NCBI RefSeq assembly: GCF_014641495.1
Contig: NZ_BMHV01000026.1
Location: 1 to 44,357 of the forward strand
Reading direction: 5' to 3'
Source: Terasakiella brassicae
Lineage (GTDB): Bacteria > Pseudomonadota > Alphaproteobacteria > Rhodospirillales > Terasakiellaceae
DNA: 44,357 nucleotides
Part shown: piece after piece, positions 1 through 44,357 of the stretch
Numbering within the stretch: the stretch's first letter is position 1
Layout of the letters: each line of letters begins with the position of its first letter
Made by a program: the position numbers and the translations under genes
The notes under the pieces: generated by a model
Told to the model about the DNA's origin: nothing
Database searches by the model: none
What the model saw: the letters and a program-made list of their open reading frames with translations, nothing else

Positions 1-1
1 G

Positions 2-130
2 ATGAAAGATTCCAAAGTCATCGTGGCGATCAACAAAGACGAAGAAGCCCCCATCTTTAGCGTGGCTGACTACGGTCTCGTTGCGGACCTCTTTGAGGCC
101 GTACCGGAACTGGAAAAAGAGCTGGGTTAA
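2..130 (+). CDS. etfA: Electron transfer flavoprotein alpha subunit, C-terminal fragment
   Basis: Open reading frame entering from the left edge; 42 residues and the stop codon are visible. The stretch [20 protein letters not shown] followed by an acidic tail ending in LEKELG is the conserved C-terminal FAD-binding end of EtfA. EtfA/EtfB carry electrons from acyl-CoA dehydrogenases to the ETF-quinone oxidoreductase. The downstream gene is a 3-hydroxybutyryl-CoA dehydrogenase, a common neighbour in alphaproteobacteria, and the two are 54 bases apart, so they may be co-transcribed. The true start lies outside the window, so the ATG at base 2 is internal. Confidence 0.9.
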
Positions 131-184
131 CCCCCGGCTCTTTGCCTAACCGCCTTATCTTTAACAGACAGCAAAAGAGGGACC

Positions 185-1066
185 ATGTCTGTAGAAATCA
201 AAACGATCGGCGTTATTGGCGCCGGACAAATGGGTAACGGGATCGCGCATGTCGCTGCCGTTTCCGGCTTCACTGTAAAACTAATCGATGTCAGTGCGGA
301 CGCATTGGAAAATGCGGTTGCCACCATCAAGAAAAACCTGGATCGTCAAGTCAGAAAAGAAAAGATTTCCGCTGAAGATCGTGACACGGCTATGGCCTTG
401 ATCGAAACATCCACCGCGATGTCCGCTCTGGCTTCTGCCGATTTGGTGATTGAAGCCGCAACAGAAAACGAAGAAATCAAAAAAATGATCTTCAAGCAGG
501 TCTGCGATGTTGTCGGACCGGATTGCTTGCTGGCTTCCAATACCTCTTCTATTTCCATCACACGTCTGGCGGCCTCAACAGACCGTCCGGCACGTTTTAT
601 CGGCATGCACTTTATGAACCCGGTGCCTGTGATGAAACTGGTGGAATTGATCCGTGGGATTGCCACGGATGAAGAAACCTATAACACGATCAAGGAAATG
701 ACGGCCAAAATGGAAAAAACTTCTGTCTCCGCAGAAGACTTCCCGGCCTTCATCGTAAACCGTATCCTGTTGCCGATGATCAACGAAGCCGTTTACACCC
801 TCTATGAAGGTGTCGGTTCTGTTGACTCCATCGACACAGCCATGCGTCTGGGTGCAAACCATCCGATGGGCCCGCTGCAACTGGCGGATTTCATTGGTCT
901 GGACACCTGTCTGGCAATTATGAACGTCCTTCACGAAGGCTTGGCCGATACCAAATATCGTCCGTGCCCGCTTCTTGTGAAATATGTGGAAGCTGGCTGG
1001 CTCGGTCGCAAGACCGGTCGCGGTTTCTATGACTACAGCGGTGACGAACCGGTCCCGACCCGCTAA
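185..1066 (+). CDS. hbd: 3-hydroxybutyryl-CoA dehydrogenase
   Basis: The 293-residue protein is full length for the family. It reversibly oxidises (S)-3-hydroxybutyryl-CoA with NAD(P)+, in the cytoplasm, in butyrate/PHB-type metabolism and the last steps of beta-oxidation. The N-terminal Rossmann fold shows the dinucleotide motif GAGQMG at about residues 12-17. The catalytic His-Glu pair fits H142 in GMHFMNP and E154 in KLVELI. The C-terminal helical domain includes GPLQLADFIGLD and the closing GRKTGRGFYDY. The start is supported by an AGAGGG ribosome-binding site just upstream. A rho-independent terminator follows at 1083-1116. Confidence 0.95.
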   Translation: MSVEIKTIGVIGAGQMGNGIAHVAAVSGFTVKLIDVSADALENAVATIKKNLDRQVRKEKISAEDRDTAMALIETSTAMSALASADLVIEAATENEEIKKMIFKQVCDVVGPDCLLASNTSSISITRLAASTDRPARFIGMHFMNPVPVMKLVELIRGIATDEETYNTIKEMTAKMEKTSVSAEDFPAFIVNRILLPMINEAVYTLYEGVGSVDSIDTAMRLGANHPMGPLQLADFIGLDTCLAIMNVLHEGLADTKYRPCPLLVKYVEAGWLGRKTGRGFYDYSGDEPVPTR

Positions 1067-1082
1067 GTCAAACCGATCAAGC

Positions 1083-1116
1083 AAAACCCCGCCGGTTCAG
1101 ATCCGCGCGGGGTTTT
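1083..1116 (+). terminator. Rho-independent terminator after hbd
   Basis: The left arm AAAACCCCGC pairs perfectly with the right arm GCGGGGTTTT, with a loop of about 14 bases and a short T run at the end. It closes the etfA-hbd transcript. It also marks the left boundary of normal-composition DNA before the AT-rich insert begins. Confidence 0.8.
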
Positions 1117-1233
1117 CTTAGCTGATAGACAAAGATTCTTGTAAGACGTACTGCGAGTCTGTATTCTTATATAACAATAACTTATTCTATCTAGAATAAT
1201 ATTTTTTAAAATAATACCCTTTAAAGGTAGTTT

Positions 1234-2340
1234 ATGACAATTGAGTCTAAACCTCATTTAGAACGCATTATAATTCATGGTTTTAAGTCTATAAAGGAAT
1301 TAGACTTGAAAATGAAATCTATCAATATATTGATAGGAGCAAATGGATCAGGGAAATCAAACTTTATTTCATTATTTACTTTCCTTCGTAATTTGTCAGA
1401 AGGAAAACTACAAAATTATGTAGAAAAAAATGGTTATGCTAACTCATTCTTCCACTTTGGTGCGAAAGTAACTCCCTCTATTTTTATCAATACAGAAGTT
1501 GGTGATAATGGATATAATGTTAAGTTTGTACATGGAAATGATGATTCTTTAGTATTTGAATTTGAATATTGCACATATGTAGGTTCAGGACGTAACTGGA
1601 AGGTAAAAGGAAAGAAGGGAGAAAGCGGATTACTTCCTGGTTCTGAGGTCGCAAGTGATTATGTGCGCCGCTACACTCACGAATATTTAGGGCAATGCCG
1701 CGTTTATCATTTCCATGATACAGGCCCTTCTGCTGGCTTTAAACAAGCAGCTGACCTGACCTCTTCTGATTACCTTTATCCAAATGCCAGTAACATAGCT
1801 TCTTTTTTATATCGCCTTAAAAGAAACTATTCAAAAAGTTATAAAGATATCATAGAAGCCATAAAAACAGTTTCACCCTACTTTCATGACTTTTACCTCG
1901 AGCCTCGCGGTACAGAGGGCAATGAAAAAATCCTATTAAAATGGCTACATAGAGATCATGAGGAACCCTTTTCTGCAAACCAATTATCTGACGGAACAGC
2001 ACGTTTTATTTGCATGGCAACGCTGTTCTTGCAGCCCATCGATTTGCGCCCCAAATCTATCATCCTGGATGAACCAGAGCTTGGTTTACATCCTGCTGCA
2101 TTAGATATACTTGCAGATATTGTGAAAGTCACAGCAAAAGAAAACCAAGTCATTTGCTCAACACAATCTGTAACATTTGCTAACCAATTTAATGCTGAGG
2201 ATTTCATTGTTGTCGACCAAATTAATGGCGCATCAACTTTTAAACGCGTCGATGAAAAAGATCTTACAATTTGGCTAGAAGATTATGCAATGGGAGAGGT
2301 ATGGACTAAAAACCTAATTGGGGGTCGGCCTGAATGGTAA
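1234..2340 (+). CDS. AAA_21/OLD-type ABC-class ATPase of a two-gene system
   Basis: A 368-residue ATPase of the SMC/ABC-like superfamily. Walker A is GANGSGKS at residues 35-42, an ABC-like signature is NQLSDGTARF, Walker B is IILDEPELGLHP with acidic D279/E280, and the switch motif STQS (CSTQSVTFANQF) lies near the C-terminus. This layout matches the ATPase half of OLD-family and PARIS/AbiL-like systems. No nuclease domain is fused. The second gene starts inside the end of this one (7-base overlap) and encodes a Toprim-like DUF4276 protein, so the two probably act as one complex. The region is strongly AT-rich (line 1261-1320 has 16 G+C in 60; line 601-660 in hbd has 31), which suggests transfer. 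The exact substrate is unknown. Confidence 0.85.
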   Translation: MTIESKPHLERIIIHGFKSIKELDLKMKSINILIGANGSGKSNFISLFTFLRNLSEGKLQNYVEKNGYANSFFHFGAKVTPSIFINTEVGDNGYNVKFVHGNDDSLVFEFEYCTYVGSGRNWKVKGKKGESGLLPGSEVASDYVRRYTHEYLGQCRVYHFHDTGPSAGFKQAADLTSSDYLYPNASNIASFLYRLKRNYSKSYKDIIEAIKTVSPYFHDFYLEPRGTEGNEKILLKWLHRDHEEPFSANQLSDGTARFICMATLFLQPIDLRPKSIILDEPELGLHPAALDILADIVKVTAKENQVICSTQSVTFANQFNAEDFIVVDQINGASTFKRVDEKDLTIWLEDYAMGEVWTKNLIGGRPEW

Positions 2341-2939
2341 GAATTGGTATATCAGTTGAAGGGCCAACTGAAGAGCGTTTTATAACTAAAGTATTAACAC
2401 CCTATCTATCTACATACTCTATATATTCAACACCTATTTCTATGGGTGGAGATATAAAACTTGATAGAGTCAGGTCAGAGTTGCAAAAAATTGCGCATAA
2501 CTTTGATTTCGTTTCTACATTATATGATTACTATGGCTTCAAAGGTAAAGATGACAATGAAACCAAGTATTCGTTGGAAATGAAAATTATAAACCATATT
2601 GCAGAAAACATTCGACCAAAAGTCATACCTTATATACAAATGTATGAATTTGAAGGCCTTTTATTTTCTGATCCAGAAGTAATGGAAATAGAAATTGGTG
2701 AAGAAGGAATCCAACATTGGGCGAATAGTATCCTTAATGAATTCGAAAACAATCCAGAACGCATAAATAACTCAATCTTAACATCTCCTTCTAAGCGATT
2801 AGAAAATAAAACAAAATATCGTAAAACGACTCATGGGCCAAATATTGCAGCAGAAATTGGAATTGACCTGATTCGACAAAAATGTGCAGGATTCAATAAT
2901 TGGATCACTCGCCTATTAGAAACTGCACAACAAGCCTAA
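2334..2939 (+). CDS. DUF4276 family (Toprim-like) protein, partner of the ATPase
   Basis: A 201-residue protein. The N-terminus VEGPTEERF (E9, E13) is the first acidic motif of the DUF4276 family. It is followed by YDYYGF (D65) and YEFEGLLFSDP (E105, E107, D113), then the family-typical C-terminal R-x-K-C-x-x-F-x-x-W block around 181-190. The acidic residues fit a Toprim-like metal site, which in OLD-type systems is the nuclease half. The ATG overlaps the ATPase gene by 7 bases, so translation is likely coupled. The stop codon overlaps the ftsY stop on the other strand. By analogy with AbiL, PARIS and OLD it is most likely an anti-phage effector, but no activity can be read directly. Confidence 0.85.
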   Translation: MVRIGISVEGPTEERFITKVLTPYLSTYSIYSTPISMGGDIKLDRVRSELQKIAHNFDFVSTLYDYYGFKGKDDNETKYSLEMKIINHIAENIRPKVIPYIQMYEFEGLLFSDPEVMEIEIGEEGIQHWANSILNEFENNPERINNSILTSPSKRLENKTKYRKTTHGPNIAAEIGIDLIRQKCAGFNNWITRLLETAQQA

Positions 2940-3865
2940 TCGTCCAGTCCCACAAGCGCATTGGCAAAGCTACGGGCTTCGAAGGGGCGTAGGTCTTCGG
3001 CGGTCTCGCCCACACCGATGGCATGGACGGGTTTGCCGAAACGTTCTGCCAAAGACACCGTCACGCCACCTTTGGCAGTGCCGTCCAGTTTGGTCACGAT
3101 CAGGCCGGTGACATTGACGATTTTATCAAAGGTTTCCACTTGGGAATGGGCGTTTTGACCGACTGTGGAGTCCAAGACCAAGACCGTATCATGCGGGGCG
3201 GTTTCATCAACTTTTTTTATAACGCGCACGACCTTTTCCAGCTCATCCATCAAGTGTGCCTTGTTTTGCAGGCGTCCTGCTGTATCGATTAACAGAACAT
3301 CACAACCATCGGCCTGTGCCTGTACCACCGCATCATAGGCAAGGGCGGCCGCATCCGCGCCGGTTTCCTTGGCAATGACGGGCACGTTGGTGCGTTCCCC
3401 CCAGACTTTCAGTTGTTCAACGGCAGCGGCGCGGAAGGTATCGCCTGCCGCCAACATGACTTTCAAACCTTGGTCGCTATAGATTTTAGCGAGCTTGCCG
3501 ATGGTGGTGGTTTTGCCTGACCCGTTCACACCACAGACCAAAACCACGTGGGGCTTGCGTCCGGTTTGCACATTCAGCGGTTTTGTGACTGGCTCGAGAA
3601 TAGGGACGATCTCATCTGCCAAAGCAGCCTTTAATTCTTCGCTGGAGATATCTTTGCCAAAGCGGCTTTTCGCAATGCCCTGAACGATTTTAGAGGCGGT
3701 TGCAATCCCCATGTCAGAGGTAATGAGCAGGTCTTCCAGTTCTTCCAGTGCCTCGTCATCCAGCTTGCGTTTGGTAAAAAGATCACCGATCCCGCTTGTC
3801 AATTTATTGGAAGATTTGCTCAAGCCCGCTTTCAGACGGGACAACCAGCCTTTTTTTTCAGTCAT
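2936..3865 (-). CDS. ftsY: Signal recognition particle receptor FtsY
   Basis: SRP-receptor GTPase that docks the ribosome-SRP complex at the inner membrane for co-translational insertion. The NG domain is complete: G1 GVNGSGKTTT (about residues 112-119 of the chosen product), DTFRAAAVEQL, DTAGRLQNK, TKLDGTAKGG, and the C-terminal GVGETAEDLRPF. The reading frame extends upstream to 3946, but the start at 3865 (MTEKKGWLSRLKAGL) is preferred: it begins with the amphipathic membrane-targeting helix and overlaps the mtaB stop by 8 bases, giving 309 residues. Unlike enterobacterial FtsY it lacks a long acidic A domain, which is usual in alphaproteobacteria. It is last in the dapF-mtaB-ftsY operon. 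Confidence 0.96.
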   Translation of the reverse strand: MTEKKGWLSRLKAGLSKSSNKLTSGIGDLFTKRKLDDEALEELEDLLITSDMGIATASKIVQGIAKSRFGKDISSEELKAALADEIVPILEPVTKPLNVQTGRKPHVVLVCGVNGSGKTTTIGKLAKIYSDQGLKVMLAAGDTFRAAAVEQLKVWGERTNVPVIAKETGADAAALAYDAVVQAQADGCDVLLIDTAGRLQNKAHLMDELEKVVRVIKKVDETAPHDTVLVLDSTVGQNAHSQVETFDKIVNVTGLIVTKLDGTAKGGVTVSLAERFGKPVHAIGVGETAEDLRPFEARSFANALVGLDD

Positions 3866-5111
3866 GTGATATGATTTCCCCGATAAGACTTCCGTCCTGA
3901 ATCCCCGTAATTTTTGCGCTGACGATTTGGCCTGCTTCGGCGGCACTTGTCAACTGCACGGGGCAATAATGTTCGCAATGTCCGGCATTATTTTTTTCAA
4001 CCAGCACCGAAACCGTTTTATTAAGACGCGATGCCATAAAATCATCCAGCGCCGCTTCGCCAAGGGCGCGAATTCTCGCCGCACGTTGTTTGCGGATGGC
4101 ACCGGGCACCTGTGGCATACGGGCCGCAGGCGTCCCTTCGCGCGGGCTGAAGGGAAAGACATGGGCAAAAGTGATGCCGCAACGATCCAGCGTTTCCAGC
4201 GTTGTCGCAAACATCTCGTCCGTTTCGGTCGGAAAGCCCGCAATAAGATCGGCCCCAAACACCGCATCGGGGCGCAACATGCGGATTTTATCACACAAGG
4301 CAATGGCATCCGCAATGGTATGGCGGCGTTTCATGCGTTTGAGGATCATATCCTCACCCGATTGCAGGCTGAGATGAAAATGCGGCATCAAACGTGGCTC
4401 GCGTGCGATGACCTCCAACAGGTCCGCATCAATCGCCGCCGGATCAAGGGAGCTCAGACGCAAACGCGGCAATTGGGGCACATTGCTAAGCACACGGCGC
4501 ACCATCTGCCCAAAGGTCGGCTTGCCCGGCAGGTCTGGCCCATAAGAGGTGACATCCACGCCCGTCAAAACCACTTCTTTGTAGCCCCGTTCCACCAGAT
4601 TTTTCACCCGGTCAACGATTTCCCCAATGGAAACCGAACGGTTCGGTCCCCGCCCAAACGGAATAATGCAGAACGTACAACGATGATCGCAACCTTGCTG
4701 AACCTCGATAAAGGCGCGGGTGTGACCATCAAACCCATCAATTAAATGATTGGCCGTTTCGCGCACCTGCATAATATCTGTGACTTCGATTAGTTCGGTG
4801 CGTTCGGGTAAAAAGCTTTCGACTTCCAGCTTTTCCTTATTCCCGATCACACGATCGACTTCTTCCATTTCTGCAAAGGCTTCAGGATCGATTTGAGCAG
4901 CACAGCCTGTCACGATAATTTTGGCGTCAGGATCGGATTTACGCATCTTGCGAATGGTTTGACGCGCTTGTCGCACTGCTTCGCCTGTCACCGCGCAGGT
5001 ATTGATAATAATCGCATTTTCCAAGCCAGCTTCGCGTGCGTTTTTACGCATCACTTCAGACTCATATGTATTGAGCCGACATCCCAGTGTGACGACTTTT
5101 GCTTCGCTCAT
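3858..5111 (-). CDS. mtaB: tRNA ms2t6A37 methylthiotransferase MtaB
   Basis: Radical-SAM methylthiotransferase that converts t6A to ms2t6A at tRNA position 37. The UPF0004 N-domain carries the three cysteines of the auxiliary cluster (C11 in TLGCRLNTYES, C39 in INTCAVT, C70 in VTGCAAQ). The radical-SAM cluster is CDHRCTFC at C141, C145 and C148. A TRAM-like domain ends the protein. CRLNTYE and the overall length (417 residues) fit MtaB better than MiaB or RimO. The frame is open to 5165, but the ATG at 5111 sits 4 bases after the dapF stop and gives the family-typical N-terminus MSEAKVVTLGCRLN. Confidence 0.93.
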   Translation of the reverse strand: MSEAKVVTLGCRLNTYESEVMRKNAREAGLENAIIINTCAVTGEAVRQARQTIRKMRKSDPDAKIIVTGCAAQIDPEAFAEMEEVDRVIGNKEKLEVESFLPERTELIEVTDIMQVRETANHLIDGFDGHTRAFIEVQQGCDHRCTFCIIPFGRGPNRSVSIGEIVDRVKNLVERGYKEVVLTGVDVTSYGPDLPGKPTFGQMVRRVLSNVPQLPRLRLSSLDPAAIDADLLEVIAREPRLMPHFHLSLQSGEDMILKRMKRRHTIADAIALCDKIRMLRPDAVFGADLIAGFPTETDEMFATTLETLDRCGITFAHVFPFSPREGTPAARMPQVPGAIRKQRAARIRALGEAALDDFMASRLNKTVSVLVEKNNAGHCEHYCPVQLTSAAEAGQIVSAKITGIQDGSLIGEIISHD

Positions 5112-5115
5112 CAGA

Positions 5116-5961
5116 TCACGCCTGCCCCGGATAAACAGCCGGATCAAACGATCCGCTGAACGCACGGCTCGCTGGACCCGTCATTAGAATTTCACCGTTC
5201 TCAAGCCATTCAATCGTCAACGAGCCGCCATCCAGAATCACTTCGGCTTTACGCCCGTCAATCATACCACGGCGCACTGCGGCGACCAGCGTGGCACATG
5301 CCCCGGTCCCGCAAGCCTGTGTAATACCGACACCGCGTTCCCATACCCGCATCCGCAGGCGATTTCCGTCCAGTTTACTGACCACTTCCACATTGATGCG
5401 TTCAGGAAAGAAAGGATGCGTTTCCACATGCGGGCCTGCCGCCATCAGATCAACCATTTCACAATCATCGACAAAATAAACCGCATGCGGGTTGCCCACA
5501 TTGACCCCGACCGGACCTTCCAACGGGCCAACGGTTACCGGCATGTTCAGGGTATCACATTCTTCTGCTGTGGGGATTTCATCCCAGTTCAAACGGGCTG
5601 GCCCCATATTGACACACACATTGCCCTTTTCACCCGCACTGGCACGTAACAAGCCGACAACCGTTTCAACAACCACATCAGATTTGCCCGTTTCATCCAT
5701 GACGATACGCGCAATGCATCGTGTGGCATTTCCACAGGCCTCGACCTCGTTGCCATCGGCATTACGAATACGCATGAAAACATCGGCATCCTTATGCTGC
5801 GCCGTTTCCATCACGATAAACTGGTCACACCCCGCCCCTGTGCGTCGGTCGGCCATCGCCTGCACCTGACTTACAGATAAATCAATCGGGGTTGTACGTG
5901 CATCCAGCACGACAAAATCATTGCCGAGCCCATGCATCTTAATAAAGGGTAATCCTGACAT
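5116..5961 (-). CDS. dapF: Diaminopimelate epimerase
   Basis: Converts LL- to meso-diaminopimelate for lysine and peptidoglycan synthesis. The 281-residue length is normal. The two catalytic cysteines are C76 in EACGNATRC and C217 in QACGTGACA. The N-terminus FIKMHGLGNDFVVLD is the classic start. It is the first gene of the minus-strand dapF-mtaB-ftsY unit, an arrangement common in alphaproteobacteria. Its promoter should lie in the short region shared with the divergent ORF at 6039. Confidence 0.97.
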   Translation of the reverse strand: MSGLPFIKMHGLGNDFVVLDARTTPIDLSVSQVQAMADRRTGAGCDQFIVMETAQHKDADVFMRIRNADGNEVEACGNATRCIARIVMDETGKSDVVVETVVGLLRASAGEKGNVCVNMGPARLNWDEIPTAEECDTLNMPVTVGPLEGPVGVNVGNPHAVYFVDDCEMVDLMAAGPHVETHPFFPERINVEVVSKLDGNRLRMRVWERGVGITQACGTGACATLVAAVRRGMIDGRKAEVILDGGSLTIEWLENGEILMTGPASRAFSGSFDPAVYPGQA

Positions 5962-6019
5962 AGTGTGAGTATATATGTTCTATTACGCGTGAGAGTCCAT
6001 AGCAAATCGCCGTTTCTTT

Positions 6020-6028
6020 TGCTATAAT
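6020..6028 (+). promoter_or_regulatory. Extended -10 promoter upstream of the 6039 ORF
   Basis: TGCTATAAT is a perfect extended -10 element (TGN plus TATAAT). No good -35 is seen at the usual distance, which is acceptable for an extended -10 promoter. Transcription would start near 6034-6036, only a few bases before the ATG at 6039. Confidence 0.55.
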
Positions 6029-6038
6029 ACCCCTCATT

Positions 6039-6383
6039 ATGAGCTATATTGATGCCACATTGCAATTAAGCCAGTACGGCTCCTTCGTCAGCGGTGCAAC
6101 GCCTTTGCGTCCAACTGTCGGGACCGGACACGTGCCTATCGGATTTCAGGCGGAAATCATTGATGGTCAATATTATCCTGATCGTCCCCTGCCAGCCAGT
6201 TACAGACCGCTGGAAAATCCATTTGCCTCTTCCTTACCTATCATCAACGCCATGCAGGACAATTATGGGGCCGGGGCCTCACCTTTTGGGGTCGTTGCAC
6301 AGCTTTATGCCAATCAGAACAAATTTACCGCCGCCCTTCTTGCGGGCCGCGATGCGGAAAACGGTCTGAACTTACGGGCATAA
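6039..6383 (+). CDS. Conserved-looking hypothetical protein, possibly leaderless mRNA
   Basis: A 114-residue protein that I do not recognise. It has no signal peptide or membrane segment, is rich in Pro, Ala, Gly and Tyr, and has the middle section PDRPLPASYRPLENPFAS and a short C-terminal helix (VVAQLYANQNKFTAALLAG). There is no Shine-Dalgarno sequence (ACCCCTCATT precedes the ATG) and the -10 box is only about 11 bases upstream, so it may be translated from a leaderless transcript. Codon use looks like its neighbours, which favours a real gene. It is divergent from dapF and convergent with the ferredoxin-like gene. Confidence 0.6.
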   Translation: MSYIDATLQLSQYGSFVSGATPLRPTVGTGHVPIGFQAEIIDGQYYPDRPLPASYRPLENPFASSLPIINAMQDNYGAGASPFGVVAQLYANQNKFTAALLAGRDAENGLNLRA

Positions 6384-6394
6384 TCTGCACCTGT

Positions 6395-7042
6395 TCAGCC
6401 AAAATCTATTCCTAAAAATTTATCCATATGGAAACGCGCATGTTCGCGATGATATCTATATTCTGCCCCAATAGGACAGGCCCGGCGCGCCAGACACCCA
6501 TTATGCATGCAGGATCCTTCCAAATTTTTATTCAGAAAATCCAGACATTTCTGGAATTTAAAGGCCCCTTCAACAAAGGCATCAACAGGACAACTGACCA
6601 AGCAAGGTTTCAATTCGCATTTTTCACACGGCGAAATCATGTCTTCACGGACCGGAAGGCCTGCGACCGGTTCGTCAAAAACCAACGCCGCACGATAGGC
6701 GTGCCACAAGCCATATTCAGGATGAATAAGCGGACCAATCGGGGATGGAAAAACCGCTTCCGCCTGCATCGCCCACGTTTGAAACGGCATAAAAGGGGGG
6801 CCGATAAAGGGATATAACGCCTCGGCCCCAAAATCAGCCGCAATCGGGTCAATATGACGTTTGGTCCATTCATCCAGTGGATTGGGTTCAATCCAGTCAT
6901 CATAGGCCGGTCCGAATTCTTTCCATATATCCGATCCGGTATTCCCGATCAGAATATAGGTTTTATCCTCGTCCACAAAACCACCGCGCAGACACAATCC
7001 CAGCGTTTTCAGCGGGGGTTCTATATCGCGGTAATCAACCAT
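6395..7042 (-). CDS. 4Fe-4S ferredoxin-like protein (QueG-like iron-sulfur domain)
   Basis: A 215-residue protein. The C-terminal half holds cysteine motifs for two clusters: CEKCELKPCLVSCP, then isolated Cys residues in FQKCLDF, GSCMHNGCLARRACP. This arrangement resembles the ferredoxin domain of QueG and reductive-dehalogenase-like proteins, but there is no cobalamin-binding section and the protein is much shorter than QueG. The N-terminal half (about residues 1-120) has no known motif. It probably transfers electrons in the cytoplasm; the partner is unknown. It follows a small membrane-protein gene by 12 bases on the same strand, so the two likely form an operon. Confidence 0.75.
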   Translation of the reverse strand: MVDYRDIEPPLKTLGLCLRGGFVDEDKTYILIGNTGSDIWKEFGPAYDDWIEPNPLDEWTKRHIDPIAADFGAEALYPFIGPPFMPFQTWAMQAEAVFPSPIGPLIHPEYGLWHAYRAALVFDEPVAGLPVREDMISPCEKCELKPCLVSCPVDAFVEGAFKFQKCLDFLNKNLEGSCMHNGCLARRACPIGAEYRYHREHARFHMDKFLGIDFG

Positions 7043-7054
7043 GAAATCTGCGCT

Positions 7055-7345
7055 CTAGGCCCGTGCCCAGCCTTGATGCTGGAAAAAAACAATAACGCTA
7101 ATGGGAAAGACCATTATGGCAAAATCACTGACGGCACGGATGGGGGCCTGCGCAAGAAACATGACATCGGCGACCTCAATCGCCACCGTCAACATAATTA
7201 GCGGGGCAATGCACACCAGACGGGTCATCGGCAAACGAAAAATCAAACCTGTCACAAGCCAAATTAGCAAACCAAGTATAATCAAAGTCGCATCATTGCT
7301 AAATGGAAAGAATGTCATCACTTCTGATTTAATGGTGGCGTACAT
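7055..7345 (-). CDS. Small integral membrane protein, unknown function
   Basis: A 96-residue protein with about three hydrophobic segments (around 21-37, 44-62 and 74-88), so probably an inner-membrane protein. No recognisable family motif. AAGGTAAAGAC precedes the ATG and may serve as the ribosome-binding site. It lies 12 bases upstream of the iron-sulfur protein gene and is probably co-transcribed with it, which raises the possibility that it anchors that protein; this is inference only. Confidence 0.6.
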   Translation of the reverse strand: MYATIKSEVMTFFPFSNDATLIILGLLIWLVTGLIFRLPMTRLVCIAPLIMLTVAIEVADVMFLAQAPIRAVSDFAIMVFPISVIVFFQHQGWARA

Positions 7346-7519
7346 GTCTTTACCTTAAAAAAATTGATCTCCGCATTGGCATAGAAACTAGCAAATAAAG
7401 TTTAAAATTTGGTTTCTTCTGAATACGGGAAATATCATAAAAGAAAATCTATCTTGAATTAAAAATACCACATCCCATATCCTCTCAATGGATAAGGAAA
7501 CCTACGTAAGGGTATTAAA

Positions 7520-7594
7520 ATGTTATGGGCGTTAATCGGCTTTATCGGAATGCTGGGGATTACAAGCTTCTTCCTCTATACACAAATTAAATAA
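7520..7594 (+). CDS. Possible 24-residue single-span membrane peptide
   Basis: ATG to TAA encodes MLWALIGFIGMLGITSFFLY followed by TQIK: one hydrophobic helix and a short polar end. TAAGGG lies about 7 bases upstream as a weak ribosome-binding site. The surrounding 7346-7519 stretch is AT-rich and otherwise empty. Small respiratory-complex subunits and stress peptides look like this, but no family can be assigned and chance cannot be excluded. Confidence 0.35.
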   Translation: MLWALIGFIGMLGITSFFLYTQIK

Positions 7595-7605
7595 GCCGTT
7601 TAAAG

Positions 7606-8442
7606 TTAATCGACATTATCGATCAGTCGGGCTTTTCCCAGAAAAGCCGCCGCCAAAACACGGATCGGTTCGCCTTTAACCGCCTCACGGGTCAAATCAT
7701 CACCGTGGCGAATTTCCACATAATCGACCTTTTGAAACCCGGCATCCAGCAATTGCTGGGCCGCCCATTTTGAAAGGGCTTCCGCCTTTCCACCAACCTT
7801 AAAACGTTCTGAAACTTCCGAGATTGTCCGATAAAGTGTCGGTGCAATGCCACGTTCTTCATCCAGCAAATAGGCATTGCGCGACGACATGGCCAAACCG
7901 TCCGGTTCGCGCACCGTGGCGATGCCTTCAATTATGACCGGAATATTCAAATCCGCAGCAAACCGTTTGATGACATTGAGCTGCTGATAATCTTTTTCCC
8001 CGAAAAAGGCGTAATCAGGTAAGGCCTGCAACAAAAGTTTGGTGACCACGGTTGCCACCCCATCAAAAAAACCGGGTCGGAACTTACCTTCTAAAATATC
8101 GCCAAGCCCGGCAACCGACACTTTTGTCACCCCGCCGTCCTTGCCATACATTTCGTCCACATTGGGGGCAAATAACAGATGACCGCCTGCATTGTCCAAT
8201 TTTGCAGCATCTTCCTTTTCTGTGCGCGGATAGGTTCCGAAATCTTCGTTTACACCAAATTGTTTGGGGTTTACAAAAATCGTCGCAATTACCCGATCGC
8301 ATTTTTCCAAGGCGGTGCGCACCAATGTCAAATGCCCCTCATGCAGCGCCCCCATCGTTGGCACCAAACCAACCTTTAGACCTGCCCCGCGCCAATCTGC
8401 GACCACGGCGCGCATCTCAGCAATCGTGCGCACAATCTGCAT
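7606..8442 (-). CDS. panC: Pantothenate synthetase
   Basis: ATP-dependent ligation of pantoate and beta-alanine to pantothenate (coenzyme A pathway), cytoplasmic. The 278-residue length is standard. The nucleotidyltransferase HIGH-type motif is PTMGALHEGHL near residue 28, and FFGEKDYQQL and the KMS-like AMSSRNAYL are present. The start follows the panB stop with no gap, so panB and panC form a translationally close pair. Confidence 0.97.
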   Translation of the reverse strand: MQIVRTIAEMRAVVADWRGAGLKVGLVPTMGALHEGHLTLVRTALEKCDRVIATIFVNPKQFGVNEDFGTYPRTEKEDAAKLDNAGGHLLFAPNVDEMYGKDGGVTKVSVAGLGDILEGKFRPGFFDGVATVVTKLLLQALPDYAFFGEKDYQQLNVIKRFAADLNIPVIIEGIATVREPDGLAMSSRNAYLLDEERGIAPTLYRTISEVSERFKVGGKAEALSKWAAQQLLDAGFQKVDYVEIRHGDDLTREAVKGEPIRVLAAAFLGKARLIDNVD

Positions 8443-9312
8443 TTATTTATCCTCTTTCTTTTCAGCCGCCGGGGGATTGTTATGGCCCATATTGCCTTTA
8501 TACCCAAAGCAATGTTCCGGCGCCGGGAAAACCCGCGTGCGCACTTCTGCACCGTATTCGCTCACCGCTTGTGTGATCATTTCATCCATCTGCGCATAAC
8601 GTTTGACGAATTTCGGTTTAAATTCAGCAAACAACCCAATTAAATCCTCGGTCACCAGAATTTGCCCATCACATTGCGGGGAAGCCCCGATCCCGATTGT
8701 CGGGACATCAATTTCATTGGTAATGCGCACGCCCAAGGGTTCCACCACCCCTTCAACCACCACACAGGAAGCTCCGGCCTTTGCCACCGCTTTGGCGTCT
8801 GCAACAATACGTTCGGCGACTTCTTCAGACCAACCTTGCGATTTAAACCCGCCAAAAGCATGTACAGATTGCGGTGTCAAACCAATATGGGCCACAACTG
8901 GAATACCACGTGCCACAAGGAAGGAAATCGTTTCCGCCATTTCCACGCCGCCTTCCAATTTCACGCCGGAACAACGGGTTTCCGCCATAACGCGTGAACA
9001 ATTGCGAAAGGCCATTTGCGGCGATTCTTCATATGATCCAAACGGCATATCCACAATGACACAGGCCTTTTCAGATCCGCGCATCACACCTTTACCATGG
9101 GCAATCATCATTTCAACCGTGACACCGAGCGTGCTGTCCATGCCGTAAAGCACCATACCCAAGCTGTCACCCACCAAAATCAGGTCCACATGATCATCAA
9201 TCAGCCGGGAAATAGACGTGGTGTAGGCCGTCAGACATACAATGGGATCGGCCCCTTTACGGGCAGCCAGATCTGTTAATGTGATACGTTTGGTATTGGT
9301 CGCTTTACTCAT
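8443..9312 (-). CDS. panB: 3-methyl-2-oxobutanoate hydroxymethyltransferase
   Basis: Makes ketopantoate from alpha-ketoisovalerate and methylene-THF. The 289-residue protein shows [14 protein letters not shown] (metal and ketoacid site), [37 protein letters not shown], and [14 protein letters not shown]. The C-terminal tail ([10 protein letters not shown]) is slightly long and charged. It lies 11 bases downstream of ccoS on the same strand, so pantothenate synthesis may be read through from the cbb3 assembly operon. Confidence 0.97.
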
Positions 9313-9323
9313 AGCGGCTTCCT

Positions 9324-9494
9324 TTAAATTTTATCTTCAGGCGGTAACGGTTTATCATCGTCATCATATAGAATACGGCTGGCGTTACCTTCCATATCGT
9401 CATATTGGCCTGATTTCAATGCCCATAAAAAACCCGCCAGTCCAAGACCGCCAAGCAACAACATGGCCGGAATAAGATATAACAGACTTGTCAC
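9324..9494 (-). CDS. ccoS: cbb3 oxidase maturation protein CcoS
   Basis: Read directly from the minus strand: a 56-residue protein beginning at a GTG that overlaps the ccoI stop by 4 bases (GTGA). The start [20 protein letters not shown] is a membrane helix. It is followed by [20 protein letters not shown], containing the family hallmark (GQ(Y/F)DD(M/L)EG), and ends in an acidic tail. CcoS is needed to insert heme and copper cofactors into the cbb3 catalytic subunit. Position after ccoI is canonical. Confidence 0.93.
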
Positions 9495-11812
9495 GACACT
9501 TTTCCTTTACTTAATCGAAGGGCGTTGGCGATCACGACCAAAGAAGAGGTCGACATGGCAACCGCCGCAATTAATGGTGTCACATAACCCGCAATCGCCA
9601 GCGGGATGGTGACACTGTTATATAAAAACGCCAAGCCAAAGTTTTGCTTAATCAGACGTTCCGCCTTGCGTGCAACCCCCAACACTTCCAAAACAGCCTT
9701 TAATTTATCGCCTTGAAAAACCGCATCTGCCGTGGTTTGCGACACATCAATCGCAGTAGAGGGCGATAACGAAACATGCGCTGCGGCCAACGCAGGCGCA
9801 TCGTTTAACCCATCGCCCACCATCAACGCGGCTTCCATATGGGTCAACACCTCACATTTATCGGCTGGGCTGCATTGTGCTTTCCAGTCCTGAATATTTA
9901 AGTCTTCGGCAACTTTGCGCACAGGTTCCACCCGGTCACCCGACAACAAGTGGGTTTGATATGAGGCCTGTAAACGGGCGACGACTTCTTTGGCATCAGG
10001 ACGTAAGTGATCGGCAAACTGCAAGCAAACCGGTAGACCATCGCCTTTATCCAGCCAAAGTTCCGGTCCATCGCTTAAGGGAGCCTCCGCCAGCCCACAC
10101 CATTGACGACTGCCAAGGCGCACCTTTTCCCATTGCAATCCGCGACCGGGGACTTCCAACACACCCGATTTGACCGCGATATGTGGGACCGCACGACATA
10201 AGGCCCGTGATAACGGATGTTTGCTGGCCCCGGCAAGGGCGGCGGCCAGTTCCAGATCGGTTTGTGCAATCTTTTCTTTATTGACCAGTTCAGCACGCCC
10301 CAATGTCAACGTCCCGGTTTTATCAAAAACGATGTTTTTAACGTGGGCCAGACGTTCCAAGGCCGTACCTGTTTTCACCAGAATGCCTTGGCGCATTAAA
10401 CGCCCGGATGCAATCACCTGTACAACCGGCACCGCCAAAGCCAACGCGCACGGGCAGGTAATAATCAGAACCGCAATGGCATTTAATAAGGCTTCGTTCC
10501 AGACCACACCGGCAAAGAAAAACCAGTATATAAAGGTGCCCAATGATAACAGATGCACAACCGGGGCGTAATAACGTGCAACGCGATCCGCCAAGGCGAC
10601 ATAATTGGCCCGTCCGGCTTCTGCTTCTTCCATCAAACGGACGATTTCAGCCAGTAAGGTCCCTTCGCCAGTTGCCAATACACGGATTTTTATGGGTGCA
10701 GACAGATTAACCGTCCCGGCAAAGACTTTATCCTCAACCTTTGCCATCACCGGGACACTTTCCCCGGAAATCAGGCTGGTATCGATATCGGATATACCGT
10801 CGATAATTTGACCGTCTACCGCCACCCGTTCCCCGGCGGCACAAAGGACAATCATCCCGTCTTTCACCTGTTCGGGCGGCAATAGAATTTTGTTTCCGTC
10901 TTCGGACAAAACCGTAACGGCAACCGCATTCAGGCCCAGTAAATGTTCCGCTGCTCCACGGGCACGACCGCGCGCGCGTCGGTCCAGATAACGTCCGATC
11001 AATAAGAAAAACAGCAAGCTGATGGCGGAATCAAAATATGCATGTTCCGCCCCGGTGATCACCTGAAACAGGCTCATGCCTGCAGCCAATAACACGGCCA
11101 GTGATATGGGAACATCCATATTCAAACGACCCGCTTTTAAGGCCGTCAGGGCGGATCGGTAAAACGGACGTCCGGCATAGGCAACCGCTGGCAAGGCAAT
11201 AAGCGCGGATAACCAGTGCATAAAATCACGCGTGCTGTCCATCATACCCTGACTGTAACCTGCCCAGATGGAAACACTGAATAACATTACGTTGGCTGCC
11301 GCAAAGCCTGCAACCGACATTGCGCGCAACAGCTCTTTTTCCTGCTTTTCATTTTCAGAATTCAACAGACAGGGATCATACGGCACCAGCCGGTAGCCCA
11401 GGGCCGAAACCTTGGCAATCAGATCATTGGGATCAAGTGTTTCTTCGCGCCATTTTAAAACGAGCCGGCGGGTTGACATATTCACACGCGCCTGAACGAC
11501 CCCTTCCTGTTTACCCAAAACCGTTTCGATCAACCAGACACAGGCGGCACAGTGGATCCCCTCCACCATCAAATACAGGGTTTTCAGGCCGTTCTCATCA
11601 TTGATATGGGCGCAATAGTCAATTTTGACCGTATCATCTTCAGGACGCAAAATTTTGGCATCCGGGTCGATAACCCGGCGTTCGTAATACGTTTTTAAAC
11701 CTAATCCGTTAATCAGTTCATAGGCGCCCCGGCACCCCTTACAGCAAAAATCCGCGCCCCCTTCTGAGTGTTGGGGAACCGGATCACCGCAATGCAGACA
11801 GTCTGTGGTCAT
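9491..11812 (-). CDS. ccoI: Copper-translocating P1B-type ATPase for cbb3 assembly
   Basis: A 773-residue P-type ATPase of the FixI/CcoI type that supplies copper to CcoN. In order: an N-terminal metal-binding cysteine cluster (CLHCGDPV through FCCKGCRGAY, residues 5-31) typical of CcoI; a heavy-metal domain with GIHCAAC (C88, C91); eight predicted membrane helices; the CPC transport motif at C453-P454-C455; the phosphorylation site DKTGTLT with D497; and the hinge GDGLNDAPAL. It stands between ccoH and ccoS as usual. An 81-base gap separates it from ccoH, larger than the others in the operon. Confidence 0.96.
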   Translation of the reverse strand: MTTDCLHCGDPVPQHSEGGADFCCKGCRGAYELINGLGLKTYYERRVIDPDAKILRPEDDTVKIDYCAHINDENGLKTLYLMVEGIHCAACVWLIETVLGKQEGVVQARVNMSTRRLVLKWREETLDPNDLIAKVSALGYRLVPYDPCLLNSENEKQEKELLRAMSVAGFAAANVMLFSVSIWAGYSQGMMDSTRDFMHWLSALIALPAVAYAGRPFYRSALTALKAGRLNMDVPISLAVLLAAGMSLFQVITGAEHAYFDSAISLLFFLLIGRYLDRRARGRARGAAEHLLGLNAVAVTVLSEDGNKILLPPEQVKDGMIVLCAAGERVAVDGQIIDGISDIDTSLISGESVPVMAKVEDKVFAGTVNLSAPIKIRVLATGEGTLLAEIVRLMEEAEAGRANYVALADRVARYYAPVVHLLSLGTFIYWFFFAGVVWNEALLNAIAVLIITCPCALALAVPVVQVIASGRLMRQGILVKTGTALERLAHVKNIVFDKTGTLTLGRAELVNKEKIAQTDLELAAALAGASKHPLSRALCRAVPHIAVKSGVLEVPGRGLQWEKVRLGSRQWCGLAEAPLSDGPELWLDKGDGLPVCLQFADHLRPDAKEVVARLQASYQTHLLSGDRVEPVRKVAEDLNIQDWKAQCSPADKCEVLTHMEAALMVGDGLNDAPALAAAHVSLSPSTAIDVSQTTADAVFQGDKLKAVLEVLGVARKAERLIKQNFGLAFLYNSVTIPLAIAGYVTPLIAAVAMSTSSLVVIANALRLSKGKVS

Positions 11813-11893
11813 AACAGGCCTTATGAAATTTGGTCTTTATAGCCCTGAAATAGGCACTCCCTCCCTGCTTTCACAAGGAGAGAGTACTAAAAG

Positions 11894-12388
11894 TTATTCT
11901 ACAACAACCCGCTCGACAAGCTGGTATTGGCGCCCTTTGCTGGCGGCATGAATACGGACTTGCCATTGCCCATGCTGGGCCAGCGTTACTTCGCCACCGA
12001 CTACGCCGGGAGACAGGGTTTCGGTCGGTTGATCCACATCCAGACCTTCACTTGTCGGACGAATAAAGAAAGCATGGGCTTTCAACGCCTCCACAGGTTT
12101 CCCGTCATGGTCCAAAAATGTCGCTTTATAAGCTACCTTGCGGCTATCCCCGTTGCTTGCAACCGGATTGACTGTCAATTTCACATCCCAGCCCAACGCT
12201 TCTTGCGCCTTGGCACCGGCAACATTGTCGTCATAAGCAAGACCTTTAAGGTAGTGGTCCTTGGTTTCCAGCCCCGTCCAGCTATCAAAGGCAAAAAACA
12301 TCATAATGCCGTTCACTGTTACAATCACTAGAAAGAAAGCCACGAAGATCCAAGGGTACCACCACCCCGGTGCGCGTTGTTTAGTCAT
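11894..12388 (-). CDS. ccoH: cbb3 assembly protein CcoH (FixH family)
   Basis: A 164-residue protein with one N-terminal membrane helix (WWYPWIFVAFFLVIVTVNGIM, split around residues 9-29) and a periplasmic domain containing GLETKDHYLKGLAYD, typical of FixH. It binds assembling cbb3 subunits. It lies 3 bases after ccoG, so it is clearly in the same operon. Confidence 0.92.
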   Translation of the reverse strand: MTKQRAPGWWYPWIFVAFFLVIVTVNGIMMFFAFDSWTGLETKDHYLKGLAYDDNVAGAKAQEALGWDVKLTVNPVASNGDSRKVAYKATFLDHDGKPVEALKAHAFFIRPTSEGLDVDQPTETLSPGVVGGEVTLAQHGQWQVRIHAASKGRQYQLVERVVVE

Positions 12389-12391
12389 AAA

Positions 12392-13852
12392 TTATGGTCC
12401 ACGGAATACGGTTGACTGGCTATGAATTTCGCCGGTTTCAAGATCCTTCAACACGAAATCAATATTGGTTGATTTCCCGTCAAGGTTCTGACGACCGGCT
12501 TTCATAAAGATACGGTAGCTTCCGATATGGTCAGCTTTCACATCCAATTTCAAGGTTGGTTGGTCTTTTTCTTCCTGACCGATCATGGTCATGGTCGCCC
12601 CTTCAAGCCCTTCAACGCTTAACTCATAAGACTTCGCCTGCGATTCCATATTCAAAATCTTATAGGTATAACCATTTCGAATGGAGCCGTCAGAGAGCGT
12701 TACAAACAAGGGAGCACGATCACGCAGAATATTGACTTCAAGACGGTCGCGCATCGACAGACTGAGCATAAGCACAGCCATAACCCCGGTCAGAATAGCA
12801 GCATAGATAATCGTGCGTGGGCGCACGAGGTGAACCTGTTTGCCTTTGCCTTCCTCACGGGCCACCATATTGGTGTAGCTGTCGTAAGAAATCAGGTTTT
12901 TCGGCAAACCCATATTGTCCATCATCACGTTACAGGCATCAATACACAGACCACACCCGATACATTCCATTTGCTGACCGTTGCGAATATCGATCCCTGT
13001 CGGGCAGGCCTGAACGCAAAGGCCACAATCCACACAGTGCCCCCGGTCCGAGAAATCTTTATTCTTGGCCCCCTTCATACGCGGTTCCCCGCGCCAGGCT
13101 TCATAGGTCACCAGCAGAGAATCTTCGTCTGTCATAACCCCTTGGAAACGTCCGTAAGGACACATATAAAAACAAACCTGCTCACGCGCAAAACCAGCCA
13201 TCATATAAGTCATCGCCGTCAGCAACAACAAGGTCACCAGCGTCCAGCCGCCGATCTGTCCTGTGAAGATTTCTTTGGTAATGGTCGGCGCATCGTTGAA
13301 ATACCATAAAAATGAAATGGCAAAGAAAACGGAAATTCCCAGCCAAATCACATGTTTTACAGTGCGCTTCATCAACTTGTTCAAAGACATCGGCGCTTTA
13401 TCCAGACGGATCCGCTTGCTGCGATCGCCTTCAACCCAGCCTTCCACCATCATAAACAAATCGGTCCAGACTGTTTGGAAACAGGCAAAACCGCACCAGA
13501 CCCGTCCGGCAATCGCCGCCGCCGCAAACAAGCCGACAGCCGCTAAAATCAAGACACCCGTCAGGTAATAAACTTCCTGCGGCCATATTTCGACCCAGAA
13601 AATATAGGCGCGACGTCCTGGGAGATCAAATAAAATAGCCTGATCCGGCACGCCCGGCCCGCGATCCCAACGCAACCATGCAGAAAAATGGTAAATGGCC
13701 AGAAAAACCCATAGCAGAATTGTTTTCCACTTCCGGAACGGGCCCTTAAAAATACGCGGGTGTACTTTGACACGTTCGGCATAAAGCGGACCGCTACCAT
13801 GTCCACCGGGATCCTGATTTTCTTGATTTACTGCTTGTTGTGCGTCAGACAT
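12392..13852 (-). CDS. ccoG: cbb3 oxidase accessory protein CcoG (FixG/RdxA), 4Fe-4S membrane protein
   Basis: A 486-residue membrane protein with several helices in the N-terminal half. Two clusters of ferredoxin-type cysteines follow (CVDCGLCVQACP and CIGCGLCIDACN), then another helix and a periplasmic beta domain. FxxCxxC-type cysteines also occur in the membrane part (GRVWCGFACFQTVW, CFYMCPYGRFQG). CcoG is described as a Cu(II) reductase supporting copper delivery to the cbb3 oxidase. It is the first gene of ccoGHIS. A perfect FNR-type box lies 73 bases upstream of its ATG. Confidence 0.95.
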   Translation of the reverse strand: MSDAQQAVNQENQDPGGHGSGPLYAERVKVHPRIFKGPFRKWKTILLWVFLAIYHFSAWLRWDRGPGVPDQAILFDLPGRRAYIFWVEIWPQEVYYLTGVLILAAVGLFAAAAIAGRVWCGFACFQTVWTDLFMMVEGWVEGDRSKRIRLDKAPMSLNKLMKRTVKHVIWLGISVFFAISFLWYFNDAPTITKEIFTGQIGGWTLVTLLLLTAMTYMMAGFAREQVCFYMCPYGRFQGVMTDEDSLLVTYEAWRGEPRMKGAKNKDFSDRGHCVDCGLCVQACPTGIDIRNGQQMECIGCGLCIDACNVMMDNMGLPKNLISYDSYTNMVAREEGKGKQVHLVRPRTIIYAAILTGVMAVLMLSLSMRDRLEVNILRDRAPLFVTLSDGSIRNGYTYKILNMESQAKSYELSVEGLEGATMTMIGQEEKDQPTLKLDVKADHIGSYRIFMKAGRQNLDGKSTNIDFVLKDLETGEIHSQSTVFRGP

Positions 13853-13924
13853 CGTTCAATCTCGATTCAATTATACGTCAGCAAAATTCGTGTTTTTTGT
13901 ACTCTCGTTCACCCCTTGGTGCAA

Positions 13925-13938
13925 TTGATAAACATCAA
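13925..13938 (-). promoter_or_regulatory. FNR/FixK-type box upstream of ccoG
   Basis: TTGATAAACATCAA is a perfect TTGAT-N4-ATCAA anaerobox. On the minus strand a -10-like TACAAA begins at 13901, 37 bases from the first base of the box. That is close to the 36 expected for a class II site centred at -41.5. It predicts FNR- or FixK-dependent activation of ccoGHIS under low oxygen. Confidence 0.85.
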
Positions 13939-14068
13939 TCAACTGCGGTAAAATCAGATTTTTTTTAATAATTATGTTTTTGAAAGCGTCCTAAAACCCT
14001 TGGTTTACAAGGAAAAGTATTATATCAAAATATTCTAAAGTTAAGTTTATTGAATTTAGATAAAACAC

Positions 14069-14110
14069 AAAAAAGAAACGGCTGTCGCTAAAAAATCACG
14101 ACAGCCGTTT
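14069..14110 (-). terminator. Rho-independent terminator after ccoP
   Basis: The perfect 12-base arms AAACGGCTGTCG and CGACAGCCGTTT enclose an 11-base AT-rich loop. On the minus strand the stem is followed by CTTTTTTG. It ends the ccoNOQP transcript 26 bases after the ccoP stop codon. Confidence 0.9.
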
Positions 14111-14136
14111 TCTTGTTTGATCAACTCAAACGTTCC

Positions 14137-14991
14137 TTACTGACCGCCACCCAAAGAGTGAACGTAGATAGAAACTTGCTTGATCTCTGTTTCGCTCAAA
14201 CGACCTGACCAAGCCGGCATAACACCGTGATTGGGTTTGGTGATTTGTGCGACAACGCCGTCTTTACCGGCCTTATAGAGCCAGATGCCGTCATTCAGAC
14301 GCGGTGCACCCAGTTCTTGCACACCAGCGCCATCTTCGGCGTGACATGCAGCACAGTTTTCGTCAAACAGGTCTTTGCCTGCATCCGATCCGCCTTGACC
14401 GCCGAGCTTCATAACGTAGTCGGCAATTTTATCAGCATCAGCCGCTGTGATCATTTCATCAGCAACCAAAGCCGGCATATCGGAAACACGCGCTTCGTCG
14501 TGACCGGAACGAATGCCGTAGAGAACAGTTTGCTGGATATCATCCAACGTACCGCCCCAAATCCAATCGTCATCCGCCAAAACCGGATAGTTCGGCGCAC
14601 CAGAACCGCTGGAGCCATGACACGGCTGACAGTTGTCCGCAAAAATAACGCGACCCCCTGCCATAGCGTAGTTCAACAGTTCTGAATCAGCCGCTACTTC
14701 GCTGATTTCTTTCCCTTCGAACTTGCTAGTCCAAACTTCACGCGATTGAGCAACCGCAGCCATTTCTTGTGCATGTTCCAGACGGTTGGTAGTTTCCCAA
14801 ACGCCTTTTGCATAATCGTTTAACGTTGGCCATGAGGGATAAACCACCCAATAGCCAATAGCCCAAATGATACTGGCATAGAATACGGTCAACCACCACT
14901 TCGGTAGCGGAGTATCCAATTCTTTAATGCCGTCCCATTCATGGCCGGTGGTATTTGTGCCCGTCACCGGGTCCTTTTCCACATTTGCCAC
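14137..14991 (-). CDS. ccoP: cbb3 cytochrome c oxidase subunit III, diheme cytochrome c
   Basis: The chosen start is the GTG at 14991, which follows the strong ribosome-binding site AAGGAGG by 5 bases; the open frame reaches 15078 but has no such signal. The 284-residue product has one N-terminal anchor (WWLTVFYASIIWAIGYWVVY) and two heme c motifs, CQPCH and CAACH, each followed later by an axial Met candidate (SDMPAL, GVMPAW). CcoP passes electrons from cytochrome c or bc1 to CcoO and CcoN in the periplasm. Last gene of ccoNOQP. Confidence 0.95.
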   Translation of the reverse strand: MANVEKDPVTGTNTTGHEWDGIKELDTPLPKWWLTVFYASIIWAIGYWVVYPSWPTLNDYAKGVWETTNRLEHAQEMAAVAQSREVWTSKFEGKEISEVAADSELLNYAMAGGRVIFADNCQPCHGSSGSGAPNYPVLADDDWIWGGTLDDIQQTVLYGIRSGHDEARVSDMPALVADEMITAADADKIADYVMKLGGQGGSDAGKDLFDENCAACHAEDGAGVQELGAPRLNDGIWLYKAGKDGVVAQITKPNHGVMPAWSGRLSETEIKQVSIYVHSLGGGQ

Positions 14992-15001
14992 TGTAACCTC
15001 C

Positions 15002-15154
15002 TTAATCGTCATCCTGCAGGGGAATATTGGCAGCTTCATCGAAGCGGTCCTTATGGCGCGGCCACAAGGCAAATCCAATAATCCCCAAAAACAGGATCAG
15101 CAGCCACACGACCCATAACTGTCGTGCGAGTGAGACTATATCGTCCAAGCTCAC
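15002..15154 (-). CDS. ccoQ: cbb3 oxidase subunit CcoQ
   Basis: Read directly from the minus strand: GTG start 9 bases after the ccoO stop, 50 residues. MSLDDIVSLARQLWVVWLLI leads into a single helix and then ALWPRHKDRFDEAANIPLQD, the usual short polar C-terminus with its (W/R)P-(R/K) motif. CcoQ stabilises the association of CcoP with the core. Position between ccoO and ccoP is canonical. Confidence 0.92.
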   Translation of the reverse strand: MSLDDIVSLARQLWVVWLLILFLGIIGFALWPRHKDRFDEAANIPLQDDD

Positions 15155-15163
15155 GCTTGCACC

Positions 15164-15886
15164 CTATCGAGCCATCTCGCCTTCAGGCTTGTACGTCGTA
15201 AAGTCTACGAGCGTACCGAGCATCTGAAGGTAAGAGATAAGCGCGTCCAGTTCAGTTACTTTGGACGGATCACCGTCAAAGTCACCAATAACGGCTTTGG
15301 GATAACGCGTGAGAACCGCATCAACGTCACCTTCTCCACTTGCTTGCGCAGTGAAGTCAGCCGCAGCTTCTGCGATTTGTTCGTCGGTATACGGGTCACC
15401 TGCAGCACGCAGTGCTTTCAGGTGGGCACCGGCATCATTGAACGTGAGTTCTTTTTCAGCCAGGAAACCATACATCGGCATAACAGACTCAGGCACAACA
15501 TCCTGCGGACGGATCAAGTGTGCAACATGCCAGGCATTGGAATATTTTCCACCCACACGTGCCAGATCCGGCCCCGTACGTTTTGACCCCCATTGGAAGG
15601 GGTGGTCGTACATGGACTCAGCCGCCAGGCTGTAGTGACCATAACGTTCAACTTCATCACGGAACGGACGAATTTGTTGAGAGTGGCAAAGGTAGCACCC
15701 CTCACGAACGTAAATGTTACGACCTGCCAGCTCCAAAGGAGAGTAAGGACGCATGCCGTCCACTTTTTCAATCGTAGAGTCGATTGTGTAAAGTGGCACG
15801 ATTTGAACCAGACCACCGATCGAGACGGTAATCAGGATTGCGATCGTCAAAAGGATCGTATTTTTCTCGAAAATTTCGTGTTTCAT
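15164..15886 (-). CDS. ccoO: cbb3 cytochrome c oxidase subunit II, monoheme cytochrome c
   Basis: A 240-residue membrane-anchored cytochrome c. It has an N-terminal helix (about 11-31), [20 protein letters not shown] with the CYLCH heme site, [11 protein letters not shown] and [11 protein letters not shown] (axial Met), as in FixO. It receives electrons from CcoP and passes them to CcoN. It begins 11 bases after ccoN. Confidence 0.97.
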
Positions 15887-15897
15887 ATCCGATCCCC

Positions 15898-17373
15898 TTA
15901 CTCAGCTGCCGCAGATTGCGGTGCAACGAATTCGTCTTCTGTACGTACGTCACCCTGAATGGTTTTGATAAAGTTCCAAACCATGATCAAAGCACCAAGT
16001 ACGAAGAGAACACCACCACAAGCACGGATTACGTAGTACGGATGCATCGCTTCAACAGACTCGATGAACGAGTACTGCAAGAAGCCGAGGTCATCGTAAG
16101 CACGCCACATTAGGCCTTGCATGATACCGGAAATCCACATCGCAGTGATGTAAAGAACGATACCGATTGTCGCAATCCAGAAATGGTAAGTCACCAAACG
16201 CAGAGAGTACAAACGTGTCCGACCCCAAAGTTTCGGAATAAGGTAATACATCGCACCAAAAGATACGAAAGCAACCCAACCCAAAGCACCGGAATGTACG
16301 TGACCGACTGTCCAGTCTGTGTAGTGCGACAAGCCGTTAACAGCTTTGATCGACATTGCCGGACCTTCGAAAGTGGACATGCCATAGAACGCAACAGCCG
16401 CAATCAGGAAGCGCAATACCGGGTCGGTACGCAGTTTTTCCCATGCGCCAGACAGCGTCATCAGACCGTTGATCATGCCACCCCAAGACGGCATCCACAG
16501 CATGATAGAGAACGTCATACCGAGAGTTTGCGTCCAGTCAGGCAAAGATGTGTAATGCAAGTGGTGAGGACCAGCCCAGATATACAGGAATACCAGCGCC
16601 CAGAAGTGGATGATCGACAGACGGTAAGAATAGACCGGACGATTAGCCTGCTTCGGAACGAAGTAGTACATAAGGCCGAGGAAACCCGCAGTAAGGAAGA
16701 AACCTACCGCGTTGTGACCGTACCACCATTGCGTCATGGCATCCTGAACACCGGAAGCCCAGATATAGGATTTGGCAAGGCTATCACCGCCGAATAAGAC
16801 AACCGGCAGCGTGATGTTGTTGCCCAGATGCAACATCGCAACAGTAATAATAAAGGCAAGGTAGAACCAGTTTGCCACATAAATGTGGGAAACACGGCGT
16901 GTCATCAATGTGCCCGCAAAGGCAACCAGATACGCTACCCAGACAACAGTCAAAAGTAGGTCAGCATACCATTCCGGTTCTGCATATTCTTTACCCTGAG
17001 TAACCCCCAGAACGTAACCCAATGCAGCAATCACGATGAATAGCTGATAACCCCAAAAAATTAAATTTGCCAGCAACTTTCCGCCAAAAAGCGGTGCGCG
17101 GCAAGTGCGCTGTACAACGTAAAAAGACGTTGCAAACATAATAGAACCACCGAAGGCGAAAATTACCGCCGACGTATGGACCGGACGCAGACGACCGAAA
17201 GTCGTCCATTCCAGACCCAGGTTCAGCGCCGGAAACGCTAATTGAAAAGCGATGAAAGTTCCGGCGAGAAAGCCGATGACACCCCAGAATGTGGCAGCAA
17301 GTACAAACTTACGGACTACGTCCTCGTTGTATGCCACGTCGGAGGCGCCAGTAGCTGTGGTCGCTTGGTTCAT
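15898..17373 (-). CDS. ccoN: cbb3 cytochrome c oxidase subunit I
   Basis: A 491-residue heme-copper oxidase with about 12 membrane helices, the proton-pumping catalytic subunit that reduces O2 with high affinity. Heme and copper ligands appear in [37 protein letters not shown] and [20 protein letters not shown] stands 7 bases before the ATG. First gene of ccoNOQP, with an FNR-type box upstream at 17556-17569. Confidence 0.98.
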
Positions 17374-17555
17374 GCCGAACTCCTGTTCTTCCCGAAATTT
17401 GAACGCAAACTTGTCGACGTATCAGGTTTGTGGACACCCCCCAGCGCCCACAAACCTTAACGACGACTTACGTCCCGCTTCCAAACCTCGCACCCCAATC
17501 ATACGAGAATGCGGGCTGGAAGGCTTGAAATATAGCGGCGAATATATGGAGGCGT

Positions 17556-17569
17556 TTGATCTAAGTCAA
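17556..17569 (-). promoter_or_regulatory. FNR/FixK-type box upstream of ccoN
   Basis: TTGATCTAAGTCAA on the plus strand (TTGACTTAGATCAA read toward ccoN) matches TTGAT-N4-ATCAA in nine of ten positions. On the minus strand a TATATT -10 candidate begins at 17534, 35 bases from the first base of the box, the class II geometry. It predicts low-oxygen induction of ccoNOQP by the same regulator as ccoGHIS. Confidence 0.8.
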
Positions 17570-17852
17570 ATAAAGTTTCCAAGTAATAATAAGTTTATAA
17601 TGATTATAACATGCTACTGAATGTAAAAGTGGAATAATAAAAATTTCCATAATGATCTTGTTGATATTTATAAGCCTTTTATTTTAGCACTTAAGTACCA
17701 TTTCTGGTGATTTGGCATATAGGCACACATACAATCAAAATCTCGAATATTATTTTTTACTTTATCTTTACTTATTATTACTATCCTATTTTTATATAGA
17801 TAAAATTATTACTAAACTTACAAGACGTTTAAATATATAAACTATGATTATT

Positions 17853-17884
17853 GGATATTTTTGATAGAAATATCCTTGTTTTAT
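17853..17884 (+). terminator. Hairpin with T-rich tail, no gene in front of it
   Basis: GGATATTT pairs perfectly with AAATATCC around a 7-base loop and is followed by TTGTTTTATTC. The stem is A/T-heavy, so it is a weak terminator candidate. No plus-strand gene lies upstream within this gap. It may be chance or the end of a short untranslated transcript. Confidence 0.35.
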
Positions 17885-17944
17885 TCTTCATAAAACCCCA
17901 TTCTAAGAAACATTCTAGATCGCTTTACTTGGGTTCACAGCAAT

Positions 17945-19723
17945 ATGGTCATTCTCAAACACACTCTTGGCATTCCTGCGGTTTTTGCTTTGGTACTCAG
18001 CCTGTTTTTTGGGGCTTCCTGTACGCCCACCCCGCAGAAAGATTACCGGGCGACCCCTGAAGAAGCTGGAATTCGCATGGAGAAGCCCCAAACTAAGGCA
18101 AACCATGCCATAATTGCCGTTGCCAACCCCCATGCTGCACAAGCCGGCTATCGCATCCTCAAGGCAGGGGGCAACGCAATTGATGCCGCCATCGCTGCGC
18201 AGCTGGTTCTCAACCTCGTTGAGCCTCAATCATCGGGAATCGGTGGTGGCGGGTTTTTGCTCCTGTTCGACCCTGAACGAAATGCCCTGACCAGCTTTGA
18301 TGGACGCGAAACCGCCCCGGCCAAAGCCGACTCCGCTTTATTCATAAAAAAAGACGGCGCGAAGATGGGCTTTTTTGAGGCCGCCGTTGGGGGGCGTAGC
18401 GTTGGTGTACCCGGTTTATTACATATGTTGAAACAGGCCCATCGCAAATATGGCCGCATGGATTGGGAACTTTTATTTAACGATGCCATCAATTTAGCTG
18501 AACACGGGTTCAACGTCTCAGAACGTTTACATAAACTGGTCAGTGCGGATCGTTTTTTAAAAACCGACCCAATTGCCCGGAGCTATTTCTATAATAAAGA
18601 CGGTATGGCCCACCCGGTTGGTCATCTTCTTAAAAACCCGGAATTTGCCGATACCTTGCGCCAAATTCAAAAAGGCGGGGTCGAGTCCTTTTATATAGGG
18701 CAACTTGGCGACCGGATTGTGGATAAGGTCCAAACCCATCCCGATAACCCCGGTTTGCTTGGTTCTGATGATTTGTTGCTTTATCGCAGTATCGAACGCA
18801 ATCCCGTTTGTCTGGACTATCGCCAATATAAAGTCTGCGGTATGGCGCCTCCCAGCTCCGGTGGCCTAACCGTTTTGCAAACCTTGGGCCTGATTGAACA
18901 ATATGATCGCAACAACGATCCCAAACCGACCATTGATCGCAACCATTTATATCTGGAAGCCTCCAAACTTGCTTTTGCCGATCGCAATCACTATATCGCC
19001 GACCCGGATTTCGTTGAGGTACCGACACAACAGCTTTTATCCAAAAGCTATTTGATCGGACGGCAAACTCAAATCCAGCATGACCGCATTGTCACCACAC
19101 CGGCAGAGCCGGGCGGCCCGTTCATGTTTAGCCGGAAATGGGCCGATGATGACAGTGAACACGGCCTGTCCACCACGCATATGAGCATTGTTGACGCCGA
19201 TGGCATGGTCGTTTCCATGACAACCAGTATCGAAAATGCCTTTGGGTCACGCCAAATGGTTGGCGGTTTCCTGCTTAATAACCAACTGACCGATTTTTCC
19301 TTCCTGCCCAGTAAAAACGGGCTGCCCATTGCCAACCGGGTTGAGGCCGGCAAACGTCCGCGCAGTTCAATGGCCCCGACCATCGTTTTGGACCGGAGCA
19401 CACAAAAACCCGTTCTTGCCATCGGTTCCCCCGGTGGGTCGCGCATTATCGGTTATGTCACCCGCAATCTGATTTCCATTTTGGATGAAGGCCTTGATCT
19501 GGATAAAGCCCTTGCTCGGGGTCACATCACCAACCGCAATGGCGCGAGCGAACTGGAACAAGGCACCGAAGCCGAACAGCACAAAGCAAAGCTCGAACAG
19601 CTCGGTCATTCTGTCAAAATCAAGGAAATGACCAGCGGCTTACATGCAGTGCGCATCCTGCCCGATGGCACTTTACAAGGTGCCGCCGATCCTCGTCGCG
19701 AAGGTGTGGCAATCGGCTACTAG
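17945..19723 (+). CDS. ggt: Gamma-glutamyltransferase, secreted or lipid-anchored
   Basis: A 592-residue proenzyme that cleaves the gamma-glutamyl bond of glutathione and transfers it to amino acids or water. The N-terminus MVILKHTLGIPAVFALVLSL is a signal peptide ending FFGASC, an approximate lipobox, so the protein may be a periplasmic lipoprotein. The large-subunit substrate site is GGNAIDAAIA and FDGRETAP. The self-cleavage point and nucleophile is T410 in GLSTTHMSIVD, and the small subunit contains NNQLTDF, RPRSSMAPT and GSPGGSRII. Full length for the family. The ribosome-binding site is weak. Confidence 0.95.
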   Translation: MVILKHTLGIPAVFALVLSLFFGASCTPTPQKDYRATPEEAGIRMEKPQTKANHAIIAVANPHAAQAGYRILKAGGNAIDAAIAAQLVLNLVEPQSSGIGGGGFLLLFDPERNALTSFDGRETAPAKADSALFIKKDGAKMGFFEAAVGGRSVGVPGLLHMLKQAHRKYGRMDWELLFNDAINLAEHGFNVSERLHKLVSADRFLKTDPIARSYFYNKDGMAHPVGHLLKNPEFADTLRQIQKGGVESFYIGQLGDRIVDKVQTHPDNPGLLGSDDLLLYRSIERNPVCLDYRQYKVCGMAPPSSGGLTVLQTLGLIEQYDRNNDPKPTIDRNHLYLEASKLAFADRNHYIADPDFVEVPTQQLLSKSYLIGRQTQIQHDRIVTTPAEPGGPFMFSRKWADDDSEHGLSTTHMSIVDADGMVVSMTTSIENAFGSRQMVGGFLLNNQLTDFSFLPSKNGLPIANRVEAGKRPRSSMAPTIVLDRSTQKPVLAIGSPGGSRIIGYVTRNLISILDEGLDLDKALARGHITNRNGASELEQGTEAEQHKAKLEQLGHSVKIKEMTSGLHAVRILPDGTLQGAADPRREGVAIGY

Positions 19724-19883
19724 CCCATAAACTTGGAACATTTCTTATAAAGACAATAAGTTTTTACTTTTATTATACAGAGTGTAATTTTAAAGAAATT
19801 TTATAACAAAAAATACCATAATTTTCTTGTGATATTCTTCTTCTGTGTTACCCCTATGTCGGGATTAGGGGAGGAAAAATCAC

Positions 19884-21209
19884 ATGAAAGACGGCCATTT
19901 AAACTGTATCGAACCACTGGAATCCATCGAAACCGCAAGTCGGGACGAATTGGAATCCCTGCAGTTAAAACGTCTGAAATGGTCGTTAAATCATGCCTAT
20001 CAAAATGTGCCCCACTATCGCGCGAAATGTGAAGCCACAGGGGTACATCCTGACGATCTCAAAACCCAGACGGATTTGAAACTGTTTCCCTTTACGACGA
20101 AACAGGACTTACGTGAAATGTATCCATTTCACAGTTTCGCCGTTCCGATGGAACAGGTTGTGCGTATTCATGCTTCTTCCGGTACAACGGGTCGTCCCAC
20201 GGTTGTCGGTTATACCAGACAAGATATCAAAACATGGGCAACCATTATGGCGCGGTCCTTACGCGCCGCCGGATTGACCCGCCATGATATTGCCCATGTC
20301 GCCTATGGCTACGGCCTGTTTACCGGTGGATTGGGTTTTCATTACGGGGCAGAGGAACTGGGATGCAGCGTCATTCCCATGTCGGGCGGTCAAACAGAAA
20401 AACAGGTTCAGTTGATCCGTGATTTCAATCCTCATGCCTTGATGGCGACACCGTCGTACAGTCTGGTTATTGCCGATGAAATGGAACGCCAAGGCTATGA
20501 TCCCAAACAGTCCAATTTACGCTTGGGTCTTTTTGGCGCAGAACCTTGGTCCAATGAGATGCGTGTAGAAATCGAAAACCGTTTAGGCATTGATGCACTG
20601 GATTGTTACGGCCTGTCGGAAGTCATGGGACCGGGTGTGGCGATGGAATGTCTGGAGACCAAAGACGGTCCAACCATCTGGGAAGATCACTTCCTGCCGG
20701 AAATTCTGGACAAAGACGAAAACCCGATGGAAGACGGCGCATTTGGCGAGTTGTGTTTTACCTCCCTCACCAAAGAAGCCTTGCCCATTATTCGCTATCG
20801 CACCCGCGATTTAACCCGCCTTCTGCCCGGCACCGCACGTCCGCATATGCGCCGTATGGATAAAATCACCGGACGTTCTGATGATATGTTGATCATTCGG
20901 GGCGTAAATGTTTTCCCCAGCCAAATTGAAGAACAGATTTTGCGCGATGAACGTCTGTCCCCTCACTATCACCTGCTGGTCGAACGGATCGAACATATGG
21001 ACCGCCTGACGGTTAAAACCGAACTGCGCCCAGATACCTATCTGGATCAACGTGAAAATATCGCCCGCAGCCTGCAACTGCACATCAAATCCTATATCGG
21101 TATCAGTGCAGCCATCGACGTACTGGACCCCGGCGCCATTGAACGATCCCAGGGCAAGGCCAAGCGCGTGACCGACCTGCGCCCGGTTGACAATTCCTCA
21201 AGGGGATAA
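19884..21209 (+). CDS. paaK: Phenylacetate-CoA ligase family protein
   Basis: A 441-residue adenylate-forming ligase. The P-loop is HASSGTTGRPTVVGYT, then YGLSEVMGPGVAMEC, the acidic hinge YRTRDLTRLL and RSDDMLIIRGVNVFPSQIEE, all as in PaaK. It activates phenylacetate, or a related aryl acid, to its CoA thioester with ATP. The rest of a paa catabolic cluster is not in this window, so it might instead serve an indoleacetate-like or benzoate-like substrate. GGGGAGG lies about 6 bases before the ATG. Confidence 0.9.
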   Translation: MKDGHLNCIEPLESIETASRDELESLQLKRLKWSLNHAYQNVPHYRAKCEATGVHPDDLKTQTDLKLFPFTTKQDLREMYPFHSFAVPMEQVVRIHASSGTTGRPTVVGYTRQDIKTWATIMARSLRAAGLTRHDIAHVAYGYGLFTGGLGFHYGAEELGCSVIPMSGGQTEKQVQLIRDFNPHALMATPSYSLVIADEMERQGYDPKQSNLRLGLFGAEPWSNEMRVEIENRLGIDALDCYGLSEVMGPGVAMECLETKDGPTIWEDHFLPEILDKDENPMEDGAFGELCFTSLTKEALPIIRYRTRDLTRLLPGTARPHMRRMDKITGRSDDMLIIRGVNVFPSQIEEQILRDERLSPHYHLLVERIEHMDRLTVKTELRPDTYLDQRENIARSLQLHIKSYIGISAAIDVLDPGAIERSQGKAKRVTDLRPVDNSSRG

Positions 21210-21222
21210 GACTGTCCCTGAT

Positions 21223-22251
21223 TTATGCGCCTTTTGTGGTCACACCTGCATCGGCAAAGGTCGCCATGTTGTTATGGCACGCAACGGCTGAGCGCACCAA
21301 GCCAACGGCCAGAACCGCACCGCTGCCTTCCCCAAGGCGCATATCCAGATCAAACAGGGCTTTTTTGCCGATTTTTTCACAAATCAACTGATGACCCGGC
21401 TCCACTGAATTATGAGCAACAAGACAATGATCCAGCGCACCGGGGCAGGTGACTTCAAGGGCGGCAACGGCACTGGTGCAGACATATCCATCCAGCAAGA
21501 CCGGAATACGTTTTAGGCGCGCGGCCACAACGGCCCCCGCCATTGCTGCCAATTCACGCCCGCCCAAACAACGCAGCACTTCCAGACCGTCCGTCATCGC
21601 ATCTTTGTTCACCAGAACCGATTCGCCAACAATTGCGATTTTCTTACCCAATGTGTCGTCATTTACGCCGGTGCCACGCCCAACCCATGTTTCGGCACTC
21701 CCGCCAAACAAGCCATGTGCCACGGCAGCAGCCGATGTCGTATTGCCGATTCCCATTTCACCAAGGCACAACAGATCGGTATGGTCTTTTACGGTTGTCA
21801 TGCCATAGAAGAACGCTTCGGCACAATCGGCGTCACTCATGGCCGGGCCTTGGGAAAAATCGGCGGTCGGTTGATCCAGCGCCATTTCATGGACCTGTAA
21901 ATCCACATCAAAGGTTGCACACAACTGATTAACAGCGGCCCCGCCGTTAATAAAATTCTGTACCATCTGTGTGGTGACTTCTGCCGGATAAGCCGACACA
22001 CCGCGTGCAACCACACCATGATTGCCAGCATAGACATTACAATGAACCGATTTGACACGCGGGGGATAACTGCCCTGCCATGCGGCCATCCAATGAGCAA
22101 CCTCTTCCAATCGTCCCAGAGAACCTTCCGGCTTGGTCAATTGCGGTTCACGCGCCTGTGCCTGTTGCAACGCATTCTGGGAAAGGGCGGGCAAAACATT
22201 CAGGACGTCGCGGATATCTTTTAAAGACTGAACATGGGGTAATGTATTCAT
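21223..22251 (-). CDS. cobT: Nicotinate-nucleotide--dimethylbenzimidazole phosphoribosyltransferase
   Basis: A 342-residue enzyme that makes alpha-ribazole phosphate, the lower ligand nucleotide of cobalamin. Motifs: EPQLTKPEGSLGRLE, VYAGNHGVV, GEMGIGNTTSAAA, and the C-terminal RLGEGSGAVLA, whose Glu is the catalytic base in the characterised enzymes. It is divergent from cobS with a 75-base gap, too short for a cobalamin riboswitch. It is convergent with paaK (13 bases between stops). Confidence 0.96.
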   Translation of the reverse strand: MNTLPHVQSLKDIRDVLNVLPALSQNALQQAQAREPQLTKPEGSLGRLEEVAHWMAAWQGSYPPRVKSVHCNVYAGNHGVVARGVSAYPAEVTTQMVQNFINGGAAVNQLCATFDVDLQVHEMALDQPTADFSQGPAMSDADCAEAFFYGMTTVKDHTDLLCLGEMGIGNTTSAAAVAHGLFGGSAETWVGRGTGVNDDTLGKKIAIVGESVLVNKDAMTDGLEVLRCLGGRELAAMAGAVVAARLKRIPVLLDGYVCTSAVAALEVTCPGALDHCLVAHNSVEPGHQLICEKIGKKALFDLDMRLGEGSGAVLAVGLVRSAVACHNNMATFADAGVTTKGA

Positions 22252-22326
22252 GGGGGTTTACTCTCTTTCCCAATGGCAGATGGTTCGCTATAAGATCAAT
22301 AATCTTTTTTACGTCCCACACATAGC

Positions 22327-23130
22327 ATGCAAGATATGAGCGATACCAGTTCTACATTCGAAAAAACATCCCAATCGCCCCTTGCGTGGGGGGCCGACAT
22401 ACAATTGGCTGTCGTTTTTCTGACGCGCATCCCGTGGCGCTTAAACGGTGATGTCCCGCCACAGGCCTTAAACCGGGCCTTGCGCGCCTTTCCCTTGGTC
22501 GGTTTAATCGTTGGCGGGGGCAGTGCCACGGTCTTTGGCCTTGCACATTTTGCCAACCTGCCCGATCTTGCCTGTGCCCTGTTGGCGATTCTCAGCGCTG
22601 TTTTATTAACAGGAGCCTTACATGAAGACGGATTGGCAGACGTTGCCGATGGATTTGGCGGCGGACAGGACAAGGCCCGTAAACTGGAAATTATGCGCGA
22701 CAGCCGATTGGGTGCATATGGGGGACTTGCCCTTGTTTTTAGTCTTGGTTTGCGCACCAGCGCCTTGATCGGTTTTGAAGACTGGACCTTGGGTGCAGCC
22801 GCCCTTGTCGGCACCGCCTGTTTATCGCGCGTTGCCCCGGCCCTGTTGATCTATATGATGAAGCCAGCACGCAGCGATGGTCTGGCGGCAACAATGGAAA
22901 AACCCGCCGGGGTGATTATCTGTCAGTCCCTTGGACTTGGCGTGGCGCTTTTCCTGCTCTGTACACCGGGAATGGCGGGATGGATTACCCTGTCGGTTTG
23001 TGCGCTGTGCCTGTTGATCTGGAAAGCCATTGCACAAAAGCAGATCGGCGGACAAACCGGTGATGTCTGCGGGGCAAGTCAGCAAATTATCGAAATATCT
23101 GCGCTTTTAACACTGGCCTCCCTTACATGA
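22327..23130 (+). CDS. cobS: Adenosylcobinamide-GDP ribazoletransferase
   Basis: A 267-residue inner-membrane enzyme that joins adenosylcobinamide-GDP with alpha-ribazole (phosphate) to give adenosylcobalamin. FFLTRIP-type motif is present as FLTRIPWRL, followed by GALHEDGLADVADGFGGG with the conserved acidic residues, then LEIMRDSRLGAYG. Several hydrophobic helices follow. The ATG at 22327 is used, but the Met three codons later is also possible. The stop overlaps the next start (ATGA), showing coupling to cobC. Confidence 0.94.
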   Translation: MQDMSDTSSTFEKTSQSPLAWGADIQLAVVFLTRIPWRLNGDVPPQALNRALRAFPLVGLIVGGGSATVFGLAHFANLPDLACALLAILSAVLLTGALHEDGLADVADGFGGGQDKARKLEIMRDSRLGAYGGLALVFSLGLRTSALIGFEDWTLGAAALVGTACLSRVAPALLIYMMKPARSDGLAATMEKPAGVIICQSLGLGVALFLLCTPGMAGWITLSVCALCLLIWKAIAQKQIGGQTGDVCGASQQIIEISALLTLASLT

Positions 23131-23729
23131 GCACATTTACGGAACCCACCCGTTTTTATTGGATCAGACACGCTCCAGTCAAAGCCATGATGCCGGGGCG
23201 CATTTACGGACAACGCGATGTCGGCTGTAACCTGAAAGATACCGACAGCCTGAAACGTCTCGCAGACCTTTTGCCCGAAGATGCACTGTGGGTGACATCG
23301 ACCTTGTCACGCACAAAAAAAACCGCCAAAGCCATTGCCGCGCAAAAAAACTGGACCATCAAGCCTTTGGCCTACAAGGAACTGATGGAACAGAATTTCG
23401 GTCTCTGGCAAAGTAAGACTTGGGATGAACTGGATGAAGACCCGGCTTCAAAATCTTTTTGGGACGACCCAGCCCATACCTGCCCGCCCGATGGGGAAAG
23501 CTTTGCCGCTGTTTGTCAACGCGTTGAAAAATGCATCAACCATTTGGGCCGCAAATATCCGGGCCAGCATATTGTCTGCGTAACCCATGCCGGAACCATC
23601 CGCGCCGCTGCGGCTCAAGCCTTGGGCCTTTCACCTGCCAATGCCTTGAAATTAAAGATAGATACCTTATCCATCAGCCGTTTCAGCTTGTTTGACAACA
23701 TATGGGCCGTTGAATGTATCAACGCTTAA
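23127..23729 (+). CDS. cobC: Histidine phosphatase family protein, probable alpha-ribazole phosphatase
   Basis: A 200-residue histidine phosphatase. The catalytic motif is RHAPV rather than the common RHGE/RHGQ, and the second His lies in VCVTHAGTIRA. RIYGQRDVGCNL, TSTLSRTKKTA and MEQNFGLWQSKTWDEL also fit the phosphoglycerate-mutase-like fold and the CobC subgroup. It overlaps cobS by 4 bases, which supports a role in removing phosphate from alpha-ribazole phosphate or cobalamin phosphate. Family assignment is secure, substrate by context. Confidence 0.87.
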   Translation: MSTFTEPTRFYWIRHAPVKAMMPGRIYGQRDVGCNLKDTDSLKRLADLLPEDALWVTSTLSRTKKTAKAIAAQKNWTIKPLAYKELMEQNFGLWQSKTWDELDEDPASKSFWDDPAHTCPPDGESFAAVCQRVEKCINHLGRKYPGQHIVCVTHAGTIRAAAAQALGLSPANALKLKIDTLSISRFSLFDNIWAVECINA

Positions 23730-23749
23730 AATGTGTTATTTGTCGCAAA

Positions 23750-23763
23750 TTGATAAATCGCAA
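23750..23763 (+). promoter_or_regulatory. Degenerate CRP/FNR-type element upstream of the octaheme operon
   Basis: TTGATAAATCGCAA combines an FNR half-site (TTGAT) with a CGCAA half-site. It sits inside a 19-base block (23747-23765) repeated with one mismatch at 26054-26072. A second half-site TTGATCTAA follows at 23774-23782, and the ATG is at 23856. Possible regulators are FNR or an NnrR-like CRP/FNR member; this is inference from the motif only. Confidence 0.4.
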
Positions 23764-23855
23764 TGTGAATTAGTTTGATCTAATTTATCCTTATCGTCGA
23801 AAATACCATTAGTCCCGAAAAAATCGGGCATTGAATTACAGACGGAGGATATTTC

Positions 23856-25406
23856 ATGTCAATAAAACGCATCTTTGGATGCGGTGTGTTTGCATGGCTA
23901 TTGATGATGACGCCCGCATGGGCGGCGACCAAGGATAAAACATCGACAGCCGATCACACCCAATTCAAACAGCTTCAAAAAGATTTTCAAACCGGGCCGG
24001 AGGTCACAGCCGCCTGTCTGGAATGTCATACCGAAGCGTCCAAACAACTGGAAAAAACAACCCACTGGACCTGGCAATTCGATCATATGAACGGTCAAAA
24101 ACTCGGCAAACGCGAGGTGGTCAACAGTTTTTGCGGAAGCGTTGCGTCAAACGAGCCACGCTGCACAAGCTGTCATATCGGGTACGACTGGACCGATATG
24201 CGCAAAGACCATCCGGCCGGAACCAACGTGGACTGTCTGGTCTGTCACGACACCACCGGGATTTATAAAAAACTCCCCGCCGGGGCCGGGCACCCCAAAT
24301 ACGGGCCGGAGCTTGATTTAAAAAAAATCGCACAGAATGTCGGGGAAACATCGCGCGCAAACTGCGGGGCCTGCCATTTTTACGGTGGTGGCGGTGACGG
24401 GGTAAAACATGGCGATCTGGATAGCTCCCTCGTCAATCCACCCAAGGAACTGGACGTTCATATGTCCAAGGACGGGGCCAATTTCACCTGTGCAACCTGT
24501 CACAATCCAAAAGGCCATGATGTCCCGGGCTCACGGTTTGAAACGACAGCCAAGGATACCAAAGGGATTGATATTGCCAGCGCAGATTATAAAGATCATG
24601 CCACATGCGAATCCTGTCACGGCATGACACCCCATAAATCCGAAGCCAAATTGAACGACCATACAGACAAAGTCGCTTGTCAAACCTGCCATATCCCCGA
24701 ATTTGCCCGTGGTGGTGTGCCGACCAAAATGTGGTGGGACTGGTCACAGGGCGGCAAAATGAAAGACGGCAAACCCTATGCCATCAAGGATGATCACGGT
24801 CACGATATCTATAATTCCAAAAAAGGTGATTTCAAACTGGCGGAAAACGTCATACCTGAATATGCATGGTTTGACGGTAAAATGCGTTATACCCTGCGCA
24901 GTGAAAAAATCGACGATGCCAATCCGCCCGTGCCGATCAACACCTTCGGCGGTTCATACGATGACCCCAATGCCCGCATCTGGCCTTTCAAGGTTATGCG
25001 CGGCAAGCAACCTTATGATAAAGAGCTCAAAACCTTCCTCGTCAATCATGTGTTTGGCAAGGATGATACGTCTTTCTGGACAAACTTCGATTGGCAAAAG
25101 GCCTTAACCGCCGGAACCGAGTATGCCGGACAACCCTATTCCGGTCATTATGGATTTGTGGAAACCACCTATCACTGGCCACAAACCCATATGGTTGCCC
25201 CCAAAAGTGATGCGCTTCGATGTGATGACTGTCATGCCAAAGACGGGCGATTGGCGGGCCTGAACGGTTTCTACATGCCTAGGCGCGATCAATCCGATGT
25301 ATTGGATATGCTGGGCTTTATTATGATCGGTTTAACCGGTACAGGCGTTGCCGTTCACGGTGTATTACGTCTCGTACTGCGCCGCAAAGACAAGAAGGAG
25401 GGATAA
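23856..25406 (+). CDS. Octaheme c-type cytochrome, tetrathionate reductase (OTR) family, with C-terminal membrane anchor
   Basis: A 516-residue protein with signal peptide (cleavage after AWA at about residue 23) and exactly eight CxxCH sites, beginning at C54, C103, C127, C170, C212, C251, C275 and C456. The segment VNSFCGSVASNEPRCTSCH and the Lys in GVKHGDLD (K184, candidate lysine ligand of the active heme) match the octaheme tetrathionate reductase family. Those enzymes reduce tetrathionate and, in vitro, nitrite and hydroxylamine. Residues about 483-507 form a helix followed by basic residues, so the protein should be tethered in the inner membrane with its hemes in the periplasm. The soluble Shewanella enzyme lacks such an anchor as far as I recall. 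GGAGG lies 7 bases before the ATG. The cytochrome b gene follows at once. Confidence 0.9.
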   Translation: MSIKRIFGCGVFAWLLMMTPAWAATKDKTSTADHTQFKQLQKDFQTGPEVTAACLECHTEASKQLEKTTHWTWQFDHMNGQKLGKREVVNSFCGSVASNEPRCTSCHIGYDWTDMRKDHPAGTNVDCLVCHDTTGIYKKLPAGAGHPKYGPELDLKKIAQNVGETSRANCGACHFYGGGGDGVKHGDLDSSLVNPPKELDVHMSKDGANFTCATCHNPKGHDVPGSRFETTAKDTKGIDIASADYKDHATCESCHGMTPHKSEAKLNDHTDKVACQTCHIPEFARGGVPTKMWWDWSQGGKMKDGKPYAIKDDHGHDIYNSKKGDFKLAENVIPEYAWFDGKMRYTLRSEKIDDANPPVPINTFGGSYDDPNARIWPFKVMRGKQPYDKELKTFLVNHVFGKDDTSFWTNFDWQKALTAGTEYAGQPYSGHYGFVETTYHWPQTHMVAPKSDALRCDDCHAKDGRLAGLNGFYMPRRDQSDVLDMLGFIMIGLTGTGVAVHGVLRLVLRRKDKKEG

Positions 25407-25410
25407 AACC

Positions 25411-26022
25411 ATGACACGTGTTTTGATGTACAAACGATTTGAACGGTTCTGGCACTGGTCACAGGCTGCCCTTGTCCTCGCCCTTGCCTTCACTGGATTT
25501 AACATCCACGGCACCTTTACAGTGTTGAGTTATGAACAAGCCAGCGAAGTCCATACCACCTTGCTATGGGCCTTGCTGGGATTATGGGCCTTTGCGATTT
25601 TCTGGCATTTCACGACAGGGGAATGGAAAAACTACATTCCAACCACTGAGAAGATGGCGGAAGTGTTTCGTTTCTACACCATCGGCATTTTCAAAGGCGA
25701 AGAACATCCTTATGAAAAAACACCGGAAAAGAAACTGAACCCCGTGCAACGGATCGCCTATCTGGGATTAAAACTGGTGCTTAACCCGGGACTGATTATT
25801 TCCGGTTTGCTGTATCTGTTTTACAACCAGTGGCCGGAGATCGTCACCCAAATCCTGACACTGGAAATCGTCGCACTGGTTCATACCGCCTTTGCCTTCT
25901 TCATGGTGTCTTTTGTCATCTTGCATGTCTATCTGATCACCACCGGGCATACGGTCGGCGCACATTTAAAAGCAATGGTCACAGGCTATGAAGATATCCA
26001 TGACAAGACACCTGCTGAATAA
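25411..26022 (+). CDS. Cytochrome b561-type membrane subunit, quinol-oxidising partner of the octaheme cytochrome
   Basis: A 203-residue protein with four membrane helices. Candidate heme b ligands are His residues in RFWHWSQAAL, NIHGTF, EVHTTLLWAL, FWHFTTGEW and VHTAFAFFMVSFVILHVYL. The pattern matches the thiosulfate-reductase/Ni-hydrogenase cytochrome b family. The start is the ATG after the strong site AAGGAGGGA; the frame remains open further upstream inside the cytochrome c gene. It most likely takes electrons from the quinol pool and feeds the octaheme protein, forming a membrane reductase. Confidence 0.88.
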   Translation: MTRVLMYKRFERFWHWSQAALVLALAFTGFNIHGTFTVLSYEQASEVHTTLLWALLGLWAFAIFWHFTTGEWKNYIPTTEKMAEVFRFYTIGIFKGEEHPYEKTPEKKLNPVQRIAYLGLKLVLNPGLIISGLLYLFYNQWPEIVTQILTLEIVALVHTAFAFFMVSFVILHVYLITTGHTVGAHLKAMVTGYEDIHDKTPAE

Positions 26023-26056
26023 TTTCAAAAATTATGAGAGGGATAAAAATTAGAAA

Positions 26057-26070
26057 TTGATAATTCGCAA
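26057..26070 (+). promoter_or_regulatory. Degenerate CRP/FNR-type element before a candidate small RNA
   Basis: TTGATAATTCGCAA lies within a 19-base block (26054-26072) that matches 23747-23765 in 18 of 19 positions. A TATAAA that could be a -10 box is at 26096-26101, 39 bases from the first base of the element, slightly farther than ideal for class II activation. The element stands 32 bases after the cytochrome b stop codon, where no downstream plus-strand gene exists before the terminator. Confidence 0.4.
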
Positions 26071-26106
26071 TGCCACAGCGTAGAAAAATTGCCAGTATAA
26101 AGGCAC

Positions 26107-26187
26107 CTCGCTGAAGCGGCATCCCTCCTTTCAGCATGCACTGATCTCGCCCTCTTTCGGCCCAGTATCCGAAAGAGGGCTTTTTTT
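26107..26187 (+). ncRNA. Candidate small RNA with anti-Shine-Dalgarno loop
   Basis: A possible transcript of about 80 bases, from the predicted start after TATAAA (26096-26101) to the strong terminator at 26149-26187. Hairpin 1 pairs GCTGAA (26110-26115) with TTCAGC (26130-26135) and exposes the loop GCGGCATCCCTCCT. ATCCCTCCTT in this loop is the exact complement of AAGGAGGGAT, the ribosome-binding region of the cytochrome b gene just upstream. Loops with CCUCC motifs are known in alphaproteobacterial small RNAs. It could alternatively be just the 3' untranslated region of the cytochrome operon, or be processed from it. Confidence 0.42.
26149..26187 (+). terminator. Strong rho-independent terminator
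   Basis: The arms GCCCTCTTTCGG and CCGAAAGAGGGC are perfect over 12 bases, with an 8-base loop and a run of seven T residues. It terminates plus-strand transcription, either read-through from the octaheme operon or the candidate small RNA. The minus strand has no T run, so it does not serve the convergent tautomerase gene. Confidence 0.95.
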
Positions 26188-26206
26188 CGCCATAAGAAAG
26201 AAAGAA

Positions 26207-26401
26207 TTATTGTTTTTTATAATCGTCCGTCAACATACCGCTAAAACCCCAGTTCTCATCTGCGATTTCATCAATAACGATATGAATTGTTTCCGGTTTT
26301 TTGCCGAGACGTTCCACTAAACTTTTCGTAATATCTTCAACAAGATGTTTCTTTTGTTCGCGTGAAGCACCTTGCAGGATTTTCACATTTACATAAGGCA
26401 T
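26207..26401 (-). CDS. 4-oxalocrotonate tautomerase family protein
   Basis: The 64-residue product starts MPYVNVKILQGASREQKKHL; after Met removal, Pro1 is the catalytic base of this family. The core KPETIHIVIDEIADENWGFSG is typical. The frame extends 10 codons upstream, but the chosen start is the only one giving an N-terminal proline. The substrate cannot be told; members act on 2-hydroxymuconate or related enols, and many small homologues have unknown roles. It stands alone, convergent with the cytochrome operon. Confidence 0.88.
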   Translation of the reverse strand: MPYVNVKILQGASREQKKHLVEDITKSLVERLGKKPETIHIVIDEIADENWGFSGMLTDDYKKQ

Positions 26402-26598
26402 AAGAGTCTCCAAGAACTGTAAATCTAACATTTTAGATAAAAGATATAATAATCTTTCGTTCCATAGACTTAGTAGGTTTTACGATTTTAACAACAGCAC
26501 GACTGCCCTTTTGTATTGTCTATAAACAATTCACTTTCAGCCAATTTTATGTATATTGCCTGCAAACTTTTTTGCACTTGCGAGTAAAGGAAACTCAG

Positions 26599-27798
26599 AT
26601 GTCCCAGTTTAAAACCTTGAGCGATTATGACGTGGCGGGCAAGCGTGTCTTGTTGCGTGCCGATCTGAACGTCCCGATGAAAGACGGCGTTGTCACCGAC
26701 AGCACGCGCATCGACCGCACATTACCAACCATCGTTGAATTGATGCAAAAAGGTGCACGTATTGTTTTGATCACACACTGGGGCCGCCCGAAAGGCCAGC
26801 GCGTACCGGAAATGACCGTTAAACCAATTGCGGATGCCCTGTCCGCCAAACTTGGGAAGCCCGTTAAGTTTGCAGATGATTGCATCGGGGAAGAAGCCGA
26901 AGCAATCGTTAATTCCCTCTCCGATACCGAAGTCTGTGTTCTGGAAAACCTGCGCTATTACAAAGAAGAAACCGATAACGACACAGCCTTTGCCGAAAAA
27001 CTGGCAAAACTGGGCGATATCTATGTGAATGATGCGTTTTCATGCGCACACCGTGCCCATGCCTCAACCGAGGCCCTCGCCCGTCTGCTGCCCTCTGCCG
27101 CAGGTCGATTGATGCAAGCGGAACTGGAAGCCTTGTCCGGCGCGCTCGATGCACCACAACGCCCATTGGCGGCCCTTGTCGGGGGCGCAAAAGTATCCAC
27201 AAAACTTGATGTACTCAACAACCTGTCTGCCAAGGTCGATATGCTGATCATCGGCGGCGGAATGGCCAATACGTTCCTGAACGCCAAAGGGATCAACATC
27301 GGTAATTCCCTGTGTGAACATGATTTGGCAGATACCGCACGCGACATCATCGCAGCGGCAGAAAAAAACGGCTGTGAAATCGTCCTGCCCATCGACGGGG
27401 TTGTTGCCAAGGAATTTGCCGCCCATGCCGAAAACCGCATCGTGAACCTCGCCGATGGGGTCAATGACGACGAAATGATTTTGGACGTTGGCCCGGCATC
27501 CGTTGCAGATGTAAAAGCCCGTCTTGCCAATTGCAAAACAATCGTCTGGAACGGCCCGATGGGTGCCTTTGAAATTGAACCGTTCGATGCCGGTACAAAC
27601 GGGGCCGCCCAAGCTGCCGCCGAACTGACCAAGGCCGGTTCGCTGGTTTCTGTCGCGGGCGGGGGCGATACCGTTGCCGCCCTTGATCATGCCGGGGCGA
27701 AAGACGACTTCACCTATATCTCCACCGCAGGCGGTGCCTTCCTTGAATGGTTGGAAGGCAAAGTATTGCCCGGCGTCGAAGTCTTGCGCATCCAGTAA
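26599..27798 (+). CDS. pgk: Phosphoglycerate kinase
   Basis: A 399-residue glycolytic and gluconeogenic kinase (1,3-bisphosphoglycerate + ADP to 3-phosphoglycerate + ATP). Motifs: RADLNVPM near residue 20, HWGRPKGQRVPEM, FSCAHRAHAS, GGAKVSTKLDVL, and the C-terminal GGGDTVAALDHAG and STAGGAFLEWLEGK. AAAGGAAA precedes the ATG at 26599; the frame is open 9 codons farther upstream but without such a site. It is not next to gap or fba here. Confidence 0.97.
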   Translation: MSQFKTLSDYDVAGKRVLLRADLNVPMKDGVVTDSTRIDRTLPTIVELMQKGARIVLITHWGRPKGQRVPEMTVKPIADALSAKLGKPVKFADDCIGEEAEAIVNSLSDTEVCVLENLRYYKEETDNDTAFAEKLAKLGDIYVNDAFSCAHRAHASTEALARLLPSAAGRLMQAELEALSGALDAPQRPLAALVGGAKVSTKLDVLNNLSAKVDMLIIGGGMANTFLNAKGINIGNSLCEHDLADTARDIIAAAEKNGCEIVLPIDGVVAKEFAAHAENRIVNLADGVNDDEMILDVGPASVADVKARLANCKTIVWNGPMGAFEIEPFDAGTNGAAQAAAELTKAGSLVSVAGGGDTVAALDHAGAKDDFTYISTAGGAFLEWLEGKVLPGVEVLRIQ

Positions 27799-27875
27799 CT
27801 CCAATAAAAGCCGCTCCGGCTTTGTTTAAGCAGGGGCGGCTACTTTCTTCATCACACCGGAACCATATCAAAACA

Positions 27876-28778
27876 ATGATAAAAGTCTCTTTTGTTGTAA
27901 CCGTCTATAACAAAGCTCCGTTCTTGCCCGGTGTGATTGACGCGTTGAAAAACCAACAGGGGGATTTTGAACGCGAATATGTCTTTGTCAATGACGGGTC
28001 CACCGACAATTCGTGGGATATCGTCAAATCCGAAACAGCAGGCCTACCCCATGTTGTTCTTATCGATCAAGTTAATCAAGGTGTCGCGATTGCGACCAAC
28101 AACGGCGTGCGCGCCGCCAGTGGTGATTTGATCAAACTTGTCGATTCCGACGACATTCTTGCGCCCTTTTGTTGTCAACTCCTCATACAAACCCTGCAAG
28201 ACAGCAACAGCGACTTTGTCTTTGCCATTTCAGGGGAACATGAAGACACACCTGTTTTCGAAGACCCGGCCAACCCGGAAGTGGTCATCTTTGACGATTC
28301 CCTGCTCAGCGTTATTAAACACGGGTACGCCCGCGTCAGTCATTGCCTGTTCAAAAAAGACGTGTTTGATCGTGCCCAAGGCTGTGATGAACGGATCTTT
28401 TCACAGGATCATTCCTTGTTTATCCGCCTGAGCACACATGGCAAACTTGCACAGGTTCGCCATATTGTCTGTTCCTCACCACGGGATGAACCGGGCCGTA
28501 TTATGAATAATAATGCCCAAGTCGTACATGATGCGACCCTTGCCCTTGCCTATCACCTGCAGGACAATCCGCAACTGGATACCCAACATATCAAAGCCGC
28601 CCAGAAAAAGATCACATCGCGCATCTGGAAATGGGCAAAACGGGAATTGGGCATGAACTATTTCAATCGCGCCTTTTGGCTGTTCACCCTGTCACGATGC
28701 GGTGTGGCTTTATCGGCAACAGAACTGGTTGAACAATGCGCGGTCTTTCGTGAAGGCGCTAATATTCGCCGTCCTTAA
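27876..28778 (+). CDS. Family 2 glycosyltransferase
   Basis: A 300-residue GT-A-fold protein. It begins MIKVSFVVTVYNKAPFLPGV and contains VFVNDGSTDNSWDIV and LVDSDDILAPF, where D-x-D-like acidic residues bind the nucleotide sugar and metal. The C-terminal third is helical with no membrane span, so it is cytoplasmic. The frame is open from 27747, inside pgk, but the ATG at 27876 gives the family-typical start. It probably acts in surface polysaccharide or lipopolysaccharide synthesis, as does the GT9 gene nearby; the acceptor is unknown. Confidence 0.88.
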   Translation: MIKVSFVVTVYNKAPFLPGVIDALKNQQGDFEREYVFVNDGSTDNSWDIVKSETAGLPHVVLIDQVNQGVAIATNNGVRAASGDLIKLVDSDDILAPFCCQLLIQTLQDSNSDFVFAISGEHEDTPVFEDPANPEVVIFDDSLLSVIKHGYARVSHCLFKKDVFDRAQGCDERIFSQDHSLFIRLSTHGKLAQVRHIVCSSPRDEPGRIMNNNAQVVHDATLALAYHLQDNPQLDTQHIKAAQKKITSRIWKWAKRELGMNYFNRAFWLFTLSRCGVALSATELVEQCAVFREGANIRRP

Positions 28779-28785
28779 GTTGCTT

Positions 28786-28998
28786 TCATTCTTGTTTGTC
28801 GAGCATTTCATTAAATTGCGTCAGGCATCTTTCATCCGCACGATGCATGCTCATAAACAAAATTTTCAGCATGATCAGCATACCGACCAACACCCCGGCC
28901 CCCAGCAAAACGATATAGACGAACATGGCGTTGCCACTATCGCTGGTCAATTGTGCCAGAAACGGAACCGTCTCGTTGATTTTATCCAAATCAAACAT
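28786..28998 (-). CDS. Small single-span membrane protein downstream of the GT9 gene
   Basis: A 70-residue protein with one strong helix (about 27-50, AMFVYIVLLGAGVLVGMLIM) and charged ends. I do not recognise the family. It begins 3 bases after the stop of the glycosyltransferase gene, and GGAATGTGAGAA supplies the ribosome-binding site, so the two are translationally linked. A role beside the glycosyltransferase at the membrane is only inferred. Confidence 0.6.
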   Translation of the reverse strand: MFDLDKINETVPFLAQLTSDSGNAMFVYIVLLGAGVLVGMLIMLKILFMSMHRADERCLTQFNEMLDKQE

Positions 28999-29001
28999 TT
29001 C

Positions 29002-29964
29002 TCACATTCCTTCTTTTGAGGCGCAGGCCTGCCATAATTCAACGGCCCCGTCATATGCCATATCGACGCTGAGACTATCCATCAAACTATCGGTCTTTTC
29101 ATGGTCAAAATTTTCACCAAATAAATCCAAAAATGGCGTTGCCGTTCGAACGGTTGCACAATGTGCCCCCCACGGGCCATATAATTTTTCCTGCGTTGGC
29201 CCAAACAGGCCCAGCGTGGGAATGCGCGCGGCACAGGCCATATGCATCAAACCACTGTCATTTCCAACAAAAAAAGCACACCGTTTTAAACAGGCATAGA
29301 CCGTTGGCAAGTCAAGCTCACCGATTAAATCTATCTTTTGGGTTTCATCCAAACCTTCAATCAATTTTTCTGCCTGCGCACGTTCTGAAACATGCCCAAA
29401 CAGCGCTATTTTTGCCCCGGAAAACGGCCCTGTTTTTGCGGTCAAACGCTGAACAAGTTCCAGAAAATATTCTGCCCGCCACGTTTTACCCCGCCAGTTC
29501 GCCGTTGGTCCGACAGCAAGGATCATGTCATTGGCCGGTAATAACCTATCCGCCCTTTGTTCGTGTTTTTCATTTGTCCATAAAACCGGGCCACGCGGCG
29601 GATTTAATTTTAACAGGCTGGAAAACAATTCAACCCGGTGTGTTTGCTTATCATCATGGTGCAGGTGTGTCCCGCGCAACGTTGGGAATAGATAGGTAAT
29701 CGGCCCATTGCGTAAATCAATCACGCGGTGCCACCATGTAAAACCACACTCTTTCCAAAGATCAATCCAATGCATGGATCGTTTCTTTTTGGTCATAATC
29801 AGGACGCGCTCAACCTGTGGGGTTGCCTCAAACAAAGGGGCGGCAACAGGCCCGCATGCAATTGTAAATTTTGCCTGCGGATAACGTTCAAGCAAATAAT
29901 CCAGAATGCCTGTGGAAAGAACGGCATCGCCGATCCGTGTGGAGGTAATAAAAAGAATGCGCAT
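29002..29964 (-). CDS. Family 9 glycosyltransferase (heptosyltransferase-like)
   Basis: A 320-residue GT-B protein of the heptosyltransferase family. The N-terminus MRILFITSTRIGDAVLSTGI is classic for WaaC/WaaF. AVGPTANWRGKTW and the C-terminal donor-site motif FVGNDSGLMHMACAARIPTL are present, as is GLFGPT. It probably adds heptose or a related sugar to lipopolysaccharide core on the cytoplasmic face. The acceptor cannot be determined. Confidence 0.9.
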   Translation of the reverse strand: MRILFITSTRIGDAVLSTGILDYLLERYPQAKFTIACGPVAAPLFEATPQVERVLIMTKKKRSMHWIDLWKECGFTWWHRVIDLRNGPITYLFPTLRGTHLHHDDKQTHRVELFSSLLKLNPPRGPVLWTNEKHEQRADRLLPANDMILAVGPTANWRGKTWRAEYFLELVQRLTAKTGPFSGAKIALFGHVSERAQAEKLIEGLDETQKIDLIGELDLPTVYACLKRCAFFVGNDSGLMHMACAARIPTLGLFGPTQEKLYGPWGAHCATVRTATPFLDLFGENFDHEKTDSLMDSLSVDMAYDGAVELWQACASKEGM

Positions 29965-30067
29965 CGTTCTTCAAGATAGACCCGAATAAAAACAACGCGA
30001 CCATAGCGCCAAAGCGGCGCATTGGCTACCATCTATTTCCCATTTCACAAGGGAAATCACATGCAGC

Positions 30068-30427
30068 TTAATAGGAAATCAATTCCTGACGATTGTGATG
30101 CAGTTCAATATGGTTCATCAGATAAGCCACCGCATCAACACGTTCCGCATTGGACAATTTTTCCATTTTCTTACCCATGCGGCGTTCAATATCCCCTAAC
30201 AAACGAATGGGATCGTTATCACTGCTGCGGGAAGCCACAATAATCAAACGCGACAAATGATCCATGCTGACCGATGGCATCATGTGCTGATAGACCCAAA
30301 CACCACTGAAAACACTAAAAATAAGCGCGAGTCCCGCAAGAGAAACAACCAATGAGCGTTTTTTCTTGCGCTTTTTGGCATTTACGTCGAGCTTTGCCAA
30401 TGCGCCCTGAATGTTTTGATCAAGCAT
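30068..30427 (-). CDS. Hypothetical membrane-anchored protein
   Basis: A 119-residue protein. The start MLDQNIQGALAKLDVNAKKR is preceded by AAGGTG; the frame is open upstream to 30505 without a site. A very basic stretch (KKRKKKR) precedes one helix (about 25-46), so topology is N-in with a periplasmic domain rich in charged residues (SNAERVDAVAYLMNHIE). No family recognised. It lies between the GT9 gene and the divergent GNAT gene. Confidence 0.6.
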   Translation of the reverse strand: MLDQNIQGALAKLDVNAKKRKKKRSLVVSLAGLALIFSVFSGVWVYQHMMPSVSMDHLSRLIIVASRSSDNDPIRLLGDIERRMGKKMEKLSNAERVDAVAYLMNHIELHHNRQELISY

Positions 30428-30554
30428 ATTACACCTTACAGTAACCATATCATATATTCTTGCCCACCATTTGAGTATTATTATAGATTGTGAACTGCCA
30501 TGCAATAATATTTTTTGTACATTTTTATCTCTTAAGCAAGAAAAGGAGATAGAA

Positions 30555-31112
30555 ATGCTTAATATACGTGTAGCAACTCAAGATGATGTCGCTGACATTG
30601 CAGAAATTCACGAAATTTGTTGGCGCCATGCCTATGGCTTTATGCCCGAGGAAGTCTTGTCCAATCGGGATCGATCTTACCGCTTCCAGCAATGGCAACG
30701 CTGGTTTGATGAAGATCGCCCCAATAAAAACGAAGCCCTGTTCGTGTTTGAAGATGACAACAAACCTGTGGGCTTTTGCATGTGCAAACCAAATGACGAC
30801 GATATGTTGATCGGCGCAAAAGGCGAATTACATGCATTGTATGTCTTACCGCAATATCGGACATTTGGCGTCAGCTATCTGGCCATCAGTACCCTTTCTA
30901 AATATTTGGTTGAACGAGGTCTTGCCCCTTTATGTTGCTGGGCTTTTCAGGAAAACAAAATTTGGCGGTGGTACGAACGCCTTGGTTTCAAGCGTATGAT
31001 TGCCAGAAACCGGAGAATTAATAACGTTGATGTCCCCGAGTTCGGTATGGTTCATTTCGAGCCCAATAAACTGATCGAACTGACCGAACGTCAACTCCAG
31101 CGCGCAAACTAA
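30555..31112 (+). CDS. GNAT family N-acetyltransferase
   Basis: A 185-residue protein beginning MLNIRVATQDDVADIAEIHE, the typical beta1-alpha1 region, with GELHALYVLPQYRTFGVSYLA at the acetyl-CoA pyrophosphate loop (here Q-Y-R-T-F-G-V, a diverged Q/RxxGxG/A motif) and CWAFQENKIWRWYERLGFKR at the end. AAAGGAGAT lies 5 bases before the ATG. The substrate is unknown. A terminator follows at once. Confidence 0.85.
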   Translation: MLNIRVATQDDVADIAEIHEICWRHAYGFMPEEVLSNRDRSYRFQQWQRWFDEDRPNKNEALFVFEDDNKPVGFCMCKPNDDDMLIGAKGELHALYVLPQYRTFGVSYLAISTLSKYLVERGLAPLCCWAFQENKIWRWYERLGFKRMIARNRRINNVDVPEFGMVHFEPNKLIELTERQLQRAN

Positions 31113-31120
31113 GCGGGCCA

Positions 31121-31161
31121 GATGCCTGTGTCGGATTATACCGGCACAGGCATCTTTTTTT
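31121..31161 (+). terminator. Rho-independent terminator after the GNAT gene
   Basis: GATGCCTGTGTCGG pairs with CCGGCACAGGCATC (one T-G wobble) around a 6-base loop, followed by seven T residues. It overlaps the last bases of the convergent XRE gene. Confidence 0.93.
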
Positions 31162-31585
31162 ATTGCCCCAGACGTCGCAAGGTAAAATCAATGATGTTTG
31201 AAATATCACTGTCTTCACCCTCTTTTTTGATACCGCTGTCGCGTACCATCGCATCATATATTTCCATAAAGGCATCGGCATACAGTTCCGGGTCTTCATC
31301 CGTATCATTTCGTTTGCATAAAAAATACGCAACATTCCACATCAACATACGGTTCAGTGCCACATCCTGACTTTGGTCGCGCATCATCGTCCCGCGCCCA
31401 TCAACCAGCCAGTTCAAATTAAAACCCATATTGAGCAAAGCTTGCAAAACTTCACCTTTGGGAACTTTTCCGTACTCATAGCCCTGAACGGACCCTAAAG
31501 ACACCCCCAAACGGTCTGCAAATTCTTTCTGAGTCACACCCAAATTTTTACGTATTTCCGTAAATCGCTGACCGATATCTTTCAT
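31160..31585 (-). CDS. XRE-family regulator, phage CI-repressor-like
   Basis: A 141-residue protein. The helix-turn-helix is in RFTEIRKNLGVTQKEFADRL and GVSLGSVQGYEYGKV (about residues 7-42). The following FNLNWLVDGRGTMMR matches the linker of phage-CI-type HTH proteins. The rest (60-141) is a helical domain of unknown type without a visible peptidase site. It is divergent from the second XRE gene across 332 bases and is the first of three regulators in a row. Confidence 0.85.
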   Translation of the reverse strand: MKDIGQRFTEIRKNLGVTQKEFADRLGVSLGSVQGYEYGKVPKGEVLQALLNMGFNLNWLVDGRGTMMRDQSQDVALNRMLMWNVAYFLCKRNDTDEDPELYADAFMEIYDAMVRDSGIKKEGEDSDISNIIDFTLRRLGQ

Positions 31586-31917
31586 ATTCCAACCTATTGA
31601 AAACCTTGCAATACCAACAATTTAAATATATGTTAAGCCTGCTGAACAGAGGTATTTTCGAACTATTGGTTGTAGTCTCTACACCCTGAGTTTCTGAATT
31701 CCTCTTAAGACTGCTTTCAATGTACGCCCACAAGTGTATCACGAAAACCTTCATCGTTTTTAACGAAAACAGTCTTGAACAGCTATAAAAATCTTTATAT
31801 CGAAATGCATTTTTGCAGTCCGATATAATAAAATTCTGGCGCTGGATTGTGTAAGAGAGAGATTGCACATGCGTGCAAGAATAAAAATATGGTGCGAATA
31901 GAAACGAGTAGATAACA
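31586..31917. other. 332-base region between divergent XRE genes
   Basis: No credible protein gene. The region is AT-rich and contains short inverted repeats: TCGTT-TTT-AACGA near 31754-31766 and TTGCAC-ATGC-GTGCAA at 31863-31878. A GTGTAT at 31734-31739 repeats the half-site found before the third XRE gene. These are reasonable operator candidates, and both divergent promoters must lie here. Confidence 0.5.
31863..31878. promoter_or_regulatory. Inverted repeat upstream of the second XRE gene
   Basis: TTGCAC-ATGC-GTGCAA has perfect 6-base arms and a 4-base centre. It sits 39 bases before the ATG at 31918, a position suited to autoregulation by a dimeric HTH protein. Confidence 0.45.
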
Positions 31918-32376
31918 ATGAGCAGACGACCACCAAGAACCAGCCCCGACCCAATCGATAAATATGTAGGTTCCCGTGTCCGCGCACGTCGTGTCGGATT
32001 ACGCATTTCGCAAACCAAACTCGGCGATTCCATCGGTGTGACCTTCCAGCAGGTTCAAAAATATGAAAATGGAACCAACCGTATTGGCGCCAGCAACCTT
32101 TATAAAATTGCACGCCAGCTTGGGGTTGATGTGTCCTACTTCTTTCAGGAAATGCCGGAAGATTTGTATGAAGCCTCTCACGCAGACCCTTACGGGTTGA
32201 GCGAGCCTCTTGCCGAGCCATTTGACAGCGACCCGCTTTCTTCACGCGATTCCATTTCGCTGGTCCACGATTTTCACCGCATCCCCGATGACATATTGCG
32301 TCAACGCATGGGGCAATTCATGCGGGCATTGGCCAATAGCCTGACGGATACACCGCACGAAGAAGAAAATTTTTAA
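31918..32376 (+). CDS. XRE-family transcriptional regulator
   Basis: A 152-residue protein. The HTH lies in VGSRVRARRVGLRISQTKLG, GVTFQQVQKYENGTNRIGAS and NLYKIARQLGVDVSYFFQEM (about 17-75), the standard alphaproteobacterial SinR-like form. The C-terminal half is acidic and variable, ending in a helix (LRQRMGQFMRALANSL). It resembles the third XRE protein in both HTH and the V-D-V-S-Y-F-F / V-N-V-N-Y-F-F element, so the two may be old duplicates. Confidence 0.92.
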   Translation: MSRRPPRTSPDPIDKYVGSRVRARRVGLRISQTKLGDSIGVTFQQVQKYENGTNRIGASNLYKIARQLGVDVSYFFQEMPEDLYEASHADPYGLSEPLAEPFDSDPLSSRDSISLVHDFHRIPDDILRQRMGQFMRALANSLTDTPHEEENF

Positions 32377-32475
32377 CATCCCCGTCTATAAAACACTAAA
32401 TAGTAGTAAAATATTGAACAACCCTATTAAAAGGTGAATATTCGGTTGGCGCGCTTGGCTTTCGTGATATACAAC

Positions 32476-32514
32476 AGAGGTGTATTTTTTATTTCATACA
32501 CCTCTTTAGTGTAT
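32476..32514. promoter_or_regulatory. Array of three GTGTAT half-sites upstream of the third XRE gene
   Basis: AGAGGTGTA (32476-32484) and TACACCTCT (32497-32505) form a perfect 9-base inverted repeat with a 12-base spacer. ATACAC (32496-32501) also pairs with GTGTAT (32509-32514) with a 7-base spacer. The array ends just before the AGGGAG ribosome-binding site, so a protein bound here would block transcription or translation start. Likely an autoregulatory operator. Confidence 0.55.
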
Positions 32515-32528
32515 TGCAGGGAGCTACC

Positions 32529-32936
32529 ATGTCTCAAGACCCACAAGGACCAAACCCTATCAATCTGGGCATTGGTCGTCGACTCCGCCTGAAACGTGAA
32601 ATTGCGGGCTTAACGCAAAGTGCCTTAGGACAGAAAATAGACGTCTCGCGCATCAAAATCGGCCAATATGAATCCGGGCAAATCCCAATCCCCGCTTCAA
32701 AGCTCTTTTTGCTGGCACAGGTTTTCAACGTAAATGTAAATTACTTTTTTAAAGCCGACGATCAAACACCTGCCTTGGCGGAGTTTGAAGATATTGATCC
32801 GCTTCTCAACAAACTTTCCATTTCGTTGCTCAAGGATTTTGAGCAACTTGACCAGCCGGAAGTTCGCCAAAGTCTGGCAGCCGTAATGGAACGCGCCGCA
32901 GAGCTTTTGAACGAAAACAACAAAAACACAAAATAG
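32529..32936 (+). CDS. XRE-family transcriptional regulator
   Basis: A 135-residue protein. The HTH is in IGRRLRLKREIAGLTQSALG, DVSRIKIGQYESGQIPIPAS and KLFLLAQVFNVNVNYFFKAD (about 15-71). A helical C-terminus follows (LSISLLKDFEQLDQPEVRQS). The ATG at 32529 follows AGGGAGCTACC; five codons of open frame precede it. It is convergent with ubiA, with only one base between the stop codons. Confidence 0.9.
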   Translation: MSQDPQGPNPINLGIGRRLRLKREIAGLTQSALGQKIDVSRIKIGQYESGQIPIPASKLFLLAQVFNVNVNYFFKADDQTPALAEFEDIDPLLNKLSISLLKDFEQLDQPEVRQSLAAVMERAAELLNENNKNTK

Positions 32937-32937
32937 A

Positions 32938-33870
32938 TTAAAGCGATATATTGCCCATCAGGAAAGCGCCTAACAGCAACCAGCCGAACCATTTGTTGGA
33001 TTTAAAAATCATCAGGCAAGTCGGGGCATCATGAATATCGACTGTTCTAACCTGCCAGATCAGATGGGCAACCGGGGCACATAAACCGATATAGAACAAA
33101 GGTCCGGTTTGCGCCAAATAACCCGCCAACACGACCAACCCGGTTGTCATGGTATAGAAAAAATAAAGCGCCGGTACGGTTTTTTCCCCCAATCTCAGGG
33201 CAGAAGACTTAATACCGATTAAAATATCATCTTCCTTATCCTGATGGGCATAAATTGTATCGTATCCCAAGGTCCAGAATAGCCCGGCAAAATAAAGGCA
33301 AACCGCCGACCACGCCAGCCTACCGTCAACGGCACTCCAACCCACCAAGGCCCCCCAGTTAAAGGTCAACCCAAGGACGACCTGCGGCCAGTAGGTCCAG
33401 CGTTTGCAAAACGGATAAATAAAGACCAACCCCAACGAGACACTGGCCAGAACAACCGTGTACCAATTAAATTGCAGCAAAACACTCAAGCCGATCAGGC
33501 ACAGAACCCCCATAAAGAGAGCGGCCTGCAACGGACTGACATCGCCATTGGGAATGGGGCGCGTTGCGGTGCGGGCCACCTTGCCATCAAAATTTCGGTC
33601 CGCCAGATCATTCATTACACATCCGGCCCCGCGCATCACAAAGGCCCCGATTGCAAATAAAACCGCAAAATACAGATTGGGAACCCCACTGGAGGCCAAG
33701 GCCAAAGACCAGAAACACGGCAGCAATAACAACCATGTCCCGATGGGACGGTCTGCCCGCATTAAAATCAAATAAGGACGCACGGCCTGCGGCATTTGCC
33801 CGACCCAGCCGTGATACACGATGTCTGTACGGTTTATGTCGATACTGTTTTGCATGCCTCTTTCATACAC
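32938..33870 (-). CDS. ubiA: 4-hydroxybenzoate polyprenyltransferase
   Basis: A 310-residue inner-membrane prenyltransferase of ubiquinone synthesis with about eight helices. The two aspartate-rich motifs are NDLADRNFDGKVARTATRPI and YDTIYAHQDKEDDILIGIKS, binding Mg-polyprenyl diphosphate. The start is uncertain: the first Met is used, and another five codons later (33855) is equally possible because neither has a well-spaced ribosome-binding site. Confidence 0.94.
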   Translation of the reverse strand: MYERGMQNSIDINRTDIVYHGWVGQMPQAVRPYLILMRADRPIGTWLLLLPCFWSLALASSGVPNLYFAVLFAIGAFVMRGAGCVMNDLADRNFDGKVARTATRPIPNGDVSPLQAALFMGVLCLIGLSVLLQFNWYTVVLASVSLGLVFIYPFCKRWTYWPQVVLGLTFNWGALVGWSAVDGRLAWSAVCLYFAGLFWTLGYDTIYAHQDKEDDILIGIKSSALRLGEKTVPALYFFYTMTTGLVVLAGYLAQTGPLFYIGLCAPVAHLIWQVRTVDIHDAPTCLMIFKSNKWFGWLLLGAFLMGNISL

Positions 33871-33894
33871 GTTTTCACATGTCGGAGAAAGAGG

Positions 33895-34461
33895 TTAAAA
33901 CCCACTGCCCGGCTCTTTCAAAAACGCAGCCTCTTCTTTGCTATCTTCGCGACCCAAAATTTTATTGCGATGGGGAAACCGTCCAAATCGTTTGATAATA
34001 TCGCGATGGCGCACGGCAAAGTCCGTATAGTTTTCATCCCCCAAGGAACGGATCAGGCTAACAGCCACATTTTGATCCTCAATATTTTCGCTATGTTCCA
34101 ACGGCAAATATATAAACAAGCGGGCCGCCAGTGCCAAATCCACATCCCATTCACGTTCCAGTACATAACGTGTGATATCCAGAGCCTGCTCGTCAGTGGC
34201 AAAGGATTTGGCCTTATCGCGAAACATATTGCGTGGAAATTGATCCAGCAAAAGGATCAACGCGAGACACCCCAACGGGTCTTCTTTCCAATGAACCAGA
34301 GCCCCGGTCGCCGCCTGTTCATAGAGAGAGGTAAATTGATCGGTGATTTTTCGATCAATGTCGCGGTCTTTCATCCACCACATATCGCGGTGGGTCGCCA
34401 TCTGTTCGGGCGCCGCACTGCCAAACCAGAACTCAAGAACGCTTGTTATCTCGTTATTCAT
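33895..34461 (-). CDS. DUF924 family protein
   Basis: A 188-residue protein. VLEFWFGSAAPEQMATHRDMWW at the start and LGCLALILLLDQFPRNMFRD, LEHSENIEDQ and FGRFPHRNKILGRED are signature stretches of DUF924, an all-helical family of unknown function. The ATG at 34461 is preferred because GGAG stands 6 bases upstream; a GTG four codons earlier is also open. Lies between rdgB and ubiA on the same strand. Confidence 0.88.
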   Translation of the reverse strand: MNNEITSVLEFWFGSAAPEQMATHRDMWWMKDRDIDRKITDQFTSLYEQAATGALVHWKEDPLGCLALILLLDQFPRNMFRDKAKSFATDEQALDITRYVLEREWDVDLALAARLFIYLPLEHSENIEDQNVAVSLIRSLGDENYTDFAVRHRDIIKRFGRFPHRNKILGREDSKEEAAFLKEPGSGF

Positions 34462-34531
34462 TTCATGCTCCACATCTTATCAAGCTGATATAGGAAGTGG
34501 AAAATCAGGAACAACAGCGAATGACGATTTT

Positions 34532-35143
34532 TTAAAAACAGTTGGCAACCAATTGACGAAACGCATCCGCACGATGACTGATTTCATGTTTGCCAGCAGG
34601 TTCCATTTCCCCGAACGTCACATCATATCCAACGGGTTGAAAGGCCGGGTCATACCCGAACCCCTGTTCCCCGCGCGGTGGCCAGACCATCTCGCCTTCG
34701 ACACGGCCTTCAAACACCTCGGTATGTCCATCCGGCCAGGCGATAGACAACGCACAAATAAAGGCCGCCCCACGATCGGCTTTCGCTTCGATGGTGTCAT
34801 ATTCGCAAATCGCGTCTTGCACTTTTTTCATCGCCCGTTGGAAATCTTTGCGTGGCCCGGCCCAGCGGGCGGAATAAATACCGGGGGCACCGGCCAAAAT
34901 ATTGACTGCCAAACCGGAATCGTCTGCCAAAGCGGGCAAGCCGGAGGCTTTGGCCGCTGCCAAAGATTTGATCTGGGAATTGGCAATAAAGGTTTCCCCA
35001 TCTTCAACGGGTTCCGGCAAGTTTAAATCCTTGGCAGAAATAACGTCCATCCCATAAGGGGCGAGCAATTCCTGAATTTCACGCACTTTGCCCGCATTGT
35101 GGCTGGCGATAACAAGTTTTCCGGCATCCAGTTTGCGGGTCAT
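34532..35143 (-). CDS. rdgB: XTP/dITP diphosphatase (HAM1/RdgB)
   Basis: A 203-residue house-cleaning enzyme that hydrolyses dITP, XTP and dHAPTP to monophosphates. Motifs: [12 protein letters not shown] near residue 12, [12 protein letters not shown] with the metal-binding acidic residues, SARWAGP, and the C-terminal [13 protein letters not shown] and HRADAFRQL. Follows rph by 5 bases. Confidence 0.96.
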
Positions 35144-35148
35144 AAGGC

Positions 35149-35874
35149 TTACTCCAATCCAAGGGCTTTGCGTTGTAGAATGCTTAACTCGCTAATGCCT
35201 TTTTGCGCAAGATCGAGCAATTGGATAAATTGTTCACGGCTGAATGGGTCTTCTTCTGCCGTTCCCTGAATTTCAACAATCCCGCCCTTGCCGGTCAGAA
35301 CAAAATTCGTATCAGCCTGTGCTGTGCTGTCTTCGTCATAATCAAGATCAAGAACAGCTTCGCCTTCATAAATCCCGCAAGAAACCGCTGCCACTTCATC
35401 CGACATGGGAATGGCAGCCAGCTTGCCCGCTTCGACCATTTTTTGAAACGCCGCATACATGGCCACATAAGACCCGGTGATAGATGCCGTACGCGTCCCG
35501 CCATCGGCTTGCAACACGTCACAATCCACACGCACCTGAATTTCACCCATTGCCTTCAAATCCGTTACCGCACGTAAAGAACGCCCGATCAAACGCTGGA
35601 TTTCCTGTGTCCGACCGGATTGTTTCCCGCTGGACGCTTCACGGCGCATCCGGTCATGGGTGGAACGCGGTAACATGCCATATTCCGCAGTTACCCAACC
35701 TGCACCACTGCCACGCATCCAACCGGGGACTTTTTCTTCCACGGTGGCGGTGCATAACACATGGGTATCGCCAAATTTTACCAGACAGGAACCTTCTGCA
35801 TATTTGCTGAAACCCAATTCGAAACTGACAGGGCGCAGTTGATCGGCGGCGCGACCGGACGGACGAATGGCCAT
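35149..35874 (-). CDS. rph: Ribonuclease PH
   Basis: A 241-residue phosphorolytic 3'-5' exoribonuclease that trims tRNA 3' ends. Shows [62 protein letters not shown] and [13 protein letters not shown]. Its ATG shares one base with the stop codon of the upstream DUF3126 gene (TAATG), and it is the second gene of the unit DUF3126-rph-rdgB. Confidence 0.97.
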
Positions 35875-36086
35875 TACTGTAAATCTTCTTCGATGATGGA
35901 GATATTCAGATCATAAGACACTTCGCCTTCGTCTTCGTCCCGGTGCAAAACGCCGATAAATTCATCCAGAATATAAACTTCGGTCGGATGGTCCGGCTTT
36001 TTCGGCGGCTGAATACGAATTTTATCGTTGCCGAAGGTTTTACGCAGGTGGGCGGTGACTTTTTGAATTTCATCCATCGTGATCAT
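35874..36086 (-). CDS. DUF3126 family protein
   Basis: A 70-residue protein starting [20 protein letters not shown], with [17 protein letters not shown] and [20 protein letters not shown], characteristic of the alphaproteobacterial DUF3126. Function unknown. AGGAT lies 7 bases before the chosen ATG; the frame is open to 36146. It leads the rph-rdgB unit and is divergent from hrcA. Confidence 0.85.
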
Positions 36087-36180
36087 ATCGAATATCCTAT
36101 TGGGCCTGTCATTAAGTTTGACTCGGTTTAACATAGCCTCTCGCATTGACGCAATGACCTCTTGAGACTAAATTTCTCTC

Positions 36181-37218
36181 ATGTTGAGTAATTTGAACGA
36201 TAGATCGCGCGATATCTTTCGCCGCATTGTGGATGCCTATATGGAAACGGGCGAGCCTGTCGGCTCGCGCACGGTTTCAAAACTGCTGGAAAACTCTTTG
36301 TCTCCGGCCTCCATTCGCAATGTCATGGCGGACCTGGAAGATTTGGGGCTTTTACATTCCCCCCATACATCCGCCGGACGCATGCCGACGGAACAAGGGT
36401 TGCGCCTGTTTATCGATGGCGTTATGGAAATCGGCGACTTACCGGCCAATGAACGCAAGGTCATTGATAAGGAATGTTCTGCCAAGGGCCGCAAATTCGA
36501 AGATGTAATGTCCGAAGCTTCTGGCATGATTTCCGGTCTGTCCGGGTGCGCCAGTCTGGTCTTTGCCCCGAAAACCGATTCTCCGCTGAAACATATCGAA
36601 TTCGTCAATCTGTCACCGGGACGCACCCTTGTAATTATGGTGATGGAAAACGGCGTGGTCGAAAATCGGGTCATCGACACCCCGCATGACATCCCACCCA
36701 GTGCCTTGGTTCAGGCCAGTAATTATCTAGGGGCCAAACTGGTCGGGCGTACCGTGGCTGAGGGTTTGGGCGAAATTCATAAAGAGCTCAAGAACCAGCA
36801 GGCACAACTGGATGAACTGACCAGCCGTGTTGTCAAAACAGGTTTAGCCCAATGGGCAGGCGGGACAAGCGATTCGGGTTCCCTGATTGTCCGGGGCCAG
36901 GCGCATTTACTGGATGATATTGCCGCCATTGGCGATCTGGAACGCATTCGATCCCTATTTGAAGCTTTGGAAACCAAAGAAACCCTGTTAAAGCTTCTGC
37001 ACCTTGCCGATGGGGCAGATGGCGTACAAATTTTTATCGGTTCGGACAATCCGTTGTTTAACGTGTCCGGCTGTTCTATGGTGGTGGCTCCGTTTCGCGA
37101 CGGTCACCAAAAAATTGTCGGCGCAATTGGTGTGATCGGGCCAACCCGTATCAACTATGCGCGCATTATTCCGATGGTCGATTATACCTCCAAGGTAATC
37201 GGCCGATTGATTGGCTAG
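36181..37218 (+). CDS. hrcA: Heat-inducible transcription repressor HrcA
   Basis: A 345-residue repressor. The N-terminal winged helix (SRDIFRRIVDAYMETGEPVG, SLSPASIRNVMADLEDLGLL, SPHTSAGRMPTEQGLRLFID) and the C-terminal MVVAPFR, GAIGVIGPTRINYARIIPMV are typical. It normally binds CIRCE elements to repress chaperone genes; no CIRCE (TTAGCACTC-N9-GAGTGCTAA) is visible before hrcA here, so its targets lie elsewhere. Followed by grpE after 23 bases, the common alphaproteobacterial order. Confidence 0.97.
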   Translation: MLSNLNDRSRDIFRRIVDAYMETGEPVGSRTVSKLLENSLSPASIRNVMADLEDLGLLHSPHTSAGRMPTEQGLRLFIDGVMEIGDLPANERKVIDKECSAKGRKFEDVMSEASGMISGLSGCASLVFAPKTDSPLKHIEFVNLSPGRTLVIMVMENGVVENRVIDTPHDIPPSALVQASNYLGAKLVGRTVAEGLGEIHKELKNQQAQLDELTSRVVKTGLAQWAGGTSDSGSLIVRGQAHLLDDIAAIGDLERIRSLFEALETKETLLKLLHLADGADGVQIFIGSDNPLFNVSGCSMVVAPFRDGHQKIVGAIGVIGPTRINYARIIPMVDYTSKVIGRLIG

Positions 37219-37241
37219 AATAAAGTTGAAGAGAAGACGAA

Positions 37242-37928
37242 ATGTCAGGCGAAAACACACAAGCAACACCTGCAGACAATGACCCTGTAACAGAAGAAGT
37301 TACAATCGAGGAAGGCGCACCGCAAGACACACTGGAGGCGGACGTACAAGGTTTTGCCGAAGGCGCAAACGTAAATGAACGCATCGCCCAGTTGGAAGCG
37401 GAACTGGAAGACACCAAAAGCAAATGGTTGCGCGCAGTTGCGGAAGAACAAAACGTACGCCGCCGTGCCGAACGCGAAAAACAGGATGCGCTGAAATACG
37501 GCGTCACCAATTTTGCCCGCGAAATGGTTTCCGTTGCCGACAACTTACGCCGCGCCCTGGAAAGTACCCCGGACAATATGAAAGACACCGATGTGATTAA
37601 AGGTGTCGATATGACCGAACGCGAATTGCAAAACGCCTTTAAAAAGGCCGGTATCAAACGTGTCGAAGCCGCCGGTCAACCGTTTGACCATAACCTGCAT
37701 CAGGCCATGTTCGAAGTGAACGACCCCAGCCAGCCTGCAGGTCTGGTCGCACAAGTCATGCAGGACGGCTATGTCATCCATGACCGTCTTTTGCGCCCGG
37801 CAATGGTCGGCGTCACCAAGGGCGGCCCCAAATATGAGGCCCCACAAGGTGAAGAAACACCGGGCGCAACAGAGGCATACGAAGCCGGCACGGAAGAAGC
37901 CGGGGCAAATCTGGATCAGGAAACCTGA
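37242..37928 (+). CDS. grpE: Nucleotide exchange factor GrpE
   Basis: A 228-residue DnaK co-chaperone. An acidic unstructured N-terminus (about 1-45) leads to the long coiled coil (RIAQLEAELEDTKSKWLRAV, NVRRRAEREKQDA), then the beta domain with NLHQAMFEVNDPSQPAG and MQDGYVIHDRLLRPAMVGVT. The C-terminal acidic tail (EETPGATEAYEAGTEEAG) is longer than in E. coli. dnaK is not adjacent; a hairpin follows. Confidence 0.97.
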   Translation: MSGENTQATPADNDPVTEEVTIEEGAPQDTLEADVQGFAEGANVNERIAQLEAELEDTKSKWLRAVAEEQNVRRRAEREKQDALKYGVTNFAREMVSVADNLRRALESTPDNMKDTDVIKGVDMTERELQNAFKKAGIKRVEAAGQPFDHNLHQAMFEVNDPSQPAGLVAQVMQDGYVIHDRLLRPAMVGVTKGGPKYEAPQGEETPGATEAYEAGTEEAGANLDQET

Positions 37929-37956
37929 TTTCCTGATCCAAGCTATATTTCCTTTA

Positions 37957-37987
37957 AAAATGGCTGCGCACAAAACGCAGCCATTTC
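37957..37987 (+). terminator. Probable terminator after grpE
   Basis: AAATGGCTGCG and CGCAGCCATTT form a perfect 11-base stem with a 7-base loop 30 bases after grpE. The tail has only a short T run (TTTCGGT), so termination may be partial. Confidence 0.7.
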
Positions 37988-38092
37988 GGTCTGCTGACAA
38001 AGTGTTTTCAGTAAATAATTGACCAAAAGCCGTCCCGCACTTGATGTGGGATCCATTTAAAATCAATAAACTAGATATGGATCATGCGCTCA

Positions 38093-38380
38093 TCAGGAAT
38101 AATGATTACGGGCGCGTTCCACGGCTTCTTTCAAATCCTGCCATGCATTATCTGCACCGGTTTTCAACTCTTCCCACGCATCTTCGGAAGCAATGGCAAG
38201 GTCTTCAAGTTCCTTGTTCAGCATCTCCTTTTTCGTGTTGAGTTCCATCATTTGACGAGAATATTCAACATGCACCTGCGCACGTTTTTGCGCCGCTTTA
38301 TCCTTTAAGCGTTCAATTTCAAACTCAAGGTCATCAAGCTGTTTTTTGATCTTCTGAATATAGGTTTCTTTATGGGTCAC
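38093..38380 (-). CDS. Coiled-coil protein, unknown function
   Basis: A 95-residue protein, almost wholly one long charged helix (KIKKQLDDLEFEIERLKDKA, AIASEDAWEELKTGADNAWQ), with heptad-like spacing, so a coiled coil. The C-terminal AWEELKTGADNAWQDLKEAV resembles small stress-associated coiled-coil proteins of proteobacteria, but I do not assign a family. The start is a GTG with GGAG seven bases upstream. It stands alone between convergent grpE and gdhB-side DNA. Confidence 0.75.
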   Translation of the reverse strand: MTHKETYIQKIKKQLDDLEFEIERLKDKAAQKRAQVHVEYSRQMMELNTKKEMLNKELEDLAIASEDAWEELKTGADNAWQDLKEAVERARNHYS

Positions 38381-38838
38381 GTGACGTCTCCATTCGATTC
38401 AAAACCGCCTGCAAATCTTCCCATATCAGGGCAAGTGCAAGATCGGCTAATGTATTTGACGAAGGTTTCGACGGATAGACGGGCTTTAAAAAGCCACTAT
38501 GGGCTGCCCAAAAAATATATATCCATCGTCACGCGCAGAGGGTGGATCTTGATTTTTCAACCTGAATGTTTTGGCTCCGCGCGGACATGCTTGCATCAAG
38601 TCATGCCGTTGTTGAAAAATCTTATGATCTAAGCGCGCTACTGCTATTAAAAATCATATCGCGCTTTCTTTGGAATAAGTCGAAAACAGGCTCCTCTTTT
38701 TTGTTTCGCTCTATGAGACATAGTCTGGAAATCCTGTCTGTAAAGGGAAAATATAAATTTTTATCTGATGTTTTTCAATAAGATAAAGAAAAAGGCCCAC
38801 CTGTTAAGTACAAGCGGGCCTTCTCTTTTAAGGGCTTA
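38381..38838. other. 458-base intergenic region
   Basis: Contains the promoter side of the coiled-coil gene, two short open frames (38372-38632 and 38566-38781) that look unlike proteins and lack ribosome-binding sites, a small palindrome GGCTTT-AA-AAAGCC at 38482-38495, and the gdhB terminator. Possibly decayed coding DNA, but I cannot name a source. Confidence 0.5.
38786..38822 (-). terminator. Rho-independent terminator after gdhB
   Basis: AAGGCCCAC and GCGGGCCTT pair with one mismatch around a 13-base loop. On the minus strand the stem is followed by TTTCTTT. It lies 16 bases after the gdhB stop codon. Confidence 0.8.
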
Positions 38839-41800
38839 TCAGCCTTGTGCGATCATATCACGCAACTGTTTTGCCGCTACGGTCAGCATGGCAAAATCAA
38901 TACCCGGTGTGGATTTAATTTCCGCCAGCATTTGATCGGTCTGGTCCACGACAGTTTGATTGTCATCAATCCATTTCATCAATCCGCTGAGCGCATCTTT
39001 GCCACCTGCAATATTGTCAATCGCAATGTTGGTCAAGGTTGACTGGTAATTGTACAAATCCTCGATCAACGCACCAACCGCCAATTTTTGCCAATGGTTT
39101 TTTAGACCCAGTTGCTCACCGGTGGCGCGCATCCAACCCAAATCGAAGCGGGAACCGACTTCGAAATAGATTTTGGAAACGTCCACAACATCCATTTCGC
39201 GTTTTTGGGCAATGCCGACGATATCGCAACCCGATACCAAAACCACTTTGCCTGCAACGCTCTTGGCCAATTCTTCCGGGACGCCATTGTCAATAAAGGT
39301 CTGGGCCTGATCCAGATGTGCTTTCAGAATATTCTTCGGCAGCACCTCTTCCAGTTTTTCGCCCAGTTTTTGCAAACCGCTTGAGAAAGACTCGACCGCC
39401 TTACCCAGATCCAACGGTTTTTCGCCATAACGCAAGAACCACTTGGTGCCCCGGTCAATCAGTTTATTGACCTGTTGCAACATGCGGATTTGTTCCTTGG
39501 CACTGACTTTATTGTCCAAGTCCTCGATATCCGCCCAGGTGTCACGCAATCCAAACGAATCGCGCGTGATCAAATAAGCTCGCGCAATATCATCCGGCGT
39601 TGCATTGGTATTTTCCATCACTTGCATCAGGAAGCTACCCCCCACACGGTTGATCAAAGAGTTGGTAATCCCGGTCGCAATAATTTCACGGCGCAGCATA
39701 TGGTTTTTAATCTGATCCTCAAACATATCCCCCAACTGTGTCGGGAAATAACGGATCAAATCTTCTTCCAGACGCGGATCGTCCGGCAAATCGGACTCCA
39801 GCAATTTGTCATAGAGCCAGATTTTCGCATAAGGCATCAGCACCGAGATTTCCGGTCGGGTCAACCCTTTCTGCGCGGCTTGACGTTCTGCCAGAACTTC
39901 TTCATTGGGCAGCACTTCAACATCACGGTCCAAACGGCCTTGACGTTCCAGATATTTCATCAGGCGTGCCTGTTGATCCAGCAAATCCAAAGCCCGATCC
40001 TGAACGATCGTAATCGCCTGACTTTGCAGATAATTGTCACGCAAGACCAAATCGGAAACTTCATCGGTCATTTGTTCCAGAATCTTGTTGCGCTGCTTCA
40101 TGGTCATATCGCCATTTGCCACAATCTGATTGAGCAAAATTTTGATATTCACCTCGTGGTCAGAACAATCCACACCGGCGGAGTTATCAATCGCATCGGT
40201 ATTGTTGCGCCCGCCATGAAGGGCAAATTCAATTCGCCCACGCTGCGTACATCCAAGGTTCGCCCCTTCGCCGATGACTTTGCAATGAAGCTCGGTTGCA
40301 TCCACGCGGATGGCATCGTTGCCCCGATCACCAGTATCGGCATCACTTTCATGGCTTTCCTTGATGTAAGTGCCGATCCCGCCGAACCACAGCAACTCGA
40401 CCTGTGCTTTTAAAATGCTGCGGATCAGTTCGTTCGGAGACAAGGATTTAACCGACCCCGCCAAGCCTAAAGCCTTGCGAATTTCCGGTGTAATCTCAAT
40501 CTTCTTGGCGGAGCGCAGGAAGACACCGCCACCTTTGGAAATCAGGGATGTATCATATTGATCCCAGCCCTTGACCTCATCAAACAGACGTTTGCGTTCC
40601 TCCCACGATTTTGCCGCATCCGGGGTCGGGTCGATGAAGATATGCAGATGGTTAAAGGCCGCAACCAATTGGATATGTTTGGATAACAACATGCCGTTAC
40701 CGAACACGTCGCCGCCCATATCACCGACACCGGCAACGGTGAAATCCTCATTCTGGATATCTTTACCCATTTCACGGAAATGACGTTTGACCGACTCCCA
40801 CGCACCTTTGGCTGTGATCCCCATTTTTTTGTGGTCATAACCGACAGACCCGCCAGAAGCAAACGCATCGCCCAACCAATGCCCGTATTCTTCAGACACA
40901 CCATTGGCAATATCGGAAAATGTCGCCGTTCCTTTGTCAGCAGCAACCACCAAATACGGGTCATCCTCATCATGGCGCACAACCTGTTTCGGCGGGACAA
41001 CCTTGCCCGCCACATAATTGTCGGTCAAATCCAGCAAGCCCCGAATAAAGGTCTTGTAACATTCAATCCCTTCTTTCAGGAAAGCTTCACGCCCGCCTTC
41101 ACTCGGTGGTTGTTTGACGACAAAGCCGCCTTTGGACCCCACCGGTACGATCACCGCGTTCTTAACCTGTTGAGCCTTCACAAGCCCAAGAACTTCTGTA
41201 CGGAAATCTTCGCGACGATCCGACCAGCGCAAACCGCCACGGGCAACCGGCCCGCCGCGCAAATGCACCCCTTCAACCCGTGGGCTGTAAACAAAAATTT
41301 CCCGCCACGGACGCGGCAGAGGCAAATCTTCGATTTCCCGCGAGTTCAGTTTAAAGGACACATAAGGCTTGTCTTTGCCGTTTTCATCCATCTGGAAATA
41401 GTTGGTGCGCAATGTGCAATCAATCAGATTGAGGAAACGTCGCAAAATTCGATCTTCATCCGCATTCTGCACCGTATCCAGAATGTCCAGAATTTTCGTA
41501 CGGATCGCATCAATCTTTTGGGGATCGTTTTTGATCTTTGGATCAAATTTCTCATAAAACAGATCAACCAGCAAACGCGTCACTTCCGGGTTGGAAGCCA
41601 ATGCACGCTGCATATAGGTCTGCGAAAACGGAATGTTAACCTGACGCAAATATTTGCACATGGCGCGCAACAACATCACCGGCCAGGGTTTAATCCCGGC
41701 TTCGATCACCAAACGGTTAAAACCGTCATTTTCCACTTGCGATGTCCAGATGTGACGGAACGCTTCCTGAAAACTTTCCCGAATGGCCGACAGATCGACA

Positions 41801-43710
41801 TCGCCGCCACTGGCTGTGGTCAACCCGAAATCGTGGATCATAATCAACTCACAATCACAATTCTGCGGATAGACCGGATAGGGATGTTCATCCAGTACGC
41901 GTAAGCCCATATGTTCCAGCATCGGCAAAACATGGGATAACGGAACCGCCCCGTTGGGATGGTAAAGTTTAAAACGGATGACATTACCTGTCGCCTCAAT
42001 CGGGCGATAAAGGCTCAACTGCAATTCACCCGTCTTCAACACATCATCCAGTTTGGCAATATCGTTTACCGCCAATGCGCCGTTGTGGGTTTCGATATAC
42101 CCCGCCGGGAAAGCATTGCGGTAACGCCGGTATTGTTCCAACCCTTTTTCTTCACCGTTTGACGTCACCAATTGATCGCGCAAATGATCGGACCAGCTGC
42201 GCGCAGCTTCTATCAACTGGTTTTCCACTTCATACAGATCAACTTCGGTTTTACCCGCATCCGGTGTCGAGATAATGACATGCAAACGCGCCAAAGGTGC
42301 ATCGCCGATCTGGGTATAAAAAGCCTTCAATTCACCATTAAACGCCCGTTCCAGAATCGCCTGCATGTCTTGGCGCAATTCCGTTGTCATGCTGTCGCGC
42401 GGAATATGGATCAAACAGGAGGCAAAACGTGAAAAATCATCCATACGCACAAACAACGCCACACGTTGGCGTTCTTGCAGGTTCAGGATACCCATGCACA
42501 TTTCATAAAGCGCATCTTCATTGATCTGGAAAAGTTCGTCACGCGGGAAGGTATCAATGATATGGGCAAAAGCCTTGCGGTTGTGACTGCCCGGTTTAAA
42601 ACCGGCCCGTTCCATAACACGCATGGATTTCATGCGAACGACCGGAATATCATGCGGTGCCCGGCTATAAGCCGCCGATGTAAACAGGCCGACAAAGACA
42701 CGCTGACCGATCACTTTGCCTTTTGCGCCATAACGTTTGACGCAAATCACATCCATGTAAACCGGGCGATGAATAACCGACTTATGGGATGTTTTTACAA
42801 TCATCAGCGGGGATGAATCTTCTGTAAATTTGCCCTTATCCGATGCCGGACTGGTTGCCAGAATACTGATTTCATCCAGAATATTTGACTTCGGATTGGA
42901 CAGGATGCCCAGCGCCCCATCCAGAACGGGAACAACCGTATCCCCCTTGATATCAAAATCACAGACACCCAGCAGCGTAAAGTGATCATCATGAACCCAT
43001 TGCATAAAGTCACAGACTTCTTTGGCTTCTTCCGGGTTCACATCGGGTAGTTTTTTAGACAGGCCTTCAATCGTATCGCGGGCTGCTTTGCGCATATCCT
43101 GCCAATCGCGCACGGCGGCATCGCCTTCACTCAGGCAATGTTTTAATCTATCGCTTAATGTTTGCAGTTGGTCCTTATCGGACTGTCTATTCACAAAAAA
43201 CAGCATGTAGGATTCATACTGGCAGGTATCGCCCCACGACTTCGGTATTTTTTCGTCTTCAAACAATGTGCCGACAAGATAGCCTTTATCGTCGCGGCAT
43301 AAGGTAATGACGGGATGAATTGTCAGGTAAATTGTCATGTCGCTTTCCGTCAAGGCAGAGGTGACGGAATCGACAAGGAAAGGGCGGTCCGGTGTGCAAA
43401 TTTCCACGACCGTATGGTCGCTCTGCCAACCGTGCTCTTCCAGATTGGGGTTATAGACACGCACCAGTGTCTCGTCATTTTTACGCTTGGCGGCAAAACG
43501 CCAAAACGCCAGTGCAGAGCCGTAAATCTCTTCTTCCTGGCGCCCGATCAAATCGTGAGGTGGTACTTTTGAAAAAAATTGTTGAACAAATTTTACCGCA
43601 TCGGCGGCATCTTTTTTTGGTAGTCTGTCGTTAATCAGCTTGGCAACTTTATTTATGAGGTCTGCTTTCTGCTGTTCCGACTTGGAAAGCGTCTTATTCA
43701 TTCCATTCAT
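38839..43710 (-). CDS. gdhB: NAD-dependent glutamate dehydrogenase, large (180-kDa class) type
   Basis: A 1623-residue enzyme, normal for the large homohexameric NAD-GDH class, catalysing glutamate + NAD+ to 2-oxoglutarate + ammonium. The regulatory N-terminal part (about 1-700) includes ACT-like regions (DRPFLVDSVTSALTESDMTI). The catalytic core holds RGGPVARGGLRWSDRREDFR, PVGSKGGFVVKQPP (catalytic Lys region), GVGDMGGDVFGNGMLLS (dinucleotide-binding) and RVDATELHCKVIGEGANLG. The start may be the first ATG or the one three codons later; GGGAT lies near both. Its upstream region holds a perfect hairpin and two inverted repeats. Confidence 0.97.
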   Translation of the reverse strand: MNGMNKTLSKSEQQKADLINKVAKLINDRLPKKDAADAVKFVQQFFSKVPPHDLIGRQEEEIYGSALAFWRFAAKRKNDETLVRVYNPNLEEHGWQSDHTVVEICTPDRPFLVDSVTSALTESDMTIYLTIHPVITLCRDDKGYLVGTLFEDEKIPKSWGDTCQYESYMLFFVNRQSDKDQLQTLSDRLKHCLSEGDAAVRDWQDMRKAARDTIEGLSKKLPDVNPEEAKEVCDFMQWVHDDHFTLLGVCDFDIKGDTVVPVLDGALGILSNPKSNILDEISILATSPASDKGKFTEDSSPLMIVKTSHKSVIHRPVYMDVICVKRYGAKGKVIGQRVFVGLFTSAAYSRAPHDIPVVRMKSMRVMERAGFKPGSHNRKAFAHIIDTFPRDELFQINEDALYEMCMGILNLQERQRVALFVRMDDFSRFASCLIHIPRDSMTTELRQDMQAILERAFNGELKAFYTQIGDAPLARLHVIISTPDAGKTEVDLYEVENQLIEAARSWSDHLRDQLVTSNGEEKGLEQYRRYRNAFPAGYIETHNGALAVNDIAKLDDVLKTGELQLSLYRPIEATGNVIRFKLYHPNGAVPLSHVLPMLEHMGLRVLDEHPYPVYPQNCDCELIMIHDFGLTTASGGDVDLSAIRESFQEAFRHIWTSQVENDGFNRLVIEAGIKPWPVMLLRAMCKYLRQVNIPFSQTYMQRALASNPEVTRLLVDLFYEKFDPKIKNDPQKIDAIRTKILDILDTVQNADEDRILRRFLNLIDCTLRTNYFQMDENGKDKPYVSFKLNSREIEDLPLPRPWREIFVYSPRVEGVHLRGGPVARGGLRWSDRREDFRTEVLGLVKAQQVKNAVIVPVGSKGGFVVKQPPSEGGREAFLKEGIECYKTFIRGLLDLTDNYVAGKVVPPKQVVRHDEDDPYLVVAADKGTATFSDIANGVSEEYGHWLGDAFASGGSVGYDHKKMGITAKGAWESVKRHFREMGKDIQNEDFTVAGVGDMGGDVFGNGMLLSKHIQLVAAFNHLHIFIDPTPDAAKSWEERKRLFDEVKGWDQYDTSLISKGGGVFLRSAKKIEITPEIRKALGLAGSVKSLSPNELIRSILKAQVELLWFGGIGTYIKESHESDADTGDRGNDAIRVDATELHCKVIGEGANLGCTQRGRIEFALHGGRNNTDAIDNSAGVDCSDHEVNIKILLNQIVANGDMTMKQRNKILEQMTDEVSDLVLRDNYLQSQAITIVQDRALDLLDQQARLMKYLERQGRLDRDVEVLPNEEVLAERQAAQKGLTRPEISVLMPYAKIWLYDKLLESDLPDDPRLEEDLIRYFPTQLGDMFEDQIKNHMLRREIIATGITNSLINRVGGSFLMQVMENTNATPDDIARAYLITRDSFGLRDTWADIEDLDNKVSAKEQIRMLQQVNKLIDRGTKWFLRYGEKPLDLGKAVESFSSGLQKLGEKLEEVLPKNILKAHLDQAQTFIDNGVPEELAKSVAGKVVLVSGCDIVGIAQKREMDVVDVSKIYFEVGSRFDLGWMRATGEQLGLKNHWQKLAVGALIEDLYNYQSTLTNIAIDNIAGGKDALSGLMKWIDDNQTVVDQTDQMLAEIKSTPGIDFAMLTVAAKQLRDMIAQG

Positions 43711-43741
43711 CCCTGTAGCCCATTTATTGGGTCGTTACACA

Positions 43742-43761
43742 TATGGGGATTTTTCCCCATA
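43742..43761. promoter_or_regulatory. Perfect hairpin upstream of gdhB
   Basis: TATGGGGA and TCCCCATA, 8-base perfect arms with a TTTT loop, centred about 41 bases before the gdhB start codon. On either strand the structure lacks a T run outside the stem, so it looks like a leader hairpin or an operator rather than a terminator. Confidence 0.45.
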
Positions 43762-43787
43762 AGTTTAAGGCTAGGATAAAAATACCA

Positions 43788-43801
43788 ATTTACAAGTAAA
43801 T
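43788..43801. promoter_or_regulatory. Inverted repeat upstream of gdhB
   Basis: ATTTAC-AA-GTAAAT, a perfect 6+2+6 palindrome. Together with ATGCAG-TTTTTT-CTGCAT at 43824-43841 it makes two candidate regulator sites in the gdhB promoter region. Confidence 0.35.
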
Positions 43802-43823
43802 AGATGACTTCTGGCTAAAATTT

Positions 43824-43841
43824 ATGCAGTTTTTTCTGCAT
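43824..43841. promoter_or_regulatory. Second inverted repeat upstream of gdhB
   Basis: ATGCAG and CTGCAT, perfect 6-base arms around six T residues. It may be an operator or chance; no known consensus is assigned. Confidence 0.3.
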
Positions 43842-43911
43842 TCTACTTTGAATAGGGACTTTGTAGGAGTATATTTACCTATAAGGGGATAGGCATACAG
43901 GGCAAAAAAAG

Positions 43912-44043
43912 ATGATGAAAACAGGGCATGAAACGAATCCGCAAGGGCACCTTCTTCATCACCGTTTAGACGGGGATATTGTGGCTTCGCTGGATGATTG
44001 GCAACGTCATGCCATCAACGATGCGTTGGAAACCGCAAAATGA
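43912..44043 (+). CDS. Small hypothetical protein
   Basis: A 43-residue frame beginning MMKTGHETNPQGHLLHHRLD and ending in an amphipathic helix (DDWQRHAINDALETAK). It is the longest version available, since an in-frame stop lies at 43882-43884. Composition is protein-like, but the ribosome-binding site is poor (ACAGGGC too far upstream). Followed 15 bases later by another small frame, possibly a pair. Confidence 0.45.
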   Translation: MMKTGHETNPQGHLLHHRLDGDIVASLDDWQRHAINDALETAK

Positions 44044-44058
44044 TCCAATGAGCATCCC

Positions 44059-44259
44059 TTGAACCTTCGCCTGTCGATTCCGTTTTTCAAGAAACGTTTT
44101 TATCTGACCATTGTCGGCGGCCCGGAACAACGCACACACACCCGGTTAAAGGAAGAACGCCATACCCATCCCATACGATCTGTCGTGAATATCTTATTCG
44201 CAGTTGGTGTGGTCGGGGGCGCAGCTGTTCTTATGCTGCTTAACGTCAATTCGGGATAA
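44059..44259 (+). CDS. Small membrane protein, unknown function
   Basis: A 66-residue frame with TTG start (no ATG in frame). The N-terminus is basic (FFKKRF), and a helix at about 43-60 (VVNILFAVGVVGGAAVLMLL) is clear. RTHTRLKEERHTHPIRS lies between. It looks like a real small inner-membrane protein, but start and function are uncertain. Its 3' end overlaps the transposase remnant on the opposite strand by 14 bases. Confidence 0.5.
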   Translation: MNLRLSIPFFKKRFYLTIVGGPEQRTHTRLKEERHTHPIRSVVNILFAVGVVGGAAVLMLLNVNSG

Positions 44260-44356
44260 GGAATGTTGTCGGCAAGCCTTTCAGTGAACATGCAGGTTTC
44301 CTCGGTTTCAAAACATATGCAGCCAATCCTGCAAGCAGATTGATGAAGAAATGATC
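44246..44356 (-). mobile_element. 3' end of an IS982-like transposase gene, running off the right edge
   Basis: The last 36 codons and a stop are visible on the minus strand: DHFFINLLAGLAAYVLKPRK, then PACSLKGLP and a short non-conserved tail. N-L-x-A-G-L-x-A-Y followed by K-P-x-K-P is the pattern I associate with the C-terminus of IS982-family DDE transposases. The last dozen residues (TTFLIPN) look like read-through beyond the normal end, so the copy may be truncated. No inverted-repeat end was identified by eye. Confidence 0.5.
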
Positions 44357-44357
44357 T

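Follow-up and report, generated by a model that had tools for sequence, protein, structure and literature searches.

Does the DNA that follows a cytochrome b gene in the marine bacterium Terasakiella brassicae carry a small RNA (sRNA) gene of its own, or is it the 3′ end of the operon that precedes it? The question was posed for one contig of 44,357 nucleotides (G000:C26, hereafter “the window”) from a genome of 3.64 Mb in 83 contigs. The gene order there is cobS (22327), a histidine phosphatase gene (23127), the genes for octahaem cytochrome c and cytochrome b, the element, a tautomerase gene on the other strand and a gene taken, from its protein sequence, to be pgk; the best named match of the latter is from Terasakiella pusilla DSM 6293 (87% identity). 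For comparison, six Terasakiella genomes were used, designated G000 (the window species) to G005. Coordinates of all features are given in Table 1.

Table 1. Features read or predicted in the window
Feature	Coordinates	Strand	Basis or remark
Second box copy (one mismatch) upstream of octahaem cytochrome gene	23750..23765	+	-10 TATCCT at 23786-23791
Octahaem cytochrome c, tetrathionate-reductase (OTR) family	23856..25406	+	TIGR04315, 633 bits vs cut-off of 375; PF11783
Cytochrome b ribosome-binding site AAGGAGGGAT	25395..25404	+	Exact complement (10 bp) of loop ATCCCTCCTT (26121-26130)
Cytochrome b subunit adjoining octahaem cytochrome c	25411..26022	+	PF01292
FNR-like activator box TTGATAATTCGCAATG	26057..26072	+	14-bp half-sites TTGAT/CGCAA plus TG; degenerate box search
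Predicted -10, CAGTAT	26093..26098	+	Class II distance, box centre at -41.5
Predicted small RNA, ~83 nt	26105..26187	+	5′ end inferred, 3′ end from terminator; covariance model R1
Hairpin 1, GCTGAA/TTCAGC stem presenting the loop	26110..26135	+	Sequence, fold, six-species comparison
CCCTCC anti-Shine-Dalgarno core, invariant, in the loop	26123..26128 (within ATCCCTCCTT, 26121-26130)	+	Six-species comparison, unpaired probability
Rho-independent terminator	26149..26187 (12-bp stem 26149-26180, then seven T)	+	Terminator prediction; two-sided changes between species at 7 of 12 pairs

Structure and conservation of the element

Three components that had been called from the window alone were all recovered between 26057 and 26187: a CRP/FNR-like box after cytochrome b (read as TTGATAATTCGCAA at 26057-26070), a hairpin with CCCTCC in its loop, and a terminator with a 12-bp stem and seven T residues. 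Between 25900 and 26600, two terminator-like sites were found over both strands, compared with 0.4 in shuffles, and the one at 26149 is the only one on the + strand. The fold z-score of the element is -3.6, with 1 of 200 shuffles equally stable. By eye, no open reading frame is common to the copies that would suggest a coding role. No Rfam family reached its gathering score in the window; six matches below threshold were obtained at E values up to 10, the best scoring 20.3 bits of the 65 required.

The complete unit (box, -10, GCTGA(A/T) hairpin, CCCTCC loop and terminator) is present in all six Terasakiella genomes. Plain DNA similarity gave no convincing homologue across the genus, and taken alone would have made the element seem not to be conserved; searches by motif and by synteny found all six copies. 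Those in G001 and G003 were located through the box TTGATAATTCGCAATG, those in G002 and G005 through the region upstream of pgk, and that in G004 through the region following the phosphatase gene. An exact stem-loop pattern recovers five of the six and misses the G004 copy, which was found by reading the phosphatase region. Covariance model R1, built from three sequences (G000, G001 and G003), scores the remaining copies at 40.1, 35.6 and 29.8 bits; a genome-wide R1 search misses those of G004 and G005.

Conservation of loop and stem in relatives, which the initial annotation had proposed as a check, is borne out by an invariant loop and by compensatory changes. In the six-row alignment, which was fitted to the structure so that its pair counts lean towards it, 98.1% of 108 cells are paired and 8 of 18 pairs show two-sided changes, against 2.7 in shuffles and 0 to 4 with the partners slid (0 of 500 shuffles as high). 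Seven of these changes fall in the terminator and one in hairpin 1 (A-U to U-A in G004), so hairpin 1, with this one varying pair, is supported mainly by conservation of its sequence. MAFFT alignments A2, A3 and A6 placed the loop or the terminator wrongly and were excluded from the counts, and the G001 and G003 copies are near-identical within the element. Across the six species CCCTCC is invariant in loops that are different in other respects, while the stem of hairpin 1 varies only at that pair. No 6-mer other than CCCTCC occurs in all six loops, and none of 20,000 composition-keeping shuffles shared any 6-mer; no 7-mer is common to all six. CCCTCC has a mean unpaired probability of 0.64-0.65 in G000, G001 and G003 and 0.92-1.00 in G002, G004 and G005; in three species, part of CCCUCC may pair with GG inside the loop.

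Model R2, built from all six copies, was searched under strict filters over 317 genomes of the order, 311 of them outside the genus. The six copies score 63-88 bits, by construction since R2 was made from them, and everything else scores at most 44.6 bits. At E values up to 0.001 there were 48 matches, 38 of them from 31 genomes outside the genus. Each of the 38 was inspected and none has the FNR-like box, under a box rule that recovered the box in five of five true copies given to it. These matches look like terminators: 9 of 38 have CCTCC in the first 45 nt, and 2 of 38 have a box-like string with four mismatches. Conservation of the sRNA is thus shallow and, as far as the strict-filter search shows, it looks restricted to the genus.

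Several look-alikes were recorded separately. Outside the genus, loci L247, L256 and L258 (the last two from one genus, and alike) are terminator matches with CCTCC just upstream and no box, and may be unrelated CCUCC RNAs. The next best R2 match after the six copies (44.6 bits) is a terminator-like stretch where the cytochrome b gene of G001 ends (L121:1203-1284; G001:C5:10979-11059), with a hairpin CGCTGAA...TTCAG overlapping the stop codon; the likeness may be due to duplication or coincidence. Seven further R1 matches within the genus, on the minus strand, were rejected because they lack the box and their first 45 nt contain no CCTCC, among them L131 (G005) with a look-alike GCTGAA hairpin. 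Also rejected were five on the plus strand with no CCTCC, two of them with weak box-like strings at wrong distances, and the genus R2 matches L245 and L246, which were negative likewise. An exact pattern searched over the 317 genomes gave three matches (G002, G005 and G251); that in G251 has GC-rich surroundings with no box or terminator by eye. A structural scan of the collected loci returned, besides the Terasakiella copies, just two Hoeflea loci (L060 and L073), which differ in sequence and were set aside as unrelated.

The predicted promoter and its candidate activator

The degenerate box gave 34 matches in the six genomes, with one palindrome counted on both strands, compared with 1 for a reversed control; among the 12 of the 34 that were listed, several lie inside genes or are without a -10. 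A box search gave 36 sites, and a set of 16 was assembled for analysis. Thirteen of these come from the 15 sites that have no more than one mismatch, one is the sRNA site of G002 with its two mismatches, and the last two are the sRNA sites of G004 and G005, which had been located by other means. Of the 15, L030 (inside a gene) and L022 (oriented away from the octahaem gene of G004) were dropped, and 20 two-mismatch sites were left out. The chosen sites belong to six sRNA loci, six small-peptide loci, two octahaem genes, one DsrE gene and one gene for a SLAC1-type channel. A NANNNT motif was found at box position 37-42 in 13 of the 16 (next best offset, 5) and none of 5,000 shuffles reached 13 (maximum 8); note that these counts include orthologous box sites, which are not independent, although by eye the stretch separating box and -10 is not the same from one species to another. 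When all 15 sites with at most one mismatch were taken unselected, with L022 counted in the orientation facing away from the gene, NANNNT occurred at that offset in 11 (next best, 5). Going by sequence only, NANNNT stands at box+37 in all six sRNA loci.

A box centred at -41.5 occupies the position of a class II activator. From the box and the -10 at class II spacing, the start of the sRNA is predicted near 26105, a small shift from the 5′ end near 26107 given initially. The TATAAA noted with it does exist (26096-26101), but its role as the -10 passes to CAGTAT at 26093-26098, which fits the homologues. No sigma-70 -35/-10 pair was found at the sRNA promoter, which fits the expectation for a promoter that would depend on an activator. 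The TG at the end of the box reads TT in G002 and G005. A G004 box (L170:4299-4312), TTGCGAAATCGCAA, is a perfect palindrome apart from its centre, which suggests that TTGCG is a good half-site. Upstream of the octahaem gene, the box occurs in forward orientation in G000 and G001 only and reversed in G004 and in G002 (a poor match there); for the G005 octahaem gene, no box was found at up to three mismatches.

In all six genomes the box also stands at the end of a gene for a Crp/FNR-family protein, 9 nt past the stop codon in four, 6 nt past it in one and overlapping it in one. There it is followed by a short ORF for a peptide of ~33 residues with a single helix (MDxIAxxGxGGVVTTxxVxxGL...), seen in six of six genomes (in G002 by eye) at G000:C15 (L018/L158), L019, L020, L021, L023 and L028; the G000 peptide matched no Pfam family. 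The adjacent Crp/FNR protein aligns best with solved FNR-type regulators and has an E-x-x-S-R recognition helix, aligned with that of FNR, which we take to indicate FNR-type DNA recognition. Aligned to 9qlt/5cvr, the protein has Cys at three and Ala at one of the four positions that bind the cluster in FNR, and it scores 88 bits with NCBIfam Fnr, whose cut-off is 228; it is not FNR proper. Because of the Ala and of a score so far under the cut-off, this regulator is best described, going by its alignments, as a distant FNR relative of uncertain signal. The window genome has 12 matches over the Pfam cut-off for Crp-type HTH domains. At least two of the proteins concerned, L153 and L160, are rich in cysteine and have similar helices, and the box could be bound by another member of the Crp/FNR family; the assignment was therefore made by adjacency, by which the protein whose gene ends at the box in six genomes is the likeliest activator.

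Further box sites were noted. An identical box precedes a DsrE-like gene and a rhodanese-domain gene (L171:245-1379, G000:C50), which hints at a sulfur theme of the regulon. In G005 a box lies before a gene for a SLAC1-type channel (L029/L230, G005:C158), where the -10 does not match, and in G002 a correctly phased box, found after the 16-site count, lies before a dCache_3 sensor gene (L222, G002:C2). A broader scenario, which we regard as unlikely, would have a dedicated Crp/FNR regulator without one FNR cluster cysteine, perhaps sensing sulfur or another redox cue in place of oxygen, run a small regulon. Its members, each in at least one species, would be the octahaem cytochrome, DsrE/rhodanese proteins, the SLAC1-type channel and the 33-residue membrane peptide. 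An sRNA mimicking the 16S tail, retained by all the species compared, would be the constant repressing arm and would throttle the cytochrome operon where the two are adjacent.

The cytochrome operon as a possible source or target

Only in G000 and G001 is the octahaem cytochrome operon placed between the phosphatase gene and the sRNA. In G002, G004 and G005 it is on contigs other than that of the sRNA, and in G003, a single contig, no relative of cytochrome b was detected at E values up to 1e-10. From this distribution the operon seems to have moved in or out beside the sRNA. The operon is not upstream of the sRNA in four of six genomes, and in G003 the unit stands intact between the divergent genes ftsK and pgk. 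The phosphatase gene (cobalamin-related) is another frequent neighbour: the box starts 5 nt after its stop codon in G004 and, by eye, close after its apparent end in G002 and G005. The element might on that account be a conserved terminator with an upstream hairpin that serves the phosphatase operon, with the box acting elsewhere. We consider this very improbable, given that the G003 element is not behind a phosphatase gene and that a terminator needs neither an invariant CCCTCC loop nor a phased box and -10.

The two options named in the initial annotation, an independent stress- or oxygen-responsive sRNA and a 3′UTR-derived RNA that feeds back on the operon, did not fare equally, and cross-species comparison supports a transcription unit of the sRNA's own. 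An independent sRNA is the most likely of the readings because G003 has the RNA without a detected operon and because the G001 cytochrome b gene is followed, ahead of the box, by a terminator-like hairpin with a T run. For the window, the + strand from the cytochrome b stop up to 26149 has no predicted terminator-like site, so that read-through would include the element and the operon mRNA may also carry the sRNA as its 3′UTR; in this species a primary RNA and operon read-through are both possible. That the element is no more than the 3′UTR and terminator of the operon, with or without a processed NarS-like sRNA feeding back on cytochrome b, is unlikely. Such an origin would agree with the read-through and with the ribosome-binding site (RBS) match, which is 10 bp in G000 and 8 pairs in G001, but it leaves aside the terminator-like hairpin ahead of the G001 box, the divergent ftsK upstream and the missing cytochrome b match in G003, the separate contigs in G002, G004 and G005, and the phased activator box before the sRNA in all six genomes.

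The complementarity between loop and cytochrome b RBS reported initially is exact over 10 bp (AAGGAGGGAT with ATCCCTCCTT). The 10-mer has 8 copies in the 3.64-Mb genome, one of them the sRNA itself, compared with 3 for a reversed-pattern control. Only the cytochrome b copy is followed at 12-24 nt by a start codon that opens an ORF of more than 50 amino acids; of three other copies re-examined, one is 16 nt before a 24-aa ORF and one is 8 or 11 nt before a 57-aa ORF. Pairing of each loop with the cytochrome b RBS of the same species was calculated at -18.6 (G000), -16.9 (G001), -11.9 (G002), -11.0 (G004) and -12.9 (G005) kcal/mol, and is strongest in G000 and G001, where operon and sRNA are neighbours. 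Among 41 window ORFs ranked for loop pairing, by a crude procedure with crude choice of starts, cytochrome b is second.

Read together with the boxes that precede both operon and sRNA in G000 and G001, this pairing would suit an incoherent loop, in which one activator drives the operon and an RNA that silences its second gene, so that the sRNA would mainly tune cytochrome b; PcrZ in Rhodobacter acts in such a loop (PMC8139620). We nevertheless judge this quite unlikely. The sRNA is kept in G003, where no cytochrome b gene was found, with a loop identical to that of G001 around CCCTCC, so that maintenance of the RNA in that genome cannot be due to the match; G002, G004 and G005 have a remote operon and weaker pairing; and even in the window one ORF ranks above cytochrome b. 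Since the loop is kept where the gene was not found, the cytochrome b match looks secondary from these comparisons, and pairing with that RBS did not hold up as the main function. Feedback on cytochrome b is possible as a secondary effect in the window species. No target of the sRNA conserved among the species was found.

The element is thus probably an independent gene for a trans-acting small RNA, with a Crp/FNR-type class II promoter and a CCCUCC loop that would block Shine-Dalgarno sites. What the genomes show in its favour is a promoter geometry, a structure, a loop and a terminator that are conserved, together with occurrence where the cytochrome operon was not detected; its expression, the identity of the activator, the signal, repression by Shine-Dalgarno pairing and the targets are what we infer. 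In the proposed mechanism, a Crp/FNR-family activator would bind TTGATAATTCGCAATG centred at -41.5 and recruit polymerase to the promoter, which has no consensus -35, and transcription would run from near 26105 to the terminator ending at 26187. The RNA would display the invariant CCCUCC in its hairpin loop, which would pair with GGAGGG-type Shine-Dalgarno sequences and block translation of selected mRNAs. Within the regulon, the octahaem cytochrome operon would belong to the activated arm, and the sRNA would form the repressing one. A respiratory operon that comes to lie next to a ready-made Shine-Dalgarno-blocking RNA could come under its control. A guess from a single sequence has in this way become a testable unit: a predicted sRNA that recurs in six genomes of the genus, whose start is placed by prediction to one or two bases and for which an activator and a seed of six bases are proposed.

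Comparison with known small RNAs

The CcsR1-4 RNAs of Rhodobacter sphaeroides have CCUCC-type loops. They and the Terasakiella sRNA would both be alphaproteobacterial regulatory RNAs, the latter differing as a single gene with its own terminator. No paper combining Terasakiella and “small RNA” was found, and among the titles listed none describes this RNA. NfeR1 is a CCUCC-type loop RNA that silences mRNAs by RBS occlusion (PMC10746234), and NfeR1/alpha-r14, SmelA075 and SmelA099 of the Rhizobiales present a conserved anti-Shine-Dalgarno motif in hairpin loops on divergent stems (PMC10746234, PMC3927594). The Terasakiella RNA resembles these as an alphaproteobacterial sRNA with such a motif displayed in a hairpin loop. 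Those RNAs carry CCUCCUCCC in three or four hairpins, whereas a single hairpin with CCCUCC plus a terminator is found here, and NfeR1 is controlled by LsrB and NtrC, in contrast to the Crp/FNR box of the Terasakiella gene.

Among FNR-linked RNAs, NarS derives from the 3′ end of the narK mRNA (PMC8139620). It is likewise associated with FNR and located at a respiratory gene, but the Terasakiella sRNA has a predicted promoter of its own and occurs without the neighbouring gene. PcrZ of Rhodobacter sphaeroides, likened here by description and not by sequence, differs in its photosynthesis targets and in control by FnrL that may be indirect. FnrS of Escherichia coli is a trans-acting sRNA that belongs to the FNR regulon and represses many mRNAs (PMC8139620), and the Terasakiella sRNA would likewise be a repressing arm. 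No sequence relation to FnrS was seen, as the window gave no Rfam match at gathering score; the Terasakiella gene has a distant relative of FNR as its presumed activator and a single CCCUCC loop as its presumed seed. If the proposal is right, a Crp/FNR-controlled anti-Shine-Dalgarno RNA would be added to those of the Alphaproteobacteria, one that joins two known designs, control of the FnrS type and a seed of the CCUCC type.
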